From Massilia soli (GTDB lineage: Bacteria > Pseudomonadota > Gammaproteobacteria > Burkholderiales > Burkholderiaceae_D), in the NCBI RefSeq assembly GCF_016809835.1, contig NZ_JAFBIL020000001.1:558001-622000 (forward strand): DNA of 64,000 bases. Reading direction: 5' to 3'. The notes under the pieces were generated by a model. The model ran no database searches and was not told the DNA's origin. It was given only the letters and a program-made list of their open reading frames with translations. The position numbers were made by a program, and so were the translations under genes. Positions within the stretch are counted from its first letter, which is position 1; each line of letters opens with the position of its first letter. Below are positions 1-64,000 of this stretch, piece after piece.

Positions 1-197
1 TTGCGCCGGGTTTCGGTGTCGTTGGCACGGCTTCCGGTGACGGTCACCTGCTGCAGCTTGGCCGGGTCGGCGCTGGCCGCTGGCGCCGCTGGCGCGGCCA
101 CCTGGCCGGCCACCGGTTCGCTGGCGGCCTGCGCCATGGCGTGGGCTGCGCCGCCGTTCAGCAGGGCTGCGCAAGCGAGGGGGATTATTTTTTTCAT
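1..197 (-). CDS. TonB-dependent receptor, N-terminal fragment (cut by window edge)
   Basis: The minus strand from an ATG at 197 encodes 65 codons that run off the left edge. Seen: a signal peptide starting MKKIIPLACAALL with an AHAMA cleavage region, an Ala/Pro-rich linker, then QQVTVTGSR at about residues 49-57. That motif is typical of the TonB box and plug start of outer-membrane receptors, so a TonB-dependent transporter is the best reading. The plug and barrel lie outside the window, so no substrate can be named. It is divergent from the S41 protease gene, with a 254-bp spacer. Confidence 0.55.
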   Translation of the reverse strand, partial: MKKIIPLACAALLNGGAAHAMAQAASEPVAGQVAAPAAPAASADPAKLQQVTVTGSRANDTETRR

Positions 198-451
198 TGA
201 GCCATTCAGATTTTTACCGCGGCCGGAACGCGCGCCGGGATGGGGGATGATGGCATTTTAGCTTCTGTTACTTGGTTGCAAATGCTCGGAAGCCCTTTTT
301 TACTTTTCGATACAGAAGGACACAATGTATGCATGCCATAAGGCGCCGTTGCTTGCGCCGCCTGTGCGCACGAGTGGCAATCGGGTTTATACTGGGCCGT
401 GCGCGGACTCAGGCGCAAACATTGAATATCTAGCATCGGTCAGGTGATCTC

Positions 452-1897
452 ATGGGCTCAACACTTAAAAATACCAGCCTCGTCGGCCTGGGCGTCATCG
501 CCGGCGTCGCGGTCTCGATGCAGTTCTCCGCGCTGGCGCAGCGTCCGGTCAATCCGGGCATGCCGCTCGACGAGCTGCGCCAGCTGGCCGACGTGTATGG
601 CCTGATCAAAAGCGATTACGTCGAATCGGTGCAGGACAAAAAGCTGCTGACCGACGCCATTTCCGGCATGGTCGCGTCGCTCGACCCGCATTCGGCCTAC
701 CTCGACAAGAAAGCCTTCCGCGAACTGCGCGAAGGCACCGAAGGCAAGTTCGTCGGCCTCGGCATCGAGATCGCCGAAAGCGAAGAAGGCTACATTCGCA
801 TCGTCTCGCCAATCGAAGATTCGCCGGCCTACCGCGCCGGCATCAAGGCAGGCGACCTGATCACGCGTATCAATTCGGTGCCGATCCAGGGCGTGGCGAT
901 CGACGAAGCCATCAAGAAGATGCGCGGCGAGCCGAAGACCAAGGTCAACCTGACCATCCTGCGCAAGGACGCGCCGCAGCCGCTGGCCTTCACCATCATG
1001 CGCGAAGAGATCGTGCAAAAAAGCGTCAAGGGGAAAATCGTCGAACCCGGCTACGCGTGGCTGCGCATCTCGCAGTTCCAGGAACCGACGGTGGACGACA
1101 TGGCCGCCAAGATCGCGGCGCTGTACAAGCAGGAGCCGAACCTGAAAGGCCTGGTGCTCGACCTGCGCAACGATCCGGGCGGCCTGCTGCAAGGCGCCGT
1201 CGGCGTGTCCGCGGCCTTTTTGCCGAAGAACGCAGAAATCGTATCGACCAACGGCCAGCTGCCAACCTCGAAGGAGAGCTTCTACGGCCGCGTTGAAGAC
1301 TATTCGCTGAATAACAGCGATCCGCTGGCGCGCCTGCCGCTGGCCATCAAGAACGTTCCACTGGTGGTGCTGGTGAATACCGGATCGGCATCGGCCTCCG
1401 AAATCGTGGCCGGCGCGCTGCAGGACTACAAGCGCGCCATCGTCATGGGCAGCCAGACTTTCGGCAAGGGCTCGGTGCAGACCGTGCGTCCGCTGACCAA
1501 CGACACCGCGGTCAAGCTGACGACGGCGCGCTACTACACGCCGAAGGGCCGTTCGATCCAGGCCAGGGGCATCGTGCCCGACCTGCTGGTCGATGAGAAC
1601 GCCGATGGCGATGGCCTGAACGGCTTGCGGGTACGCGAATCGGACCTGGAAAAACACCTCTCCAATGACCGCGACGAAGAAACCGCGGGCGCGCGCAACG
1701 ACGAGATGGAAGAACAGATGCGCATCATCGCGCTCGAGCGCAAACGCGGTCCGCTCGAATTTGGCAGCGCCGAAGACTTCCAGCTGAAGCAGGCGCTGAA
1801 CCACCTGAAAGGCCAGCCCGTGCAGCTGTCCAAGACGCAGGCCAAAACCACCATCGCACAGCGCGCCGCCAAGCCGGCGCAACCGCTCAAGCCGTGA
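452..1897 (+). CDS. S41 family carboxyl-terminal processing protease (CtpA-like)
   Basis: Periplasmic C-terminal processing serine protease of 481 aa. Residues 1-30 form a signal peptide or anchor (hydrophobic run, then ALAQR). A PDZ domain follows at about 90-170 and the S41 core at about 190-390. The catalytic dyad is visible: Ser314 in GSASASE and Lys339 in TFGKGSVQ, 25 residues apart as in E. coli Prc. The C-terminal 90 residues are charged and probably flexible. The family trims or degrades envelope proteins, often cell-wall hydrolase regulators; the target here is unknown. The gene is convergent with the ATP-grasp gene, 13 nt away. The ATG at 452 places the signal peptide correctly. Confidence 0.92.
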   Translation: MGSTLKNTSLVGLGVIAGVAVSMQFSALAQRPVNPGMPLDELRQLADVYGLIKSDYVESVQDKKLLTDAISGMVASLDPHSAYLDKKAFRELREGTEGKFVGLGIEIAESEEGYIRIVSPIEDSPAYRAGIKAGDLITRINSVPIQGVAIDEAIKKMRGEPKTKVNLTILRKDAPQPLAFTIMREEIVQKSVKGKIVEPGYAWLRISQFQEPTVDDMAAKIAALYKQEPNLKGLVLDLRNDPGGLLQGAVGVSAAFLPKNAEIVSTNGQLPTSKESFYGRVEDYSLNNSDPLARLPLAIKNVPLVVLVNTGSASASEIVAGALQDYKRAIVMGSQTFGKGSVQTVRPLTNDTAVKLTTARYYTPKGRSIQARGIVPDLLVDENADGDGLNGLRVRESDLEKHLSNDRDEETAGARNDEMEEQMRIIALERKRGPLEFGSAEDFQLKQALNHLKGQPVQLSKTQAKTTIAQRAAKPAQPLKP

Positions 1898-1910
1898 CCA
1901 CCAGCGCGGT

Positions 1911-2981
1911 TTAGCCGCCGCGCATCCACTGGTCGACCTGCTTGAGCGGCAGGTCGATACGGGCGCAGCCAATCTGGTCGGGCCGCACATTCAGCTCGAT
2001 CATCTTCGGGCCATCGACCGCGATGGCCACGTCCACGCCAGCCACGTTCACATGCGGGAAAGCCTGCATCGCGCGGGCCGCCACGTCCTGGCATTCGCGC
2101 CAGAACGGCAACTGCACGCCGGCGATGCGCCCGCCGGTGTCCGGATGGCTGTCCATCGTCTCGAGCGGGTTCTTGGCATTGGCCGCGTAGCGCAGCACGC
2201 CGGTGGCCAGGTCGACCGGGCAGAACACCCCGCCGCTGCTGGTGTTATCGACCAGGCTCCCCTTGCGGCCAACGCGCAGGAAGGCTCCGGCGATTTTCAC
2301 TTCGCCGCGCGCCTGGTACAGCCAGATGCGCAGGGTGTTGACCGAGTTCGGGTGGATGTTCGACAGCACTTCATGCTGCTGGAGGTAGTGCTCGACGATG
2401 TAGCCGTCGCGGTCTCGCGCGGCTTTGGCATGCCAGTCGGCGATGCTGGTCGCGGCCCCGCTGATCGGATGGACGAACACCGGCTCGCCGTTGGGCGCTT
2501 CGATGCGGAAGGCGGAAAAGCCCGCACCGCCGTAGCCTTCTACCAGCTTGAAGCAGATCTTCTGGCCCACCATCTCGCGGCACAGGCGCGTCAGGTCGTC
2601 GAGGCCGCGCAGCGGGCTGCCGTCGGCGCGCGCGCCGCTGTCCGGGTGCAGGAAGCCGATGAATTCGGGCGTCGGCACGCCGAGCAGCTGCAGCACGGCC
2701 TTCTCAACCACCTTGTGCTGCGACGCCTTCTGGTACGGCCGCGCGTTCCAGCGGTCGATGAAGGCGTTGTATTCCTTGCGGTTGGTGTGCGCCCACTTGT
2801 CGGCGAACGGCACGCTCGGGCGCCACCAGCGCGCCTGCAGGTAGTAGCCGGGACCGATGCCGCGCACGCCCCACAACGCCGCCATCTCGACCAGCTGGCG
2901 CCAGTACGGCAGGTAGGCGGTATCGGCCTTGCGCTCGCCAAGCAGCGTCCACGCGCGTTGTATGTCTTTGATTACTTGCAT
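1911..2981 (-). CDS. Sugar-transfer-associated ATP-grasp protein
   Basis: A 356-aa protein resembling the ATP-grasp family found in exopolysaccharide loci (Pfam ATPgrasp_ST). Seen: a substrate-side N-terminal region, KICFKLVEGYGGAGFSAF at about 140-160 as the nucleotide-binding strand and glycine loop, and MIELNVRPDQIGC near the C-terminus, matching the metal-binding E-x-N motif of ATP-grasp enzymes. The family probably joins a carboxylate to an amine or hydroxyl on a glycan, but no substrate is visible. It is the last gene of a three-gene minus-strand set behind the flippase (25-nt gap) and a glycosyltransferase, which supports a surface-polysaccharide role. Confidence 0.8.
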   Translation of the reverse strand: MQVIKDIQRAWTLLGERKADTAYLPYWRQLVEMAALWGVRGIGPGYYLQARWWRPSVPFADKWAHTNRKEYNAFIDRWNARPYQKASQHKVVEKAVLQLLGVPTPEFIGFLHPDSGARADGSPLRGLDDLTRLCREMVGQKICFKLVEGYGGAGFSAFRIEAPNGEPVFVHPISGAATSIADWHAKAARDRDGYIVEHYLQQHEVLSNIHPNSVNTLRIWLYQARGEVKIAGAFLRVGRKGSLVDNTSSGGVFCPVDLATGVLRYAANAKNPLETMDSHPDTGGRIAGVQLPFWRECQDVAARAMQAFPHVNVAGVDVAIAVDGPKMIELNVRPDQIGCARIDLPLKQVDQWMRGG

Positions 2982-3006
2982 GCGAATTCCGGTGTGTGGG
3001 TGGCGC

Positions 3007-4506
3007 TCAGGCGGGCGTGATGCGGTTGAAGGGCCAGCGGTCGAGCTTTTTGGCCGACACGCCCAGCTCGCGCAGCACTTCGTAGCAGTCGTTCAGGCCA
3101 CTGCGGCGGATGTATACGAGGAACAGCAGGTAGCTCAGTCCACCAACCACGGTCTTGCTGATCAAGAGCCACAGCGGCAGGTCGAAGCCGGCCCGCAGCG
3201 ACAGGTAGTGGTAGCCCAGCACGATCACGGCCATGAAGATGCAGCCCTCGACTGGCGTTTGCAGGGCGCGCAGGTAGCGCCGCATCGAAAAGTCGAGGTG
3301 CACCTGCGCCGAGCGGAACAGGTAGATCGACGACAGCGGATACGAAATCGCCATGCCGATCGCCACGCCAACCAGGCCGCCGGTGACGGCGCCGACGTAT
3401 ACGCTGAGCGGGATCACCACCGCGCACAGCGTGGTGTAGCGCGCCGTGACGTTGGCTTTGCCGATCGAGATGAAGGCTTGCGTGATCAGCGGGTCGACCG
3501 ATTTGAACAAGCCGAGGATGCACAGGATCTGCAGCGGGAACACCGCCTCGATCCAGTTCGGTCCCAGCAGCACCGGCACCAGTTCGGTGGCGGTCAGCGC
3601 CATGCCGGCCATGACCGGGAACGCGATCAGCGCGATGCCCGAGGTCAGGCGGCGCATGGCGTTGTCGAGCCGCGGCAGGTCGAGCTGCAGCTTGGAGAAT
3701 AGCGGCGAGGTGATCTGGATCACCATGCTGGTGATGTGCGTCGACGGCAGCGTCGCCAGGGTCGAGGCCATCGAGTACACGCCCAGCAGCTGCGGGTTGA
3801 GCACCTTGCCGATGATCAGGGTCTTGGCGTTGTTGTAGAAGTACCAGGTCAGGCGCGAATAGGTGACGGTGGCGCCGAACTTCATCAGGTCGGTCGCGGC
3901 GCCCAGGTTGCCCAGGCGCGTAGGCCGCCAGTTGCTGAAGTAGAAAATGCAGCTGGTCTTGAACACCTGGGCGGCGACGAAGCCCCACGCCAGTGCCCAC
4001 ACTTCGTAGCCGAGCCAGGCCATCACCAGCGTGATGACGCACTGGATCAGGATCATGGCGAAGTCGATGCCGCCGTAGATCTTGAAGCGCATGTCGCGCG
4101 ACATCAGCGCGTCGGGCACCGTGGCTACCGCGCCGATGATGAAGGTCAGGGCGATAAAGCGCAGCACCGCGGTAATGTCCTGCTCGTAGAACGCCGAGAT
4201 CTGCGGGGCCGATGCGAACAGCGCCAGGTACAGCGGAATGCTGATCAGGACCGCCAGCGCAAATGCGCCATTGAGCTGCTCTTTGGTGATGTCGATGCGC
4301 TGCTTGATCGCGCTGCCAAGGCCGATCTCGTTGAAGAAGCCGATGAAGCCGACCACCACCATCACGATCGACATCAGGCCGTAGTCTTTGGGCGACAGCA
4401 GCCGCGCCAGCAGCAGGGTATTGACGAAGGAGATCAGCCGCCCCAGGCCCTTGCCAACGCCAAGGTACATCAGGCCCTGCAGGGTTTTACTTTTAAGCTG
4501 ATCCAC
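3007..4506 (-). CDS. Lipopolysaccharide/O-unit flippase (MOP superfamily)
   Basis: A 499-aa integral membrane protein with about 12-14 hydrophobic segments, starting with LGVGKGLGRLISFVNTLLLARLLSPKDYG, split here only by description of the family: this N-terminus is typical of Wzx/TuaB-like polysaccharide transporters. Such proteins flip lipid-linked oligosaccharides across the inner membrane. It starts with GTG at 4506, 12 nt after the stop of the upstream glycosyltransferase, with GGAA just upstream as a weak ribosome-binding site. The neighbours (glycosyltransferase and ATP-grasp) place it in one glycan-assembly operon. The glycan type is unknown. Confidence 0.88.
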   Translation of the reverse strand: MDQLKSKTLQGLMYLGVGKGLGRLISFVNTLLLARLLSPKDYGLMSIVMVVVGFIGFFNEIGLGSAIKQRIDITKEQLNGAFALAVLISIPLYLALFASAPQISAFYEQDITAVLRFIALTFIIGAVATVPDALMSRDMRFKIYGGIDFAMILIQCVITLVMAWLGYEVWALAWGFVAAQVFKTSCIFYFSNWRPTRLGNLGAATDLMKFGATVTYSRLTWYFYNNAKTLIIGKVLNPQLLGVYSMASTLATLPSTHITSMVIQITSPLFSKLQLDLPRLDNAMRRLTSGIALIAFPVMAGMALTATELVPVLLGPNWIEAVFPLQILCILGLFKSVDPLITQAFISIGKANVTARYTTLCAVVIPLSVYVGAVTGGLVGVAIGMAISYPLSSIYLFRSAQVHLDFSMRRYLRALQTPVEGCIFMAVIVLGYHYLSLRAGFDLPLWLLISKTVVGGLSYLLFLVYIRRSGLNDCYEVLRELGVSAKKLDRWPFNRITPA

Positions 4507-4518
4507 TATGATTCCACG

Positions 4519-5745
4519 TTATTGTTTGGCCGCGACCAGGCCTTCGATCGCCGCGGCGAGCTGGCGCGTGCGTCCGCGCCGGCTGTACTGTTCCAGTTCC
4601 GGCGCCGCCAGCGGCGCGGCGAACTGCCCTTTGAGGATGCCGGCCAGCGCGGCGCTCAGCTCGCTGTCGCTCCAGGCGCGCCACACGTTCGGGATCGCCG
4701 CGCACACGTTGGCCGTGGCGCTGCGCTCCGGGCAAATGGCCAGGATCGGCTTGCGGCTCTGGATGTAATCGTACAGCTTGCCAGGAACCTGATAACGGAA
4801 TACCTCGTCCTGGATCAGCATATTCGCCGAGCACTGTTGCATTTCGGCCAATGCCTGCGCAAATGGCACCGGCGGCGCAAATTCGACGATGTCGGCGACG
4901 CCGTGGGCGGCCAGTTCGGCATCGAAGCGGCCCGGCTTGGCGCTGCCGCGGAAGCGCAGCACGAAATTGCTGGCGTTGATCAGCTGCTGGTCTTTCAGCT
5001 GGCGCAGCGCGCGGAAGATGCCGTTGATGTCGCGGCCATTGCCGTACAGGGCGCCGCTATAGAGCAGCATGAATTTTTCCGGCGTCGCCGACGGCGGCAG
5101 CTCGATCGAGGCAAAGCCGTTCTCGATGACGAAGAACTTGTCGGCCGGCTGGTGCGGGTACAGCTCGCGGTACAGCTGGGCCGATTCGCCGCTGGTCAGG
5201 CAGACCTTGCTGGCCGACGCCACGATCTTGCGCTCCAGGTGCCTGGTCAGGCCGTTGAAGTTTTTGTAGTGCGGGTTGTAGTGGCACTGGATCGGGTCGC
5301 GGAAGTCGGCGATCCATGGCAGGTTGAAGCGGTTGGCCAGGTTGCGGCCGATCAGGTGCGCGGTCAGCACCGGGTAGGTCGACCAGATCGCGCCGACATT
5401 GTGCTTCCGGATGATCTCGGCGCCCAGCTTGGTCGCGCTGAAATACCACGGCCAGTAGCGGTCGGCCAGGGCCAGGAAGTCCGGCGAGCGTCCGCCGATC
5501 GACAGCACCTTGTTGATGTCGCTGGCCTTGGCGCGGTAGATATTGGCCGCCAGCGCAGGCGGCACCTGCAATTCATGGTCGAAGCGGCCGTACACATCGG
5601 TGGTGGCGGTCAGGATCACCGGGTTCCAGCCCATTTCCAGCAGATATTCGGCGAAGCGGTACGGCCGTTGCACGCCGGCGCTGCGCGCGGGCGGCACCTC
5701 CATGGCAATCATCAGTACGGTCTTGTTGTGCGACTTATCAGTCAT
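4519..5745 (-). CDS. Glycosyltransferase, GT4-like
   Basis: A 408-aa protein that opens the polysaccharide operon. The N-terminal Rossmann half has PPARSAGVQRPYRFAEYLLE, the early loop of GT-B enzymes that scan for sugar nucleotides. The C-terminal half has LLYSGALYG, FRGSAKPGRF and VFRYQVPGKLYDYIQSRKP, the acidic/lysine region of GT4 family proteins. The product is presumably a cytoplasmic retaining glycosyltransferase that builds the lipid-linked unit moved by the flippase. The ATG at 5745 gives the expected MIAMEVPP first strand. Donor and acceptor cannot be read from sequence. Confidence 0.8.
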   Translation of the reverse strand: MTDKSHNKTVLMIAMEVPPARSAGVQRPYRFAEYLLEMGWNPVILTATTDVYGRFDHELQVPPALAANIYRAKASDINKVLSIGGRSPDFLALADRYWPWYFSATKLGAEIIRKHNVGAIWSTYPVLTAHLIGRNLANRFNLPWIADFRDPIQCHYNPHYKNFNGLTRHLERKIVASASKVCLTSGESAQLYRELYPHQPADKFFVIENGFASIELPPSATPEKFMLLYSGALYGNGRDINGIFRALRQLKDQQLINASNFVLRFRGSAKPGRFDAELAAHGVADIVEFAPPVPFAQALAEMQQCSANMLIQDEVFRYQVPGKLYDYIQSRKPILAICPERSATANVCAAIPNVWRAWSDSELSAALAGILKGQFAAPLAAPELEQYSRRGRTRQLAAAIEGLVAAKQ

Positions 5746-5972
5746 GTTTCGCTGCGCCTAATCTTGAGAATGCCGGAATAACAGAGAATTATAGACGAAT
5801 GATTATCAAAATATGCGTTTGGTCAACTATTCTCGCACGGCAAGATACGCAACAGTGTGGTTCGAGCGCGCCCTCCAAAGTGGCCGACATTTTTATCCCC
5901 TGCGGATACCCCGCGTGTAAAATCACACGACCTGCCTGGGCACGCCCGGCTTACCTAATTTGAAAGTCGCAT

Positions 5973-7094
5973 ATGAAAAAAGTCGTTATCAGTGGCACTG
6001 GCCTGTTCACGCCGGCCAATTCGATCACGAATGAAGAGCTGGTCACCGCCTTCAACGGCTACGCCGAGTTGTTCAACGCCGACAACGCCAAGGCGATTGC
6101 CGACGGCACCGTCGCCGCGATCGAACCGTCCAGCGCCGCCTTCATCGAAAAAGCCTCCGGCATCAAATCGCGCTACGTGATGGAAAAGTCGGGCATCCTC
6201 GACCCGGCCCACATGACCGCGCGGATTGCCGAACGTGCCGACGACGAGCTGTCGCTGCAGGCCGAAATCTGCGTCAAGGCCGCGCACCAGGCGCTCGACA
6301 ATGCCGGCCGCGCCGCAGCCGACATCGACATGGTGGTCGTCGCCTGCAGCAATATGCAGCGCGCCTACCCGGCCATGGCGGTCGAAGTGCAGGAGGCGCT
6401 CGGCATCCAGGGCTTCGGCTTCGACATGAACGTCGCGTGTTCGTCGGCCACCTTCGGCATCCAGACCGCGATGGCGGCGGTGCAGAGCGGCCAGGCGCGC
6501 GCGGTGCTGGTGCTGAACCCGGAAATCACCAGCGGCCACCTCAATTACCGCGACCGCGACAGCCACTTCATTTTCGGCGACGCCTGCACGGCGATGGTGA
6601 TTGAAGCCGAGGAAACCGCCAGGAGCCGCAACCAGTTCGAGATCCTCGAATCGAAGCTCAAGACCCAGTTCTCGAACAACATCCGCAACAACTTCGGCTT
6701 CATGAACCGCTTCGACGAGTCGGGCGTGGGCAAGGCCGACAAGCTGTTCCGCCAGCAGGGCCGCAAGGTATTCAAGGAAGTGTGCCCGATGGCCGCTGCC
6801 ATGATCAAGGAAACGGTCGAGCGCGCGGGGCTGCAGGTAGCGGACATCTCGCGCTTCTGGCTGCACCAGGCCAACCTGAGCATGAACCAGCTGATCGCGC
6901 GCACGCTGCTTGGGCGCGACGCCGAGCCGCACGAGGCGCCGGTGATCCTCGATACCTATGCCAACACCTCGTCGGCCGGATCGATCATCGCGTTCCACAA
7001 GCACAGCGACGATTTGCCGTCGGGCGCCAAGGGCGTGATCTGCTCGTTTGGCGCCGGCTACTCGATCGGCTGCGTCGTCGTGCGCAAAAAATAA
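5973..7094 (+). CDS. Beta-ketoacyl-ACP synthase III, long FabH2-like type
   Basis: A 373-aa thiolase-fold condensing enzyme. The Cys-His-Asn triad is visible: Cys156 in [10 protein letters not shown], His298 in WLHQAN and Asn331 in YANTSSAGS. It is about 50 residues longer than housekeeping FabH (about 317-325 aa). By recalled similarity it resembles Pseudomonas aeruginosa PA3286 (FabH2), which feeds beta-oxidation-derived octanoyl-CoA into fatty-acid synthesis. That assignment is from memory, not a search. The convergent neighbour is fadH, a beta-oxidation gene, which fits such a link. ATG at 5973. Confidence 0.85.
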
Positions 7095-7102
7095 CCCCAC
7101 CG

Positions 7103-7180
7103 CCGTTCCCGCGCGTGCGGGAACCCATGCTGAACATCGTCGGTGGCGATGGATGGGTTCCCGCCTGCGCGGGAACGACG
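7103..7180. repeat. Dispersed palindromic repeat, two-hairpin copy A
   Basis: Two imperfect hairpins back to back. The left is CGTTCCCGCGCGTGCGGGAAC and the right is GGTTCCCGCCTGCGCGGGAACG (split here by 28 nt). The same unit recurs at 13794-13869 and 49480-49557. It fills the space between the convergent FabH-like gene and the fadH stop, so it may act as a bidirectional transcription barrier. Confidence 0.8.
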
Positions 7181-9286
<2,106 letters not shown>

Positions 9287-9739
9287 TCAGGACGGATAGT
9301 AGTCCGGCCCGCGCAGCTCGGCGAAGCTTTCGATATTGCCGATACGGACCGTGACCGGATTCATGCTCATGTTCGGCGACATCGCGCGCCATGCGAACAG
9401 CCATTCCTGTTCGTTCGCTTCGGCGCTGGACTTGGTGAACGCGGCGCCAAGCGCGGCGCGCGCACCGTATTCGACGGCGCCATCGATGCCGGCCCAGTTG
9501 GGCAAGGTGCGCTGTACCGCGCGGTGCAGGCGCTCGCCGAATTCTTCGGTGTTGTGGATCACCAGGCAGCTGTCGGCGCCGAGTGCGTCGAACAGCGACT
9601 TGTCCCACGAACGGGAGAACGACAGGGTCAGGAAGCTGTTCGCGGAAACCAGCATGAACTCGCCTTCCTTGAGCGATTTTTCAAGTTCGGAGCGCAGCGA
9701 GTAGCGGTAAAGGGTCGGGGGACGTTTGTAATCGTGCAT
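9287..9739 (-). CDS. Hypothetical protein, 150 aa
   Basis: I do not recognise a family. The protein is soluble, with no signal peptide or membrane segment, mixed alpha/beta in composition, starting MHDYKRPPTLYRYSLRSEL and ending RGPDYYPS. The reading frame is well supported: ATG at 9739 lies 15 nt after the stop of the DUF2721 gene, and the codon bias matches the neighbours. It is probably co-transcribed with that gene. Function unknown. Confidence 0.7.
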   Translation of the reverse strand: MHDYKRPPTLYRYSLRSELEKSLKEGEFMLVSANSFLTLSFSRSWDKSLFDALGADSCLVIHNTEEFGERLHRAVQRTLPNWAGIDGAVEYGARAALGAAFTKSSAEANEQEWLFAWRAMSPNMSMNPVTVRIGNIESFAELRGPDYYPS

Positions 9740-9754
9740 AGGTAAGTTGTGTGG

Positions 9755-10213
9755 TTAGGCGCCGTCCATGCGCTGGCGGCGCGGACGCCGGGCGGCGCTC
9801 GCGCGCATCGCTTTGGAGGCGATAAAAATTTCACGCAGCAGGGCTGTGAAGCTGCCGATCAGGGCGACCATCGCCACCACGAACAGACCCGCGATGTAGC
9901 GGTCCAGCGGCAGGTTGGTGGTATCGCCAAGGAACAGCAGCGCGATCAGCAGGCAGATCATGAAGCCGCAGGTGGTGCTGAGCGTGATCGAGTAGTTGAT
10001 CAGGTGGGCGCGCCGGTCAAGCGTGTCGAGTTCGTCCATGTAGGGGTCATGGGCGGCGATCTCGAGACGGTCTTCCAGCACCCGCGAGCGGTCGATGATG
10101 CGCGCCAGCCGGTTGGTCAGCACCATCAGCATGGTGCAGACGCCGGTGAGCAGGAATACCGGTGCAATTGCCAGCTGGATGACGTGGCCTATATCGCTGA
10201 TCTGAATATTCAT
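9755..10213 (-). CDS. DUF2721 family membrane protein
   Basis: A 152-aa inner-membrane protein with three hydrophobic stretches (about 10-32, 72-95 and 108-128). The first carries IAPVFLLTGVCTMLMVLTNRL, followed by a charged loop RIIDRSRVLEDRLE, the pattern of DUF2721. The C-terminus is Arg-rich and cytoplasmic by the positive-inside rule. Role unknown. The gene is downstream of proline iminopeptidase with a 70-nt gap and is followed 15 nt later by the 150-aa unknown gene. Confidence 0.8.
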   Translation of the reverse strand: MNIQISDIGHVIQLAIAPVFLLTGVCTMLMVLTNRLARIIDRSRVLEDRLEIAAHDPYMDELDTLDRRAHLINYSITLSTTCGFMICLLIALLFLGDTTNLPLDRYIAGLFVVAMVALIGSFTALLREIFIASKAMRASAARRPRRQRMDGA

Positions 10214-10283
10214 GGGTCTGGCGCGGTTGTTTTTATCGGGCTTGTTGGCGCTAGTGTATCAGGCGCCCGGGGCCCACAGGGCC

Positions 10284-11240
10284 TTACCCGAAGCTGCCGC
10301 TCCGCTTGAACTGCTCGGTGGCGGCCACCAGCGCCTTGGCGATGCCAGCCTCCAGCGCGCCGTGGCCGGCGTCAGGAATCATGCGCAGGCGCGAGCCCGG
10401 CCACGCCTGGTGCAGTCGGTAGGCCGACAGCGGCGGGCAGATCACGTCGTAGCGGCCCTGCACGATCACCGACGGCAGGTGCGCGATCCGGCCGACATTC
10501 TTCACCAGCTGGTCGTCGCTGAAAAAGCCCAGGTTGGCCATGTAATGCGATTCCAGCCGGCCCACGCCCAGGTCGAGGGTGTCGGACGACGGCTCTTCGT
10601 CCTGCGGCAGCAGGAACACGCGGCGGCCCTCGTAGCGGCTCCATGCGCGCGCGGCCGGCCAGTAGACCTCGGGGTCGCTACTGAGCATGCGCTGGGTGTA
10701 GGCGGTGAGCAGGTCCGCGCGCTCGGCTTCTGGAATCGGCGCTACGAATTCGTCGTACAGCTCCGGGTAGAACCAGCGCACGCCATTGAGGAAGAAGTCG
10801 ATTTCGGATGCGGTGCACAGGAAGATGCCGCGCAAGATGAAGCCCAGGCAGCGCTCGGGATGGGCTTCGCCGTAGGCCAGCGCCAGCGTCGAGCCCCAGG
10901 AGCCGCCAAATACCAGCCATTTGTCGATGCCGAATTTGACGCGCAGCGTTTCGATGTCCTCGACCAGCAGTCCGGTGGTATTGCTGCGCCACTCGCCCAG
11001 CGGTGTCGATTTGCCCGCGCCGCGCTGGTCGAACAGGATGACGCGGTAGTACTTCGGGTCGAAGAAGCGGCGATGCTGGGGCGACAGGCCCGCGCCGGGG
11101 CCTCCGTGCAGGAACACCACCGGCACGCCGTCGGGATTGCCGACCTCCTCCCAGTAGATCGTGTGCAGCTCGTCGACTTCAAGCATGCCTTGCCGCGTCG
11201 GCAGAATCGGCGGGAACAGGGAGGTAGGAATCGCAGGCAT
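10284..11240 (-). CDS. pip: Proline iminopeptidase
   Basis: Alpha/beta-hydrolase that removes N-terminal proline from peptides. From ATG 11240 it has 318 aa, the usual length for the Xanthomonas-type enzyme. Seen: the oxyanion loop HGGPGAG, the FDQRGAGKSTP strand specific to this family, nucleophile Ser114 in GGSWGS, Asp265 in GRYDVICPP and His293 in DAGHGA. The open frame continues upstream to 11621 on the complement of the next gene, but MPAIPTSLFP matches the family N-terminus. It is 38 nt downstream of the PLP enzyme gene. Confidence 0.92.
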   Translation of the reverse strand: MPAIPTSLFPPILPTRQGMLEVDELHTIYWEEVGNPDGVPVVFLHGGPGAGLSPQHRRFFDPKYYRVILFDQRGAGKSTPLGEWRSNTTGLLVEDIETLRVKFGIDKWLVFGGSWGSTLALAYGEAHPERCLGFILRGIFLCTASEIDFFLNGVRWFYPELYDEFVAPIPEAERADLLTAYTQRMLSSDPEVYWPAARAWSRYEGRRVFLLPQDEEPSSDTLDLGVGRLESHYMANLGFFSDDQLVKNVGRIAHLPSVIVQGRYDVICPPLSAYRLHQAWPGSRLRMIPDAGHGALEAGIAKALVAATEQFKRSGSFG

Positions 11241-11278
11241 GGTCGGTCGTATCGTGGTCGATGGCAGATTGTAGCGCA

Positions 11279-12595
11279 CTAGAAAAACGTGTTGAGCGCG
11301 TGACGCACATTGTATGCGTCGTCCACCGCCAGCATGAGCGGCCACTTGTCGAAGGTCGTGCAGGGATGCGAGATGCCGCAGCCAACCAGGTCGCCGACCA
11401 ACAGCGAGTCGGACAAGGGGCTGCCGTCCGGTAGCTGCAGGTAAGCGTGCTGGTCGTTCATCTTGACAATGCTGCAGCCTTGCGGCAGCGCGGTAGGCGC
11501 GCCGGGACCCGGCCGGTGCGTGAACAGCGGCACCGGAAGGTCGACATCGTACGACGCGTCGCGCTTGCCCATCGTGAGGATGGCCAGCTGCGGCTCGGGG
11601 CGCGACTGCACCATGCTCCACACTTCCAGCGCCGGCAGCAGGCCCGCTCCCCGCGCTTCGCGTTCGTCGAGTTTGCCGATCAGACGCTGGTAGGAGCCGT
11701 GGTCGCTGGTCAGGTAACAGCCGCTGCGCAGCACCGGCCGCACCGGGCGAGACAGGCCGCGCATGCCGTTGAAGCCGCGTGCGACCAGGTCGAAATAGGC
11801 GGAGCCGCCTGCCGAAACAAGGATCTCCGCGCCGTCGAACAGGCCTTCGGCATCGGCGTCGCGGGCCAGCTGGGCGATGCGCCCGACAAAGGTTTCGACC
11901 GCGCGCACGTCGGCTTCGGGATCGTTCGAGACCAGCAAACCTTCATAGCCTTCGATGCCCGCCAGCCGCAGCCCGGGCGTCGTGGCGACGGCGCGCGCGA
12001 CTGCCATCACTTCGTCGGCGCTGCGGCATCCGGCACGTTTGCCGGGCAGGCCAAGTTCGACCAGCAGCGGGAGCGGGTGCGCCAGCGGCAATGCCGCCAC
12101 CGCCTCGCCCAGCCGCGCCACGCCGGCCAGCGAGTCGACCAGCGCGACCAGTTCGAAGTCAGGGTCGCCGCGCAGCAGCTGCAGCACGCTGTTGATATCG
12201 GCCCTGGCGACCAGCTGGTTTGCCAGCAGCACGCGGCGCACGCCGAAGCGATGCGCCACCTGCACCTGGACCGCGGTGGCCAGCGTGATGCCCCACGCGC
12301 CGTTGGCCAGCTGGGCGCCGAACAGCTGCGGGCTCATGGTGGTTTTACCGTGCGGCGCCAAGGTTGCGCCGTAGCGCTCGCAGAAGTCGCGCATCCACGC
12401 GAGGTTGTGCTGCAGGCTGGAGGTCTTGAGCACCGCGACCGGTAAGCTGGTATCGGCGCGCAGCACGTTCCAGCCCTGGACGCCGATCGCCCCCTGGCGC
12501 AGCGGTTCGGTGATCGGCAGGCCCTTGACGCCGGGATCGAGCATTTGCTCGTCGAGCGCCGACAGCGTCATGCCGCCGCGTTGGAGTGTGAACAT
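11279..12595 (-). CDS. PLP-dependent amino acid deaminase / D-threonine aldolase family (DSD1-like)
   Basis: A 438-aa fold-type III PLP enzyme. The N-terminal alanine-racemase-type barrel has the PLP lysine in APHGKTTMSP at about residue 84. The C-terminal D-serine-dehydratase-like domain ends with GISHPCTTFDKW, whose His and Cys bind zinc in eukaryotic DSD1. Members deaminate D-serine or cleave D-threonine and 3-hydroxyaspartate, so the exact substrate is open. The start at 12595 has a good GAGGTAA ribosome-binding site. It is 13 nt downstream of the AAA ATPase gene and may be in the same transcript. Confidence 0.85.
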   Translation of the reverse strand: MFTLQRGGMTLSALDEQMLDPGVKGLPITEPLRQGAIGVQGWNVLRADTSLPVAVLKTSSLQHNLAWMRDFCERYGATLAPHGKTTMSPQLFGAQLANGAWGITLATAVQVQVAHRFGVRRVLLANQLVARADINSVLQLLRGDPDFELVALVDSLAGVARLGEAVAALPLAHPLPLLVELGLPGKRAGCRSADEVMAVARAVATTPGLRLAGIEGYEGLLVSNDPEADVRAVETFVGRIAQLARDADAEGLFDGAEILVSAGGSAYFDLVARGFNGMRGLSRPVRPVLRSGCYLTSDHGSYQRLIGKLDEREARGAGLLPALEVWSMVQSRPEPQLAILTMGKRDASYDVDLPVPLFTHRPGPGAPTALPQGCSIVKMNDQHAYLQLPDGSPLSDSLLVGDLVGCGISHPCTTFDKWPLMLAVDDAYNVRHALNTFF

Positions 12596-12608
12596 GGTGT
12601 TACCTCGG

Positions 12609-13331
12609 TTAGCCGTCGCCCAGCAGTTGTTCGAGCCGGCGCGGATAATGGTTCAGGAAATCGCGGGTGATCGCGAAGTGTTCGGTGTCCTCGTAGGCCC
12701 GCTCGCTGATGCCAGCGTCGTCGAAGTGCAGGATTTTAGCACCCGGGTAGGCCAGCAAAATCGGCGAGTGCGTGGCGATGATGAACTGGCATTCCTGGCT
12801 TACCAGCTGGTGCATGGCCGACAGCGCCGCCAGCTGGCGCGCCGGCGACAGCGCCGCTTCCGGTTCGTCGAACAGGTACAGGCCGTTCTTGCGCAGGCCG
12901 AGGATCACTTCCATGAAGGCTTCGCCGTGCGACCGGCTATGCAGGGAACGCGCGTCGCCCGGCTGCCTTCCGTAGACGTCATCGAGGTAGCTGAAGACCC
13001 CGAACAGGCTCTCCGCGCGCAGGAAGTAAGTCGCATCGGGCTTCTTGTAGCTGCGGATGAATTTCAGGTGGCGCTGCAGCGGCGACACTTCCTGCTGCTG
13101 GCGATTGACGTTGCGGCTGCCGCCTTCCGCAGGCATTCCCATGCCGACCGCGATCGCCTCCAGCACGGTCGACTTGCCGCTGCCGTTCTCGCCGACGAGA
13201 AAAGTGACGTCGGCATGCAGGGTGAGTTTGCCGAGCCGCCGCAACGAGGGAATCGAGAACGGGTATGCCGAATAGTCGATGTCCGCTTCGGGAGCGAGCA
13301 CGACCTCGCGCAGGTAGGGCCTGGCATTCAC
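12609..13331 (-). CDS. AAA family ATPase (ABC/SMC-like)
   Basis: A 240-aa ATPase with Walker A GENGSGKST at about residues 44-52, Walker B GLYLFDEPEAALS, and a switch histidine in ATHSPILLAYPG. This is the compact OLD/RecF-like AAA_15/AAA_21 layout, without coiled coil or nuclease domain. The likely start is GTG at 13331; it forms a GTGA overlap with the TGA of the upstream GNAT gene, implying coupled translation. Such ATPases occur in many contexts; the function here is unknown and no toxin or nuclease partner is visible. Confidence 0.82.
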   Translation of the reverse strand: MNARPYLREVVLAPEADIDYSAYPFSIPSLRRLGKLTLHADVTFLVGENGSGKSTVLEAIAVGMGMPAEGGSRNVNRQQQEVSPLQRHLKFIRSYKKPDATYFLRAESLFGVFSYLDDVYGRQPGDARSLHSRSHGEAFMEVILGLRKNGLYLFDEPEAALSPARQLAALSAMHQLVSQECQFIIATHSPILLAYPGAKILHFDDAGISERAYEDTEHFAITRDFLNHYPRRLEQLLGDG

Positions 13332-13759
13332 GCGCGCTCCAGCATGAAGCAGGCTTCGGCGTCGCCCTCGCGATGGCTGCGCCGCCAGCCCAGGGCCGTA
13401 TAGAAGCGGTCGGCGCGGGTGTCCGGGCCGGTGCTCAGAACGACCTTCGCATGTCCATGCTCGAACAGATAGCCGGTGGCCAGCGCCAGCAGCTGCTTGC
13501 CGATGCCTGCGCCTTCGTGCTTCGGATCGACGAACAGCGCCCAGATCGAGCCGGCGTCGCGCTCCGCGTACGCAAAACCGGCGATGACGCCATCGCGTTC
13601 GCACACCCAGCCGCGGCCCAGCGCGTCGAGGTAGTCCTGGTACATCTCCAGCGTGACGCGCGACGGGTCGCGCAGCCGGTTCTCATGCACGGCAAGGCGG
13701 ATCGCCGACATTGCCGGGATGTCGGCGGTGCAGGCAAGGCGGTAGGTGGTGGTTGGCAT
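13328..13759 (-). CDS. GNAT family N-acetyltransferase
   Basis: A 143-aa GNAT domain protein. The acetyl-CoA-binding motif A is visible as ALFVDPKHEGAGIGKQLLAL (about residues 74-93, with Q/R-x-x-G-x-G/A character), after a WVCERDGVIAGFAYAE strand. The C-terminus has FYTALGWRR, common near GNAT active sites. Substrate unknown. Its stop overlaps the GTG of the AAA ATPase, so the two form a translationally coupled pair. ATG at 13759 follows a palindromic repeat. Confidence 0.85.
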   Translation of the reverse strand: MPTTTYRLACTADIPAMSAIRLAVHENRLRDPSRVTLEMYQDYLDALGRGWVCERDGVIAGFAYAERDAGSIWALFVDPKHEGAGIGKQLLALATGYLFEHGHAKVVLSTGPDTRADRFYTALGWRRSHREGDAEACFMLERA

Positions 13760-13793
13760 GGATCGAGGTCTGGGAACAACACAGTCTCAAAAC

Positions 13794-13869
13794 GTCATTC
13801 CCGCGAAGGCGGGAATCCATACCGCCTGTACTGCGCGCCAGCATGGATTCCCGCCTGCGCGGGAATGAC
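13794..13869. repeat. Dispersed palindromic repeat, two-hairpin copy B
   Basis: Begins GTCATTCCCGCGAAGGCGGG and ends CCCGCCTGCGCGGGAATGAC; the outer 12 bases are inverted complements and each half also folds alone. It is 76 bp, almost the same length and layout as copies A and C but with ATT in place of GTT. It lies between the phaB stop and the GNAT start. Confidence 0.85.
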
Positions 13870-13889
13870 GGTGCTTCATTTGCTGCGTC

Positions 13890-14630
13890 TTAGGACATGT
13901 GCTGGCCGCCGTTGATGGCGATGTTGGCACCGGTGACAAACGCCGCCTCGTCCGACGCCAGGTAAGCCACCAGGCCGGCGACTTCTTCCGGCTTGCCCAG
14001 GCGCGCCATCGGGATCTGCGGGATGATCTTGGTTTCCAGGACTTCCTTCGGAATCTCGGTCACCATCTTGGTGCCGATGTAGCCCGGCGAGATGGTGTTG
14101 ACGGTGACGCCCTTGCGCGCCACTTCCAGCGCCAGCGCCTTGGTGAAGCCGTGCATGCCTGCCTTGGCCGCCGAGTAGTTGGTCTGGCCGAACGCGCCCT
14201 TCGATGCATTGACCGACGAGATGTTGATGATGCGGCCCCAGCCCCGCTCCACCATGCCGTCGCACACCGGCTTGGTCATGTTGAATACCGAGTCGAGGTT
14301 GGTCGACATCACGGCGTCCCAGTTCGGCTTGTCCATCTTCTTGAAGGTCATGTCGCGGGTGATGCCGGCGTTATTGACCAGCACATCGATCGGACCCACT
14401 TCCTTCTCGACCTTCGCCACGCAGGCCTGCGCCGAATCGTAGTCGGCCACGTCGCACTCGTAGGACTTGAAGTCATAGCCCATGTCTTTGGTGGAGGCGA
14501 GCCAGGAATCGACCTTCTTGTTCCCAGGGGAATAGGTCGTCACGACGCGGTAGCCCAATGCAGCCAGCTTGAAGCAGACCGCTTCACCCAGACCGCCCAT
14601 ACCACCCGTTACCAATGCAACTCTAGCCAT
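13890..14630 (-). CDS. phaB: Acetoacetyl-CoA reductase
   Basis: NADPH-dependent reductase making (R)-3-hydroxybutyryl-CoA for polyhydroxybutyrate. The 246-aa short-chain dehydrogenase has TGGMGGLGEA as the nucleotide loop, NNAGITRD, catalytic Ser in NISSVNASKG, and Tyr/Lys in NYSAAKAG, exactly the PhaB pattern rather than FabG. It lies 47 nt downstream of phaA in the same direction, the usual phaA-phaB order. No phaC or phasin gene is in the window. ATG at 14630. Confidence 0.95.
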   Translation of the reverse strand: MARVALVTGGMGGLGEAVCFKLAALGYRVVTTYSPGNKKVDSWLASTKDMGYDFKSYECDVADYDSAQACVAKVEKEVGPIDVLVNNAGITRDMTFKKMDKPNWDAVMSTNLDSVFNMTKPVCDGMVERGWGRIINISSVNASKGAFGQTNYSAAKAGMHGFTKALALEVARKGVTVNTISPGYIGTKMVTEIPKEVLETKIIPQIPMARLGKPEEVAGLVAYLASDEAAFVTGANIAINGGQHMS

Positions 14631-14677
14631 GTGTCTTCTCCAATTTTTTTAAGTGATTGCGAACTGCTCTTTGACCG

Positions 14678-15856
14678 TCAATCGCGCTCGATGGCCAGGG
14701 CGACGCCCATGCCGCCGCCGATGCACAGGCTGGCCAGGCCACGCTTGGCGTCGCGGCGCGCCATTTCGTGCAGCAGGGTGACCAGGATGCGCGCGCCCGA
14801 CGCACCGATCGGGTGGCCGATGGCGATGGCGCCGCCGTTGACGTTGATCTTGCTCGTGTCCCAGCCCATCTCACGATTGACTGCGATTGCCTGGGCGGCA
14901 AACGCTTCGTTAATTTCCATCAGGTCCAGGTCCTGGTGGGTCCAGCCGGCCTTTTTCAGGCACAGCGTCGATGCCGATACCGGGCCGATGCCCATGATCT
15001 CGGGCGCCACGCCGGACGAGGCGTAGGCCTTGATGCGCGCCAGCGGGGTCAGTCCCAGCTCGCGCGCCTTCGATGCGCTCATCATGATCACGGCGGCGGC
15101 GCCGTCGTTGATGCCGGACGCGTTACCTGCGGTGACGGTGCCAGCCTTGTCGAACGCCGGGCGCAGCCCGGCCAGCGATTCGAGCGTCGAGCCATGCTTG
15201 GGATACTCGTCGGTATCGAACATGATCGCGCCCTTCTTCGACGGGATTTCAAGCGGGATGATTTCGTCCTTGAACTTGCCTTCCTTTTGCGCCGCTTCGG
15301 CCTTGAGCTGCGACTGCAGCGCGAACTCGTCCTGCTCGGCGCGCGATACCTCGTATTTTTTCGCGACGTTTTCGGCGGTGACGCCCATGTGGTACTGGTT
15401 ATAGACGTCCCACAGGCCGTCGACGATCATGGTGTCGATCAGCTTGGCGTCGCCCATGCGGAAACCGTCGCGCGAGTTGTTCAGCACGTGCGGCGAGGCG
15501 CTCATGTTTTCCTGGCCGCCGGCGATGACGATGCTGGCGTCGCCGCAGCGGATCGCCTGGGTCGCCAGGTGGGTCGCCTTCAGGCCGCTGCCGCACACCT
15601 TGTTGATGGTGTAGGCCGGGACCATGGTCGGGACGCCGCCCTTGATGGCGGCCTGGCGCGCCGGATTCTGGCCGACGCCGGCGGTAAGCACCTGGCCGAG
15701 GATCACTTCGCTGATGGTGGCCGGGTCGATGCCGGTCCTGGCCAGCAGGCTGCGAATGACGTGGGCGCCCAGCTCCGCAGCAGGGATCTTGGATAGCGTG
15801 CCGCCAAACTTGCCGACTGCGGTTCGGCCGGCGGCCACGATTACGACGTCTTCCAT
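14678..15856 (-). CDS. phaA: Acetyl-CoA C-acetyltransferase (beta-ketothiolase)
   Basis: Condenses two acetyl-CoA to acetoacetyl-CoA. The 392-aa thiolase has nucleophile Cys88 in [10 protein letters not shown], the NEAFAAQ motif, His in [14 protein letters not shown] and the second Cys in SLCIGGGMG. The length is standard for biosynthetic thiolases. It is the first gene of the phaA-phaB pair; together they supply 3-hydroxybutyryl-CoA. ATG at 15856, with a GGAGAATCAC leader as the ribosome-binding site. Confidence 0.95.
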
Positions 15857-16172
15857 GTGATTCTCCGATGTTCCGGCCGGGGCCGAAGGGTTTCAGGGCG
15901 TAGCGGCCCAGGCGGCAAAGTCATCTATCCTAATCAGCTGACCCGGTACGCGTTTGAGCAAAATCAATCTTATCAGCTAATTCACAAAAATCCACCCTTT
16001 GGCGCCAGATCGGAGGCCGATCGCCGGGACGCGGCGGCCGCGACCGGCACGCGCGACTTGTCGCATGCTCCCCTTCCGGCAAATTTCACAGTAGAATGCA
16101 CGGGCCCTGCATCCGCAAGGCCTAGTTGCCGTCAGGAACGACCGCTCGCGCCGAACCCCCAACCAGACACTT
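15857..16172. other. Divergent intergenic region between phaA and minC
   Basis: This 316-bp gap separates phaA (minus) from minC (plus) and must carry both promoters. The middle, about 15925-15990, is AT-rich compared with its surroundings and holds two ATCAGCT copies (15942 and 15974), a possible direct-repeat regulator site. I found no convincing ORF, RNA gene or strong promoter match. Confidence 0.4.
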
Positions 16173-16946
16173 ATGCTCAAAAGCCCGTCCCAACTGCCCA
16201 TCGAAATCAAGATTTCCACCGTCGTCGCGATCTCGACGATCCTGCACTCGGCCGAGCCGCTGGCGATCGATGCCGCCCTGAAGCAGATGACGGGCGGCGT
16301 GTCCGACTTCTTCGAAGATGAATTCGCGGTGATCGACGTTGGCGCGATCGCCGCCGACGTGCCGTACATCGACTGGGCCATGCTGGTCGACGTGCTGAAA
16401 AAATACCGCCTCAACGCGGTCGCCGTGCGCGGCGCAACCCCGGCCATGTTTGACGCGATCCGCGCGCGCGGCCTGTCGATCGACGACGGCAGCGGCGGCG
16501 CGAAGCCGCGCGCAGAAGCCGCGCCGGCCGCCCAGCCGGCCGCTCCAGCACCAGCACCAGCCCCCGCGGCGCCGCAAGCGGCGCCGGCGGCAATGCCGGT
16601 CGGCGCCATGATCGTCGATACCCCGGTGCGCGCCGGCCAGCGCGTGTATGCGCGCGGCTGCGACCTGATCATTACCGCTGCCGTCAACAATGGCGCCGAA
16701 GTCATCGCCGACGGCAGCATCCACGTGTACGCCGCCTTGCACGGGCGTGCCCTCGCCGGCGCGTCCGGCAATGCAGACGCGCGCATCTTCGCGCTGTCGA
16801 TGCAGCCGGAACTGGTCTCCATCGCCGGGGTGTACCGCACCTTCGACGACGGCTTCCCGGCCGATCTGGCGCTGCGGCCTGCACAAATCCGTTTGCACGG
16901 AGACCGACTGGATATACTATCGCTCAGTTCGGCCACCCGCGCCTGA
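16173..16946 (+). CDS. minC: Septum site-determining protein MinC
   Basis: Inhibitor of FtsZ assembly away from midcell. The 257-aa protein has an N-terminal MinC_N domain (about 1-108), an Ala/Pro-rich linker (about 112-145) and a C-terminal beta-helix domain with GQRVYARGCDLII and GAEVIADGSIHVYAALHGRALAG, the surface that binds MinD. The linker is long and low in complexity, common in Burkholderiales. It is the first gene of minCDE, 26 nt before minD. Confidence 0.95.
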   Translation: MLKSPSQLPIEIKISTVVAISTILHSAEPLAIDAALKQMTGGVSDFFEDEFAVIDVGAIAADVPYIDWAMLVDVLKKYRLNAVAVRGATPAMFDAIRARGLSIDDGSGGAKPRAEAAPAAQPAAPAPAPAPAAPQAAPAAMPVGAMIVDTPVRAGQRVYARGCDLIITAAVNNGAEVIADGSIHVYAALHGRALAGASGNADARIFALSMQPELVSIAGVYRTFDDGFPADLALRPAQIRLHGDRLDILSLSSATRA

Positions 16947-16972
16947 AAACCAGATACTGAAAAGGACTTTCT

Positions 16973-17788
16973 GTGGCAAGAATTATTGTTGTGACGTCCG
17001 GCAAAGGTGGCGTCGGTAAGACCACTTCCAGCGCCAGCTTTTCCACCGGGCTGGCCATGCGTGGCCACAAGACCGCCGTGCTCGACTTCGACGTCGGCCT
17101 GCGGAACCTCGACCTCATCATGGGCTGCGAGCGGCGCGTGGTGTATGACCTGATCAACGTCATCAATGGCGAAGCGACGCTGAACCAGGCGATGATCAAG
17201 GACAAGCACTGCGACAACCTGTTCATCCTGCCGGCCTCGCAGACGCGCGACAAGGACGCCCTGTCCGAAGAAGGCGTCGAGCGCGTGCTCAACGACCTGA
17301 TCAACATGGGCTTCGAATACATCATCTGCGATTCGCCCGCCGGCATCGAGCACGGCGCGCTGATGGCGCTGACGTTTGCCGATGAAGCGATCATCGTGAC
17401 CAACCCGGAAGTGTCGTCGGTGCGCGATTCCGACCGCATCCTCGGTATCATCCAGGCCAAGTCGCGCCGCGCGCAAACCGGCGCCGAGCCGGTCAAGGAA
17501 CACTTGCTGATCACGCGCTACTCGCCGAAGCGGGTCGAAGCCGACGAGATGCTGTCGTACCAGGACGTGCAGGAAATCCTGCGCATCCCGCTGATCGGCA
17601 TCATTCCGGAATCGGAGTCGGTGCTGCACGCGTCGAACCAGGGCAACCCGGCGATTCACTTCAAGGGTACCGACGTTGCCGAAGCGTACGAAGATGTGAT
17701 TTCACGCTTCCTCGGCGAAGACTTGCCGCTGCGTTTCACCAGCTATGAAAAGCCAGGCTTCCTGCAGCGTATCTTTGGGACGAAGTGA
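16973..17788 (+). CDS. minD: Septum site-determining ATPase MinD
   Basis: Membrane-associated ParA/MinD ATPase that recruits MinC and oscillates with MinE. The 271-aa protein shows the deviant Walker A GKGGVGKTT, switch II DSPAGIEHGA, and a C-terminal amphipathic membrane-targeting helix ending GFLQRIFGTK. The start is GTG-type in spacing terms: the ORF begins GTGGCAAGAATTATT at 16973 after an AAAGGA ribosome-binding site. The minE ATG begins 1 nt after the stop. Confidence 0.97.
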   Translation: MARIIVVTSGKGGVGKTTSSASFSTGLAMRGHKTAVLDFDVGLRNLDLIMGCERRVVYDLINVINGEATLNQAMIKDKHCDNLFILPASQTRDKDALSEEGVERVLNDLINMGFEYIICDSPAGIEHGALMALTFADEAIIVTNPEVSSVRDSDRILGIIQAKSRRAQTGAEPVKEHLLITRYSPKRVEADEMLSYQDVQEILRIPLIGIIPESESVLHASNQGNPAIHFKGTDVAEAYEDVISRFLGEDLPLRFTSYEKPGFLQRIFGTK

Positions 17789-17789
17789 T

Positions 17790-18041
17790 ATGGCCCTGCT
17801 CTCATTCCTGTTCCCTTCGAAGCCGAAGAGCGCAACCGCCGCCAAGGAACGGTTGCAGATCATCATCGCGCGTGAACGCACCAACCGCACCGGACCGGAC
17901 TTCCTGCCGGCGCTGCACCGCGAGCTGATCGAAGTGATCTCGAAATACACCAAGGTCAACGCCGACGACATCAAGATTTCCCTGGATCGCCAGGGCAACC
18001 TTGAAGTGCTCGACGTCAACGTGGTGCTGCCGGATACCTGA
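17790..18041 (+). CDS. minE: Cell division topological specificity factor MinE
   Basis: An 83-aa MinE: a short N-terminal membrane helix (MALLSFLFPSKPKSA), the MinD-binding segment (KERLQIIIARERTNR) and a C-terminal dimerisation domain ending LDVNVVLPDT. It stimulates MinD ATPase and sets the pole-to-pole oscillation. The ATG at 17790 follows the minD TGA by 1 nt, so translation is probably coupled. A 15-residue upstream extension in the same frame is inside minD and is not needed. Confidence 0.96.
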   Translation: MALLSFLFPSKPKSATAAKERLQIIIARERTNRTGPDFLPALHRELIEVISKYTKVNADDIKISLDRQGNLEVLDVNVVLPDT

Positions 18042-18051
18042 CCGGCCCCTG

Positions 18052-18082
18052 CCGGCCACGCCTCAACAGCGTGGCCGGTTTT
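18052..18082 (+). terminator. Rho-independent terminator of minCDE
   Basis: CCGGCCACGC (18052-18061), a 7-nt loop, and the exact complement GCGTGGCCGG (18069-18078) followed by TTTT. It lies 11 nt after the minE stop and can also serve the convergent gene at 18096. Confidence 0.8.
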
Positions 18083-18095
18083 CCATCTGGCCCGG

Positions 18096-18614
18096 TTACA
18101 TCGCCGGCGCCGGCGCCGGCTGCGAACCGGACAGTTCGCGCGCGACGTTGGCGCAAGCCTCGACGTGCTTGTAGCCAAGGTGGCGGAACACGGCAAAACC
18201 AATGCCCGCCGCGGCAATCGACCCGGCAATCGGCACGAACTTGGTGGCCGACTTGGCCGCCGAACGCATGCCCATCCGCTTGAACACGCCCAGCAGCAGC
18301 TCGCGCGACACGATTTTTCCCACCAACATACCGCCAATACCGACCGCCGCCTTGTACGCGATCAGCTTGTGGCTGGGCTGCAAGCGGTCGATCTGCTCCG
18401 GCGTCAGGCCGAACGAGGTATTGACATCGTCGACCAGCTTGGCGAACATCGACAGGTCGGACACCACATCGATGCCCGGGATCGGCAAGGCGGACACACC
18501 GGCCGCCATCATCGCTTTCCTGCGCACCATCTGGCGGCAGCGCTCGCGTACGTCGCTGATGTCCTGGGTACTGACGGGGATGGCTCCCCACTGCGTCGCT
18601 TCGGCGCTCATCAT
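18096..18614 (-). CDS. DUF697/EcsC-like small membrane-associated protein
   Basis: A 172-aa protein with two hydrophobic stretches: SALPIPGIDVVSDLSMFAKL at about 40-60 and FVPIAGSIAAAGIGFAVF at about 125-143. The first resembles the A-x-P-I-P-G-x-D segment of DUF697 and related GTPase-associated membrane modules; here it stands alone without a GTPase domain. Ends in a Pro/Ala tail. Function unknown. The gene is convergent with minE. A start at 18611 (second Met) is equally possible. Confidence 0.6.
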   Translation of the reverse strand: MMSAEATQWGAIPVSTQDISDVRERCRQMVRRKAMMAAGVSALPIPGIDVVSDLSMFAKLVDDVNTSFGLTPEQIDRLQPSHKLIAYKAAVGIGGMLVGKIVSRELLLGVFKRMGMRSAAKSATKFVPIAGSIAAAGIGFAVFRHLGYKHVEACANVARELSGSQPAPAPAM

Positions 18615-18814
18615 GTTCGCTCTCCCTCACCAAAAGTTTCTGTAAAGATTTATAGATATTGATATCGCTGTTTATGCAGTGTACCTTGTTATAAATTTAC
18701 TACGGTGCACGGCTGGCAGCGGCGTGCGCTTGTGATGAGAAGCAACAAAAATGTCTCATCTGCGACTTAATTGTAAAAGCCTGTTATATTTCGAGTAACT
18801 ATTCTTTAATTAAA

Positions 18815-18832
18815 TGTAGGATGCATCCTACA
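18815..18832. promoter_or_regulatory. Perfect 18-bp palindrome upstream of response regulator
   Basis: TGTAGGATGCATCCTACA is its own reverse complement and lies 27 nt before the ATG at 18859, in an AT-rich leader. The position near the likely transcription start suits an operator, perhaps for autoregulation. No known consensus is recognised. Confidence 0.55.
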
Positions 18833-18858
18833 ATAACGATTTACGCCACACTTCCATT

Positions 18859-19548
18859 ATGAGAATCGCAGTCCTCGACAACGACCGCAGCCAGGCCGAT
18901 CTGATATGCCAGGTGCTGACGGCTGCCGGCCACTCCTGCCAGTCGTACGACAGCGGCAAGGAGATGCTCGCGCATTTGCGCAAGGACAGCACCGACATGG
19001 TGATTCTCGACTGGCAGGTGGCTGACATGGGCGCAGTCGACGTGGTGCGGCGCGCGCGTGAAAAGATGCCGGCCCACACCCCGATCATGTTCATGACCAG
19101 CAGCTCGGGCGAAGACGACATCGTCGCCGGCGTCGGCGCCGGCGCCAGTGATTACATGATCAAGCCGCTGCGCCGCGGCGAGCTGGTGGCGCGCGTGCAA
19201 GCGATGCTGCGGCGCGCCTACCCGGCCCAGAATGGCGCCGAGATGCTGCAGTTCGGCCCTTACGTGTTCGAGACCCGCCCCGGCCGCCTGATGATGGACG
19301 GTTCGGTCATCGACGTCACGCACAAGGAGTTCTACCTGGCCTTGCTGTTCTTCCGCAACATCGGTCGTCCGCTGTCGCGCGCCTTCATCCATGAAGCGGT
19401 CTGGATCCGCGAAACCGACGTGCCATCGCGCACCATGGACACCCACGTTTCGCGCGTACGCAACAAGTTGCAGCTCAAGCCGGAGAACGGTTTCCGCCTG
19501 GTGCCGGTGTATAGCTACGGCTACCGCCTCGAAAAACTGGGCGCTTGA
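18859..19548 (+). CDS. OmpR/PhoB-type response regulator (orphan)
   Basis: A 229-aa regulator. The receiver domain (1-120) has acidic residues Asp7/Asp9, phosphoacceptor Asp51 (VILDW), Thr80 and Lys102 (IKPL). The C-terminal winged helix (130-225) has THKEFYLALLFF and RTMDTHVSRVRNKL, the OmpR recognition helix. No histidine kinase is adjacent: hemA follows and the DUF697-like gene is divergent, so its kinase must be elsewhere. A perfect palindrome precedes the start. The target genes are unknown. Confidence 0.9.
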   Translation: MRIAVLDNDRSQADLICQVLTAAGHSCQSYDSGKEMLAHLRKDSTDMVILDWQVADMGAVDVVRRAREKMPAHTPIMFMTSSSGEDDIVAGVGAGASDYMIKPLRRGELVARVQAMLRRAYPAQNGAEMLQFGPYVFETRPGRLMMDGSVIDVTHKEFYLALLFFRNIGRPLSRAFIHEAVWIRETDVPSRTMDTHVSRVRNKLQLKPENGFRLVPVYSYGYRLEKLGA

Positions 19549-19591
19549 GCGCCCCGGCGTTTCCATCCTGCCAAGAAGCGGGCCTTGCCGC

Positions 19592-19620
19592 TGTAGGACA
19601 AGACCGGGCAAGGTATAATC
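19592..19620 (+). promoter_or_regulatory. Candidate sigma-70 promoter for hemA
   Basis: A perfect TATAAT at 19615-19620 lies 28 nt before the hemA ATG. Seventeen bases upstream, CTGTAG (19592-19597) is only a weak -35. The response-regulator gene ends 66 nt earlier, so hemA probably starts its own transcript here. Confidence 0.5.
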
Positions 19621-19648
19621 GCGGTACTCCACCGCACAATGTAAAGAC

Positions 19649-20923
19649 ATGCAACTCCTCGCCGTCGGCCTGAACCACACCACCGCACCGGTCTCGCTTC
19701 GCGAGCAGCTGGCGCTGGCGCCTGACCAGCTCGGTCAGGCGGTGCAGGCTGCGCGCGGCTGGTTTGCCAAGATCGACTCGCGCGGGGCCGACGAAGCGGC
19801 CATCCTCTCGACCTGCAACCGCACCGAGATGTACGCGGCCAGCCACGTACCCGACCCGCTCGACGCCAGCGCCCATTTCCTGGCCAGCTACCACCGCCTG
19901 CCGTTTGCCGAACTGCGTCCGCACCTGTACATGCTGCCGCAGGGCCAGGCCGTGCGCCATGCGTTCCGGGTCGCGTCAGGCCTCGATTCGATGGTGCTGG
20001 GCGAGCCGCAAATCCTCGGCCAGATGAAAGACGCGGTGCGCCACGCCGATGAAGCGGGCGGCCTGGGCACCTATCTGCACCAGCTGTTCCAGCGCAGCTT
20101 CTCGGTCGCCAAGGAAGTACGCAGCACCACCGAAATCGGCGCCCACAGCGTGTCGATGGCCGCCGCCGCGGTACGCCTGTCGCAGCGCATCTTCGACAAG
20201 GTCTCCGACCAGAACGTGCTGTTCATCGGCGCCGGCGAAATGATCGAACTGTGCGCCACCCATTTCGCGGCGCAGAACCCGAAAAGCATCACCATCGCCA
20301 ATCGCACCATGCAGCGCGGCGAAGCGCTGGCGCACCGATTCAACGGCCGCGCGATCGCCCTGTCGGCGCTGCCCGAACAGCTGCCGCAGTTCGACATCGT
20401 CATCTCGTGCACCGCATCGACGCTGCCGCTGATCGGCCTCGGGCTGGTCGAACGCGCACTCAAGGCGCGCCGCCACAAGCCGATGTTCATGGTCGACCTG
20501 GCGGTGCCGCGCGATATCGAAGAAGAGGTCGGCCGCCTCGACGACGCCTTCCTGTACACCGTCGACGATCTCGGCCAGGTGGTGCAGACCGGACTCGAAA
20601 GTCGCCAGGCCGCCGTATCGCAGGCCGAAGCCATCATCGAAACGCGGGTCCAGTCGTTCATGCACTGGATGGACGACCGCGCCGTGGTCCCGGTCATCCA
20701 GGACCTGCAGGAAAACAGCGAAGCGATGCGCCTGTTCGAAGTCGAACGCGCGCGCAAGATGCTGGCGCGCGGCGACGATGTCGAGGCCGTGCTCGAAGCG
20801 CTGTCGAAAGGCCTGACCGCCAAGTTCCTGCACGGCCCGCAGCAGGCGCTTCACCGCGCCCAGGGCGACGAGCGCGCCAAGCTGGCATCGCTGCTGCCGC
20901 AGCTGTTCCGCGGCCGCCGTTAG
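19649..20923 (+). CDS. hemA: Glutamyl-tRNA reductase
   Basis: First committed step of C5-pathway haem synthesis: reduces Glu-tRNA(Glu) to glutamate-1-semialdehyde with NADPH. The 424-aa protein has the catalytic Cys56 in [23 protein letters not shown] as the substrate loop, GAGEMIEL as the NADPH-binding glycine motif and a C-terminal dimerisation helix. It is followed 86 nt later by prfA, the classical hemA-prfA arrangement. Confidence 0.96.
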
Positions 20924-21009
20924 CGACCCGGCCTCTCCGCGCCGCTCGCATGCGGCGCCCGCACCGGCGCGCGATCCGCGCATCTCCCACACCTCATTAG
21001 AACAGCCCT

Positions 21010-22086
21010 ATGAAACCATCGATGCTGGCCAAGCTGGACCAACTGGCCAACCGCCTTGTGGAACTGGACGAACTCCTGATGCACCAGGAAGCCACGTCGA
21101 ACATGGACACCTACCGCAAGATGACGCGCGAGCACGCCGAAATCGGACCGCTGGTGGCGCTTTACAAGGACTTCCAGGCGGCCCAGGCCGACATCGCCGA
21201 AGCCCACGAGATGCTGCAAGACCCGGACATGAAGGACTTCGCGCAGGAAGAGATCGAAGCCGGCAAGGCGCGCGTCGCCGCGCTCGAACTGGACCTGCAG
21301 AAGATGCTGCTGCCGAAGGACGTCAACGACGAACGCAACATCTTCCTCGAGATCCGCGCCGGTACCGGCGGCGACGAATCGGCGCTGTTCGCCGGCGACT
21401 TGCTGCGCATGTACACCCGCTTCGCCGAGCGCAATCGCTGGCAGGTCGAGATGGTGTCCGAGTCGCCGTCCGACCTGGGCGGCTATCGCGAAGTCATCGT
21501 GCGCCTGGTCGGCAACGGCGCCTACTCGAAACTCAAGTTCGAATCGGGCGGCCACCGCGTGCAGCGCGTGCCTGCCACCGAAACCCAGGGCCGCATCCAC
21601 ACCTCGGCCTGCACGGTGGCGGTGATGCCCGAAGCCGACGAGGTCGAGGATGTGAATATCAATCCGGCCGACCTGCGCATCGATACCTACCGCGCCTCCG
21701 GCGCGGGCGGACAGCACATCAACAAGACCGATTCGGCGGTGCGCATCACCCACCTGCCGACCGGGATCGTGGTGGAATGCCAGGATGACCGCAGCCAGCA
21801 CAAGAACAAGGCCTCGGCGCTGAAGGTGCTGGCCGCGCGCATCAAGGACGTGCAGCTGCGCGAGCAGCAGTCGAAGGAAGCGGCCACCCGCAAGAGCCTG
21901 ATCGGGTCGGGCGACCGCAGCGAGCGTATCCGCACCTACAACTTCCCGCAGGGGCGCATGACCGACCACCGCATCAACCTGACCCTGTACAAGCTCGATT
22001 TCATCATGGACGGCGACCTGGCCGACCTGACCAACGCGCTGGCCTCCGAACACCAGGCCGAGCTGCTGGCGGCGCTGGGCGATTAA
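21010..22086 (+). CDS. prfA: Peptide chain release factor 1
   Basis: Recognises UAA and UAG stop codons and triggers peptide release. The 358-aa protein has the PAT codon-recognition motif (RVPATETQG) and the universal GGQ at residues 233-235 ([10 protein letters not shown]). Gln235 is the residue methylated by PrmC, whose gene lies 570 nt downstream after dsbB. N-terminal residues 1-100 form the alpha-helical domain that contacts RF3. Confidence 0.97.
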
Positions 22087-22126
22087 GCCAGCGATAAGTT
22101 TGCTCAGCAATAATCTGTAAAATCAC

Positions 22127-22156
22127 CGTCGTCGCTGCCGCGCAAGCGGGAACGAC
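22127..22156. repeat. Palindromic repeat, degenerate single hairpin (copy D)
   Basis: CGTCGT ... ACGACG brackets a CCGCGCAAGCGGG core. It matches one half of the two-hairpin repeat family, with an altered left arm. It lies between prfA and dsbB and could end or stabilise the prfA transcript. Confidence 0.55.
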
Positions 22157-22185
22157 GTCACTCTTATCATTCACTGGACGAGACG

Positions 22186-22656
22186 ATGCCCAACAACCGC
22201 ACCCTGCTCCTGGCCGTGGCCGCAACCTGCTTCGCACTGGTCGGCGCCGCCCTCTACCTGCAGCACGCCAAGGACATGATGCCGTGCCCGCTGTGCGTCA
22301 TCCAGCGCTACGCCTACCTGGCAGCGGGCATCTTCAGCCTGGTGGCGGCGTTCGCCAACCAGCAGAGGATCTGGACCGCGGTGGCGGCGCTCGCCGCGCT
22401 GACCGGCGCGGGCTACGTGGCGAACCACCTGTACGTGCTGGCCAACCCTGGCTTCTCGTGCGGCATCGACCCGATGGAGACGATGCTCAACAAGATCCCG
22501 ACGGCTGAATACATGCCATGGCTGTTCCGCGCCGAGGGCCTGTGCGGCGACGCCACCGACACCCTGTTCGGCCTGTCGATCCCGCAGTGGTCGGCGCTCG
22601 GATTTGCCGTCGTCACCATCGCCCTGCTGTTCGCGCTGCTGCGCCGCAGCCGCTGA
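22186..22656 (+). CDS. dsbB: Disulfide bond formation protein B
   Basis: Inner-membrane quinone reductase that reoxidises periplasmic DsbA. The 156-aa protein has four transmembrane segments and the two periplasmic cysteine pairs: CPLC near the first loop (MPCPLCVIQRYAYL) and FSCGID with GLCGD in the second. An Arg after the first pair (QRY) matches the quinone-binding arginine. Its TGA shares one base with the prmC ATG (TGATG), so the two are translationally coupled. Confidence 0.93.
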   Translation: MPNNRTLLLAVAATCFALVGAALYLQHAKDMMPCPLCVIQRYAYLAAGIFSLVAAFANQQRIWTAVAALAALTGAGYVANHLYVLANPGFSCGIDPMETMLNKIPTAEYMPWLFRAEGLCGDATDTLFGLSIPQWSALGFAVVTIALLFALLRRSR

Positions 22657-23480
22657 TGGAGTTCCAGGCCGGGGCCACGGTCGCGGCGCTGCAGTCGGGG
22701 CTGCCGCTTGAACCGCTGGAGAACCGTATCCTGCTGTGCCACGCGCTCGGCCTGACGCGGGTCGGCCTGATAACCCAGTCCGAACGCGCGATCACGCAAG
22801 CGGAAGCGGACGCCCTTGGCGCGCTGGTGGCGCGGCGCCTGCACGGCGAGCCGATCGCCTACATCGTCGGGCGCCGCGAGTTCTTCGGACTCGACTTCCT
22901 GGTGACCGGCGCCGTGCTGATTCCCCGCCCCGATACCGAACTGCTGGTCGAACTGGCGCTCGAACGCCTGGCGCCGCAGGGCCGGGTGCTCGACATGGGC
23001 ACCGGCAGCGGCGCCATCGCTGTCGCGCTGGCGCACACGCGCCGCGATGCCCAGGTCACCGCCCTCGATGTCAGTCCCGCCGCCCTCGATGTCGCGCGCC
23101 AGAATGCCGTCACCCACGGCGCGCGGGTGCGGCTGGTGCAGAGCGACTGGTTTGGCGCGATCGAGGGTGAGCGCTTCGACATGGTGGTATCGAATCCGCC
23201 GTATATCGCCAGCGGCGACGACCACCTGTCGCAGGGCGATTTGCGCTTCGAGCCCGCCGGCGCGCTGACCGACCACGCCGACGGCCTGTCGGCGCTGCGC
23301 ACCATCGTCAAGGGCGCGCCGGCCCACCTTGAAGCCGGCGGCTGGCTGCTGATGGAACACGGCTACGACCAGGCGCAGCAGGTGCGCGACCTGCTTACGG
23401 CGCACGGCTATGACGAGGTGGCGAGCTGGCGCGACCTGGCCGGCATCGAACGCGTCACGGGCGGCCGACGGGCAGCTTGA
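22656..23480 (+). CDS. prmC: Release factor glutamine methyltransferase
   Basis: Methylates the GGQ glutamine of release factors RF1 and RF2 with S-adenosylmethionine. From ATG 22656 the protein is 274 aa. Seen: an N-terminal helical substrate domain (1-75), the SAM loop VLDMGTGSGAIAVALA, ALDVSPAAL and the catalytic NPPY motif (VVSNPPYIA). The ATG overlaps the dsbB stop. It acts on PrfA, encoded just upstream. Confidence 0.95.
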   Translation: MEFQAGATVAALQSGLPLEPLENRILLCHALGLTRVGLITQSERAITQAEADALGALVARRLHGEPIAYIVGRREFFGLDFLVTGAVLIPRPDTELLVELALERLAPQGRVLDMGTGSGAIAVALAHTRRDAQVTALDVSPAALDVARQNAVTHGARVRLVQSDWFGAIEGERFDMVVSNPPYIASGDDHLSQGDLRFEPAGALTDHADGLSALRTIVKGAPAHLEAGGWLLMEHGYDQAQQVRDLLTAHGYDEVASWRDLAGIERVTGGRRAA

Positions 23481-23629
23481 CGCCATGGCTACCGGCAGGA
23501 CGGACCAGCGCGAAGCGCGCCTGCGCCGAAGTGGCCAGAACAGCGATCGCGCAATTCAGGTAGCGGCTAGGCGCGCTCCCCGCGATGAGCGCCTTTGCTA
23601 AAATGGCTACCCACCCAAGGGAGCCTTGC

Positions 23630-25414
23630 ATGCGCAAACTGATGGCCATCTGTGTTTTGTCCTTGTTGCCGCTGGTGGCCGGGGCGGTCGACACGGCTGA
23701 ACAGCAGGTGCGTACGCTGCTGAGCGCCGACTGGCAATGGCGCCTGCAGACCCGTCCCGAATACGCCACCGCGATCGGCGAGCACCGTTTCAACCATACC
23801 TTGTCCGATACTTCGCTGGCCGCCAGCCGCGCCGCCCTGCTGCATCACCGCAGCGTGCTGCTGCAGGCGCGCGCCATCGCCGCCGAGCGCCTGCCGGCCC
23901 AGGACCGGCTGTCGCTCGAACTGTTCATCCACGAGCAGGAGGAAACCCTCAGGCTGCTGGCCCTGTACCCCTGGCAGCTGCTGCCGATCTCGAACCAGGA
24001 CGGCCTGCATATCCGCTTTGGCCAGATGGTTGCGCAGATGCCGTTCGCCTCGGAAAACGACTACCGCAATTACCTCGCGCGCCTCGACGCCGTCCCGGCC
24101 CATGTCGACGGCCTGGTCGAACAGATGCGCGAGGCGGTGGTCACCGGCTGGGTGGCGCCGAAGACCACGGTGGCGGCGGTGCCGGCGATGCTGCGGGCGA
24201 TGCGCGAATCGATCGAGAGCGGCGCACTGGCAGCGCCTTTCAACAGCATCCCCGCCACCATCACGCCTGCGGCCCGCGAAGAGTTCGCGCAGGCCGGGCC
24301 GGCCGCACTGCGCACGAAAGTCGCGCCGGCGCTGCAAACCCTGGAAGATTTCATCCGCAACGAGTACCTGCCGGCCGCGCGCGACTCGATCGCCGCTTCC
24401 GCGCTGCCCGACGACGCCTACTACACGCTGCTGGCGGCGCAGCACACCGGCGGCACCCAGACACCGGCCGAGATTCACGCGCTGGGCCTGCGCGAGGTCG
24501 AGCGCATCCGCGCCCTGATACGGGCAGTAATTCCGCGCACCGGGTTCAAAGGCTCGTTCGCCCAGTTCTCTTCCTTCGTCAACAGCGACAGGCGCATGTT
24601 CTACACACGGCCGGACAAGCTGCTGGCGCGCTACCGCCGCGTGGTCAGCCGCGCCAATGCGCAGCTTCCGCGCCTGTTCCTGACCCTGCCTTCCGAAGAC
24701 CTGGTGATCAAGCCGGCGGCGCGCGAGAACGGCGAATCCGTCGGCGCCGCCTATTACGAAGAAGGCAGCGCCAGGCGGCCGGCCGGGCTGGTGGTGAACA
24801 CGGCGCGCCTGGATGCCCGTCCGATCTGGGAGGTGGACGCGCTGGCGCTGCACGAAGGCGTCCCGGGCCATCATCTGCAGGTCGCGCGCGCGCACCAGCT
24901 GGCGGGCCTGCCGGCGTTTCGCCGCCACGCCTGGTATCCGGCTTTCGGCGAGGGCTGGGCGCTGTACGCCGAGTCGCTCGGTTACGAGATGGGCTTCTAC
25001 AAGGATGCGTTTTCGGCCTTCGGACAGCTTAACTCCGAGCTGCTGCGCGCCGCGCGCATGGTGGCCGACACCGGTATCCACGCCATGGGATGGACGCGCC
25101 AGCAAGCCATCGACTACCTGAACGCCAACACCGCCAACGCGCTTGCCGATAATGAAATCGAGGTTGACCGCTATATCGCGCAGCCGGCCAGGGCGCTGTC
25201 GTACAAGGCCGGACAGTTGCGCATCCAGGCGCTGCGTTCGCGCGCGCAGATGGTGCTGGGCGAGCGTTTCGACGTGCGCGCGTTCCACGAAGCGGTGCTC
25301 GCTAACGGACCGTTGCCGCTGCCGATCCTCGAACGCCAGGTCGGCCGCTGGATTGATGAAACGCTGGAGGCGGCGCCGCTCCCGGCGCCGCCGCGGGCGG
25401 TCAATGGGAGCTGA
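23630..25414 (+). CDS. DUF885 family putative zinc peptidase, secreted
   Basis: A 594-aa protein counted from ATG 23630, which has AAGGGA upstream and gives a clean signal peptide (MRKLMAICVLSLLPLVAGA). Residues 20-590 are a single DUF885 domain; the motif HEGVPGHHLQ starts at His408, with Glu409, His414 and His415 as probable zinc ligands and base. Structurally studied relatives are gluzincin-like peptidases, so a periplasmic or lipid-anchored peptidase is likely; substrate unknown. It stands alone between prmC and gshA. Confidence 0.85.
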   Translation: MRKLMAICVLSLLPLVAGAVDTAEQQVRTLLSADWQWRLQTRPEYATAIGEHRFNHTLSDTSLAASRAALLHHRSVLLQARAIAAERLPAQDRLSLELFIHEQEETLRLLALYPWQLLPISNQDGLHIRFGQMVAQMPFASENDYRNYLARLDAVPAHVDGLVEQMREAVVTGWVAPKTTVAAVPAMLRAMRESIESGALAAPFNSIPATITPAAREEFAQAGPAALRTKVAPALQTLEDFIRNEYLPAARDSIAASALPDDAYYTLLAAQHTGGTQTPAEIHALGLREVERIRALIRAVIPRTGFKGSFAQFSSFVNSDRRMFYTRPDKLLARYRRVVSRANAQLPRLFLTLPSEDLVIKPAARENGESVGAAYYEEGSARRPAGLVVNTARLDARPIWEVDALALHEGVPGHHLQVARAHQLAGLPAFRRHAWYPAFGEGWALYAESLGYEMGFYKDAFSAFGQLNSELLRAARMVADTGIHAMGWTRQQAIDYLNANTANALADNEIEVDRYIAQPARALSYKAGQLRIQALRSRAQMVLGERFDVRAFHEAVLANGPLPLPILERQVGRWIDETLEAAPLPAPPRAVNGS

Positions 25415-25518
25415 AAACAAGCTGCGACAGCAAAATGGGAAGGCGGCAAACGCAGTCTCCGGTTTTCGGTTAATCTCTGCACAACTTACAACTTAGCAGT
25501 AGAAGAAAGGGATCCCAC

Positions 25519-27111
25519 GTGTCCAATCAACTAAGCCGCCGCCTGGCACTCCTCGACGACGACGAGCACCGTTCCCTGCTCGGCCAGGGCCTGCGCGGCA
25601 TCGAACGCGAAACGCTGCGCGTCGACCCGCGCGGCAACCTCGCGGCGACGATGCACCCGGTGGCGCTGGGATCGGCCCTGACCCACCCGCAGATCACCAC
25701 CGACTACGCCGAAGCGCTGCTGGAGTTCATCACCCCGGCCGAACACGATATCGCCACCACCTTGCACCAGCTCGACGCGATCCACCGCTTCGCTTACCAG
25801 CACATGGGCGACGAGATGCTGTGGAGCGAATCGATGCCGTGCGAGCTGCCGGCTGAAGAAGACATCCAGATCGCCTACTACGGCACCTCGAACATCGGCA
25901 TGCTCAAGCACGTCTACCGGCGCGGCCTGGCGCTGCGCTACGGCAAGGCGATGCAGTGCATCGCCGGCATCCACTACAACTACTCGCTGCCTGAAAAATT
26001 CTGGCAGCTGCTGTTGTCCAGCGAAGGCGTCCCTGAAGAACGCCGCCGCCCGCTGCGCGACTTCCAGTCGGAAGGCTACATCGCCACGATCCGCAACTTC
26101 CGCCGCTACAGCTGGCTGCTGATGTACCTGTTCGGCGCGTCGCCGGCGCTGTCGAAGGGCTTCCTGCGCGGCCGCCCGAACGATCTCGAGACGCTGTCCG
26201 GCGATACCCTGTACCTGCCCTACGCGACCAGCCTGCGCATGAGCGACCTGGGTTACCAGAACGCCGCGCAATCGGGACTGACGCCGCACGAGAATTCGCT
26301 GGAAAGCTATGTCACCACCCTGATGGACGCGGTCAACCGCCCGTATCCGGCCTACCAGGAGCTGGGCACCAAGAGGGACGGCGAATGGATCCAGCTGTCG
26401 ACCAACGTGCTGCAGATCGAGAACGAATACTATTCGACGATCCGTCCGAAGCGCGTGATCCGCACCGGCGAGCGTCCGGTGCAGGCGCTGTGCCGGCGCG
26501 GCGTCCAGTACATCGAAGTGCGCTGCCTCGATGTCGACCCGTTCGAACCGGTCGGCATCAGCGTCGAAACCGGCCGCTTCCTCGACGCCTTCCTGCTGTT
26601 CTGCGCGATGGACGACAGCCCGGTGATCGACAGCGTCGAAAGCCAGGTCCATGCGCGCAACTTCGCGCGCACCGTCAAGGAGGGCCGCAAGCCGGGCCTG
26701 ACCCTGACCCGCGGCGGCGACGAGATCGCGCTGCAGGACTGGGCGCGCGAACTGATCGAGCGTATCCGCCCGGTGGCGAAACTGCTCGACGAGCAGCACA
26801 ACGAGGCCGGCGTGCATGCGGCATCGCTGGCGGTGCAGGAAGCGAAGATCGCCAACCCTGACCTCACGCCATCGGCACGGGTGCTGCAAGAAGTGCGCGC
26901 GCTGGGTTCCAGCGCCGCCTTCGGCCTGCGCCAGAGCGAGCTGCACGCCGCCTATTTCCGCGAAAGCCCGCTCATGCCGGCCGAGGAAGCGATGTTCGCC
27001 GAGATGGCCGCGGCCTCGCTGGCCGAGCAGGCCCGCATCGAGCGTGAAGAGACCGGCAGCTTCGACGACTTCGTCGCCGCCTACAACAGCAGCACCCTGT
27101 GCGGCGAATAA
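25519..27111 (+). CDS. gshA: Glutamate-cysteine ligase
   Basis: First step of glutathione synthesis: ATP-dependent joining of glutamate and cysteine. The 530-aa protein is the gammaproteobacterial/betaproteobacterial type 1 enzyme, with [10 protein letters not shown] near residues 28-37, [13 protein letters not shown], and [17 protein letters not shown] in the core. Length is typical (518-540). The start is GTG at 25519, after AGAAGAAAGG. gshB is not nearby. Confidence 0.95.
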
Positions 27112-27124
27112 GCGAAAGTCCTGC

Positions 27125-28168
27125 GTGCTCGCCTTCTATAACGAACACCACGGCCAGCATCGCGGCCGCGTCGAGATTTACCGCGGCGAGATGGTGCCCT
27201 GCTTTGAGAAGCCGGAACGTGCCGACCTGGTGGTAGCCGAGTTCGCGCGGCGCGGCCTGGGCCAGATCGTCACGCCGCGCGGCGTGTCGCTGGCGTCGCT
27301 GGAGCGCATCCACACGCCGCGCTACCTGCACTTCCTGCGCAACGCCTGGAACGACTGGCTCGCGCTCGATCCGGCCAATGCCGGCAAGGACGCTTTCCCA
27401 TCCGTGTGGCCGGTGCGCAGCCTGCGCGACGACATCGAACCGGACAACTTCAGCGCCCGCATGGGCTTGTACTCGATGGACAGCGGCACGCCGCTCACCG
27501 CCGGCACCTGGATCGCCGCCAAGACGGGCGCCGACTGCGCCGTCAACGCGGCCCATGCGCTGCGCCTTGGCGAAAAAGGCACCTTCGCGTTAACCCGACC
27601 GCCCGGCCACCACGCCGGCGCCGACTTCTTCGGCGGCTACTGCTTCCTGAACAACGCCGCGCTGGCGGCCCAGCACCTGCTTGACGACGGCGCCAGGAAA
27701 GTCGCCATCCTCGACATCGACTACCATCACGGCAACGGCACGCAGAGCATTTTCTATCGCCGCGACGACGTGCTGTTCGTGTCGATCCACGGCGACCCGC
27801 GCACCGAATTTCCGTTCTACCTTGGCCATGCCGACGAAACCGGCGACGGCGCGGGCCTCGGCTACAACATGAACCTGCCGCTGGCGCGCGGCGCCACGCC
27901 GGCGCAATGGTTCGCCGCGCTGGAAACGGCCTGCATCCGCATCGCCAGCTACGCGCCCGACGCGCTGGTGGTGTCGCTGGGCGTCGATACCTGGGCCGGC
28001 GACCCGATCTCGAGCTTCACCCTGCAAAGCGCCGATTTCCTGCGCATCGGCGAACGCATCGGCTACCTTGGCCTGCCGGCCGCGTTCGTGTTTGAAGGCG
28101 GCTACGCGGTCGATGAAATCGGCGTCAATGTCGTCAACGTGCTCGAAGGTTTCGAGACCGCCGCTTAA
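27125..28168 (+). CDS. Histone deacetylase superfamily / acetylpolyamine amidohydrolase-like
   Basis: A 347-aa zinc hydrolase from GTG 27125, 13 nt after gshA. Seen: RPPGHHAG with the tandem catalytic histidines, GGYCFLNNAALA, ILDIDYHHGNGTQ with the zinc Asp and His, and FEGGYAVDEIG near the end. The opening LAFYNEHHGQH is typical of bacterial acetylpolyamine amidohydrolases, which deacetylate small amines rather than histones. Substrate not provable from sequence. An upstream frame extension overlaps gshA and is not needed. Confidence 0.85.
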   Translation: MLAFYNEHHGQHRGRVEIYRGEMVPCFEKPERADLVVAEFARRGLGQIVTPRGVSLASLERIHTPRYLHFLRNAWNDWLALDPANAGKDAFPSVWPVRSLRDDIEPDNFSARMGLYSMDSGTPLTAGTWIAAKTGADCAVNAAHALRLGEKGTFALTRPPGHHAGADFFGGYCFLNNAALAAQHLLDDGARKVAILDIDYHHGNGTQSIFYRRDDVLFVSIHGDPRTEFPFYLGHADETGDGAGLGYNMNLPLARGATPAQWFAALETACIRIASYAPDALVVSLGVDTWAGDPISSFTLQSADFLRIGERIGYLGLPAAFVFEGGYAVDEIGVNVVNVLEGFETAA

Positions 28169-28189
28169 AGTTTTCAAAGGATTTTCCGC

Positions 28190-28642
28190 ATGACCGAATG
28201 GCAGTGGAGCAGCTTCGCTGATCTCCCCAACACCGACCTGTACGAATTGCTGGCCCAGCGCCAGAACGTGTTCGTGCTTGAGCAACAATGCCTGTACCCG
28301 GACCTGGACGGCTACGACCAGGATGCCTGGCACTTGCTGGGCTGGAAAATCATCGACGGCAAGCGCCAGCTGGCCGCCAGCCTGCGCGTGATCGCGCCCG
28401 GCGTGAAATACACCGAAATGTCGATCGGGCGCGTGTTGTCGACCAGCGTTGCCCGCGGAACCGGGGTCGGCCGCGAGCTGCTGGTGGAAGGCATCGCGCG
28501 CGCCGAGCAGCTGTATCCGGGCCACCGCCTGCGCATTGGCGCCCAGCAGTACCTGGAAGCGTTCTACGCCAGCTTTGGCTTCAGGACCGTGTCAGCGCCT
28601 TACGACGAAGACGGCATCATGCACGTCGAGATGCTGCGCTAG
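28190..28642 (+). CDS. GNAT acetyltransferase, ElaA type
   Basis: A 150-aa protein. ElaA-type N-terminus: YELLAQRQNVFVLEQQCLYP. The acetyl-CoA loop is RGTGVGRELLVEGI, followed by QQYLEAFYASFGF. It is 21 nt behind the deacetylase gene, an acetylation/deacetylation pair in one operon with gshA. Substrate unknown. Its last 26 bp overlap the 3' end of the convergent PEP-CTERM gene. Confidence 0.87.
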   Translation: MTEWQWSSFADLPNTDLYELLAQRQNVFVLEQQCLYPDLDGYDQDAWHLLGWKIIDGKRQLAASLRVIAPGVKYTEMSIGRVLSTSVARGTGVGRELLVEGIARAEQLYPGHRLRIGAQQYLEAFYASFGFRTVSAPYDEDGIMHVEMLR

Positions 28643-29687
28643 AGCGGCGCAGCGCCAGCAGGCCGAGGCCGCCCAGCACCAGCAGCATCGAGGCCGGCTC
28701 CGGCACCTGCGGCACCACGTCCAGCAGCACCGCCTGGCAATTGTCGCCCAGGCAGCCAAACGCGGCGATCTGGCCCAGGTCGTTGATGCCGCGCGCCTCG
28801 TACAGCACCCAGCCCGAGGCCGGATCGATCAGCGAGTTCAGGTCGGTCATGGCGCCGCCGCTGTACAGGAAGGCGCGGGTGTCGAAGTCGCCTTCCAGGC
28901 CGGAGCTGCCCACCACCTGCCCCAGCGCATTGATGCCATAGCCGAAACTGCGCCCGCCGCCAAGCGTGCCGAGGTCGATCATCATGCCGTCGACGTACAG
29001 GAACGCGTGCTCGACGCTGCCCTCGGTGTACGCATAGCCGGTCACCTGGCCAGACTCGTTGATGGCGGCGGCGCTGCTCTGGCGTCCGCCAAGCGTTCCC
29101 AGGCTGCGCATCGTCCCGTTTTCGAAGATGAACGCGTTGACGGTGGAGACAGGCTCGTTATCGATCGACGATTCTCCCACCACCTGCCCGGCATTGTTGA
29201 TGCCGGCGGCCAGCGCGAAATCGCCGCCCAGCGTGCCGATGTCGCGCATCTCGCCGCCGGAATAGAGAAATCCGCGAAACTCGCCGGCAGCATTGTTGGC
29301 CTGCCCGACCATGTGCCCGCTGGCATTGACGCCAAGGCCGAAGCTGCTGGCGCCGCCGAGCGTGCCGGGGAACCCCGTGCCGGAGCCGTTGCGCAGGAAT
29401 GCGCGGCTGGACTCGCCGGAAAAGGTATACCCCGCCACCAGGCCATTGCTGCTGACGGCGCGCGCGCTGCTGGCGCCGGCCACGCCTAGGTCGGTGAGCA
29501 CGCCGCCGGTCCAGCTGAAGGCGCTGCCGGCGCCAAACTCGCCGACCACCTGGCCGGCGTTATTGATCGCGTGCGCGTAGGTCGACGCCGGCAAGGCCGT
29601 GATGGAATACAAGGGAGCGGCCCGGGCCGCTGGAGCCGACAACACGAGCGCCGCGAGCAGGGCTGTAATGTTTGCTTTGAGGAACAT
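28617..29687 (-). CDS. HAF-repeat PEP-CTERM sorting-signal protein
   Basis: A 356-aa exported protein from ATG 29687. It has a signal peptide (MFLKANITALLAALVLS, then APAARA), about seven HAF-type repeats with the pattern GIN-x-x-GQVVG ... AFLYSGGxMxDLGTLGG, and a C-terminal VPEPAS + hydrophobic helix + RR tail, the PEP-CTERM signal read by exosortase. Such proteins are delivered to the cell surface or the extracellular matrix with exopolysaccharide. Repeats suggest a beta-propeller-like fold. The exosortase is outside the window. The stop lies inside the ElaA gene. Confidence 0.9.
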   Translation of the reverse strand: MFLKANITALLAALVLSAPAARAAPLYSITALPASTYAHAINNAGQVVGEFGAGSAFSWTGGVLTDLGVAGASSARAVSSNGLVAGYTFSGESSRAFLRNGSGTGFPGTLGGASSFGLGVNASGHMVGQANNAAGEFRGFLYSGGEMRDIGTLGGDFALAAGINNAGQVVGESSIDNEPVSTVNAFIFENGTMRSLGTLGGRQSSAAAINESGQVTGYAYTEGSVEHAFLYVDGMMIDLGTLGGGRSFGYGINALGQVVGSSGLEGDFDTRAFLYSGGAMTDLNSLIDPASGWVLYEARGINDLGQIAAFGCLGDNCQAVLLDVVPQVPEPASMLLVLGGLGLLALRRSSAASRRA

Positions 29688-29724
29688 AGGGATTCCTTTC
29701 GATTGGAATCCCAAGCATGCTGGC

Positions 29725-29747
29725 GCGCAGACCGCGATGGTCTGCGC
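29725..29747. terminator. 9-bp perfect hairpin between kup and the PEP-CTERM gene
   Basis: GCGCAGACC, a 5-nt loop and GGTCTGCGC. It lies past the kup stop on the minus strand. There is no T run, so termination by this stem alone is uncertain; it may separate kup from the downstream gene. Confidence 0.45.
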
Positions 29748-29801
29748 CAGATCAGACGCGCGCTATGGATATTGTAAAATCGTCAAGCAAACGCGACATT
29801 G

Positions 29802-31679
29802 TCAGATGGTCACCTGGGTGCCGAGCTCGATCACCCGGTTAGGCGGGATCTGGTAGTAGTCGGCCGCGCTGCGGGCATTGCGCGACATGGCCACGAACAG
29901 ATGCTCGCGCCACGGCGCCATGCCGCCGCCCGGCGCCGAGATCACGGTCTGGCGGGCGATGAAGAACGAGGTCTCCATCATCTCGAATTCGGCGCCCTGG
30001 GCCGCGGCCAGCTTCAGGATATGCGGGATGTCCGGCTCGTCCTTGAAGCCATAGAAGACATTCAGCTGGTAGCACTGGTGGCCCAGGTCGACGACCTTGA
30101 CCTGTTCGGCTTCCGGCACCCACGGCTCTTCCAGGATGTGTACCGTCAGGAACACCACGCGCTCGTGCAGGACCTTGTTGTGCGACAGGTTGTGCAACAG
30201 CGCGTGCGGCACGCCGTCGCTTTCGCCGCGCAGGAAGATCGCGGTGCCGTACACCCGCGCCGGCGGCGCCACGAACAGCGAATCGAGGAAATCGGGCAGC
30301 GGAATCGCATGCTTTTGCAGGTTCTCGAACACCAGCCCGCGGCCGCGCTTCCAGGTCATCATCGCGGTAAACAGGATCGCGCCGAGCAGCAGCGGGAACC
30401 AGCCGCCGTGGAACAGCTTGAGCGATGTCGACGACAGCAGCATCACGTCGATCAGGAAGAAGAAGCCGGTCGCGCCGAAGCACAGCCACAGCGGCAGGTG
30501 CCAGCGGTAGCGCGTAACGAAGAAGGTCAGCACCGTGGTGCACAGCATGGTCGCGGTAACGGCGATACCGTAGGCCCCGGCCAGTTCGTCGGACGAACCG
30601 AACGATACGACCGCCAGCAGCACCACCGCCAGCTGCAGCCAGTTCACCGCCGGGATGTAGATCTGGCCGATCTCGCTGGCCGAGGTGTGCAGCACGCGCA
30701 TGCGCGGCAGCAGGCCGAGCGCGATGGCCTGCTTGGTCATCGAGAAGGTGCCGGAGATCGTGGCCTGCGAGGCGATCACCGCGGCCATCGTCGACAGCGC
30801 CACCAGCGGATACACCGCCCAGCCGCTTACCTGGTGGAAGAACGGATTGCTGACCGCTTCCGGATGCTGGATCAGCATCGCGCCCTGGCCCAGATAGTTC
30901 AGCGCCAGCGATGGGAAGGCGATCGCGAACCACGCCATGCGGATCGGCTTTTTGCCAAAGTGGCCCATGTCGGCGTACAGCGCCTCGGCGCCGGTGATCG
31001 CCAGCACCACCGCGCCCAGCGCCACGAAGGCGGTGAATTTATTCTCCAGCATGAAGCGCAGCGCGTGCAGCGGATTCAGCGCGGCGAGCACCTCTGGCGC
31101 TTCAAAAATATGGTACACGCCCATGACGGCGAGCGTCAGGAACCAGACCAGCATGACCGGGCCGAACCAGCGGCCGATGCCGGCGGTGCCGCGCGACTGC
31201 ACCGAATACAGCGCAACGAGCACCACGATCGAAATCGGCACGACATACGCTTCCATGCCGGGCGCGGCGACTTCCAGGCCTTCGATCGCGCCAAGCACCG
31301 AGATGGCGGGCGTGATCACGCTGTCGCCATAGAACATGGTGGCGCCGAACACGCCGAGCATCATCAGCGGCACGTACCAGCCGGAGCCCTTGGTGACCGA
31401 ATTGAGCGCCAGCGCCATCAGCGCCATGACGCCGCCTTCGCCGCGGTTATCCGCGCGCAGCACCAAGGTCACGTACTTGAGGGAGACAATCGTCGTCAGC
31501 GCCCAGAAGATCAGCGACAAGATGCCGAGCAGGTTGGGCGTGTTGAGGGCGAGGCCGTGGGTGGTGTCGAAAACAGCTTTGAGGGTATACAGCGGGCTGG
31601 TGCCAATGTCGCCATAGACAATGCCGACAGCGGCCAGCGTCAGCGCCGCGATGCTGCTTTTCTTGTGTTCCGGGGTCAA
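29802..31679 (-). CDS. kup: Potassium uptake protein Kup
   Basis: Low-affinity K+ uptake permease of the inner membrane. About 12 transmembrane segments, starting with AALTLAAVGIVYGDIGTSPLYTL, the signature of the family, and ending in the conserved IPPNRVIELGTQVTI. There is no in-frame ATG; candidate starts are TTG at 31679 (625 aa, the family length) and TTG at 31724 (640 aa). I chose 31679 from the family length, but neither has a strong ribosome-binding site. Likely monocistronic. Confidence 0.9.
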   Translation of the reverse strand: MTPEHKKSSIAALTLAAVGIVYGDIGTSPLYTLKAVFDTTHGLALNTPNLLGILSLIFWALTTIVSLKYVTLVLRADNRGEGGVMALMALALNSVTKGSGWYVPLMMLGVFGATMFYGDSVITPAISVLGAIEGLEVAAPGMEAYVVPISIVVLVALYSVQSRGTAGIGRWFGPVMLVWFLTLAVMGVYHIFEAPEVLAALNPLHALRFMLENKFTAFVALGAVVLAITGAEALYADMGHFGKKPIRMAWFAIAFPSLALNYLGQGAMLIQHPEAVSNPFFHQVSGWAVYPLVALSTMAAVIASQATISGTFSMTKQAIALGLLPRMRVLHTSASEIGQIYIPAVNWLQLAVVLLAVVSFGSSDELAGAYGIAVTATMLCTTVLTFFVTRYRWHLPLWLCFGATGFFFLIDVMLLSSTSLKLFHGGWFPLLLGAILFTAMMTWKRGRGLVFENLQKHAIPLPDFLDSLFVAPPARVYGTAIFLRGESDGVPHALLHNLSHNKVLHERVVFLTVHILEEPWVPEAEQVKVVDLGHQCYQLNVFYGFKDEPDIPHILKLAAAQGAEFEMMETSFFIARQTVISAPGGGMAPWREHLFVAMSRNARSAADYYQIPPNRVIELGTQVTI

Positions 31680-31829
31680 AATTGCACCATGTTTTTGTTT
31701 TTGATGCGTTGCACAATATGCCAAGGTAAGGCAATTTGCAAGCGAAATTCCTCACATTCTGGGCAACCCCAGCGGCGATTTTTCAGCTGGTAGATAATGT
31801 TGTCCTAGCGAATATTTTGATTGTTTCTC

Positions 31830-32699
31830 ATGCGCACCGGCGTTCTGTCCGCTGCCCTGGCCTTCCTGTGCTGGGGTTTGTTTCCTATTTACTTCCACGC
31901 GTTGAACGATGTCCCGCCGACCCAGATCCTGGTGCACCGGGTGCTCTGGTCGTTGCTGTTCCTGATGATCGTGCTGACCATCCGGCGCCAGTGGGCCTGG
32001 GTGCGGCCATTGATGAGCACGCCGCGCGTGATTGGCAGCTTCGCCATCAGCGCGTTACTGCTGTCGGGGAACTGGCTGCTGTATATTTGGGCAGTCAACA
32101 ACGGCCACGTGATCGAATCGAGCCTGGGCTACTTCATCAACCCGCTGGTCAATGTCATGCTGGGCTACCTGGTGCTGAAGGAACGCCTGCGCGCCTTCCA
32201 GTGGGCGGCGATCGGGCTGGCCGCATGCGGCGTGGCTTGGCTGGCGTGGGACGCCGGGCGCATGCCCTGGATCGCGCTGGTGCTGGCCGCCTCGTTCGGC
32301 CTGTACGGCTTGATGCGCAAGACCGCGGCGCTGGGCGCGCTGGAAGGCCTGTCGTTCGAGACCATGCTGCTGTTCCCGTTCGCGCTCGGCTATGTCGTGT
32401 GGCTGACCATGACCGGCGCCAACGCCTTCGTCAATACGGAATCGGACTTCACCCGCTGGCTGCTGGCGGCGGCCGGGCCGATCACGGCGATCCCGCTGCT
32501 GCTGTTTGCGGCGGGCGCGCGCAAGATCCCGCTGTCGGTGCTGGGGCTGCTGCAGTACATCGGCCCGACCATCCAGTTCGCGCTGGGGATCTTCCTGTTC
32601 CACGAGGCATTCACCTCGGGCAAACTGGTCGGTTTCCTGATGATCTGGAGCGCGCTGGCCTTGTACGCGGCCGAAGGACTGTGGAAGCGCGCTAACTGA
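31830..32699 (+). CDS. rarD: EamA-family permease RarD
   Basis: A 289-aa inner-membrane protein of the drug/metabolite transporter superfamily with ten predicted helices in two EamA repeats. The start MRTGVLSAALAFLCWGLFP and the VSFGLYGLMRKTAALG-like stretch are typical of RarD (chloramphenicol-sensitive protein). The substrate is unknown. ATG at 31830 is preferred over the TTG nine bases upstream. It is divergent from kup. Confidence 0.87.
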   Translation: MRTGVLSAALAFLCWGLFPIYFHALNDVPPTQILVHRVLWSLLFLMIVLTIRRQWAWVRPLMSTPRVIGSFAISALLLSGNWLLYIWAVNNGHVIESSLGYFINPLVNVMLGYLVLKERLRAFQWAAIGLAACGVAWLAWDAGRMPWIALVLAASFGLYGLMRKTAALGALEGLSFETMLLFPFALGYVVWLTMTGANAFVNTESDFTRWLLAAAGPITAIPLLLFAAGARKIPLSVLGLLQYIGPTIQFALGIFLFHEAFTSGKLVGFLMIWSALALYAAEGLWKRAN

Positions 32700-32711
32700 C
32701 AGAGGTGCGCG

Positions 32712-33185
32712 TTAATCGCGTGCCGGCCGCGTCGCCAGTGCCACCACGGCAGCGCCCGCGGCCACGACGAGCGCGTCTTCAATCAGTCCGCTGCGGGTCT
32801 GGCCGATACGGGCCATCGCCTGCTTGCGCCCGGCCAGGGTCAGATAGGCCAGCGGAACGGCAGTTGCCACCGCGACAGCGGCGCCGGCCTTCTCCCGGCC
32901 GGCCGGCGCCAACGCCGCACCGGCGATCGCGGCGCTCATCACGCGTGCGAGCAGCCCAAGGAACACCGTCCGGTCAGGCGCGGTTTTCATCTTATCTCCG
33001 AGCAACTCACCAACGCCCATTGCCATCGCACCATATTTAAACAGGGGGCGATCCAACAGCATCAGCTCGCCCGTGGTGCCGCGCCCCGCGGCGCGGGCAG
33101 TGGCGAGCGTCGCCATCGGGGTCATCGAACGGGCGCTGGCGACAGCACCAATCAGGGCGGAGGGAAGTAGGCTGGGGGTGTTCAT
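32712..33185 (-). CDS. DUF4126-like membrane protein
   Basis: A 157-aa hydrophobic protein (ATG 33185) opening with SALIGAVASARSMTPMA, an Ala/Gly-rich motif shared with the DUF4126 group, followed by four membrane stretches up to residue 155. A long frame upstream to 33266 is not needed. Function unknown. It is convergent with rarD, 12 nt apart. Confidence 0.65.
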   Translation of the reverse strand: MNTPSLLPSALIGAVASARSMTPMATLATARAAGRGTTGELMLLDRPLFKYGAMAMGVGELLGDKMKTAPDRTVFLGLLARVMSAAIAGAALAPAGREKAGAAVAVATAVPLAYLTLAGRKQAMARIGQTRSGLIEDALVVAAGAAVVALATRPARD

Positions 33186-33364
33186 TCTTAAGACTCCTGT
33201 GGCAAGTGGAAGCGGTTTCGCTGGGGAGACGCGGCCGTCCGCGCCAGTGCGCCCTGTTGCGCACAAGCCGGCAGTCGCCTCATCAGCTCGGTAGCTGCCA
33301 GATTAGGCTACTTCGCACCGCGATGTCGCCACCTACGGTTAGTGCGCCAGGGCGCCGCCGGGTG

Positions 33365-33889
33365 CTAGGGAATCCATGCGAGAAGGTCGGTCACGCCGAC
33401 ATCCACGCCAGCTTGCGACAACAGCGTACTGACCTGGCCGCGATGGTGTGTTTGATGATTGAAAAAGTGCAGGAGCAAGGGTCCGAAATATGTGCGGCGA
33501 TCGCCACGCGCATTGCGGTAGCAGACCTGCAGGCCCAGGTCGCTTTCGGATATTTCCGCCGCCAAGGCAGTGATGATCGCATCGAGCCGCGCGCGATGCG
33601 CCGTGAGCGACGCCAGGTCCTCGCTATGGATATGCGCAAGCGAAGCGGGAGCAGGCATGTCGAGCACTGCCGCCAGCGATGCGAAGCCTGACGGATGCGC
33701 CGCAAACCGGCGCAGCCAGATCGTGTCCCCGGCGACGATATGGTTCAGCGTGCCGAGGATCGATCCGAAAAAGGCGCCGCGGTCGGCGGCCAGCGCTTCC
33801 TTCGGCAAGGTGGCTGCCGCGGAATACACTTGCTGATTCATGGACGCGTTATACGACGCCAATAAAACGATATCTTCGCGAGTCGGCAT
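33365..33889 (-). CDS. DinB family protein
   Basis: A 174-aa four-helix-bundle protein from ATG 33889. Metal-ligand histidines of the DinB fold are visible: LNHIVAGD (about residue 48) and NHQTHHRGQ (about residues 143-151). Members include thiol S-transferases and DNA-damage-induced proteins; the specific role here is unknown. It lies 26 nt downstream of the histidine kinase stop on the same strand. Confidence 0.85.
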   Translation of the reverse strand: MPTREDIVLLASYNASMNQQVYSAAATLPKEALAADRGAFFGSILGTLNHIVAGDTIWLRRFAAHPSGFASLAAVLDMPAPASLAHIHSEDLASLTAHRARLDAIITALAAEISESDLGLQVCYRNARGDRRTYFGPLLLHFFNHQTHHRGQVSTLLSQAGVDVGVTDLLAWIP

Positions 33890-33915
33890 ATTTTTTCTTT
33901 CTATAAAGGCTGAGT

Positions 33916-35199
33916 TTACCGGGCTGGCCACTGGCGAGGCAAGCTGGCGGCGCCATCGGCAGCCCGAGGGAAGCGCAAGCTCGCCTTGGTGCCGGCAACG
34001 GCGCAGCTGGCAATGCTTAAGTCGATGCCGCTGCGCGCGGCCAGCCGGTCGACGATCGACAAGCCAAGCCCCAGTCCTTCGCTCGCCTGCCCCCTCGCCC
34101 CGGCCCGATGCAGGCCGGGCGCGATACCCGGTCCGCTGTCGGTCACGGCCAGGCCGCCCTGCTCCATGCTGATTCGAACCTGGCCTTCCATCGTATGGCC
34201 GAACGCGTTGCTGACCAGGTTGGACAGCAGGATCGCCAGGCTGGCGCGCCGGCACACCACGCTATCGTTCGCGCCGACATCCACCACCACCTCCACCGCC
34301 TTGCCATCGAGCAGGTGGGCATGCTGAACCACGATGCTTTCCACCAGCGGCAGCAGCAGCACCCGTTCCGCCGGCGGCGTCTGGCCCAGGTCTTCGCGCG
34401 CCAGCGCCAGCAGGGTGTCGACCGATTGCGCCATCGCTTCGGCTGCCGTCAGGATGCGCTGCACCTGCGCCGCCTGCTGCGGCGCCAGCGGCTGGCTGGC
34501 CAGCAGGCGCGCGGCGCCGCCGACCACGGCCAGCGGCGTGCGCAGCTCGTGGCTGGCATCGCGCGTGAAGTGCTGCTCGCGCTCGATGAAGTCGGCGATG
34601 CGGTCCATCGCCTGCTCCAGCCCCTTCGCCAGCGCGCCGATTTCATTGTCCGGGAATTGACCCGCGAAGCCGCGCGGAAGATGGCCAGGCGCGGCCTCCG
34701 CCACCAGCCCGGCCAGGCGATCGAGCGGTGCGGTGGCGCGGCGCGCCAGCCAGTAGCCAAAGCCCGCGGTCAGGGTCACCATCAGCAGCGCCAGTACCGC
34801 CAGCACGCCGCCGAGGAAAGGCAGGCGCTGACGCACCACCAGTTCGCGACTCACTTCGGCGACGATGAAGTACGGGACGCTGCCCGGCGCCACCACGTGA
34901 TAGTGGCGCCCGGCGTCGCCGTAGTATTCGCGCCGGTTCGGCTCGTACTGGCGCGCGAGATCGGCCGGGAAGCTGCCCTGGCCGCGATGGATGGTGACGA
35001 AATCGCGCAACGGCTTGACCGGCGCGCCAGCCTGTTGCTGGTGCTCGGTCTCCTGGCGCAGCATGTTTTCGAAGAAGCTGTCTTCGACCGTGTACACAAA
35101 CACCAGGCTGAAGGCCGAGAAGCACAGCGCCGTCGCCAGGGCGAACACGGTGAAGGCGGTGACGATCCGGCGGCGCAGGCTATGCGGCGAGGCGCTCAT
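33916..35199 (-). CDS. Sensor histidine kinase
   Basis: A 427-aa inner-membrane kinase: a transmembrane helix at about 12-34, a periplasmic sensor region (35-145), a second helix (about 150-172), a HAMP-like region, a dimerisation domain with phosphoacceptor His217 in DASHELRTPLAVVG, and a shortened ATPase domain with LLSNLVSNAFGHT and DSGPGI motifs. Signal unknown. Its start overlaps the upstream response-regulator stop by 4 nt, so the two are one coupled unit. Confidence 0.92.
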   Translation of the reverse strand: MSASPHSLRRRIVTAFTVFALATALCFSAFSLVFVYTVEDSFFENMLRQETEHQQQAGAPVKPLRDFVTIHRGQGSFPADLARQYEPNRREYYGDAGRHYHVVAPGSVPYFIVAEVSRELVVRQRLPFLGGVLAVLALLMVTLTAGFGYWLARRATAPLDRLAGLVAEAAPGHLPRGFAGQFPDNEIGALAKGLEQAMDRIADFIEREQHFTRDASHELRTPLAVVGGAARLLASQPLAPQQAAQVQRILTAAEAMAQSVDTLLALAREDLGQTPPAERVLLLPLVESIVVQHAHLLDGKAVEVVVDVGANDSVVCRRASLAILLSNLVSNAFGHTMEGQVRISMEQGGLAVTDSGPGIAPGLHRAGARGQASEGLGLGLSIVDRLAARSGIDLSIASCAVAGTKASLRFPRAADGAASLPRQWPAR

Positions 35200-35870
35200 G
35201 CCGACGCATCCAGACGAAAACCGACCCCATGCACCGTCAGCAGCATCGGGCGCGCGAACGGTTTATCGAGCGCCTGGCGCAGCAGGTACATATGGCTGCG
35301 CAGCGCATCGGAATCGGGCGGGTCGTCGCGCCACAATGCATGCGTGAGTTCGGACCGGGTCACCGTGCGCGGGTGCGCTTCGGCCAGCGCCAGCAGGAGC
35401 TGGTACCCGGCCGGATGCAGCCGCAGCGCCTGCCCATCGCGCGCCGCGCTCTGCGCCTGGCGGTCGAGCGTCAGGCTGCCAATGGCAAGACTGTGATGCT
35501 GGTGCAGCGTGTGGCGTCGCGCCAGCGCATGGCAGCGCGCCAGCAGTTCTTCCAGCGCGAACGGCTTGAGGAGGTAGTCGTCGGCGCCGCAATCGAAGCC
35601 GGCCAGCTTGTCGTGCAGCGCGTCGCGCGCGGTGAGCATCAACACCGGAACGCGGCGCGCATGCTGCTCGCGCAGGCGCCTGCATACTTCGAGTCCATCG
35701 AGACCGGGCAGCGTCAGGTCGAGCAGCACGAGGTCGTAATGGTTGTCGAGCGCGAGCTGCAGGCCGTGCGTGCCGTCGGCCGCGAAGTCGGCGCTGTGGC
35801 CGTGCTGCTCCAGGCCTTCGGCCAGGTTGCGCGCCAGCGGCGCGTGGTCTTCGACGACGAGTATGTGCAC
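35196..35870 (-). CDS. OmpR-type response regulator
   Basis: A 224-aa partner of the adjacent kinase. Receiver domain with Asp8/Asp9-type acids, phosphoacceptor Asp51 (LLDLTLPG), a Thr (LMLTARDA) and Lys (LLKPFALE); then a winged-helix DNA-binding domain with RSHMYLLRQALDKPF and VHGVGFRLDA at the end. The layout resembles QseB/TctD-type regulators. It is 13 nt downstream of the DJ-1/PfpI gene. Confidence 0.93.
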   Translation of the reverse strand: MHILVVEDHAPLARNLAEGLEQHGHSADFAADGTHGLQLALDNHYDLVLLDLTLPGLDGLEVCRRLREQHARRVPVLMLTARDALHDKLAGFDCGADDYLLKPFALEELLARCHALARRHTLHQHHSLAIGSLTLDRQAQSAARDGQALRLHPAGYQLLLALAEAHPRTVTRSELTHALWRDDPPDSDALRSHMYLLRQALDKPFARPMLLTVHGVGFRLDASA

Positions 35871-35883
35871 GGACTGCGGTCCT

Positions 35884-36936
35884 TTAACGGTTTGCCAGGC
35901 GCTGTAGCTGGAATGCGTCGGCGAGGCGCCACTCCATCGCAGCCACGGCCGCGTGCATCAGCACCAGCATCTTATCAAACTGCACCACCCTCGCCTGCTC
36001 GGTTCTGGCCGCCGCAAGGCCGCCGCGCTGGTACGCTGCCAGCATGCGCACGCTGTTCTCGTCGAGTCCCGGTTCGCGCGCCACCGGCGCATGGCCCAAT
36101 GCCTTGATCATCGCCTCCACTGTCGACCAGGTCGACCATGAATTCTGCCCGGTGACGAGACGGCCATCGACGATGGTGTGGTCGAGATAGTTCGGCGCTG
36201 CGACGAAGCGCGCGCCGCGGTCGATCGCGCGGTCCTGCAGCATGAACGGGAACTGCTCGCGCGCGTTCTGGTCGAGGAACAGCTCTTCGTCATTGGTGAA
36301 GCCGGTCATCTGCTTGCCTGCCACGAAAGGCTTGCCGTCCGCCGTCATCACGCCAAGCAGGGCTGCCGGACCATGGCATACCGCGCCGACCACGCCACGT
36401 TGGGCGATATCGAGCACGATGCGCGGCACGTCGCGGTTGACCGGCAGGTCGTACATCGCGCCTTTGCCGCCGACGATGTACACGGCATCGTAGCGCCCGG
36501 AGTCCACCTGGGCCAGTGGCAGCGACTGATTCACCCTGGCCTGGGCGTCGGCGTCGTTGAGGAAGGCATAGTCGATGTCCTGCATGTCGTCGGTGTCGAT
36601 GCGCGCGGGCGGCTTGCCGCCCAGGGGCGAGGCGATGTCGACGTCGTAGCCGTTGACCTTGAACGCGTAGTAGGCGCGTGACAGCTCGGTCAGTTCATAA
36701 CCCGCCCTTTTATTCAGCGGACCGCCACGTTCGGCGCTGCTGACGATGGCCAGGATGCGGCCGCGCTGTTCGCCGGCTGCCTGCTTCAGGTAAGGCACGT
36801 CGGCCGGCGTGGCATGCACATTGGCCTTCGGAATGCTGTCGAGGTCGTAGCTGAGGTAGCGTCCCCACGCCAGTGCGGCGATCAGTGCGAGGAAGGCGGC
36901 CAGCCAGGCGGCGGCGCGGAGTAAAGTGCGGGTCAT
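35884..36936 (-). CDS. DJ-1/PfpI superfamily protein, membrane-anchored
   Basis: A 350-aa protein with an N-terminal transmembrane helix (residues 6-25), a class-I glutamine-amidotransferase-like domain (about 55-290) and a C-terminal extension. Nucleophile elbow Cys187-His188 in AVCHGPAALLG; the loop IVGGKGAMYDLP precedes it. Family members act as chaperones, glyoxalases or peptidases. The first gene of a coupled set with the two-component pair, so it may be part of what that system controls. Its promoter region faces ettA. Confidence 0.8.
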   Translation of the reverse strand: MTRTLLRAAAWLAAFLALIAALAWGRYLSYDLDSIPKANVHATPADVPYLKQAAGEQRGRILAIVSSAERGGPLNKRAGYELTELSRAYYAFKVNGYDVDIASPLGGKPPARIDTDDMQDIDYAFLNDADAQARVNQSLPLAQVDSGRYDAVYIVGGKGAMYDLPVNRDVPRIVLDIAQRGVVGAVCHGPAALLGVMTADGKPFVAGKQMTGFTNDEELFLDQNAREQFPFMLQDRAIDRGARFVAAPNYLDHTIVDGRLVTGQNSWSTWSTVEAMIKALGHAPVAREPGLDENSVRMLAAYQRGGLAAARTEQARVVQFDKMLVLMHAAVAAMEWRLADAFQLQRLANR

Positions 36937-36996
36937 TTCGTTCTCCTAGGTAATGAATGACCCAAGCTTGCGCCGCACCGTGTGAAATGGATGTGA

Positions 36997-37039
36997 AAAG
37001 GTCAAAAGCGCTGCCGATTACTGTATCCTGTTGACCTTT
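36997..37039. promoter_or_regulatory. 9-bp inverted repeat upstream of ettA
   Basis: AAAGGTCAA (36997-37005) and its exact complement TTGACCTTT (37031-37039), separated by 25 nt, lie 21 nt before the ettA ATG in the divergent promoter region shared with the DJ-1/PfpI gene. It could be an operator with two half-sites or a 5'-UTR stem. Confidence 0.45.
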
Positions 37040-37059
37040 CGCTTTAACCGAGACTCTCA

Positions 37060-38727
<1,668 letters not shown>

Positions 38728-38747
38728 GCGGCGTAAGCCTCGGTGAA

Positions 38748-38773
38748 GGCTCCCTGCGGGGAGCCTTTTTTTT
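38748..38773 (+). terminator. Rho-independent terminator after ettA
   Basis: GGCTCCC, a short loop, GGGGAGCC and then eight T residues, 20 nt after the ettA stop. It is the best intrinsic terminator in the window. Confidence 0.9.
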
Positions 38774-38847
38774 GCTTTCTAAAAGGCAAACGAACATCGG
38801 CCCGGAATCCGGTTGTGTAAGATTCTCAATGATGAGGCCGCCTGAGA

Positions 38848-38891
38848 GAAGCCCCACCCATTTGAGCCAATCGACATGGCAGCGGGGCTTC
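38848..38891. repeat. Inverted repeat in the RAYT leader
   Basis: GAAGCCCC (38848-38855) and the exact complement GGGGCTTC (38884-38891), 28 nt apart. The right arm can instead fold locally as GGGG-CTTCGT-CCCC. The two alternatives are mutually exclusive. It ends 18 nt before the RAYT start, where RAYT genes often carry REP-like hairpins. Confidence 0.45.
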
Positions 38892-38909
38892 GTCCCCCAG
38901 ACTAGGCTG

Positions 38910-39383
38910 ATGAATGCGTATCAAGGCAATCGCGTTCCGGGAGGAACGTACTTCTTCACGGTAAGGCTTCGGGATCCGGGCAGTTCGCTGCTAACCGAGC
39001 ACATCTCAGCCTTCGGCGAAGCGATCCGGCTGGTGCGCACCCGCAAGCCGTTTCATATAGACGCATGGGTGGTCCTGCCCGACCACGCCCACGCGATCTG
39101 GACACTGCCACCGGGCGACAACGACTGCGCTGCGCGCTGGCGCGCGGTCAAGATCGCGTTCTCCAAGTCGCTGCGCAAGACTGGCCTGTCGCAAGCCGAT
39201 GAACGCACCATCTGGGCCCGCCACTACAAGGACCACCTGGTCCACGACGACGCCGAATACGCCCGGCTGATCGATTATGTCCACCATAATCCGCTGCGCC
39301 ACGGCATGTGCCAGCGCCTCGACGATTGGCCATGGTCGTCGCTGCACCGCTTCGTTGCGGCCGGCTACACCCCATCCAGCTAA
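38910..39383 (+). CDS. REP-associated tyrosine transposase (RAYT)
   Basis: A 157-aa IS200/IS605-related Y1 transposase that handles REP palindromes. The HUH motif is HAH at residues 59-61 (LPDHAHAIW); the nucleophile tyrosine is probably Tyr123 in YVHHNPLR, or Tyr117. From ATG 38910 the length matches RAYTs; the open frame extends 46 codons upstream without similarity. It has no terminal repeats of a mobile insertion sequence, so it is a domesticated single-copy gene. A GTAG-containing REP occurs at 56155-56243. Confidence 0.85.
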   Translation: MNAYQGNRVPGGTYFFTVRLRDPGSSLLTEHISAFGEAIRLVRTRKPFHIDAWVVLPDHAHAIWTLPPGDNDCAARWRAVKIAFSKSLRKTGLSQADERTIWARHYKDHLVHDDAEYARLIDYVHHNPLRHGMCQRLDDWPWSSLHRFVAAGYTPSS

Positions 39384-39402
39384 CATCGCCGCCACAATAG
39401 AA

Positions 39403-39438
39403 CAGGGCGGGAAAGCCTGATTGGCCCTTCCCGCCCTG
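39403..39438. terminator. Bidirectional hairpin between RAYT and the outer-membrane gene
   Basis: CAGGGCGGGAA and the exact complement TTCCCGCCCTG (11 bp), with a small inner stem GCC/GGC in the loop. It lies between convergent stops at 39383 and 39462, so it can serve both genes. No long T run on either strand. Confidence 0.65.
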
Positions 39439-39461
39439 CGTTGATACTTTACGACTTCAGT

Positions 39462-40025
39462 TTAGAAGTTGTAACGTGCTGCCACGGTCACTGCGTCCGG
39501 CTTAGGGCCGAAATCGCGGCTCTTGCCGTAGCGCTCGTATTCCACGGTCAGCGCAACTTGCTGGCTCAGGTTGTACTGAGCGCCCAGGCCTGCGTAAAGG
39601 CCGTTATCGGATTCGCTGCGGTTCATGCCAGGGGTAGCGCTGCTGAGCTTGTTCTTGGTGTGGGCAACGCCCAGCTTGCCGAAGAACGAAAACTGCTCGT
39701 TCATTGGCGCGGTTGCCTTGGCAGCGATGTAGGTTGCACGGCCGTCGACTTCACCGCGGCCATTCACGCCAGCCTGGGTAAAGCTGACATCGGTCTTCTT
39801 GAAGTCTGCGTGGCCAATTTCCATGCCGAAGTTCTGGTCGATTTCGACACCTCCAAAGATCTTGCCGCCGGCCTTGTAGCCTTCAGCGCTGCGGTTGGTG
39901 GTACCGGCGACTTCGAACGTGTTGTCGGCCGAAACCACACCAACACCAACGTAAGGACGGTTCTGTGCCTGGGCTGCGCCCATGGCGGTTGCACCTGCGA
40001 TCAATGCGAAGATAAGCTTTTTCAT
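39462..40025 (-). CDS. Outer-membrane beta-barrel protein (OmpA/porin-like, small)
   Basis: A 187-aa exported protein from ATG 40025: signal peptide MKKLIFALIAGATAMGAAQA, then alternating beta-strands such as RPYVGVGVVSADNTFEV and GLYAGLGAQYNLSQQVALTVEYERYG, ending with the C-terminal aromatic VTVAARYNF needed for barrel insertion. It is an eight-stranded OmpA-like barrel without a peptidoglycan-binding domain. Slightly lower GC than its neighbours. Ligand unknown. Confidence 0.85.
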   Translation of the reverse strand: MKKLIFALIAGATAMGAAQAQNRPYVGVGVVSADNTFEVAGTTNRSAEGYKAGGKIFGGVEIDQNFGMEIGHADFKKTDVSFTQAGVNGRGEVDGRATYIAAKATAPMNEQFSFFGKLGVAHTKNKLSSATPGMNRSESDNGLYAGLGAQYNLSQQVALTVEYERYGKSRDFGPKPDAVTVAARYNF

Positions 40026-40199
40026 ACGGACTCCTGTTGTTGTTGACACGTCTGGTCCGCAATTCGATATTGAATTGCGAGGTAGCCAAGATAGCATCAA
40101 CGACAAGGCAGAGTCCGTGGGTATCCCGTAAGACTTGTAAGGAGATGTAACGAAAAACGCAAATAGATGACTCGCCGTTCAGCTATTTCAATATCCGCT

Positions 40200-40817
40200 T
40201 TAGCGTGTTTTCGTGGGAGATGCGAGTATGTTGCGGAAAGTTAGATTCAACCGCGGTCCCATTGGGCGTGTTGATTTGTTAATTCCATGCAACCAAAAGT
40301 GTTGCGTCTTTCCCCTCATCAGTAGCACGCTACCTGCGCTCAGCTCGAGCCGTAGGGTCTGTTTCGTGTGCTTGTGGCGCAGGATGAACCTGCGCGAGGC
40401 GCCGAAACTCAGGGAAGCGATCGCTGGCTCGGGGCCGAGCTCGGCCTCGTCATCGCTGTGCATGCCCATGCTGTCGCGTTCACTGCGGTAGTAATTGAGC
40501 AGCACGCTATTGAAACAGTGCCCCGTCGCCAGTTCGACGGCTTGCTTGAGTGTCAGCAGCAGCGGCGTGAACGGCAGCGGCTCGAGATCGAGTCCGGAAT
40601 AGCTATAACCCGCCTCGCCGTGCCATGCGGTCAGGCGCGGCTGCAGGTGCCGCTTCCCCCACAAGGTGATCGATTCGGCGCGCCAGGCGGTGTCGGCCAC
40701 CAGCCGGGCCAGCACCTCATCGTTGGTTAGCGCTAGCGGCAACTGCTCCAGCAATAGCAATTCACCATCGGGAATGGCGATGGGGATCAGTGCGTTGCTT
40801 GGGGTGAACAGGTCCAT
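40200..40817 (-). CDS. alkB: AlkB-type alpha-ketoglutarate-dependent dioxygenase
   Basis: A 205-aa Fe(II)/2-oxoglutarate dioxygenase that demethylates N1-methyladenine and N3-methylcytosine in nucleic acids. Iron ligands His120 and Asp122 (MHSDDE) and His177 (WLHGI); the 2-oxoglutarate arginines are in RLNLTFR (Arg189 and Arg195). It is the short AlkB/ALKBH2-like subtype rather than E. coli AlkB. Not linked to ada in this window. Confidence 0.9.
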   Translation of the reverse strand: MDLFTPSNALIPIAIPDGELLLLEQLPLALTNDEVLARLVADTAWRAESITLWGKRHLQPRLTAWHGEAGYSYSGLDLEPLPFTPLLLTLKQAVELATGHCFNSVLLNYYRSERDSMGMHSDDEAELGPEPAIASLSFGASRRFILRHKHTKQTLRLELSAGSVLLMRGKTQHFWLHGINKSTRPMGPRLNLTFRNILASPTKTR

Positions 40818-40870
40818 CCTGGTGCCGGATCGCTATGATCGTGCCCGACGGCGCTGTGCCACATCGAGGT

Positions 40871-41233
40871 TCAGGCGTAGGCTTCGGCCAGGCTCATCAC
40901 CCTTGGCGTGATGGTAATGCCAGCCTTGCTGAACAGCGCCTCGATCGCGGCCATGTTGGCCTCGTTCTCTTCCGTCTTCCAGCCTTTGAACAGGTCGGTC
41001 CCGTCCTTCTGGAAATGCAGGTCGAGCACCTTGCCCTTGTCCTTGTGGATGTAGCTTTGCTTGTAGGTGTTATGGAAGCCCATCTGTTCCAGTTCGGCCA
41101 GGATACCCTCTGGCGGATTGTCTGGATCGGTAGCCATGAAAATGCCGAAAGTCTTGCCAGGCGGTTTAGCCGCGATATCTACTTCATAGATACCCGGGGC
41201 TTTTGTCACAGATGTCGTTTTCAGGAATAACAT
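40871..41233 (-). CDS. Hypothetical protein, 120 aa
   Basis: Not recognised. Soluble, starts MLFLKTTSVTKAPGIYEVD, with no signal peptide; the codon usage is that of a real gene. The charged C-terminus follows a region FQKDGTDLFKGWKTEENEAN. The ATG at 41233 follows a poly-A stretch read as AGAAAAAA. It sits between alkB and a DUF2520 gene, 186 nt from the latter. Function unknown. Confidence 0.65.
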   Translation of the reverse strand: MLFLKTTSVTKAPGIYEVDIAAKPPGKTFGIFMATDPDNPPEGILAELEQMGFHNTYKQSYIHKDKGKVLDLHFQKDGTDLFKGWKTEENEANMAAIEALFSKAGITITPRVMSLAEAYA

Positions 41234-41419
41234 TTTTTTCTCCGCTTGACGGCTGCCAAGGCTTATCTTTTAGGCAAAGCATGGGCATGTGTTGCCCAGC
41301 GGAACAAGCTTATTGCGATTTGTCGACTTTGTCGATGAATCGTTGCATCTTTTTTAAATGACGAGGGTAAAACGGTACAGCTTGTTCCAAAACAGGCAAT
41401 GCCCGGGCCGGCAAAGCCG

Positions 41420-42241
41420 CTAATGGCGCCGGGCCGCCAGGCCCACCGTGGCCTCGGCCAGCGCCTCGTAGAGCCTGCCGGCGCCCGGGTCCCACGTCGC
41501 GACGGCGGCCTGCTGGCGCGCGACCGTCGCCATGTCGCCGCGCGCAATCGGACCGCTTAGCGCGCTTTCCGGTCCCAGCCTGAACACATTGGCCAGGGTT
41601 TCGGTCGCCAGCGGGCGCGCCAGCTCGCGCGCAGCGGCTTCCGGGATGCCCGCCGCCTGGTAGGCCCGCAACGCCGCGTCGATCACCGTGACCAGGTAGT
41701 TCGATGCGAACACCGCAGCGGCGTGGTACACGGTTTTCGCCGACGCGTCGATCTGGGCGACCCGCCCGCCGATGGCAAGCAGCGCCGGTTCCAGCATCGC
41801 GATGGCGCCCGGCGCCCCTTCGACCCCGCACCAGGTGCCGCCGAACCCGTGCGCCACCGCATCCGGGTCGGCGAAGCTGCGGATCGGATGGGCGCTGGCG
41901 GTGAGCGCGCCCGCCTGTGCGGCAGCGTCCAGCTCAAGCGACGATTTGGCGCCGCTGCAGTGGAACACCAGCGCGCCCGCCAGCGGCACGGCGGCGGCAA
42001 GGCGCGCGCAGGCGGCTGCGATCTGGTCGTCCGGCACTGCCAGCATCCAGGCGTCGGCCCGATCCATCTGCGCGATATCCGTCACCGCCTGGCCGGCGCC
42101 GATGAAGGCGACGGCGTCGGCGGCGCTGGCGGCCGAGCGCGTCAGCACCGCGCCGACCTCGAACTCGCCGCTGGCGGCGAACAGCCGCCCCAGCACGCGT
42201 CCGACGTGGCCGGCGCCGATGATGTTCAATGAAGGCGCCAT
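41420..42241 (-). CDS. Rossmann-fold DUF2520 protein
   Basis: A 273-aa protein with an N-terminal NAD(P)-binding Rossmann fold (GAGHVGRVLGRLF, residues 10-22; VFHCSGAKSS) and a C-terminal helical DUF2520 domain, the layout of F420- or pyrroline-carboxylate-reductase-like enzymes. A reductase or dehydrogenase role is inferred; the substrate is unknown. The ATG shares one base with the stop of the DUF924 gene (TGATG), indicating coupled translation. Confidence 0.85.
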   Translation of the reverse strand: MAPSLNIIGAGHVGRVLGRLFAASGEFEVGAVLTRSAASAADAVAFIGAGQAVTDIAQMDRADAWMLAVPDDQIAAACARLAAAVPLAGALVFHCSGAKSSLELDAAAQAGALTASAHPIRSFADPDAVAHGFGGTWCGVEGAPGAIAMLEPALLAIGGRVAQIDASAKTVYHAAAVFASNYLVTVIDAALRAYQAAGIPEAAARELARPLATETLANVFRLGPESALSGPIARGDMATVARQQAAVATWDPGAGRLYEALAEATVGLAARRH

Positions 42242-42819
42242 CAGAATCCGCTGCCTGGCTGGGCCAGGTACTCCAGCTCGTCCGGCGTCGATGTGCGGCC
42301 GAGGATCGGATTGCGGTGCGGGAAGCGGCCAAAGCGCGCGATCACGCCGCGATGGCGGTGCGCGTAATCGAGCGAGGACTCGAAGCCGGGATGCTCGCGC
42401 GACAGCTCGCTGAACAGCTGGACCGCCAGTTCCTGCATGGCGGCGTCTTCGGCATGCTCGAACGGCATGTAGGCGAACGAGCGCTGCACCGGCGTGAGCT
42501 TGCGGTCGTCGCCGCTGTCGACCAGTTCGCGCGCCGCGGCCAGCGCCAGCGCGTCGCCAGCAAAAGCGTCGGGGGTGCCGCGCGCGCTGTTGCGGGTCAG
42601 CTGGTCCAGCACGAGGATGCGCGCCAGCTTGCCTTGCGGGCCCTGGGTATCCCAGTCGCGCAGGCCGCCGCCGACGGCCAGGGCGATCGGCGCGCCGAAG
42701 CGCTCGCGGATGGCGGCGTCAAACGCGGCGTCCTTGCGGAACCATTCGGCGCGCGGTTTGCCGTGGCCCTCGTCGGAGGCGGGCAGGAACCAGAAATCGA
42801 GAACATCTTGAGGGGTCAC
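42241..42819 (-). CDS. DUF924 family protein
   Basis: A 192-aa helical protein from GTG 42819. Motifs PQDVLDFWF at the N-terminus, LVLDQLTRNSARGTPDAFAGD in the middle, and YMPFEHAED, all conserved in the family, which has a TPR-like fold. Function unknown. First gene of a coupled pair with the DUF2520 gene. Confidence 0.88.
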   Translation of the reverse strand: MTPQDVLDFWFLPASDEGHGKPRAEWFRKDAAFDAAIRERFGAPIALAVGGGLRDWDTQGPQGKLARILVLDQLTRNSARGTPDAFAGDALALAAARELVDSGDDRKLTPVQRSFAYMPFEHAEDAAMQELAVQLFSELSREHPGFESSLDYAHRHRGVIARFGRFPHRNPILGRTSTPDELEYLAQPGSGF

Positions 42820-42830
42820 GGCATTCCTTG

Positions 42831-43577
42831 TCAGTTGCGTGCGTGTGCGAGCTTGAAGCTGGCGATACCTTCGTAGCCTGTCAGTTCATGCGCCAGGTCG
42901 GACAACGGGGCACCGCTGCGCTTGGACAGCGCGAGCGCGACAAAACGCCACTCGTGCACGCCATGGTCGTTGCTGATCATGAGCGAACCGCCGGCGATTT
43001 CATAACCGCGCTCGAGCGCCAGCCTGCGCATCTCGCTCTCGCGCGGAACGAAGCCAGGGCTGAAGCGCAGCGTGATCGCAATGGCATGGCGCGACGGCAG
43101 GATGCCCTCAAGTCGCGACAGGTAGATCATGATCCCTGCCGACAGCAGCGCCAAACCGATCGCCGCGAGGTAGAAGCCGACGCCGACCATCACGCCAATC
43201 GCCGATGCGGCCCAGATCGAGGCAGCTGTCGTCAGGCCGCTGATGCTGAAGCCTTCGCGCATGATCACGCCCGCGCCGAGGAAGCCGATGCCGGTGACGA
43301 TCCCCTGGATGACACGGGTCGGGTCGATCCCCAGCGTCATCGCCGTGCCCTGCCCGCCGTACCAGGAATCCGGATAACCGGCCACCATCATCAGCGCCGC
43401 CGATGCCATGCACACCAGGCCGTAGGTGCGCATGCCGGCTGCGCGGCCATGGTAGCTGCGCTCGTAGCCGACCAGCAGGCCAAGCAGCAGCGCCCCCACC
43501 ATGTTGGCCAGCACCAGCAGGTTGGTGGCGATTTCAGGTTGCGACCAGTAAGAGGCCAGCAGTTGGTTCGACGGCAT
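42831..43577 (-). CDS. MgtC/SapB family inner-membrane protein
   Basis: A 248-aa protein with four to five membrane helices: LGLLVGYERSYHGRAAGMRTYGLV, then GIGFLGAGVIMREGFSISGLTTAASIWAASAIG described in parts as the conserved MgtC core, and a C-terminal ACT-like cytoplasmic domain. MgtC proteins inhibit F-type ATP synthase and aid survival in low Mg2+ and in phagocytes. There is no mgtA/B neighbour here and no visible Mg2+ leader. ATG at 43577. Confidence 0.85.
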   Translation of the reverse strand: MPSNQLLASYWSQPEIATNLLVLANMVGALLLGLLVGYERSYHGRAAGMRTYGLVCMASAALMMVAGYPDSWYGGQGTAMTLGIDPTRVIQGIVTGIGFLGAGVIMREGFSISGLTTAASIWAASAIGVMVGVGFYLAAIGLALLSAGIMIYLSRLEGILPSRHAIAITLRFSPGFVPRESEMRRLALERGYEIAGGSLMISNDHGVHEWRFVALALSKRSGAPLSDLAHELTGYEGIASFKLAHARN

Positions 43578-43602
43578 GCGCTGTCTTTCGGCGGTTGCCC
43601 GC

Positions 43603-43866
43603 TCAGGTGGTGGGTTTTTTTACCAGTTGTTTTTCAAACGCGACGTCGTATTTGCTGACCCGCCTGACTTCCTGCGGCCCGAGCTTTTTGACGAACGCCA
43701 CAAACTCGTCCAGTTCGAGCGGCTGGCACAGAGGCGGCTCGCCCGGCTTCTCGCTTAGCTGGAACAGGCCGTCGCCAGTGCGGACCATCGAGTAGCCCTG
43801 GTTGCCGGTGCGCTCCTTGAGCCGGTCGACCGCGCTGCTTGCGCGGGTTGAACGTCCGCTTGCCAT
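43603..43866 (-). CDS. Hypothetical protein, 87 aa, coupled to aminopeptidase P
   Basis: Not recognised. A basic soluble protein: MASGRSTRASSAVDRLKERT at the start, GQGYSMVRTGDGLFQLSE-like strand in the middle and KQLVKKPTT at the end. Its ATG at 43866 overlaps the aminopeptidase P stop (TGATG), so it is translated from the same message. A partner or accessory role is possible but only inferred. Confidence 0.65.
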   Translation of the reverse strand: MASGRSTRASSAVDRLKERTGNQGYSMVRTGDGLFQLSEKPGEPPLCQPLELDEFVAFVKKLGPQEVRRVSKYDVAFEKQLVKKPTT

Positions 43867-45671
43867 CAGATTTCCTCCGTTCGGGTGTGCAGCCATGCCG
43901 CCGCCTCGCCCGCCACATGCGGTGCCAGGCGCGCGCGCACGGTCGCGTGGTAGTCGTTGATCCATGCCTTCTCGTCGGCGCGCAAAATAGCCAGGTCGAG
44001 GCAGCGCGTATCGATCGGACACAGGGTCAGGGTCTCGAAGCGCAGGAACTCGCCAAATTCGGTCGATTCCGCATCGACGTTGAGCACCAGGTTCTCGATG
44101 CGGATGCCCCACTTGCCGGGCCGGTAGATGCCAGGCTCGATCGAGGTGATCATGCCAGGCTCCATCGCCGTGTGCGGATCGGGCGGCGTGCTGGGCGAGA
44201 TCGACTGCGGACCCTCATGCACATTCAGGAAGTAGCCTACGCCGTGCCCGGTACCATGGCCGTAGTCGATGCCGGCGGCCCAGATCGGCGCGCGCGCAAT
44301 GGCGTCGAGCAGCGGCGAGCGGGTACCGCGCGGATAGTGGGCGGCGGACAGGGCGATCAGCCCTTTGAGCACCAGCGTGAAGTCGCGCCGGTGCGCATCG
44401 CCGATGTCGCCAACGGCGACCACGCGGGTGATGTCGGTGGTGCCGCCCAGGTACTGGCCGCCGGAATCGATCAGCAGCAGGCCGTGGCCTTCGATGACCG
44501 CATGCGACTGCTCGGTGGCGCGGTAATGCATGATCGCGCCGTTGGCATTGAAGCCGGCGATGGTGCCGAAGCTTGGGCTGACAAATCCCGGGCGGCGCGC
44601 ACGCGCCGCCGTAATGTGGCGGTCGATCGCGACCTCTGTCAGCGCGTCGCGCTGCGGGTCTTGCAGCGTCGCCTCCAGCCAGGCGAAGAACTCGCACAGG
44701 GCCGCGCCGTCCTGTTCCATGGTCGCGCGCACGTGCTCCGCTTCGGCGCCGGTCTTGCGCGACTTGGCGAAGGTGGTGGGATTGACCGCTTCGATGACCC
44801 GGCTGGCCGGATCGACCGCGGCGCGCATGCCCGCGGTGACGCGGCGCGGATCGATCAATAGCGCCGTGCCGGCGCCGAGCGTCGCCAGGGCGCCGGCTGC
44901 GTCGTCATAGCGCGCGAGATGCACGCCGTCAGCCTGCAGGGCCGCACGCAGGTCCGCCGGCACCTTGCCGTCACCGGCAAACAGGGTGGCGCGCTCCGGC
45001 GTGATCAGCGCATGGGCCAGGAAGACCGGATTGAAGCTGACGTCCGATCCGCGCAGGTTGAACAGGTAGGCGATGTCGTCCAGCGTCGAGACGAAGTGGG
45101 CGTTCGCCCCCGCCTTCGCCATCGCCTCGCGGGTCGCCGCCAGCTTGGCGGCGCGCGCCGTGGCCGCGAATGGCGCGGCGTGCTCGAACACCGGATCGGT
45201 GGGCAGTGCCGGGCGCTCGGGCCAGACCTCGTCGAGCAGGTCGATATCGGTGCGCAGCACAATGCCGCGCGCGGCCAGGGCGTCGGCCAGCAGGCGCGCG
45301 CTTGACAGTCCAAGCACGCGCGCGTCGACCGCCACCGTCTGGCCCGGCGCCATGGTCGCGGCCAGCCAGTCGATGTGCAGCAGGCTGGCGCCCGACGGGA
45401 TCTTCATCAGCGCGACGCCGCTGCCGGCCAGTTCGGTTTCCGCCTGGGTCCAGTAACGAGCATCGGTCCACACGCCGGCGAAGGTCGTGGTAGCGATAAA
45501 CGTTCCGACCGACCCGGTAAAACCGGACAGCCACTCGCGCCCCTTCCAGTGCCCGGGCAGGTATTCGGACAGGTGCGGGTCGGCCGACGGCACCACGAAG
45601 GCGTCGATGCGATGGCGCTGCATTGCGCCGCGCAGGGCGGCGACGCGGTCGCCTGCTGTTGAAATATCCAT
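43866..45671 (-). CDS. Xaa-Pro aminopeptidase (aminopeptidase P family)
   Basis: A 601-aa M24 metallopeptidase that removes N-terminal residues before proline. Two creatinase-like N-terminal domains are followed by the pita-bread catalytic domain with DSGGQYLGGTTDITR (Asp pair), DYGHGTGHGVGYFLNVHEGP (His) and the two Glu ligands in GMITSIEPGIY and IRIENLVL. This three-domain form is like eukaryotic-type APP1 rather than the 440-aa PepP. From ATG 45671; the ORF upstream to 45794 is spurious. Confidence 0.93.
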   Translation of the reverse strand: MDISTAGDRVAALRGAMQRHRIDAFVVPSADPHLSEYLPGHWKGREWLSGFTGSVGTFIATTTFAGVWTDARYWTQAETELAGSGVALMKIPSGASLLHIDWLAATMAPGQTVAVDARVLGLSSARLLADALAARGIVLRTDIDLLDEVWPERPALPTDPVFEHAAPFAATARAAKLAATREAMAKAGANAHFVSTLDDIAYLFNLRGSDVSFNPVFLAHALITPERATLFAGDGKVPADLRAALQADGVHLARYDDAAGALATLGAGTALLIDPRRVTAGMRAAVDPASRVIEAVNPTTFAKSRKTGAEAEHVRATMEQDGAALCEFFAWLEATLQDPQRDALTEVAIDRHITAARARRPGFVSPSFGTIAGFNANGAIMHYRATEQSHAVIEGHGLLLIDSGGQYLGGTTDITRVVAVGDIGDAHRRDFTLVLKGLIALSAAHYPRGTRSPLLDAIARAPIWAAGIDYGHGTGHGVGYFLNVHEGPQSISPSTPPDPHTAMEPGMITSIEPGIYRPGKWGIRIENLVLNVDAESTEFGEFLRFETLTLCPIDTRCLDLAILRADEKAWINDYHATVRARLAPHVAGEAAAWLHTRTEEI

Positions 45672-45854
45672 TGAGTCGGTGAGATGGTGAGTTCTTCTTA
45701 TGATACCTCCTGCACACGCCGGTCGCGCAGACCGAATTCGTGTCGGAAACGTTACACGGCAATGGCGACAGTCCTTGCTGGCCTTGCCGCACATTGATCT
45801 TCGTCAACTTAAAGTGTTTTGAGAGCCGTTCGTCCCGGCTCGCCAGCCCGCCGC

Positions 45855-46541
45855 CTAGGTCTCGAACAGGCGCAAGCCTTCGACATCGAGCACCCGGATG
45901 CCCCCGTAGTCGATCTGCACCAGGCCTTCCTTCTCCAGCAACTGCAGCGCCTGATTGGCGCGTTGCCGCGATGCGCCCGACAGGTAGCCAATCTCTTCCT
46001 GCGAAATTTGCACGACCTTGTCGACGCCGGGATAGAGGTGCGAATTGAACATCGACGCCAGGCAGCGCGCCACTCGCGTGTCGACGTTCAGCAGGCGATC
46101 GGTCTCGACCAGCCCGATGAACTGGCCAAGGCGCTCATTGAGCTGCATCAAAAGAAAGCGCGTGAACGGCAGGCTCGTTTCCAGCAGCCATTCAAAGGTC
46201 GCGCGCGGCATCTGCGCCACCCGGGTGTCGCGCAGGGCGATCACGTCGTACTTGCGGTGGTCGTCCTTCAGCAGCGAGCCCTCGCCAAACCAGCCGCCCG
46301 CGGGCACGCCGGTGAAGGTGACGTTCTTTCCTGCCGCAGAAAAATTGTTCATCTTCACCAGGCCATCGATGATGCCGGTCCAGCTTTCCATCGGCTCGCC
46401 CTTGCGGCAAACGAATCCACCCTTCGGCACGAACTGCTCGAAGGTGTCGGCCTCGACCCGCTGCATCTGTGAAGCGCTCAGGCAGCGCGCCCAGATAGTG
46501 GCCCGGAGATGTTGTGTCAGTGTTTGTGCTTGATTGTCCAT
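45855..46541 (-). CDS. Crp/Fnr family transcriptional regulator
   Basis: A 228-aa regulator from ATG 46541. N-terminal cyclic-nucleotide-like beta roll (about 20-120) without the FNR cysteine cluster, a dimer helix, and a C-terminal helix-turn-helix with QISQEEIGYLSGASRQRANQAL (helix Arg-rich). The effector is unknown. It diverges from the acyl-CoA ligase/Liv operon, with an 18-bp palindrome in the shared region, so it is the likely regulator of that operon. Confidence 0.88.
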   Translation of the reverse strand: MDNQAQTLTQHLRATIWARCLSASQMQRVEADTFEQFVPKGGFVCRKGEPMESWTGIIDGLVKMNNFSAAGKNVTFTGVPAGGWFGEGSLLKDDHRKYDVIALRDTRVAQMPRATFEWLLETSLPFTRFLLMQLNERLGQFIGLVETDRLLNVDTRVARCLASMFNSHLYPGVDKVVQISQEEIGYLSGASRQRANQALQLLEKEGLVQIDYGGIRVLDVEGLRLFET

Positions 46542-46571
46542 TGTGCGTCGCAGCATCGAAAGTCGGCGCAA

Positions 46572-46589
46572 TTGTCATCCAAATGACAA
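46572..46589. promoter_or_regulatory. Perfect palindrome TTGTCAT-N4-ATGACAA, Crp/Fnr-type operator candidate
   Basis: TTGTCATCCAAATGACAA: two 7-bp arms around CCAA. Dyad length, spacing and TGTCA/TGACA cores match the Crp/Fnr binding-site plan. It lies 30 nt upstream of the regulator start and about 103 nt upstream of the acyl-CoA ligase start, so it could repress one and activate the other. Confidence 0.65.
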
Positions 46590-46692
46590 CGTTGAATTGA
46601 AACGCAAGCTAATATCATCACACAAAAGCGCATCCCGCCCTGCAAAACCTTTTGCGCAGCGGGAATGACGTGACAACAGAAGGAGACACGCG

Positions 46693-48648
46693 GTGACTAC
46701 ACCCGACGGATTGCAATTGCAGACGTTTCCGCGGCGGTTGCTGGCCCACGGCCAGGTCCGCCCGGCGCGGCCGGCGTATCGCGAAAAATACCTGGGCATC
46801 TGGCAGACCTACAGCTGGGCCGAGGTCAACGCCGAAGTGCGCGCGATGGCGTGCGGGCTGGCGTCGATCGGCTTCAAGCGCGGCATGAACCTGGCCATCA
46901 TCGGCGACAACCGGCCGCGCCTGTACTGGGCGATGCTGGCCGCGCAAAGCATCGGCGGCGTGCCCGTGCCGTTGTACCAGGATGCGCCGGCGGCCGACAT
47001 GGCCTATGTCCTGAACGACGCAGAAGTGGCGTTCGCGATGGTCGAGGACCAGGAACAGGTCGACAAGCTGCTCGAACTGAAGTCGCTATGCCCGCTGGTG
47101 GCGCACATCGCCTACGAGGACGAGCGCGGCATGCGGCACTATTCGCAGCCAGGCTTGCTGTCGATGGCCGAACTGGCCAGGCTCGGACGCGCCTACGACC
47201 AGGCCAACCCGGGCTTCTACGAAGCGCAGGTGGAACAGGGCAGCGGCAGCGATCCGGCCATCATCCTGTACACCTCCGGCACCACCGGCAAGCCGAAAGG
47301 CGTGGTGCAGTCGCATACCTCGCTGATCGCGGCAGGCACCGGCGGCGTCGGTTTCGACAAGCTGACCGACCGCGAAGACATCCTGTCGTACCTGCCGATG
47401 GCTTGGGTGGGCGACTGCCTGTTCTCGCTGGCGCAGGCGATGGTGGCCGGCTTCACGGTCAACTGCCCCGAGTCGGGCGACACCGTGCTGACCGACCTGC
47501 GCGAGATCGGGCCGACCTACTACTTCGCCCCGCCGCGCGTGTTCGAGAACATGCTCACCACGGTGATGATCCGCATGGAAGACGCGGGCGCCATCAAGCG
47601 CCGCATGTTCCACCACTTTATGGACGTCGCCCGGCGCTGCGGCGCCGATATCCTCGATGGCAAGCCGGTGGCGGCCGGCGACCGGCTCCAGTACGCGCTC
47701 GGCAAGCTGCTGGTGTACGGCCCGCTGCGCAATGTGCTTGGCATGTCGCGCATCCGCGTCGCCTACACGGCGGGTGCGGCGATCGGCCCCGACCTGTTCC
47801 GTTTCTACCGCTCGATCGGCGTCAACCTCAAGCAGCTGTACGGCTCGACCGAAACCTGCGCCTACGTGTGCCTGCAGCCGGACGGGAACATCAAGTTCGA
47901 CAGCGTCGGCGTGGCCGCGCCCGGCGTCGAAGTCAAACTGGCCGACAACGGCGAAGTGCTGGTGCGCTCGGCCGCAACCATGGACGGCTATTTCAAGCGC
48001 CCGGACGCCACCGCCGAAGTGATCGACGCGAACGGCTACTTCCATACCGGCGACGCCGGTATCTTCGACGCCGACGGCCACCTGAAGATCATCGACCGCG
48101 CCGCCGACGTGGGCAAGATGAACGGCGGTGCGATCTTCGCGCCGAACTACATCGAGAACAAGCTCAAGTTCTTCCCGTATATCAAAGAGGCGGTCGCCTT
48201 CGGCAATGCGCGCGAGCGCGTCTGCGCCTTTATCAACATCGACATGGAAGCGGTCGGCAACTGGGCCGAACGGCGCAACATCTCGTATTCGGGCTATACC
48301 GACCTGGCCGCGCATCCGCAGGCGTATGAACTGATCCGCGACTGCGTCGAGAAGGTCAACGCCGACCTGGCCAGCGAAGCGATGATGGGCGATACCCAGA
48401 TCCAGCGCTTCCTGATCCTGCACAAGGAGCTTGACCCGGACGACGACGAGCTGACCCGCACCCGCAAGGTGCGCCGCAAGTTCATCGCCGAGAAGTACGC
48501 GGTGCTGATCGATGCGCTCTACAGCGACAAGGCCAGCCAGTACATCAGTACCCAGGTCAAGTTCGAGGACGGCCGCACCGGCGTCGTCAGCGCCGACCTG
48601 CGCATCGCCGACGCGAAAACCTTCCCTTCGATGGAGCGCGCAGCGTGA
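46693..48648 (+). CDS. AMP-dependent acyl-CoA synthetase / ligase (long-chain-type)
   Basis: A 651-aa adenylate-forming enzyme that activates a carboxylate to its CoA thioester. Motifs: A3 phosphate loop YTSGTTGKPKGVV, A5 YGSTETC, GYFHTGDAG, IIDRAADVGKMNGG before the hinge, and a C-terminal lysine region. The layout matches long-chain fatty-acid ligases but the acid is unknown. Starts GTG at 46693 after AGAAGGAGAC. Its stop overlaps the livG GTG. First gene of the importer operon. Confidence 0.88.
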   Translation: MTTPDGLQLQTFPRRLLAHGQVRPARPAYREKYLGIWQTYSWAEVNAEVRAMACGLASIGFKRGMNLAIIGDNRPRLYWAMLAAQSIGGVPVPLYQDAPAADMAYVLNDAEVAFAMVEDQEQVDKLLELKSLCPLVAHIAYEDERGMRHYSQPGLLSMAELARLGRAYDQANPGFYEAQVEQGSGSDPAIILYTSGTTGKPKGVVQSHTSLIAAGTGGVGFDKLTDREDILSYLPMAWVGDCLFSLAQAMVAGFTVNCPESGDTVLTDLREIGPTYYFAPPRVFENMLTTVMIRMEDAGAIKRRMFHHFMDVARRCGADILDGKPVAAGDRLQYALGKLLVYGPLRNVLGMSRIRVAYTAGAAIGPDLFRFYRSIGVNLKQLYGSTETCAYVCLQPDGNIKFDSVGVAAPGVEVKLADNGEVLVRSAATMDGYFKRPDATAEVIDANGYFHTGDAGIFDADGHLKIIDRAADVGKMNGGAIFAPNYIENKLKFFPYIKEAVAFGNARERVCAFINIDMEAVGNWAERRNISYSGYTDLAAHPQAYELIRDCVEKVNADLASEAMMGDTQIQRFLILHKELDPDDDELTRTRKVRRKFIAEKYAVLIDALYSDKASQYISTQVKFEDGRTGVVSADLRIADAKTFPSMERAA

Positions 48649-49478
48649 CGGAGCCAGATACCATGCAAATGAATGAACCCAGCGCCATGAGCGGGGCGGC
48701 GCGCAAGATCGGCCCGGTCATCCTCGACCTGAAGAACATCTCGCTGGCATTCGGCGGCGTCAAGGCGCTGACCGACATCTCGTTCGACGTGAAGCAGCAC
48801 GAGATCCGGGCGATTATCGGGCCCAACGGCGCCGGCAAAAGCTCGATGCTCAACGTGATCAACGGCGTGTACCGCCCGCAGCAGGGCGAGATCGTGCTGC
48901 GCGGCGCGCACCGCAAGAACATGGACTGCTACGCGGCCGCAAAAGCCGGCGTGGCCCGCACCTTCCAGAACATCGCGCTGTTCAAGGGCATGACGGTCCT
49001 CGACAACATCATGACCGGCCGTAACCTGAAGATGAAGTCGAACTTCCTGATGCAGGCGCTGTACCTGGGCCCGGCGCGGCGCGAAGAAATCGCCCACCGC
49101 GAAAAGGTCGAGGAGATCATCGACTTCCTCGAGATCCAGGCGATCCGCAAGACGCCGGTCGGACGCCTGCCTTACGGCCTGCAGAAGCGGGTGGAGCTGG
49201 GACGGGCGCTGGCCGCCGAGCCGGAGATCTTGCTGCTCGACGAGCCGATGGCCGGCATGAACGTCGAGGAAAAGCAGGACATGTGCCGCTTCATCCTCGA
49301 TGTGAACGACCAGTTCGGAACGACCATCGTGCTGATCGAGCATGACATGGGCGTGGTGATGGATATCTCCGACCGCGTGGTGGTGCTCGACTACGGCAAG
49401 AAGATCGGCGACGGCACCCCGGATGAAGTGCGCAATAACCAGAATGTGATCAATGCGTATCTCGGCGTCGCCCATTAA
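48645..49478 (+). CDS. livG: Branched-chain-amino-acid-type ABC transporter ATP-binding protein (LivG)
   Basis: A 277-aa ATPase: Walker A GPNGAGKSSM, signature LPYGLQKRVELG, Walker B LLLDEPMAG, switch His EHDMGVVM. LivG type, with the longer C-terminus. Starts GTG at 48645, in a GTGA overlap with the ligase stop; ATG at 48663 is an alternative. Works with LivF and LivHM. A palindromic repeat separates it from livH. Confidence 0.92.
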   Translation: MTEPDTMQMNEPSAMSGAARKIGPVILDLKNISLAFGGVKALTDISFDVKQHEIRAIIGPNGAGKSSMLNVINGVYRPQQGEIVLRGAHRKNMDCYAAAKAGVARTFQNIALFKGMTVLDNIMTGRNLKMKSNFLMQALYLGPARREEIAHREKVEEIIDFLEIQAIRKTPVGRLPYGLQKRVELGRALAAEPEILLLDEPMAGMNVEEKQDMCRFILDVNDQFGTTIVLIEHDMGVVMDISDRVVVLDYGKKIGDGTPDEVRNNQNVINAYLGVAH

Positions 49479-49479
49479 C

Positions 49480-49557
49480 GTCGTTCCCGTGAATACGAGA
49501 ACCCAAACGCCGCGCCAGGATTTGTTCAGCATGGGTTCCCGCGTGCGCGGGAACGAC
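49480..49557. repeat. Dispersed palindromic repeat, two-hairpin copy C
   Basis: GTCGTTCCCGTGAATACGAGAA on the left (degenerate arm) and GGTTCCCGCGTGCGCGGGAACGAC on the right, written here in parts, 78 bp. It sits inside the operon, between livG and livH, where it may cause partial termination or protect the upstream mRNA. Confidence 0.8.
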
Positions 49558-49580
49558 GGGCTGCGATTTAAGGAATCGAC

Positions 49581-50477
49581 ATGAGCTTTTTTATTGAAGT
49601 GCTTCTCGGCGGCCTGCTCTCCGGTGTGATGTATGCGCTGGTGGCCATTGGCTTTGTCCTGATCTACAAGGCGTCCGGCGTCTTCAACTTCGCCCAGGGC
49701 GCGATGGTGTTCTTCGCCGCCCTCACCTGCGTCGGCATCATCGACAAGTTCGGCGTGTCGCTGTGGGTAGCGGTACCGGCCACGATGGTCGTCATGATCC
49801 TGCTTGGCATCGCCATCGAGCGCGTCGTGCTGCGCCCTCTGGTCAACCAGCCCGAGATCACGCTGTTCATGGCCACCATCGGCCTGGCGTTCTTCATCGA
49901 AGGCCTGGCGCAGCTGATCTGGGGATCGCAGGTGCGCAAGCTCGACCTGCCGATCGACGATATCCCGAACACCTACCTGATGGATAACTACAACATCCTG
50001 GTGTCCAACTTCGATATGACCGCCGCCGCCATCTGCGGCGTGCTGGTCACCGCGCTGGCCCTGCTGTTCTCCAAGACCAAGGTGGGCCGCGCGCTGCGCG
50101 CGGTGGCAGACGATCACCAGGCGGCGCTCGCGGTCGGCATTCCGCTGCAGCGCATCTGGGCGGTATTGTGGGGTGTGGCCGGCCTGGTCGCACTGGTGGC
50201 CGGCATGCTGTGGGGCGCCCGCAACGGCGTGCAGTTCGCGCTGACGTTCATCGCGCTCAAGGCCTTGCCGGTGCTGATTCTCGGCGGCTTTACCTCGGTA
50301 CCGGGCGCCATCGTCGGCGGCCTGATCATCGGCGCGTCGGAAAAACTGGCCGAGGTCTACCTCGGTCCCTATGTCGGCGGCGGCATCGAAGGCTGGTTCC
50401 CGTACGTGCTCGCGCTGTTGTTCCTGCTGGTTCGCCCTGAAGGGCTGTTCGGCGAAAAAATCATCAGGAGGATTTGA
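49581..50477 (+). CDS. livH: Branched-chain-type ABC transporter permease LivH
   Basis: A 298-aa inner-membrane permease with about eight helices. Starts with a glycine-rich LLGGLLSGVMYALVAIGF, has the conserved FNFAQGAMV loop, and ends LFGEKIIRRI after a GLIIGASEKL region that binds the ATPases. ATG at 49581, with AAGGAATCG upstream. One nt separates it from the livM ATG. Confidence 0.92.
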   Translation: MSFFIEVLLGGLLSGVMYALVAIGFVLIYKASGVFNFAQGAMVFFAALTCVGIIDKFGVSLWVAVPATMVVMILLGIAIERVVLRPLVNQPEITLFMATIGLAFFIEGLAQLIWGSQVRKLDLPIDDIPNTYLMDNYNILVSNFDMTAAAICGVLVTALALLFSKTKVGRALRAVADDHQAALAVGIPLQRIWAVLWGVAGLVALVAGMLWGARNGVQFALTFIALKALPVLILGGFTSVPGAIVGGLIIGASEKLAEVYLGPYVGGGIEGWFPYVLALLFLLVRPEGLFGEKIIRRI

Positions 50478-50478
50478 C

Positions 50479-51537
50479 ATGTTTTACCGTGAAGCCGGAC
50501 AGTTTAAAACCACCTACCAGTCCGACGGACAGGTATTCCCGATCCGCCAGGACCGCGTCGCCATGCTTGCGCTGGTCGGCGTCGCGCTGCTGGTGGTGCC
50601 GATGATCGCCTCGCCCTACGTGCTGTCGGCGATCCTGATTCCGTTCCTGATTTTCTCGCTGGCGGCGCTGGGCCTCAACATCCTGACCGGCTATTGCGGC
50701 CAGCTGTCGCTCGGTACCGCTGCCTTCATGGCGGTGGGCGCCTTCGCCTCGTGGAACTTCATCTTCCGCATTCCCGGCATTCCGATGCTGCTGGCGTTCG
50801 TGCTGGGCGGCCTGTGCGCGGCCATGGTGGGCATCGCCTTCGGCCTGCCGTCGTTGCGCATTCGCGGTTTCTACCTGGCGGCGTCGACGCTGGCCACCCA
50901 GTTCTTCGTGGTCTGGTGCCTGACCAAGATCCCTTACCTGACCGGCAACAGCTCGTCCGGCGTGATCACCGCGCAGCAGATCACGATCTTCGGCTACGCC
51001 TTCGACACCCCGGCCGCCAAGTACATGCTGGTGCTGGCGATCGTGGCGCTGATGGCGCTGCTGGCCAAGAACATGGTGCGCTCGAACGTCGGGCGATCCT
51101 GGATGGCGGTGCGCGACATGGACGTGGCGGCGGAGGTGATCGGATTCCGTCCGATGCGCACCAAGCTGCTGGCGTTCGCGGTCAGCTCGTTCTACTGCGG
51201 CGTGGCCGGCGCCCTGTATGCCTACGCCTACCTGGGCACCGTGGAGCCGGAGGCGTACAACCTCGACCTGTCGTTCCGGATCCTGTTCATGATCATCATC
51301 GGCGGCGTCGGCTCGATCCTTGGATCGTTCCTTGGCGCCGCTTTTATTGTGCTGCTGCCGGTCTTCCTCAACATCGTGGCGCACGGGATGTCCCTGCCCA
51401 CGTCGGTGGCATCGAACCTGGAGTTGATGGTGTTTGGCGCGTTGATCATATTTTTCCTGATCGTGGAGCCGCATGGCCTCGCGCGCTTGTGGCAAGTGGG
51501 TAAAGAAAAATTGCGCCTGTGGCCATTCCCGCACTAA
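50479..51537 (+). CDS. livM: Branched-chain-type ABC transporter permease LivM
   Basis: A 352-aa second permease with about ten helices. The N-terminal 40 residues are polar (unusually long and soluble for LivM); the core has LNILTGYCGQLSLGTAAFMA and GGVGSILGSFLGA, the conserved transporter motifs. It starts 1 nt after livH, with AGGAGGATTTG as a strong ribosome-binding site. Acts with LivH. Confidence 0.92.
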   Translation: MFYREAGQFKTTYQSDGQVFPIRQDRVAMLALVGVALLVVPMIASPYVLSAILIPFLIFSLAALGLNILTGYCGQLSLGTAAFMAVGAFASWNFIFRIPGIPMLLAFVLGGLCAAMVGIAFGLPSLRIRGFYLAASTLATQFFVVWCLTKIPYLTGNSSSGVITAQQITIFGYAFDTPAAKYMLVLAIVALMALLAKNMVRSNVGRSWMAVRDMDVAAEVIGFRPMRTKLLAFAVSSFYCGVAGALYAYAYLGTVEPEAYNLDLSFRILFMIIIGGVGSILGSFLGAAFIVLLPVFLNIVAHGMSLPTSVASNLELMVFGALIIFFLIVEPHGLARLWQVGKEKLRLWPFPH

Positions 51538-51599
51538 CCCGGCCGCGCGGACGCAATACAAAACGGTAGCTATTGACGGACCTTTGGAGACGACAAAAA

Positions 51600-52901
51600 A
51601 TGAAACTGACCACCAAGCTTTTGCTGTGCGCATCGCTCGCAGGCGCATTCAATCAAGTAAGCGCAGCCGACCAGTTTGTCGCGTTGCCTTCGTATCGCGT
51701 CGGCCCGTACGCGGCCGGCGGCTCCGGCTTCTACGGCGGCGCGATCGACTATTTCAACCTGGTCAACGCCACCGGCGGCATTAACGGCGTCAAGATCAAG
51801 TGGCAGGAGTGCGAAACCGAATACAACCCATCGCGCGGCGTCGAATGCTACGAGCGACTGAAAACCCAGGAAGGCGGCGCCACCCTGGTCGAGCCGCTGT
51901 CGACCGGTATTGCTTACGGCATCCTTGACCGCGTCGCACAGGACAAGATCCCGATGACCACCCTCGGCTACGGCCGCTCTGACGCTGCCAACGGCAAGGT
52001 GTTCCCATACGTGTTCCCGCTTATCACCAGCTACTGGAACCAGGCCGCGGCGATGGTCAAGTACCTGGCCGACAAAAATGGCGGCTACGCCAAGCTGAAG
52101 GGCAAGAAGATCGTCCACCTGTACCACGACTCGGCGTTCGGCAAAGAGCCGCTGCCGGTGCTCGAAGCCCAGGCCAAGCAGTACGGCTTCGAATTGATCA
52201 AGATCGCCGTCGCGCCGCCGGGCAGCGAGCAGCAGTCGCAGTGGCTGCAGATCCGCCAGGCCAAGCCTGATCACGTGATCCTGTGGGGCTGGGGCGTGAT
52301 GAATTCGGTCGCGATCAAGACCGCGCAGCGCAACGGCTTCCCGCGCGAGAAGATCCTTGGCGTGTGGTGGGCAGGTTCGGAAGAAGACACCATCCCGTCG
52401 GGCGACGCGGCCAAGGGCTACACCTCGATGACCTTCAACACGCCGGGTAACTACCCGGTCATCGACCAGATCCGCAAGACCGTCTACGGCGCCGGCAACG
52501 GCAACCTGGCCGACCAGAAGCGCATCGGCAGCGTGTACCACATGCGCGGCATGACGATGGGCATCCTGTGGGCCGAAGGTATCCGCAAGGCGCAGGAAAA
52601 GTACGGCAAGGGCAAGGTCATGACGGGCGAGCAAGTTCGCTGGGGCCTGGAAAACCTGAACATCGACGAAGCACGCCAGAAGGCGCTGGGCGCGTTCGGC
52701 ATGTTCCCGACCGTGAAGACCAGCTGCGACGACCACGAAGGTTCGGGCGCCGTGAAGGTCCAGCAGTGGGACGGCAGCAAGTGGAAAGCCATCACGCCGA
52801 ACTGGGTGGTGGGCGACAAGGCGCTGACCCGCAAACTGGTTGAGGAATCCTCGGCGGCGTATGCCAAAGAGAAGAACATCACGCCAGCCTGCCTGCAGTA
52901 A
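51600..52901 (+). CDS. ABC transporter substrate-binding protein (LivK/AmiC-like)
   Basis: A 433-aa periplasmic binding protein: signal peptide of about 22 residues (MKLTTKLLLCASLAGAFNQ, then VSA), then a type I periplasmic-binding fold with GINGVKIKWQECET and NPSRGVECYERLK. Compared with classical LivK (370 aa) it is about 60 residues longer, so the ligand may not be leucine. The ATG at 51600 is used because it creates the signal peptide. Confidence 0.9.
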   Translation: MKLTTKLLLCASLAGAFNQVSAADQFVALPSYRVGPYAAGGSGFYGGAIDYFNLVNATGGINGVKIKWQECETEYNPSRGVECYERLKTQEGGATLVEPLSTGIAYGILDRVAQDKIPMTTLGYGRSDAANGKVFPYVFPLITSYWNQAAAMVKYLADKNGGYAKLKGKKIVHLYHDSAFGKEPLPVLEAQAKQYGFELIKIAVAPPGSEQQSQWLQIRQAKPDHVILWGWGVMNSVAIKTAQRNGFPREKILGVWWAGSEEDTIPSGDAAKGYTSMTFNTPGNYPVIDQIRKTVYGAGNGNLADQKRIGSVYHMRGMTMGILWAEGIRKAQEKYGKGKVMTGEQVRWGLENLNIDEARQKALGAFGMFPTVKTSCDDHEGSGAVKVQQWDGSKWKAITPNWVVGDKALTRKLVEESSAAYAKEKNITPACLQ

Positions 52902-52915
52902 TCGGCAAGACCGCT

Positions 52916-52940
52916 CCCCGGCCGCCTGTCGCGGCCGGGG
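52916..52940 (+). terminator. 10-bp perfect hairpin after the binding-protein gene
   Basis: CCCCGGCCGC, loop CTGTC, GCGGCCGGGG, 14 nt after the stop and before livF. There is only a short T run (CGTTTGA). It likely allows partial termination or 3' protection, giving more binding protein than ATPase, as in other importer operons. Confidence 0.65.
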
Positions 52941-52961
52941 CGTTTGACGAACAAGTGAAAA

Positions 52962-53789
52962 ATGCCAATGACGAATGACGCAGCCAGCCAGCCCTACCTG
53001 TCGGTGAATAACATCGAAGTCATTTACGACCATGTGATCCTGGTCCTGAAAGGCGTGTCGCTGCAGGTACCGAAGGGGAAGATCGTGGCCCTGCTTGGCG
53101 CCAACGGCGCCGGCAAATCGACCACGCTGAAAACCATCTCGACCCTTCTGCGCGGCGAACGGGGCGACGTGACCAAAGGCGAAGTGCGGTTCCAGGGCGA
53201 GCGGGTCGACCAGCTCACGCCCAACGAACTGGTCAAGCGCGGCCTGTCGCAGGTGATGGAGGGCCGTCATTGCTTCGGCCACCTGACGATCGAAGAAAAC
53301 CTGATGACCGGCGCTTACACGCGCTCGATATCGCGCGCGGAGCTGAAAGATTCGCTCGACGCCGTGTACCAGTACTTCCCGCGCCTGAAGGAGCGCCGCA
53401 CCAGCCAGGCCGGCTACACCTCGGGCGGCGAGCAGCAGATGTGCGCGATCGGCCGCGCGCTGATGGCCAAGCCGTCGATGATCCTGCTCGACGAACCGTC
53501 GATGGGGATCGCGCCGCAGATCGTCGAAGAGATCTTCGACATCGTGAAAGACCTGAACCACAAGGAAGGCGTGTCGTTCCTGCTGGCCGAGCAGAACACG
53601 ACGGTCGCATTGCGCTATGCCGACTTCGGCTACATCCTCGAAAACGGCCGCGTGGTCATGGAAGGCGAAGCGAAGGAGCTGGCCAACAACGAGGACGTCA
53701 AGGAGTTCTACCTTGGCGTGTCGGGCGCCGGCCGCAAGAGCTTCCGCGACATGAAGTTCTATCGCCGCCGCAAGCGCTGGCTGGCATGA
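52962..53789 (+). CDS. livF: Branched-chain-type ABC transporter ATP-binding protein LivF
   Basis: A 275-aa second ATPase: Walker A GANGAGKSTTLK, signature YTSGGEQQMCAIGRA, Walker B ILLDEPSMGIAPQ, and an H-loop replaced in part by AEQNTTVAL as usual for LivF. A C-terminal extension of about 25 residues (RRRKRWLA) goes beyond the family norm. Its stop overlaps the ATG of the 30-codon ORF (ATGA). Confidence 0.92.
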   Translation: MPMTNDAASQPYLSVNNIEVIYDHVILVLKGVSLQVPKGKIVALLGANGAGKSTTLKTISTLLRGERGDVTKGEVRFQGERVDQLTPNELVKRGLSQVMEGRHCFGHLTIEENLMTGAYTRSISRAELKDSLDAVYQYFPRLKERRTSQAGYTSGGEQQMCAIGRALMAKPSMILLDEPSMGIAPQIVEEIFDIVKDLNHKEGVSFLLAEQNTTVALRYADFGYILENGRVVMEGEAKELANNEDVKEFYLGVSGAGRKSFRDMKFYRRRKRWLA

Positions 53790-53878
53790 CGGACACGAAA
53801 GACAGCATCATGGATTTTGAGCGTGCCAAGGCACCGTACAAGAAGCTGCAGCGCGAAATTGGCGAACATGGACTTTGA
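53786..53878 (+). pseudogene. 30-codon ORF, apparent internally deleted YjbR copy
   Basis: Starts in an ATGA overlap with livF and encodes MTDTKDSIMDFERAKAPY then KKLQREIGEHGL. From codon 9 it starts MDFE, like the next gene, and ends KKLQREIGE, like the C-terminus of the same gene. The 3' part is nearly identical in DNA to 54187-54219 (AGAAGCTGCAGCGCGAAAT versus AGAAGCTTCAGCGCGAAAT). The best reading is a tandem duplicate that lost its middle. It might still act as a leader peptide giving coupled translation. Confidence 0.5.
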
Positions 53879-54221
53879 AGCATTGAAGGAGGTATGCCTT
53901 GGCTTCCCTGGCGCTGCCCAGGACCTGAAGTGGGGCGAAGTCACGGTGTTTTCGGTTGGCGGCAAGATGTTCGCCGCTACCAATGCCGACCTTCCGGCAA
54001 GCCGCATCAGCTTCAAGGTGGACGACGAGCGTTTCCTTGAACTGACCGACCGCCCCGGCATCATCCCCGCGCCATACATGGCGCGCTTGAAATGGGTGTA
54101 CACAGACGACGCCAGGGCGTTAAGCGACAGCGAAGCGGCCTTGCTGCTGAGGCGCTCGTACGAACTGGCATTCGCGAAGCTGACCAAGAAGCTTCAGCGC
54201 GAAATAGGAGAATTGGCATGA
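53868..54221 (+). CDS. MmcQ/YjbR family protein
   Basis: A 117-aa DNA-binding-like protein of the YjbR fold. N-terminal MDFEALKEVCLGFPGAAQDLKWG (given in parts), SFKVDDERF and PYMARLKWVY in the middle, and YELAFAKLTKKLQREIGE at the C-terminus. Family function is unsettled. ATG at 53868 overlaps the short ORF; its TGA shares the ATGA with the next ATG at 54218, so translation is coupled through the operon. Confidence 0.85.
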   Translation: MDFEALKEVCLGFPGAAQDLKWGEVTVFSVGGKMFAATNADLPASRISFKVDDERFLELTDRPGIIPAPYMARLKWVYTDDARALSDSEAALLLRRSYELAFAKLTKKLQREIGELA

Positions 54222-55477
54222 CTTTCGATACCCTGGATGCGCTTGAAACGCGCAACCCCGCCGATCGCGAGAGCGATCTGATGGCGCGGCTGCCGCAGCT
54301 GGTGGCGTTGGCAAAACGCGCGCCGGGATGGCAGCGCATCCTTGACGGTTTCGATCCCGCGACGATTGACAGCCGCGCCGCGCTGGCGACCTTGCCGATC
54401 ACCCGCAAGTCCGACCTCAAGACACTGCAGAAGGAACCGGCGCCCTTCGGTGGCCTGAATGCCACGCCGCTGTCAGCGTTGGCGCGGGTATTTGTCTCCC
54501 CTGGGCCGATCTACGACCCGGAAGGACGCGGCCAGGACTACTGGCGCTTTGCGCGGCCGCTGTATGCGGGCGGGGTGCGCGACGGCGGCCTGCTGCAGAA
54601 CTGCTTCTCCTACCACTTCACGCCGGCGGCCTTCATGGTCGAAGGCGGCGCCTTCCGGATCGGCTGCACGGTCATTCCAGCCGGTTCCGGGCAAACCGAG
54701 ATGCAGGTGCTGGCGATGGCCGACCTGAAGCCCGACACCTATGTCGGCACGCCCTCGTTCTTGCGCATCATTATCGAGAAGGCGCGCGAAATGGGCGCCG
54801 ACATCAGCAGCGTGCGCAATGCGGTGATGGGCGCCGAAGCGCTGCCGCAATCGCTGCGCGCCTGGTTCCAGGAAAACGGCGTGCCGAATGTGATCCAGAC
54901 CTACGCGACGGCCGACATCGGCAGCATCGCCTACGAAACCGTCACCGATGGCGTGATCAATCCAGGCATGGTGCTCGACGAAGACCTGATCGTCGAAATC
55001 GTCCGGCCCGGCAGTGGCGAGCCGGTGGCGCCGGGCGACATCGGCGAAGTGGTGGTCACCTCGTTCAACCCCGACTATCCCTTGATCCGCTTTGCGACCG
55101 GCGACATGTCGGCGCTGCTGATCGACGCCGCACCGTCGAGATGCGGGCGCACCAACAGCCGCATCAAGGGCTGGATGGGACGCGCCGACCAGACCACCAA
55201 GGTGCGCGCGATGTTCGTGCATCCATCGCAGGTCGAAAACATCGTGCGCCGCCATCCGCAGGTGCTCAAGGCGAGGCTGGTGGTCTCGGGCCGGATGGCC
55301 AATGACGCTATGACGCTGCATTGCGAAGTCGCGGGCGAAGCGCGGCCGGAGCTCGCGGCGGCGATCGTCGATTCGATTCGCGAGGTGACCAAGCTGCGCG
55401 GCGAGGTTGAATTCGCGGCGGCCGGTTCGCTGCCGGCGGACGGCAAACTGATCGAGGATGCGCGCGACTATACGTAG
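54218..55477 (+). CDS. PaaK-like AMP-dependent ligase with altered phosphate loop
   Basis: A 419-aa protein of the phenylacetate-CoA ligase group. Adenylation features are YATADIGSIAYE (A5-like) and IRFATGDMSALL (A7-like), then GRADQTTKVRAMFVHPSQVE as the C-terminal hinge. The usual SSGTTGKPT loop is absent; at its place is VSPGPIYDPEGRG. The acid is unknown. It is the last gene of the operon, coupled by an ATGA overlap. Role with the first ligase: either two substrates or successive steps. Confidence 0.8.
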   Translation: MTFDTLDALETRNPADRESDLMARLPQLVALAKRAPGWQRILDGFDPATIDSRAALATLPITRKSDLKTLQKEPAPFGGLNATPLSALARVFVSPGPIYDPEGRGQDYWRFARPLYAGGVRDGGLLQNCFSYHFTPAAFMVEGGAFRIGCTVIPAGSGQTEMQVLAMADLKPDTYVGTPSFLRIIIEKAREMGADISSVRNAVMGAEALPQSLRAWFQENGVPNVIQTYATADIGSIAYETVTDGVINPGMVLDEDLIVEIVRPGSGEPVAPGDIGEVVVTSFNPDYPLIRFATGDMSALLIDAAPSRCGRTNSRIKGWMGRADQTTKVRAMFVHPSQVENIVRRHPQVLKARLVVSGRMANDAMTLHCEVAGEARPELAAAIVDSIREVTKLRGEVEFAAAGSLPADGKLIEDARDYT

Positions 55478-55552
55478 CATGTGGTGCGAAACCAACTCTT
55501 GTCCGGTCGGCAAAGGGGATATGAAGGATAATTACCGGGTATCCTTTTTCTG

Positions 55553-56146
55553 ATGACCATAATGCAAGACTTCCACTACAAGCGCTCGCGCGACCTGATC
55601 AAGAACGCCGAAGAAATTTTCGACGCCGACACCGTCAAGGCGGCTGTCACGCGCGTTGCCGGCACCCTCAACGCGCAATTCGGCAACCCTGCCGATGAAG
55701 CATTCCCGCTGGTACTGGGTGTGATGGGCGGCGCGGTGGTGTTCACCGGCCAGCTGCTGACCCAGCTCGACTTCCCGCTCGAGTTCGATTACATCCACGT
55801 CACCCGCTACGGCGACGACGACAAGGGTGGCCAAGTAGTGTGGAAAGTGATTCCGCGCTCGAACGTCGAAGGCCGCACGATCATCGTGGTCGACGATATC
55901 CTCGACGAAGGCGAGACCCTGGCGCATGTCAAGCAGCGCTTGCTGGACATGGGCGCCGCGGAAGTCATCCTGGTGGTGTTCGCCGACAAGGACCTGAAGA
56001 AGGCCAAGCCGGTGCAGGCCGATATCGTCGGGCTGACGATTCCGAACAAGTTCGTGGTCGGCTTCGGCATGGACGTGTACGGCTACTGGCGCAACCTGCC
56101 GGGCCTGTGGGCGATCCGCGAACAAGACCTGACGCCGCGCGACTAG
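55553..56146 (+). CDS. hpt: Hypoxanthine-guanine phosphoribosyltransferase
   Basis: Purine salvage enzyme transferring phosphoribosyl from PRPP to hypoxanthine or guanine. The 197-aa type I PRTase has the PRPP loop IIVVDDILDEGETLA and an N-terminal MGGAVVFTGQLL as the substrate loop. The start may be ATG 55553 or the in-frame ATG at 55562 (MQDFHYKRS). Not part of the preceding operon in an obvious way: a 75-nt gap intervenes. Confidence 0.9.
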   Translation: MTIMQDFHYKRSRDLIKNAEEIFDADTVKAAVTRVAGTLNAQFGNPADEAFPLVLGVMGGAVVFTGQLLTQLDFPLEFDYIHVTRYGDDDKGGQVVWKVIPRSNVEGRTIIVVDDILDEGETLAHVKQRLLDMGAAEVILVVFADKDLKKAKPVQADIVGLTIPNKFVVGFGMDVYGYWRNLPGLWAIREQDLTPRD

Positions 56147-56154
56147 GCAAGCCA

Positions 56155-56243
56155 ATTCGGCGGATGCGCCCCGATGGGGCTGATCCTCCCTACGTAAAGC
56201 GGCATCGCAGGGCGGATAAGCGCGCAGCGCGCATCCGCCGAAT
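56155..56243. repeat. REP element with 15-bp terminal inverted repeats
   Basis: ATTCGGCGGATGCGC at the left and its exact complement GCGCATCCGCCGAAT at the right (89 bp in all). The interior has a second hairpin and, on the minus strand, GTAGGGAGGATCAGCCCC, beginning with the GTAG tetranucleotide of RAYT-linked REPs. It fills the space between convergent hpt and the nitronate monooxygenase. Confidence 0.85.
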
Positions 56244-56249
56244 CAGGCG

Positions 56250-57206
56250 TCAAGCAATCCCCAGCCGCCTTCTCGCCGCCTGGTACTCGTCCTGCAAACG
56301 CTCCACCATCTGCGCCACGGTCGGCACATCATCCATCAGGCCGACGCCCTGCCCCGCGCCCCAGATATCGCGCCACGCCTTCGCGCTGCCCGAACCGAAG
56401 CTCATCTTGCTCTTGTCCGACTCCGGCAACGCGTCCGGATCGAGTCCCGCGTTGACGATCGATTTCTTCAAGTAGTTCCCGTGCACGCCGGTAAACAGGT
56501 TCGTATAGACGATGTCCGCCGCGCTCGACTCCACAATCGCGTTGCGGTACTCGTCGCTGACATTCGACTCCCTGGTCGCCAGCCAACGCGAGCCAATGTA
56601 CGCCAGGTCGGCGCCCATCGCCTGCGCCGCAAGAATCGCGTCGCCGGTCGCGATCGCGCCTGACAGCGCCAGCGGGCCGTCGAAGAACTTGCGCACTTCG
56701 CCGACCAGTGCAAACGGCGACAGCGCGCCAGCGTGTCCGCCGGCGCCAGCAGCCACCAGGATCAGGCCATCGACGCCGGCCTCCAGCGCCTTCTGCGCGT
56801 GGCGAATCGATACGACGTCATGCAGCACGATGCCGCCGTAGCCGTGCACCGCATCCATCATTTCCTTCGGCGGCGCGCGCAGCGACGAAATAATGATCGG
56901 CACCTTGTGACGCACGCAGACCTCGACATCGTGCTCCAGCCGGTCATTGGACTGGTGGACGATCTGGTTGACCGCGATCGGCCCGACCTTTTTTCCCGGG
57001 TTGGCTTGCTGGAACTCCGCCAGCTCTTTCTGCAGGTCGGTCAGCCAGGTGTCGAGCAGCTCGGCGGGCCGGGCGTTCAGCGCCGGGAAGGCGCCGACGA
57101 TGCCCGCCTTGCATTGCGCGGCAACCAGCTGCGGTCCGCTGGCGATAAACATCGGGGAGGCGATGACGGGAAGGCTGAGGTTTTGAAGCGCGGCGGGTAA
57201 TGCCAT
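56250..57206 (-). CDS. Nitronate monooxygenase
   Basis: FMN-dependent enzyme that oxidises alkyl nitronates such as propionate-3-nitronate. The 318-aa TIM barrel has PVIASPMFIASGPQLVAA at the start, a phosphate-binding GGHAGALSPFAL and GAIATGDAILAAQAMGADLAYIGSRW described in parts. The family also includes 2-nitropropane dioxygenase-like proteins. Its upstream region carries a TATAAT and an inverted repeat. Confidence 0.9.
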   Translation of the reverse strand: MALPAALQNLSLPVIASPMFIASGPQLVAAQCKAGIVGAFPALNARPAELLDTWLTDLQKELAEFQQANPGKKVGPIAVNQIVHQSNDRLEHDVEVCVRHKVPIIISSLRAPPKEMMDAVHGYGGIVLHDVVSIRHAQKALEAGVDGLILVAAGAGGHAGALSPFALVGEVRKFFDGPLALSGAIATGDAILAAQAMGADLAYIGSRWLATRESNVSDEYRNAIVESSAADIVYTNLFTGVHGNYLKKSIVNAGLDPDALPESDKSKMSFGSGSAKAWRDIWGAGQGVGLMDDVPTVAQMVERLQDEYQAARRRLGIA

Positions 57207-57248
57207 GGCGGGAACTCGCAGACGGAAGTTGATCGGAACAAGAAACTT

Positions 57249-57269
57249 ATTATAGTTCTAAAAAAGAAC
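57249..57269 (-). promoter_or_regulatory. Promoter -10 and inverted repeat upstream of nitronate monooxygenase
   Basis: On the minus strand, TATAAT (57254-57249) is a perfect -10, 42 nt before the start codon. Immediately upstream is GTTCT-N5-AGAAC (57255-57269), a palindrome covering the spacer. The matching -35 is poor, so control by a DNA-binding protein at the palindrome is likely. Confidence 0.5.
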
Positions 57270-57431
57270 GACCGTGCTGGTTTCGCGAACGGGAAAGCGG
57301 CGCGCATTCGGCATGGAAACAACAACCCTGTTATTACGTGCCCGGCGGGCGCATAATTTCGGCCACCAACGTTGTCCGAAGCACGATGATGTCAGGCAAC
57401 AAACTTTTTCTGCACTTATTCTGGAGTCAAC

Positions 57432-58301
57432 ATGCATCACTCGAAGGTACGCCTTTTGCCCTTTGGCCTGGCAGCCGCCGCCCTTGCCATCAGCGCGGGC
57501 GCGCACGCAGCCGACTGGAGCGACACCTCGATCAGTTGGCGATACGGCACCAGGTTCGCCGAGCCGTTCAACCCGCAGCACGTCAAGAAGCACATTTTCG
57601 CCCTGACCCATGCCAGCGGCTACAAATACGGCAGCAACTTCGTCAACGTCGACCTGCTGCAATCGGACGACACCGACCCGGGTTCGCTGACCCAGACCGA
57701 TGGCGCGCAGGAAGCCTACGTGGTCTACCGCCATACCCTCGACTTCGGCAAGCTGCGCGGCAGCGACATCAAGTTCGGCAAGGTACGCGGCGCCGGCGCC
57801 ACCATTGGTTTCGACTGGAACACCAAGAACGACGTCGGCTACAACTCGCGCAAGCGCATGCTGGTGGCCGGGCCAACGTTGATGTGGGACGTGCCCGGCT
57901 TCCTGAACACCAGCATCCTGGCTATGCATGAAAGTAATGCACCGAGCGGGGCATTTCCACCGATTTCGGGCGTCAAAGGCCGTTATACCTACGATGTGCA
58001 TCCGATGTTGAATGCGGTGTGGGGCATTCCGCTGGGCGAGCGCGTGTCGTTCGAAGGCTACCTGAACTGGATCGCGTCCAAGGGCAAGGATGAAGTCGGC
58101 CGCGATACCGGCGTCGAGACCAACATCGACATGCAGATCATGTACGACATCGGCACCACGATGGGCTATGCCAAGAACAAGTTCCGCGTTGGTATCGAGT
58201 ATCAGTACTGGCGCAACAAGTTTGGCAACACCGGCGCGACCACAGGGGGTGTCGGGCATATTGCCAGGACGCCGATGGTGCGCGCCGAGTATCACTTCTA
58301 G
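57432..58301 (+). CDS. Tsx-like outer-membrane channel
   Basis: A 289-aa exported barrel protein: signal peptide ending GAHA, then SISWRYGTRFAEPFNP, a run of amphipathic strands with many aromatic residues, and a terminal RAEYHF. The opening residues and length match the nucleoside-specific channel Tsx/OmpK family; the transported compound cannot be read. Start ATG at 57432 with CTGGAGTC upstream. A divergent 225-bp region separates it from the nitronate monooxygenase. Confidence 0.75.
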   Translation: MHHSKVRLLPFGLAAAALAISAGAHAADWSDTSISWRYGTRFAEPFNPQHVKKHIFALTHASGYKYGSNFVNVDLLQSDDTDPGSLTQTDGAQEAYVVYRHTLDFGKLRGSDIKFGKVRGAGATIGFDWNTKNDVGYNSRKRMLVAGPTLMWDVPGFLNTSILAMHESNAPSGAFPPISGVKGRYTYDVHPMLNAVWGIPLGERVSFEGYLNWIASKGKDEVGRDTGVETNIDMQIMYDIGTTMGYAKNKFRVGIEYQYWRNKFGNTGATTGGVGHIARTPMVRAEYHF

Positions 58302-58346
58302 CACAACTGTCCGCCCTGGCGGGGGCGGATACGCTGGCGGCCGGGC

Positions 58347-59273
58347 TTAAAACTCCCGGTTCACCAGGTACCCGTCTTCGCGCTTCGCGGCCCCTGCCCT
58401 GACCAGCGAGTGCACGGTCCACTCGGCCATCTGGCTGGCCGGCCAGCCGAAATACCGCTTCGCCGTCGACACCAGCAGCGGCACCGTCTCGAACATCGTC
58501 CACACTTCGTCCAGCGCGATGCGCTGGCGCGACAGCAGCAGGAACTTGAGCAGCACCTTCACCGCGTTCTCGCCATTCCGCTTCGGGTCGGCCTCCAGGA
58601 AATCGACCCGCTTGAGCGCCCGCTGCACCGCGCCTTTGGCGTCGGCGAAAGCCGGCCCGTGCCCCGGTATCACCAGCCGCACGTCGAGGCTGTCGATCAG
58701 CTCGAGCGTCGCGCGCGCTTCGATGAAGCCCGACTCGCCATCGAGTTCCGGGAAGATCACGCCAAAGCCGTTGAACCAGAGCGCGTCGGCCGAGATCAGG
58801 ATGCGCTCCCGCTCGCAGTACAAAATCACCGAATGGGGATCGTGCCCCGGCGCGCCAAGCACCTGCCACGGCATATCGCCAAGCACCAGCTGGTCGCCAG
58901 GCGACAGCAGCTCGTCATGCGTAAAGCGCTGGCATTGCTGCCCCGTGGCCTTGAAACTGAGCGCGTCCTCATCCCATGCGCCGACTTTTGCCGCTTCCGC
59001 GACAGGAATGGCGATGCGGCTGCCGTAATGGGCCTGCAGGGCCGCATTGCCGCCGCAGTGGTCCGAGTGCAGGTGCGTGTTGAGGATGCGGTCCAAACGG
59101 CGCCCGCCAAGTTCGTGCTGCACCAGCGCCAGCGTTTGCGGCACGTGGGTCAGGTAGCCGGTATCGACCAGCGCGGTGTCGTCGCGCCCGATAAACAGGA
59201 CATTGTTCGAGGACAGCCAGCCGCGCTCGAGAATCCGCATCGAGGCGGGAATTGATATGGCGTTGTCGGTCAT
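58347..59273 (-). CDS. MBL-fold metallo-hydrolase
   Basis: A 308-aa metallo-beta-lactamase-fold hydrolase: zinc ligands His67, His69, Asp71 and His72 in THLHSDHCGG, then GAPGHDPHS and PGHGPAFADA for the remaining His ligands. The C-terminal 60-residue extension (winged-helix-like) resembles members acting on thioesters or as glyoxalase-II-like enzymes. Substrate unknown. Its ATGA overlaps the stop of the next gene downstream, so the two are coupled. Confidence 0.88.
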   Translation of the reverse strand: MTDNAISIPASMRILERGWLSSNNVLFIGRDDTALVDTGYLTHVPQTLALVQHELGGRRLDRILNTHLHSDHCGGNAALQAHYGSRIAIPVAEAAKVGAWDEDALSFKATGQQCQRFTHDELLSPGDQLVLGDMPWQVLGAPGHDPHSVILYCERERILISADALWFNGFGVIFPELDGESGFIEARATLELIDSLDVRLVIPGHGPAFADAKGAVQRALKRVDFLEADPKRNGENAVKVLLKFLLLSRQRIALDEVWTMFETVPLLVSTAKRYFGWPASQMAEWTVHSLVRAGAAKREDGYLVNREF

Positions 59274-59713
59274 CGTTTCATCTGGAATGCGAGCGCGATT
59301 TTTGCGAATTCAATCAGGATTTCGCGCGATCCGCCATTAAAAGTGGTGAACGAGTTGCCGGTCCTGATCACCATCCTTGGCGGGAACAGCCAGGACAGGT
59401 AGGGAATGCCGATCATCTTGGCGCCGCGCACGTCGCGCCATTCGACCTTTTTGTCGTACATCCAGGTCTGGCGGATGCCTTCGGCGTCGATGGTGGTGCG
59501 CGCGCGCAGGAACCAGTAATAGCTGATCAGCAGCATGAAGGCCGAGAAGGCGAGCAGCAGTTTGACGCCGGCGCCGAATTGCAGCAGCGGGAAGCGCATC
59601 ACAACGCTGGCGGAGTAACCGACCAGGATGACGGTGAGTAGGGTGGCGAATAGCTTGAAACCGGTGCCGTAGGCGGGACCGGTGACAGTCTTTTCTGGTT
59701 TATAGAAGTTCAT
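59270..59713 (-). CDS. Hypothetical membrane protein with PH-like domain, 147 aa
   Basis: Two transmembrane stretches (about 18-40 and 48-66) are followed by a soluble domain with ARTTIDAEGIRQTWMY and VEWRDVRGAKM, the strand pattern of bacterial PH-like (DUF304/YdbS) domains. That relationship is a weak pattern match. It is translated between the DUF1289 gene (3-nt gap upstream) and MBL hydrolase (overlap), so the three form one operon. Confidence 0.65.
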   Translation of the reverse strand: MNFYKPEKTVTGPAYGTGFKLFATLLTVILVGYSASVVMRFPLLQFGAGVKLLLAFSAFMLLISYYWFLRARTTIDAEGIRQTWMYDKKVEWRDVRGAKMIGIPYLSWLFPPRMVIRTGNSFTTFNGGSREILIEFAKIALAFQMKR

Positions 59714-59716
59714 GGC

Positions 59717-59908
59717 TTAGTCGAATTGAATGCCTTGCTCGCGGCGGCGGATTTCCATCCACACCGCGCGCTTGTAATCGTCGCTGGCCTGGCTCCAGTT
59801 GACGATTTCGTCGAGCGTGCGCATGCAGCCGCGGCACAGGCCGTCCGGCGCCATCTCGCACAGGTTGATGCAAGGCGATGGCACCGGGGTTTGCAGTTCG
59901 CCGCTCAC
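59717..59908 (-). CDS. DUF1289 family protein
   Basis: A 63-aa protein with four cysteines (13, 17, 25 and 28) in the pattern SPCINLCEM ... GLCRGC, a likely small zinc- or iron-binding domain. GTG start at 59908. First gene of the three-gene minus-strand set ending in the MBL hydrolase. Function unknown; the family often neighbours metal or redox genes. Confidence 0.85.
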   Translation of the reverse strand: MSGELQTPVPSPCINLCEMAPDGLCRGCMRTLDEIVNWSQASDDYKRAVWMEIRRREQGIQFD

Positions 59909-60304
59909 AAGCCACCCGCAGACGCGCTCAGCAGCGCTTTGCTGCGACGCATCATTTTTTGTCGGTTACGCGCAACTTGCGTGGTTGTGGGAGTAGTCCC
60001 ACACGCGCGATCATTTGCGTCTGTACGCCCCTGAGGAGCGCCGAAGTTAAGGGGGAAGCCGATCATTATTCTCAATTTCCTTTTCAAACGGAACAGCCAC
60101 AGCGAGCAAAAAAGCGGTAAGGTGGCATCAGTGCGGCACCGCAGCATTTTTTGCCCGGTGTTGCTTATGTCAAACGCAACGTCGCGTTCCTTTTTGTTTT
60201 GTTTGCCCAGCTAGCGAAACCGCCATTATCGCACCGCAGCGAAATGCAGTTGACGCTGAGATCGCAATGGGTAGACTGAAGAAGCACGCCACCGAGGACC
60301 ACTC
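59909..60304. other. 395-bp divergent intergenic region with three hairpins
   Basis: Between the DUF1289 operon and the esterase gene. Seen: hairpin GTGGGA-GTAG-TCCCAC at 59986-60001; a small hairpin TGCG-GCAC-CGCA near 60133-60144 followed by a T6 run; and hairpin AACGC-N6-GCGTT at 60173-60188 followed by a T-rich stretch to 60200. No convincing ORF. The T-rich ends look like terminators with no known upstream gene, so a small RNA is possible. A promoter for the esterase lies at 60250-60277. Confidence 0.45.
60250..60277 (+). promoter_or_regulatory. Candidate sigma-70 promoter of the esterase gene
   Basis: TTGACG (60250-60255), 16-bp spacer and TAGACT (60272-60277) lie 28 bp before the ATG at 60305. 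The match is reasonable (five of six and four of six consensus bases). Confidence 0.5.
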
Positions 60305-61372
60305 ATGAATCTCAATCCGAAGCTGATCGCGCAAATGCGCGCGGCAACCAAGAACCTGATGGGCAATTCGCCATCGGCTGCCACCAAGAAAATCCAGGAC
60401 GCGCTGCGCAACCTGCCAAGCGCGCCGATGGGCAAGCACATGCCGCAGACCCCGGCCAGCGTGCAAAACCTGCTCGACCAGCTGATTCCAGGCGTCATGT
60501 CCGGCATCGACCCGGCCAAGCCGGCCAGCGCGCCGCTGCCAGGGCAGTTTGTCGATGGCAGCTATACCAATGCTGCGGGCACGCGCGCGTACAAGCTTTA
60601 CATCCCAAGCACCTACAACGGCACGCCGGTGCCGCTGGTCGTGATGTTGCACGGCTGCACACAGCACCCGGACGACTTCGCCGCCGGTACGCGCATGAAC
60701 GAGCTGGCCGAGGAACTGAACTGCCTGGTGGTCTACCCAGCGCAGTCGCAGCAGGCCAATTCGTCGCGCTGCTGGAACTGGTTCAACGCGCTCGACCAGC
60801 AACGCGACCAGGGTGAGCCGTCGATTATCGCCGGCATCACGCGCACCATCATGGCCAGCCATGCGGTCGTCGGTAGCCAGGTCTATGTAGCGGGCTTGTC
60901 CGCAGGCGGCGCGATGGCGACCATCATGGGCACGCTGTACCCTGAGCTGTATGCGGCGGTCGGCGTCCACTCCGGCCTGCCGTTCGCGTCAGCGAACGAC
61001 CTGCAATCGGCGCTGGCGGCGATGCGCGGCGATTTCAAGCGTCCGGATATCGAAACCCGCGGCGTGCCGATCATCGTGTTCCATGGCGATAAGGACCACA
61101 CGGTGCACCCTGCCAATGGCGACGAGCTGATCAAGCGTGGCGCGCGCCACCTGCAAGGCCAGCCGGTCACCGAGCCGGGCAGCGTGCCGAATGGCCACAA
61201 GTACACGCGCATCGTCCATCACTCGGAGGCAGGCAAGCCGCATGCCGAGCAATGGCTGATCCACGGTGCGGGACATGCCTGGTCGGGCGGGCATGCGAGC
61301 GGCAGTTACACGGACAGCAAGGGTCCGGATGCCAGCCGTGAAATGATGCGCTTCTTCCAGACCAGCCGCTAA
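60305..61372 (+). CDS. PHB depolymerase-family esterase
   Basis: A 355-aa alpha/beta-hydrolase of the Esterase_PHB group. Lipase box GLSAGG with nucleophile Ser199; VVMLHGCTQHPDDFAAGTRM forms the oxyanion region, and the acid and His are in FHGDKDHTVHP and HGAGHAWSGG. There is no obvious signal peptide and an 80-residue polar N-terminus precedes the domain; intracellular or secretion-independent activity is possible. Substrates in the group include PHB oligomers and feruloyl esters. Confidence 0.82.
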   Translation: MNLNPKLIAQMRAATKNLMGNSPSAATKKIQDALRNLPSAPMGKHMPQTPASVQNLLDQLIPGVMSGIDPAKPASAPLPGQFVDGSYTNAAGTRAYKLYIPSTYNGTPVPLVVMLHGCTQHPDDFAAGTRMNELAEELNCLVVYPAQSQQANSSRCWNWFNALDQQRDQGEPSIIAGITRTIMASHAVVGSQVYVAGLSAGGAMATIMGTLYPELYAAVGVHSGLPFASANDLQSALAAMRGDFKRPDIETRGVPIIVFHGDKDHTVHPANGDELIKRGARHLQGQPVTEPGSVPNGHKYTRIVHHSEAGKPHAEQWLIHGAGHAWSGGHASGSYTDSKGPDASREMMRFFQTSR

Positions 61373-61641
61373 GGCGCGGCGACGGCGCGCTCGAAGTACC
61401 ACTTCATGCCGAGCACGCCGGACGCCAGCATCAGGGTCAGCGCGTTGGCGATCACGACCGGCCACGACGAGATCGCCAGCCCGTAGAGCGTCCACATCAC
61501 GACGCCGACGATGAAGATCAGGTACATGCCGGTGGAAATGCCGGGCGCGCCGCGCTGGCGCCATACCATCAGCACTTGCGGGACGAAGGCGCTGGTAGTG
61601 CAGGCCGCGGCGATGTAGCCAAGCTGGTTGATATCCAAGAA
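61369..61641 (-). CDS. SemiSWEET-type PQ-loop sugar transporter
   Basis: A 90-aa protein with three transmembrane helices and the PQ motif SAFVPQVLMVWRQRG, followed by ISTGMYLIFIVGV, the single repeat unit of bacterial SemiSWEETs, which form dimeric sugar channels. ATG 61641 is preferred to the TTG at 61662. Its stop overlaps that of the esterase by 4 nt (convergent). Confidence 0.88.
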   Translation of the reverse strand, partial: FLDINQLGYIAAACTTSAFVPQVLMVWRQRGAPGISTGMYLIFIVGVVMWTLYGLAISSWPVVIANALTLMLASGVLGMKWYFERAVAAP

Positions 61642-61682
61642 CATCCGATACTTCCGAAACAAAACAGGTGCGGCATTATATT

Positions 61683-62114
61683 TCAGCTGGGTAGGAAATC
61701 GGGCGCGAGGATCTGCGGGATTGTCCAGGGACAGGTGTCAGGAAACTCTTCCAGACCCGTTTGCTCAGAGGCGAGGCGCACCGCATCGTTGAATGCGTCG
61801 GACAGCCATTCTTCATCGTCGAGCAATGGCCGCAGGCTGGGCATCTTGGCAAGCCTGCGCTCGATCGCTAAGCGTTGGTCACGCACTGTGCGTTGCCAGC
61901 TCTGGCTGCGGTGCGTTGGCTGGAACTGCCATTTCAGCGAATGGCAGATCAGGACGGCAAAACGGCTGGTGAGTTCACGATGTTCGCTTTTGGCCACGTC
62001 CTCGATCTCGTCAGCAATGTTGAGCCGGTCAATCTGCTCAAGGCTGCCGCTGCGAAGCAAGGCGGCCTGTTCGTAAGCCCACGCGACGAGATCGCCATCG
62101 TAGAGTTTGCTCAT
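61683..62114 (-). CDS. DUF29 family protein
   Basis: A 143-aa helical protein starting MSKLYDGDLVAWAYEQAALL, the typical DUF29 opening, with IADEIEDVAKSEHREL in the middle. A second ATG at 62138 adds eight residues; 62114 has an AGGAG site seven bases upstream and is preferred. Function unknown; the family spreads in cyanobacteria and proteobacteria. It is 26 nt downstream of the Cys-rich gene. Confidence 0.85.
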   Translation of the reverse strand: MSKLYDGDLVAWAYEQAALLRSGSLEQIDRLNIADEIEDVAKSEHRELTSRFAVLICHSLKWQFQPTHRSQSWQRTVRDQRLAIERRLAKMPSLRPLLDDEEWLSDAFNDAVRLASEQTGLEEFPDTCPWTIPQILAPDFLPS

Positions 62115-62140
62115 GGCAGGCTCCTGCTCGGTGATCATGG

Positions 62141-62332
62141 TTAGATCCGGGAGAGTGGAACTGGTTCGGTGGCCGACGCGATATGCTGGCGCAGGCAGTC
62201 GGGGCACCAGCAGGCCGCCGCGGCACCCGGTACCGGCACCACCGGCGGCAACTCGGTGCACCAGCATGGCGCGTCCAGGCCATCGGCCATCGCACAGCCG
62301 AACTCGGTACCGCAACGTGTGCATATGCTCAT
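62141..62332 (-). CDS. Cysteine-rich CWC family protein
   Basis: A 63-aa protein with eight cysteines at positions 4, 7, 13, 23, 25, 41, 43 and 46: CTRCGTEFGC, PCWC, CWCPDC. This is the spacing of the small zinc-ribbon-like CWC family (Pfam Cys_rich_CWC). Function unknown. ATG at 62332; probably co-transcribed with the DUF29 gene. Confidence 0.85.
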   Translation of the reverse strand: MSICTRCGTEFGCAMADGLDAPCWCTELPPVVPVPGAAAACWCPDCLRQHIASATEPVPLSRI

Positions 62333-62468
62333 GTTAAATCCTCGATAACTGCCTCACAAACGCACCTTAGCCGAGCAGGACTTAAATTTCAACAAGATGG
62401 CCCTATAATGCCCACAAGACCTGCCCGGTTTGCCTGTAAAATCTCGCCAATTCTTTTTCGGACCCGCC

Positions 62469-63395
62469 ATGACCGCTCCTTTGCCTAATCTGAATCTTGA
62501 CCAGCACAATGACCTGACCTCGGTGTCCCCGCAGATCAAGGCACAGATCCTGGCTGAGGCCCTGCCGTACATCCGTAACTTCCACGGCAAAACCATCGTC
62601 ATCAAATACGGCGGCAACGCCATGACCGACGAGCGCCTGAAGCACGGCTTCGCACGCGACGTGATCCTGCTCAAGCTGGTCGGCATGAACCCGGTGGTTG
62701 TCCATGGCGGCGGGCCGCAGATCGACAATGCACTGAAGAAGATCGGCAAACAAGGCACGTTCGTCCAGGGCATGCGCATCACCGACGAAGAAACCATGGA
62801 AGTGGTGGAGTGGGTGCTGGGCGGCGAGGTCCAGCAGGATATCGTGATGCTGATTAATCACTACGGCGGCCAGGCTGTGGGCCTGACCGGCAAGGACGGC
62901 GGCCTGATCCGTGCGCGCAAGATGAGCATGCCTGACCGCGAAAAGCCGGGCGAGTTCCTGGACATCGGTTTCGTCGGCGAGATCGACGCGATCAACCCGG
63001 CCGTGGTCAAGGCACTGCAGGACGACGCCTTCATTCCGATCATTTCGCCGATCGGCTTCGGCCAGGATGGCCAGGCCTACAACATCAACGCCGACGTCGT
63101 CGCAGGCAAGATCGCGGAAATCCTGAAAGCGGAAAAGCTGATCATGATGACCAACATCGCCGGCGTGCAAGATAAAAAAGGCAACCTCGTGACCGACCTG
63201 TCGGCGCGCGAGATCGACGAGATGTTTGCCGACGGTACGATTTCGGGCGGCATGCTGCCTAAAATCTCCTCGGCACTCGACGCCGCCAAGTCGGGCGTGA
63301 ACACGGTGCACATCATCGATGGCCGCATCGAGCACTCTTTGTTGCTCGAAGTCTTGACCGAGCAGGCTTTCGGAACTATGATTCGGTCGCACTAA
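62469..63395 (+). CDS. argB: Acetylglutamate kinase
   Basis: Second step of arginine biosynthesis: phosphorylates N-acetylglutamate. From ATG 62469 the protein is 308 aa with the amino-acid-kinase motifs [33 protein letters not shown] and [11 protein letters not shown]. The upstream frame of 13 codons (to 62430) is not needed. No other arg gene is adjacent. Confidence 0.96.
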
Positions 63396-63401
63396 AGATT
63401 T

Positions 63402-63421
63402 GTGGCGGGGTTCCCCGCCAC
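63402..63421 (+). terminator. Hairpin after argB
   Basis: GTGGCGGGG and CCCCGCCAC flank TT, 6 nt past the argB stop and 7 nt before the tRNA. There is no T run; it may be an RNA-processing stem or terminator between argB and the tRNA. Confidence 0.45.
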
Positions 63422-63427
63422 TCAGTC

Positions 63428-63502
<75 letters not shown>

Positions 63503-63510
63503 CTCCCCTC

Positions 63511-64000
63511 TCAGTACACCCGCTCCACCGCCATGCCGCGTGCGCGCAGCAGCACCGGTACGCTTGTCTTTCCGACCAGATGCAGCACCCCGACCGCCGC
63601 GACACTGTTGTTTTTCTGCTTGAGCAGCTGCGCCAGCTTGTCCGCCATCGTGACGTTACGCTGATTGAGCACCACTTCGCGCATGAAGCGTCCGCCGCTG
63701 GTCTGGTCTTCCTCGATCCGCTTGGCGATCGCATCGAGTCCCGCCTGGTTCGCCGTTTCCCAGGCCACTACCGCTTCGCGCGCCTCGGAAGCCAGCCTGC
63801 CCTGTTCGGACAGCAGTAGCGCCTCTTCCAGGAAGCGCAGCTGCTCGGCCTCGGACACCGAGCTGAACAAGGCAAGCTGGGCGCCGATCGTTTCCAGCTC
63901 CGTCACCGGCACGCCGCGCTCGCGCGCCAGGTCGGCCAGATGCAGGTCGACGGCCAGGTTGGGACGATAGCCCTGCGCACCGAATTCACCCAGTGTCAGC
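63511..64000 (-). CDS. TraB/GumN family protein, C-terminal part (cut by window edge)
   Basis: The minus strand from the right edge reads LTLGEFGAQGYRPNLAVD, then LHLADLARERG and VTELETIGAQLALF, ending GMAVERVY. The motifs GxDLHL and VTELET followed by VAAVGVLHLVG belong to the TraB/GumN (PF01963) group, a metallopeptidase-like Tiki-related fold. The GTG at 63912 is inside the domain, so the true start is beyond the window. Function unknown. Confidence 0.8.
   Translation of the reverse strand, partial: LTLGEFGAQGYRPNLAVDLHLADLARERGVPVTELETIGAQLALFSSVSEAEQLRFLEEALLLSEQGRLASEAREAVVAWETANQAGLDAIAKRIEEDQTSGGRFMREVVLNQRNVTMADKLAQLLKQKNNSVAAVGVLHLVGKTSVPVLLRARGMAVERVY

Follow-up and report, generated by a model that had tools for sequence, protein, structure and literature searches.

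A conserved operon couples a Liv-type importer to an acyl-CoA ligase and a PaaK-like protein lacking the P-loop, with a possible role in uptake of short branched acids

The acsL-liv-paaK-like cluster of Massilia soli is a real conserved unit, its gene order recurring in relatives more than chance would produce; a palindrome beside it and a motif loss in its PaaK-like protein are conserved, and B12-dependent mutase genes are linked to it in other genomes, where the genes nearby suggest a chemistry of short branched acyl-CoAs. Our preferred, if still tentative, reading is that the operon is dedicated to import and CoA activation of a non-leucine-like monocarboxylic acid, the likeliest being a short branched one (isobutyrate, isovalerate, pivalate or 2-hydroxyisobutyrate). 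We infer the identity of the acid, the direction of transport, the activity of the ligase, and the binding and effect of the regulator as follows. The periplasmic binding protein (BP) would capture the acid, LivHMGF would import it and AcsL would adenylate it to yield the CoA ester; the PaaK-like protein would belong to the same route but is probably no full ligase that uses ATP. From one operator, the divergent Crp/Fnr protein would control the operon and perhaps its own gene as well. A B12-dependent mutase would then rearrange the CoA ester, whose oxidation would run via 3-hydroxybutyryl-CoA.

The usual annotation of a Liv-type importer is amino acid transporter, and the import-activation system carries no assignment in the annotations and literature surveyed. 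If the proposal is true, annotations would change in many proteobacteria, and the path of isobutyrate, pivalate or 2-hydroxyisobutyrate towards IcmF-type mutases would be extended by a step for uptake and activation. We found no description of this gene cluster in literature titles or abstract openings; the available part of PMC6515984 names a ligase and paa genes, not the acsL-liv-paaK-like cluster, and the excerpts of PMC2847961 and PMC2667541 hold nothing on it.

The host of the operon is a soil bacterium. In the window, that is, the whole stretch of 64,000 nt that was analysed, a Crp/Fnr gene diverges from acsL-livG-livH-livM-BP-livF-yjbR-paaK-like, and gene content, place and orientation are all as an earlier, sequence-only reading had given them, with Pfam support for every named gene:

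45855 to 46571, minus strand: Crp/Fnr-type regulator, PF00027 (cNMP_binding) and PF13545 (HTH_Crp_2) over cut-off
46572 to 46589, no strand: predicted operator TTGTCATCCAAATGACAA, a conserved palindrome
46693 to 48648, plus strand: acsL, long-chain-acyl-CoA-synthetase-like AMP-forming ligase, PF00501 (AMP-binding)
48645 to 49478, plus strand: livG ATPase, PF00005 (ABC_tran) and PF12399 (BCA_ABC_TP_C)
49581 to 50477, plus strand: livH permease, PF02653 (BPD_transp_2)
50479 to 51537, plus strand: livM permease, PF02653 (BPD_transp_2), start by sequence reading
51600 to 52901, plus strand: periplasmic binding protein (BP), PF13458 (Peripla_BP_6)
52962 to 53789, plus strand: livF ATPase, PF00005 (ABC_tran)
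53868 to 54221, plus strand: YjbR/MmcQ-like gene, PF04237 (YjbR)
54218 to 55477, plus strand: PaaK-like protein, SPGP instead of the ANL P-loop, PF00501 (AMP-binding)

Reading of the sequence indicated that two listed ORFs are over-extended: livM, listed from 50371, likelier starts at 50479, and the PaaK-like ORF, listed from 54092, has an ATG at 54218 that gives a protein of 419 aa (relatives mostly measure 406–429 aa). By the same reading, likelier starts are 51600 for BP (ORF from 51573), 53868 for yjbR (ORF from 53817) and the ATG at 46541 for crp. The acsL and livG genes overlap by 4 nt, as do the yjbR stop and the PaaK-like start; the earlier mention of several start-stop overlaps is correct for these two and slightly generous in its 'several', since the remaining case, livH/livM, is a 1-nt gap. 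A further cluster (c6) was rejected as genes, being antisense to operon genes in the loci listed.

The seven core genes are found in the same order on one strand in 54 of 80 relatives' loci, a count biased to close kin because the 80 loci are those of the top-ranking among at least 590 BP relatives. The order is absent in 11 of the 80, and 15 lie on contigs too short to tell (BP flanked by less than 6.5 kb on its upstream side or less than 4 kb on its downstream side), among them L116, where BP alone is seen despite 5.7 kb downstream. Two loci counted as full are less regular: L117 carries acsL and livG as fragments, and in L074 the PaaK-like gene follows only after about 4 kb. The order also appears in 11 of 20 regions taken from other genomes of the class. 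This check for dispersed genes in relatives, named earlier as a ground for refutation, did not overturn the reading, and the one-direction unit with its divergent Crp/Fnr gene, proposed from sequence, is borne out by the gene reading and by this recurring order. By tblastn, yjbR was found in 9 of the 80 loci, all from Oxalobacteraceae, and is a lineage-specific insertion.

Gene order does vary, the PaaK-like gene coming first in Xanthobacter and livG preceding acsL in Azospirillum, and there are sulfur-type sister importers without full ligases. Both observations would suit an alternative in which history alone put the Liv and ligase genes into one transcript and no single substrate is common to them; we consider it improbable, as the seven genes stay together across five families (Oxalobacteraceae, Burkholderiaceae, Zoogloeaceae, Azonexaceae and Chromobacteriaceae) and in the alphaproteobacteria Roseovarius and Aminobacter. 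Liv-type importers beside the sulfur-acquisition genes SfnG/SfnB/MsuE have the livGHM-BP-livF order in common with our cluster, and their BPs are 52–58% identical to the BP described here (a second L137 copy is lower), whereas no full AcsL or PaaK-like match was seen in their 11 rows. The two BP groups differ at alignment positions 111, 132, 133, 154, 265 and 268; position 111 is T in 70/70 cluster BPs versus V in 10/11 of the SfnG/SfnB/MsuE-linked ones, and position 265 is W in 68/70 versus I or V in 11/11.

The preferred reading of a short branched acid draws on the genes that surround the cluster. B12-dependent acyl-CoA mutase genes lie beside it in 5/13 and 7/59 loci, as compared to 0/40 control Liv loci, a comparison in which some query proteins were drawn from cluster loci, giving the clusters an advantage, and in which the controls were hand-picked among better-scoring non-cluster matches of 13 genomes and have unequal flanks. 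For 3-hydroxybutyryl-CoA dehydrogenase, the values against the same controls are 3/13 and 13/59 versus 0/40. The 13 loci are those of the 20 fetched regions that carry a PaaK-like gene, and 21 of the 80 relatives' loci were left out for having no PaaK-like match above 300 bits (two of them, L097 and L105, have a mutase match at the edge). Most clusters (8/13 and 52/59) lack a mutase closer than about 9 kb, and in the M. soli genome itself IcmF is not adjacent, lying about 128 kb from the PaaK-like gene. In L090, IcmF adjoins the cluster (1960.8, for an NCBIfam cut-off of 1500), and a discrete mutase, a MeaB-type GTPase and the cluster share one strand in Xanthobacter Py2, which we take to be the source of pivalyl-CoA mutase, in Roseovarius THAF8 and in L167.

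Among 369 genomes from the class, 22 have PaaK-like orthologs (above 160 bits, a line that we set), in two cases (G208 and G214) as partial genes; IcmF exceeds its cut-off in 52, and both are present in 16 (Fisher p = 1e-10). The co-occurrence weakens to p = 2e-4 in the 144 genomes that have a mutase-family match of any kind and to p = 0.04 in the 53 of these that reach at least 3.5 Mb, where the single-stretch IcmF clade gives 0.0001. Six of the 16 PaaK-like/IcmF pairs are no more than 15 kb apart, a limit set once the data had been seen; uniform placement would lead one to expect 0.14. In Methylibium PM1, the cluster, which has no acsL match beside it, lies about 18 kb from genes matching hcl-hcmAB-meaH, given in the available part of PMC7176365 as the 2-hydroxyisobutyrate operon of Methylibium PM1 and Aquincola. 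PM1 thus has both gene sets. According to the same part of that source, hcl-hcmAB-meaH pairs activation of an acyl group with a B12-dependent mutase that acts next, as proposed for our operon; the ligase there, HCL, is of PaaK type but distinct, scoring 77 bits against our PaaK-like protein. The word 'transporter' is absent from the main text of PMC7176365.

BP, two BPD_transp_2 permeases and two ATPases are encoded together and make up a Liv importer set, with the five-subunit architecture and folds of E. coli LivJ/LivK-HMGF and with livG and livF resembling the LivG and LivF models. In contrast to the E. coli system, all four LivG, LivF, LivH and LivM counterparts miss the curated NCBIfam cut-offs (252/362, 214/441, 99/379 and 123/366 bits, respectively), ligase genes lie inside the operon, and the BP is indeed longer, as had been noted relative to LivK, with residues changed at several aligned positions. 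No NCBIfam model matched BP among the matches listed. Its predicted structure (pLDDT 87.8) is nearest to 4ru0 (48% identity), then to 3lkb, which has valine bound, and to 4n03 (18% identity), titled fatty acid ABC transporter substrate-binding protein; the aromatic-acid binding proteins 4q6w and 4evq (19% identity) are also among the fold matches.

The Liv-type subunits and the second rank of 3lkb would agree with a variant leucine/valine importer, its neighbours serving the breakdown of these amino acids, and such genes do adjoin the cluster in Azospirillum TSH58, L114, L118 and L121. Striking as they are in these places, we discarded them as evidence, since they are no commoner than beside controls (0/13 and 7/59 versus 4/40). 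A leucine/valine importer, which we judge quite unlikely, would also leave the acyl-CoA ligase without an obvious role. BP carries Trp265 (Trp in 68/70 rows) where LivJ/LivK have a Glu that presumably has a role in those proteins, an argument against amino acid binding that is weak because valine-bound 3lkb also lacks this Glu.

AcsL has the canonical ANL motifs YTSGTTGKPKG, YGxTE, TGD and the RTRKVRR region, as checked on its own sequence and on the most frequent variants listed among 68 rows, in agreement with the coupling of an importer to an acyl-CoA ligase first suggested from sequence. No curated cut-off was passed among the matches listed (25 of 96 models), and the best NCBIfam match, FadD11, reaches 310 bits for a cut-off of 950. 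The best models are long-chain ligases (FadD11 and PRK06187), which, together with the title of 4n03, raises the less probable prospect that the acid imported and activated is a fatty acid of medium or long chain, possibly with a methyl branch; the 3-hydroxybutyryl-CoA dehydrogenase neighbours are compatible with any beta-oxidation. The linked mutases weigh against it, as IcmF-type and 2-hydroxyisobutyryl-CoA-mutase-like enzymes act on C4–C5 acyl-CoAs, as does the low identity to 4n03.

The sequence-only reading counted two adenylate-forming ligases, but AcsL alone has the canonical motifs. In the PaaK-like protein, SPGP replaces the P-loop in all 63 aligned rows (the protein itself and 62 ORFs above 250 bits), and it may therefore not activate anything. 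The earlier reading is supported for a conserved unit of an importer and a ligase with canonical motifs, and not for a second ligase. Structure comparison gives the protein a PaaK-type fold, with PaaK among the nearest solved families and the C-terminal region shared, yet it falls below the PaaK equivalog cut-off (137.3 versus 646.3 bits). This fold, and the matches of BP to 4q6w and 4evq, would fit import and activation of an aromatic acid, also suggested earlier. That substrate is unlikely, and we hold it to be a doubtful explanation of the operon, because a paa-type cluster (identified by similarity, not family models) exists elsewhere in this genome, with a Liv importer of its own and a canonical-looking PaaK, whose P-loop SSGTTG is present. 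For this reason, and because of the missing P-loop, we rejected the idea that the PaaK-like gene encodes a phenylacetate ligase. That an operon should keep a ligase-like protein whose P-loop is consistently lost is a clean biochemical puzzle. One speculative answer, which we would not call likely, is that this PaaK-derived SPGP protein lost ATP-dependent adenylation and took on a new role (e.g. thioester transfer from the AcsL acyl-adenylate, or acyl-CoA sensing) within a widespread short-branched-carboxylate import-activation system that feeds B12-dependent acyl-CoA mutases.

The regulator combines a cNMP-binding domain with a Crp-type helix-turn-helix, and the operator-like palindrome beside its gene reads TTGTC-N8-GACAA. 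The exact pattern occurs once in the 4.99-Mb genome; this was set aside as evidence, since the genome also holds one copy of a reversed control pattern and since chance would give about one match in the window when up to one mismatch is allowed. Among the matches listed with up to one mismatch, none lies near the IcmF gene of the same genome. A divergent crp copy is present in 38 of the 80 relatives' loci. TGTC-N8-GACA is kept in 36 of 40 crp-acsL intergenic regions (this locus and loci with one divergent crp match and a gap below 900 bases), with a shuffled mean of 0.16, so that local control of the operon by the divergent Crp/Fnr gene, as claimed earlier, is probable.

The cluster's positions, common direction and divergent Crp/Fnr gene, as claimed from the sequence alone, were all confirmed in the window. 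Sequence reading corrected four gene starts and left two real start-stop overlaps (acsL/livG and yjbR/paaK-like). The features are:

46572-46589: predicted operator palindrome, ~30 bases upstream of the likely crp start and ~100 bases before acsL
50479, + strand: corrected start of livM
51600, + strand: corrected start of the binding-protein gene
53868, + strand: corrected start of yjbR
54218, + strand: corrected start of the paaK-like gene

A 28-nt imperfect direct repeat (89%) flanks yjbR (53839-53866 and 54185-54212), and a short reading frame upstream of it carries the start and end of YjbR; together they resemble the remnant of a tandem copy that has collapsed.

Genomes were scanned with a binding-protein profile, and the best 80 loci of at least 590 relatives were retained. 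Seven genes (acsL-livG-livH-livM-binding protein-livF-paaK-like) keep the same order and direction in 54 of these 80, bearing out the proposal of a joint one-direction unit; the cluster is absent in 11, and in 15 the contig is too short for a verdict. The same 80 loci include 38 with a divergent crp and 9 with yjbR. Among 20 regions from class genomes, the full set was found in 11 and the binding protein alone in 4; the PaaK-like gene is missing in L048 and L058, where the sole ligase is distant, L049 has neither PaaK-like gene nor ligase, L040 has the PaaK-like gene directly adjoining that of the binding protein without livF, and L044 is cut by the contig. Plasmid records of Xanthobacter, Roseovarius and Aminobacter hold all seven genes, and those of Azospirillum and Methylibium also carry the unit, with no acsL match at the Methylibium cluster and, in Azospirillum, an annotated binding protein that the window's protein did not match at E 1e-12. 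Xanthobacter and Azospirillum have the genes in a different order. A conserved import-activation operon, probably under local regulation, is well supported.

The crp-acsL intergenic regions (the window and loci with one divergent crp match and a gap below 900 bases) share the palindrome TGTC-N8-GACA in 36 of 40, versus a mean of 0.16 and a maximum of 2 in shuffled regions; it is absent in L066, L094, L108 and L110. The longer form, TTGTC-N8-GACAA, occurs in 21/40 (shuffled mean 0.02). Its exact match is found once in the own genome, as is a reversed control pattern, and ~1 match with at most one mismatch is expected by chance in the window, so the weight of the operator rests on its conservation.

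The sequence-only reading had placed two adenylate-forming ligases in the operon, of which AcsL remains a probable one. It carries canonical adenylation motifs, which also occur in the most frequent variants listed from an alignment of 68 rows. Its top-scoring named models are long-chain ligases, and among the models listed it is over no cut-off. A structure model of the PaaK-like protein (pLDDT 83.4) has a PaaK-type fold, best matched by PaaK-type structures (TM ~0.7, large rmsd). The protein retains the TGD Asp and the C-terminal DGK motif, whereas SPGP replaces the SSGTTG of PaaK in 63/63 alignment rows and AD stands in place of SE, from which we infer that it may have lost adenylation. The own genome's PaaK, encoded in a separate paa-type cluster, has SSGTTG. 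Besides a Liv importer of its own, that cluster (L159), assigned by similarity, encodes thioesterase, hydratase and thiolase along with a PaaK that looks canonical.

As to substrate, the best single reading, which we hold tentatively, is that the operon handles a short branched carboxylate. Across 369 class genomes, the B12-dependent acyl-CoA mutase IcmF was over the curated cut-off in 52 and a PaaK-like ortholog was present in 22, with both in 16 (p = 1e-10). In the subset of 144 genomes that match the mutase family at all, IcmF accompanied 16/22 with the PaaK-like gene versus 36/122 without (p = 2e-4); for the 53 of those of at least 3.5 Mb the counts were 13/18 versus 15/35 (p = 0.04), and for the single-stretch clade in the same 53 genomes 13/18 versus 6/35 (p = 0.0001). 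Six PaaK-like/IcmF pairs lie within 15 kb, a distance set post hoc, versus 0.14 expected under uniform placement. In the own genome IcmF is not adjacent, lying 128 kb from the PaaK-like gene.

Neighbourhoods were compared between cluster loci with a PaaK-like gene (13 of the 20 regions, 59 of the 80 loci) and 40 control Liv loci of the same genomes, using queries partly taken from cluster loci and hence biased towards them. A mutase neighbour was found in 5/13 and 7/59 versus 0/40, and a 3-hydroxybutyryl-CoA dehydrogenase in 3/13 and 13/59 versus 0/40; leucine/valine catabolic neighbours were not enriched (0/13 and 7/59 versus 4/40). The sole IcmF match of any kind in the controls was a single one at 30% identity. 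In L160, a diverged form, icmF-hbd-enoyl-CoA hydratase adjoins livG-acsL-livHM-binding protein-livF-paaK-like, and in Xanthobacter Py2 and Roseovarius a discrete mutase and a MeaB-type GTPase lie in the cluster's run. The Methylibium PM1 cluster is ~18 kb from GntR, B12-binding protein, AMP-binding protein, MeaB and mutase genes, which match the 2-hydroxyisobutyrate operon as described in PMC7176365. A precedent comes from PMC5017805, where a syntroph that reportedly converts isobutyrate into butyrate by isomerisation encodes an isobutyryl-CoA mutase cluster.

Other genes recur near the cluster. In 21 loci of Oxalobacteraceae and Burkholderiaceae the cluster has, close by, a counterpart (70-89% identity) of the window's nitronate monooxygenase-like gene (PF03060; 56250-57206), versus a match in 0/40 control loci; 2-nitropropane-dioxygenase-like genes adjoin the Xanthobacter Py2 cluster too. 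Several Rhodocyclales-type loci (L085, L092, L109, L111) have in common, near the cluster, a 220-aa gene and a hybrid histidine kinase, of NahK/ErcS type as judged from the L085 protein.

The binding protein belongs to Peripla_BP_6. Of its solved relatives, 4ru0 (Pseudomonas fluorescens group) is close, and both 3lkb, which has valine bound, and 4n03, whose title names a fatty acid, are distant. An operon for fatty acids is the reading ranked next, and we consider it unlikely. Trp265 aligns with a Glu of LivJ and LivK (hhalign for LivJ, MAFFT for both) that holds the amino group of the ligand; this speaks against amino acids only weakly, because valine-bound 3lkb also lacks the Glu. Positions 111, 132, 133, 154, 265 and 268, some of which align with ligand-contact residues of LivJ, hardly vary across the 70 rows of the acsL/paaK-like type (133 is Y in 62/70, the others are constant in 68-70/70) and differ in a sister group of sulfur type (10 or 11 of its 11 rows), which suggests one common ligand class within the type. 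Neither label forms a single clade in the tree (20 and 3 changes). Cys80, Cys92, Cys385 and Cys440, present in 70/70 rows of the type, suggest two disulfides.

The sister importers lie among sfnG, sfnB, msuE, ssuD or dmoA, within sulfur-acquisition genes (L127, L128, L130, L134, L135, L138, L139, L141). Upstream of livG, sulfur-type or related loci encode short AMP-binding proteins in the four cases tested.
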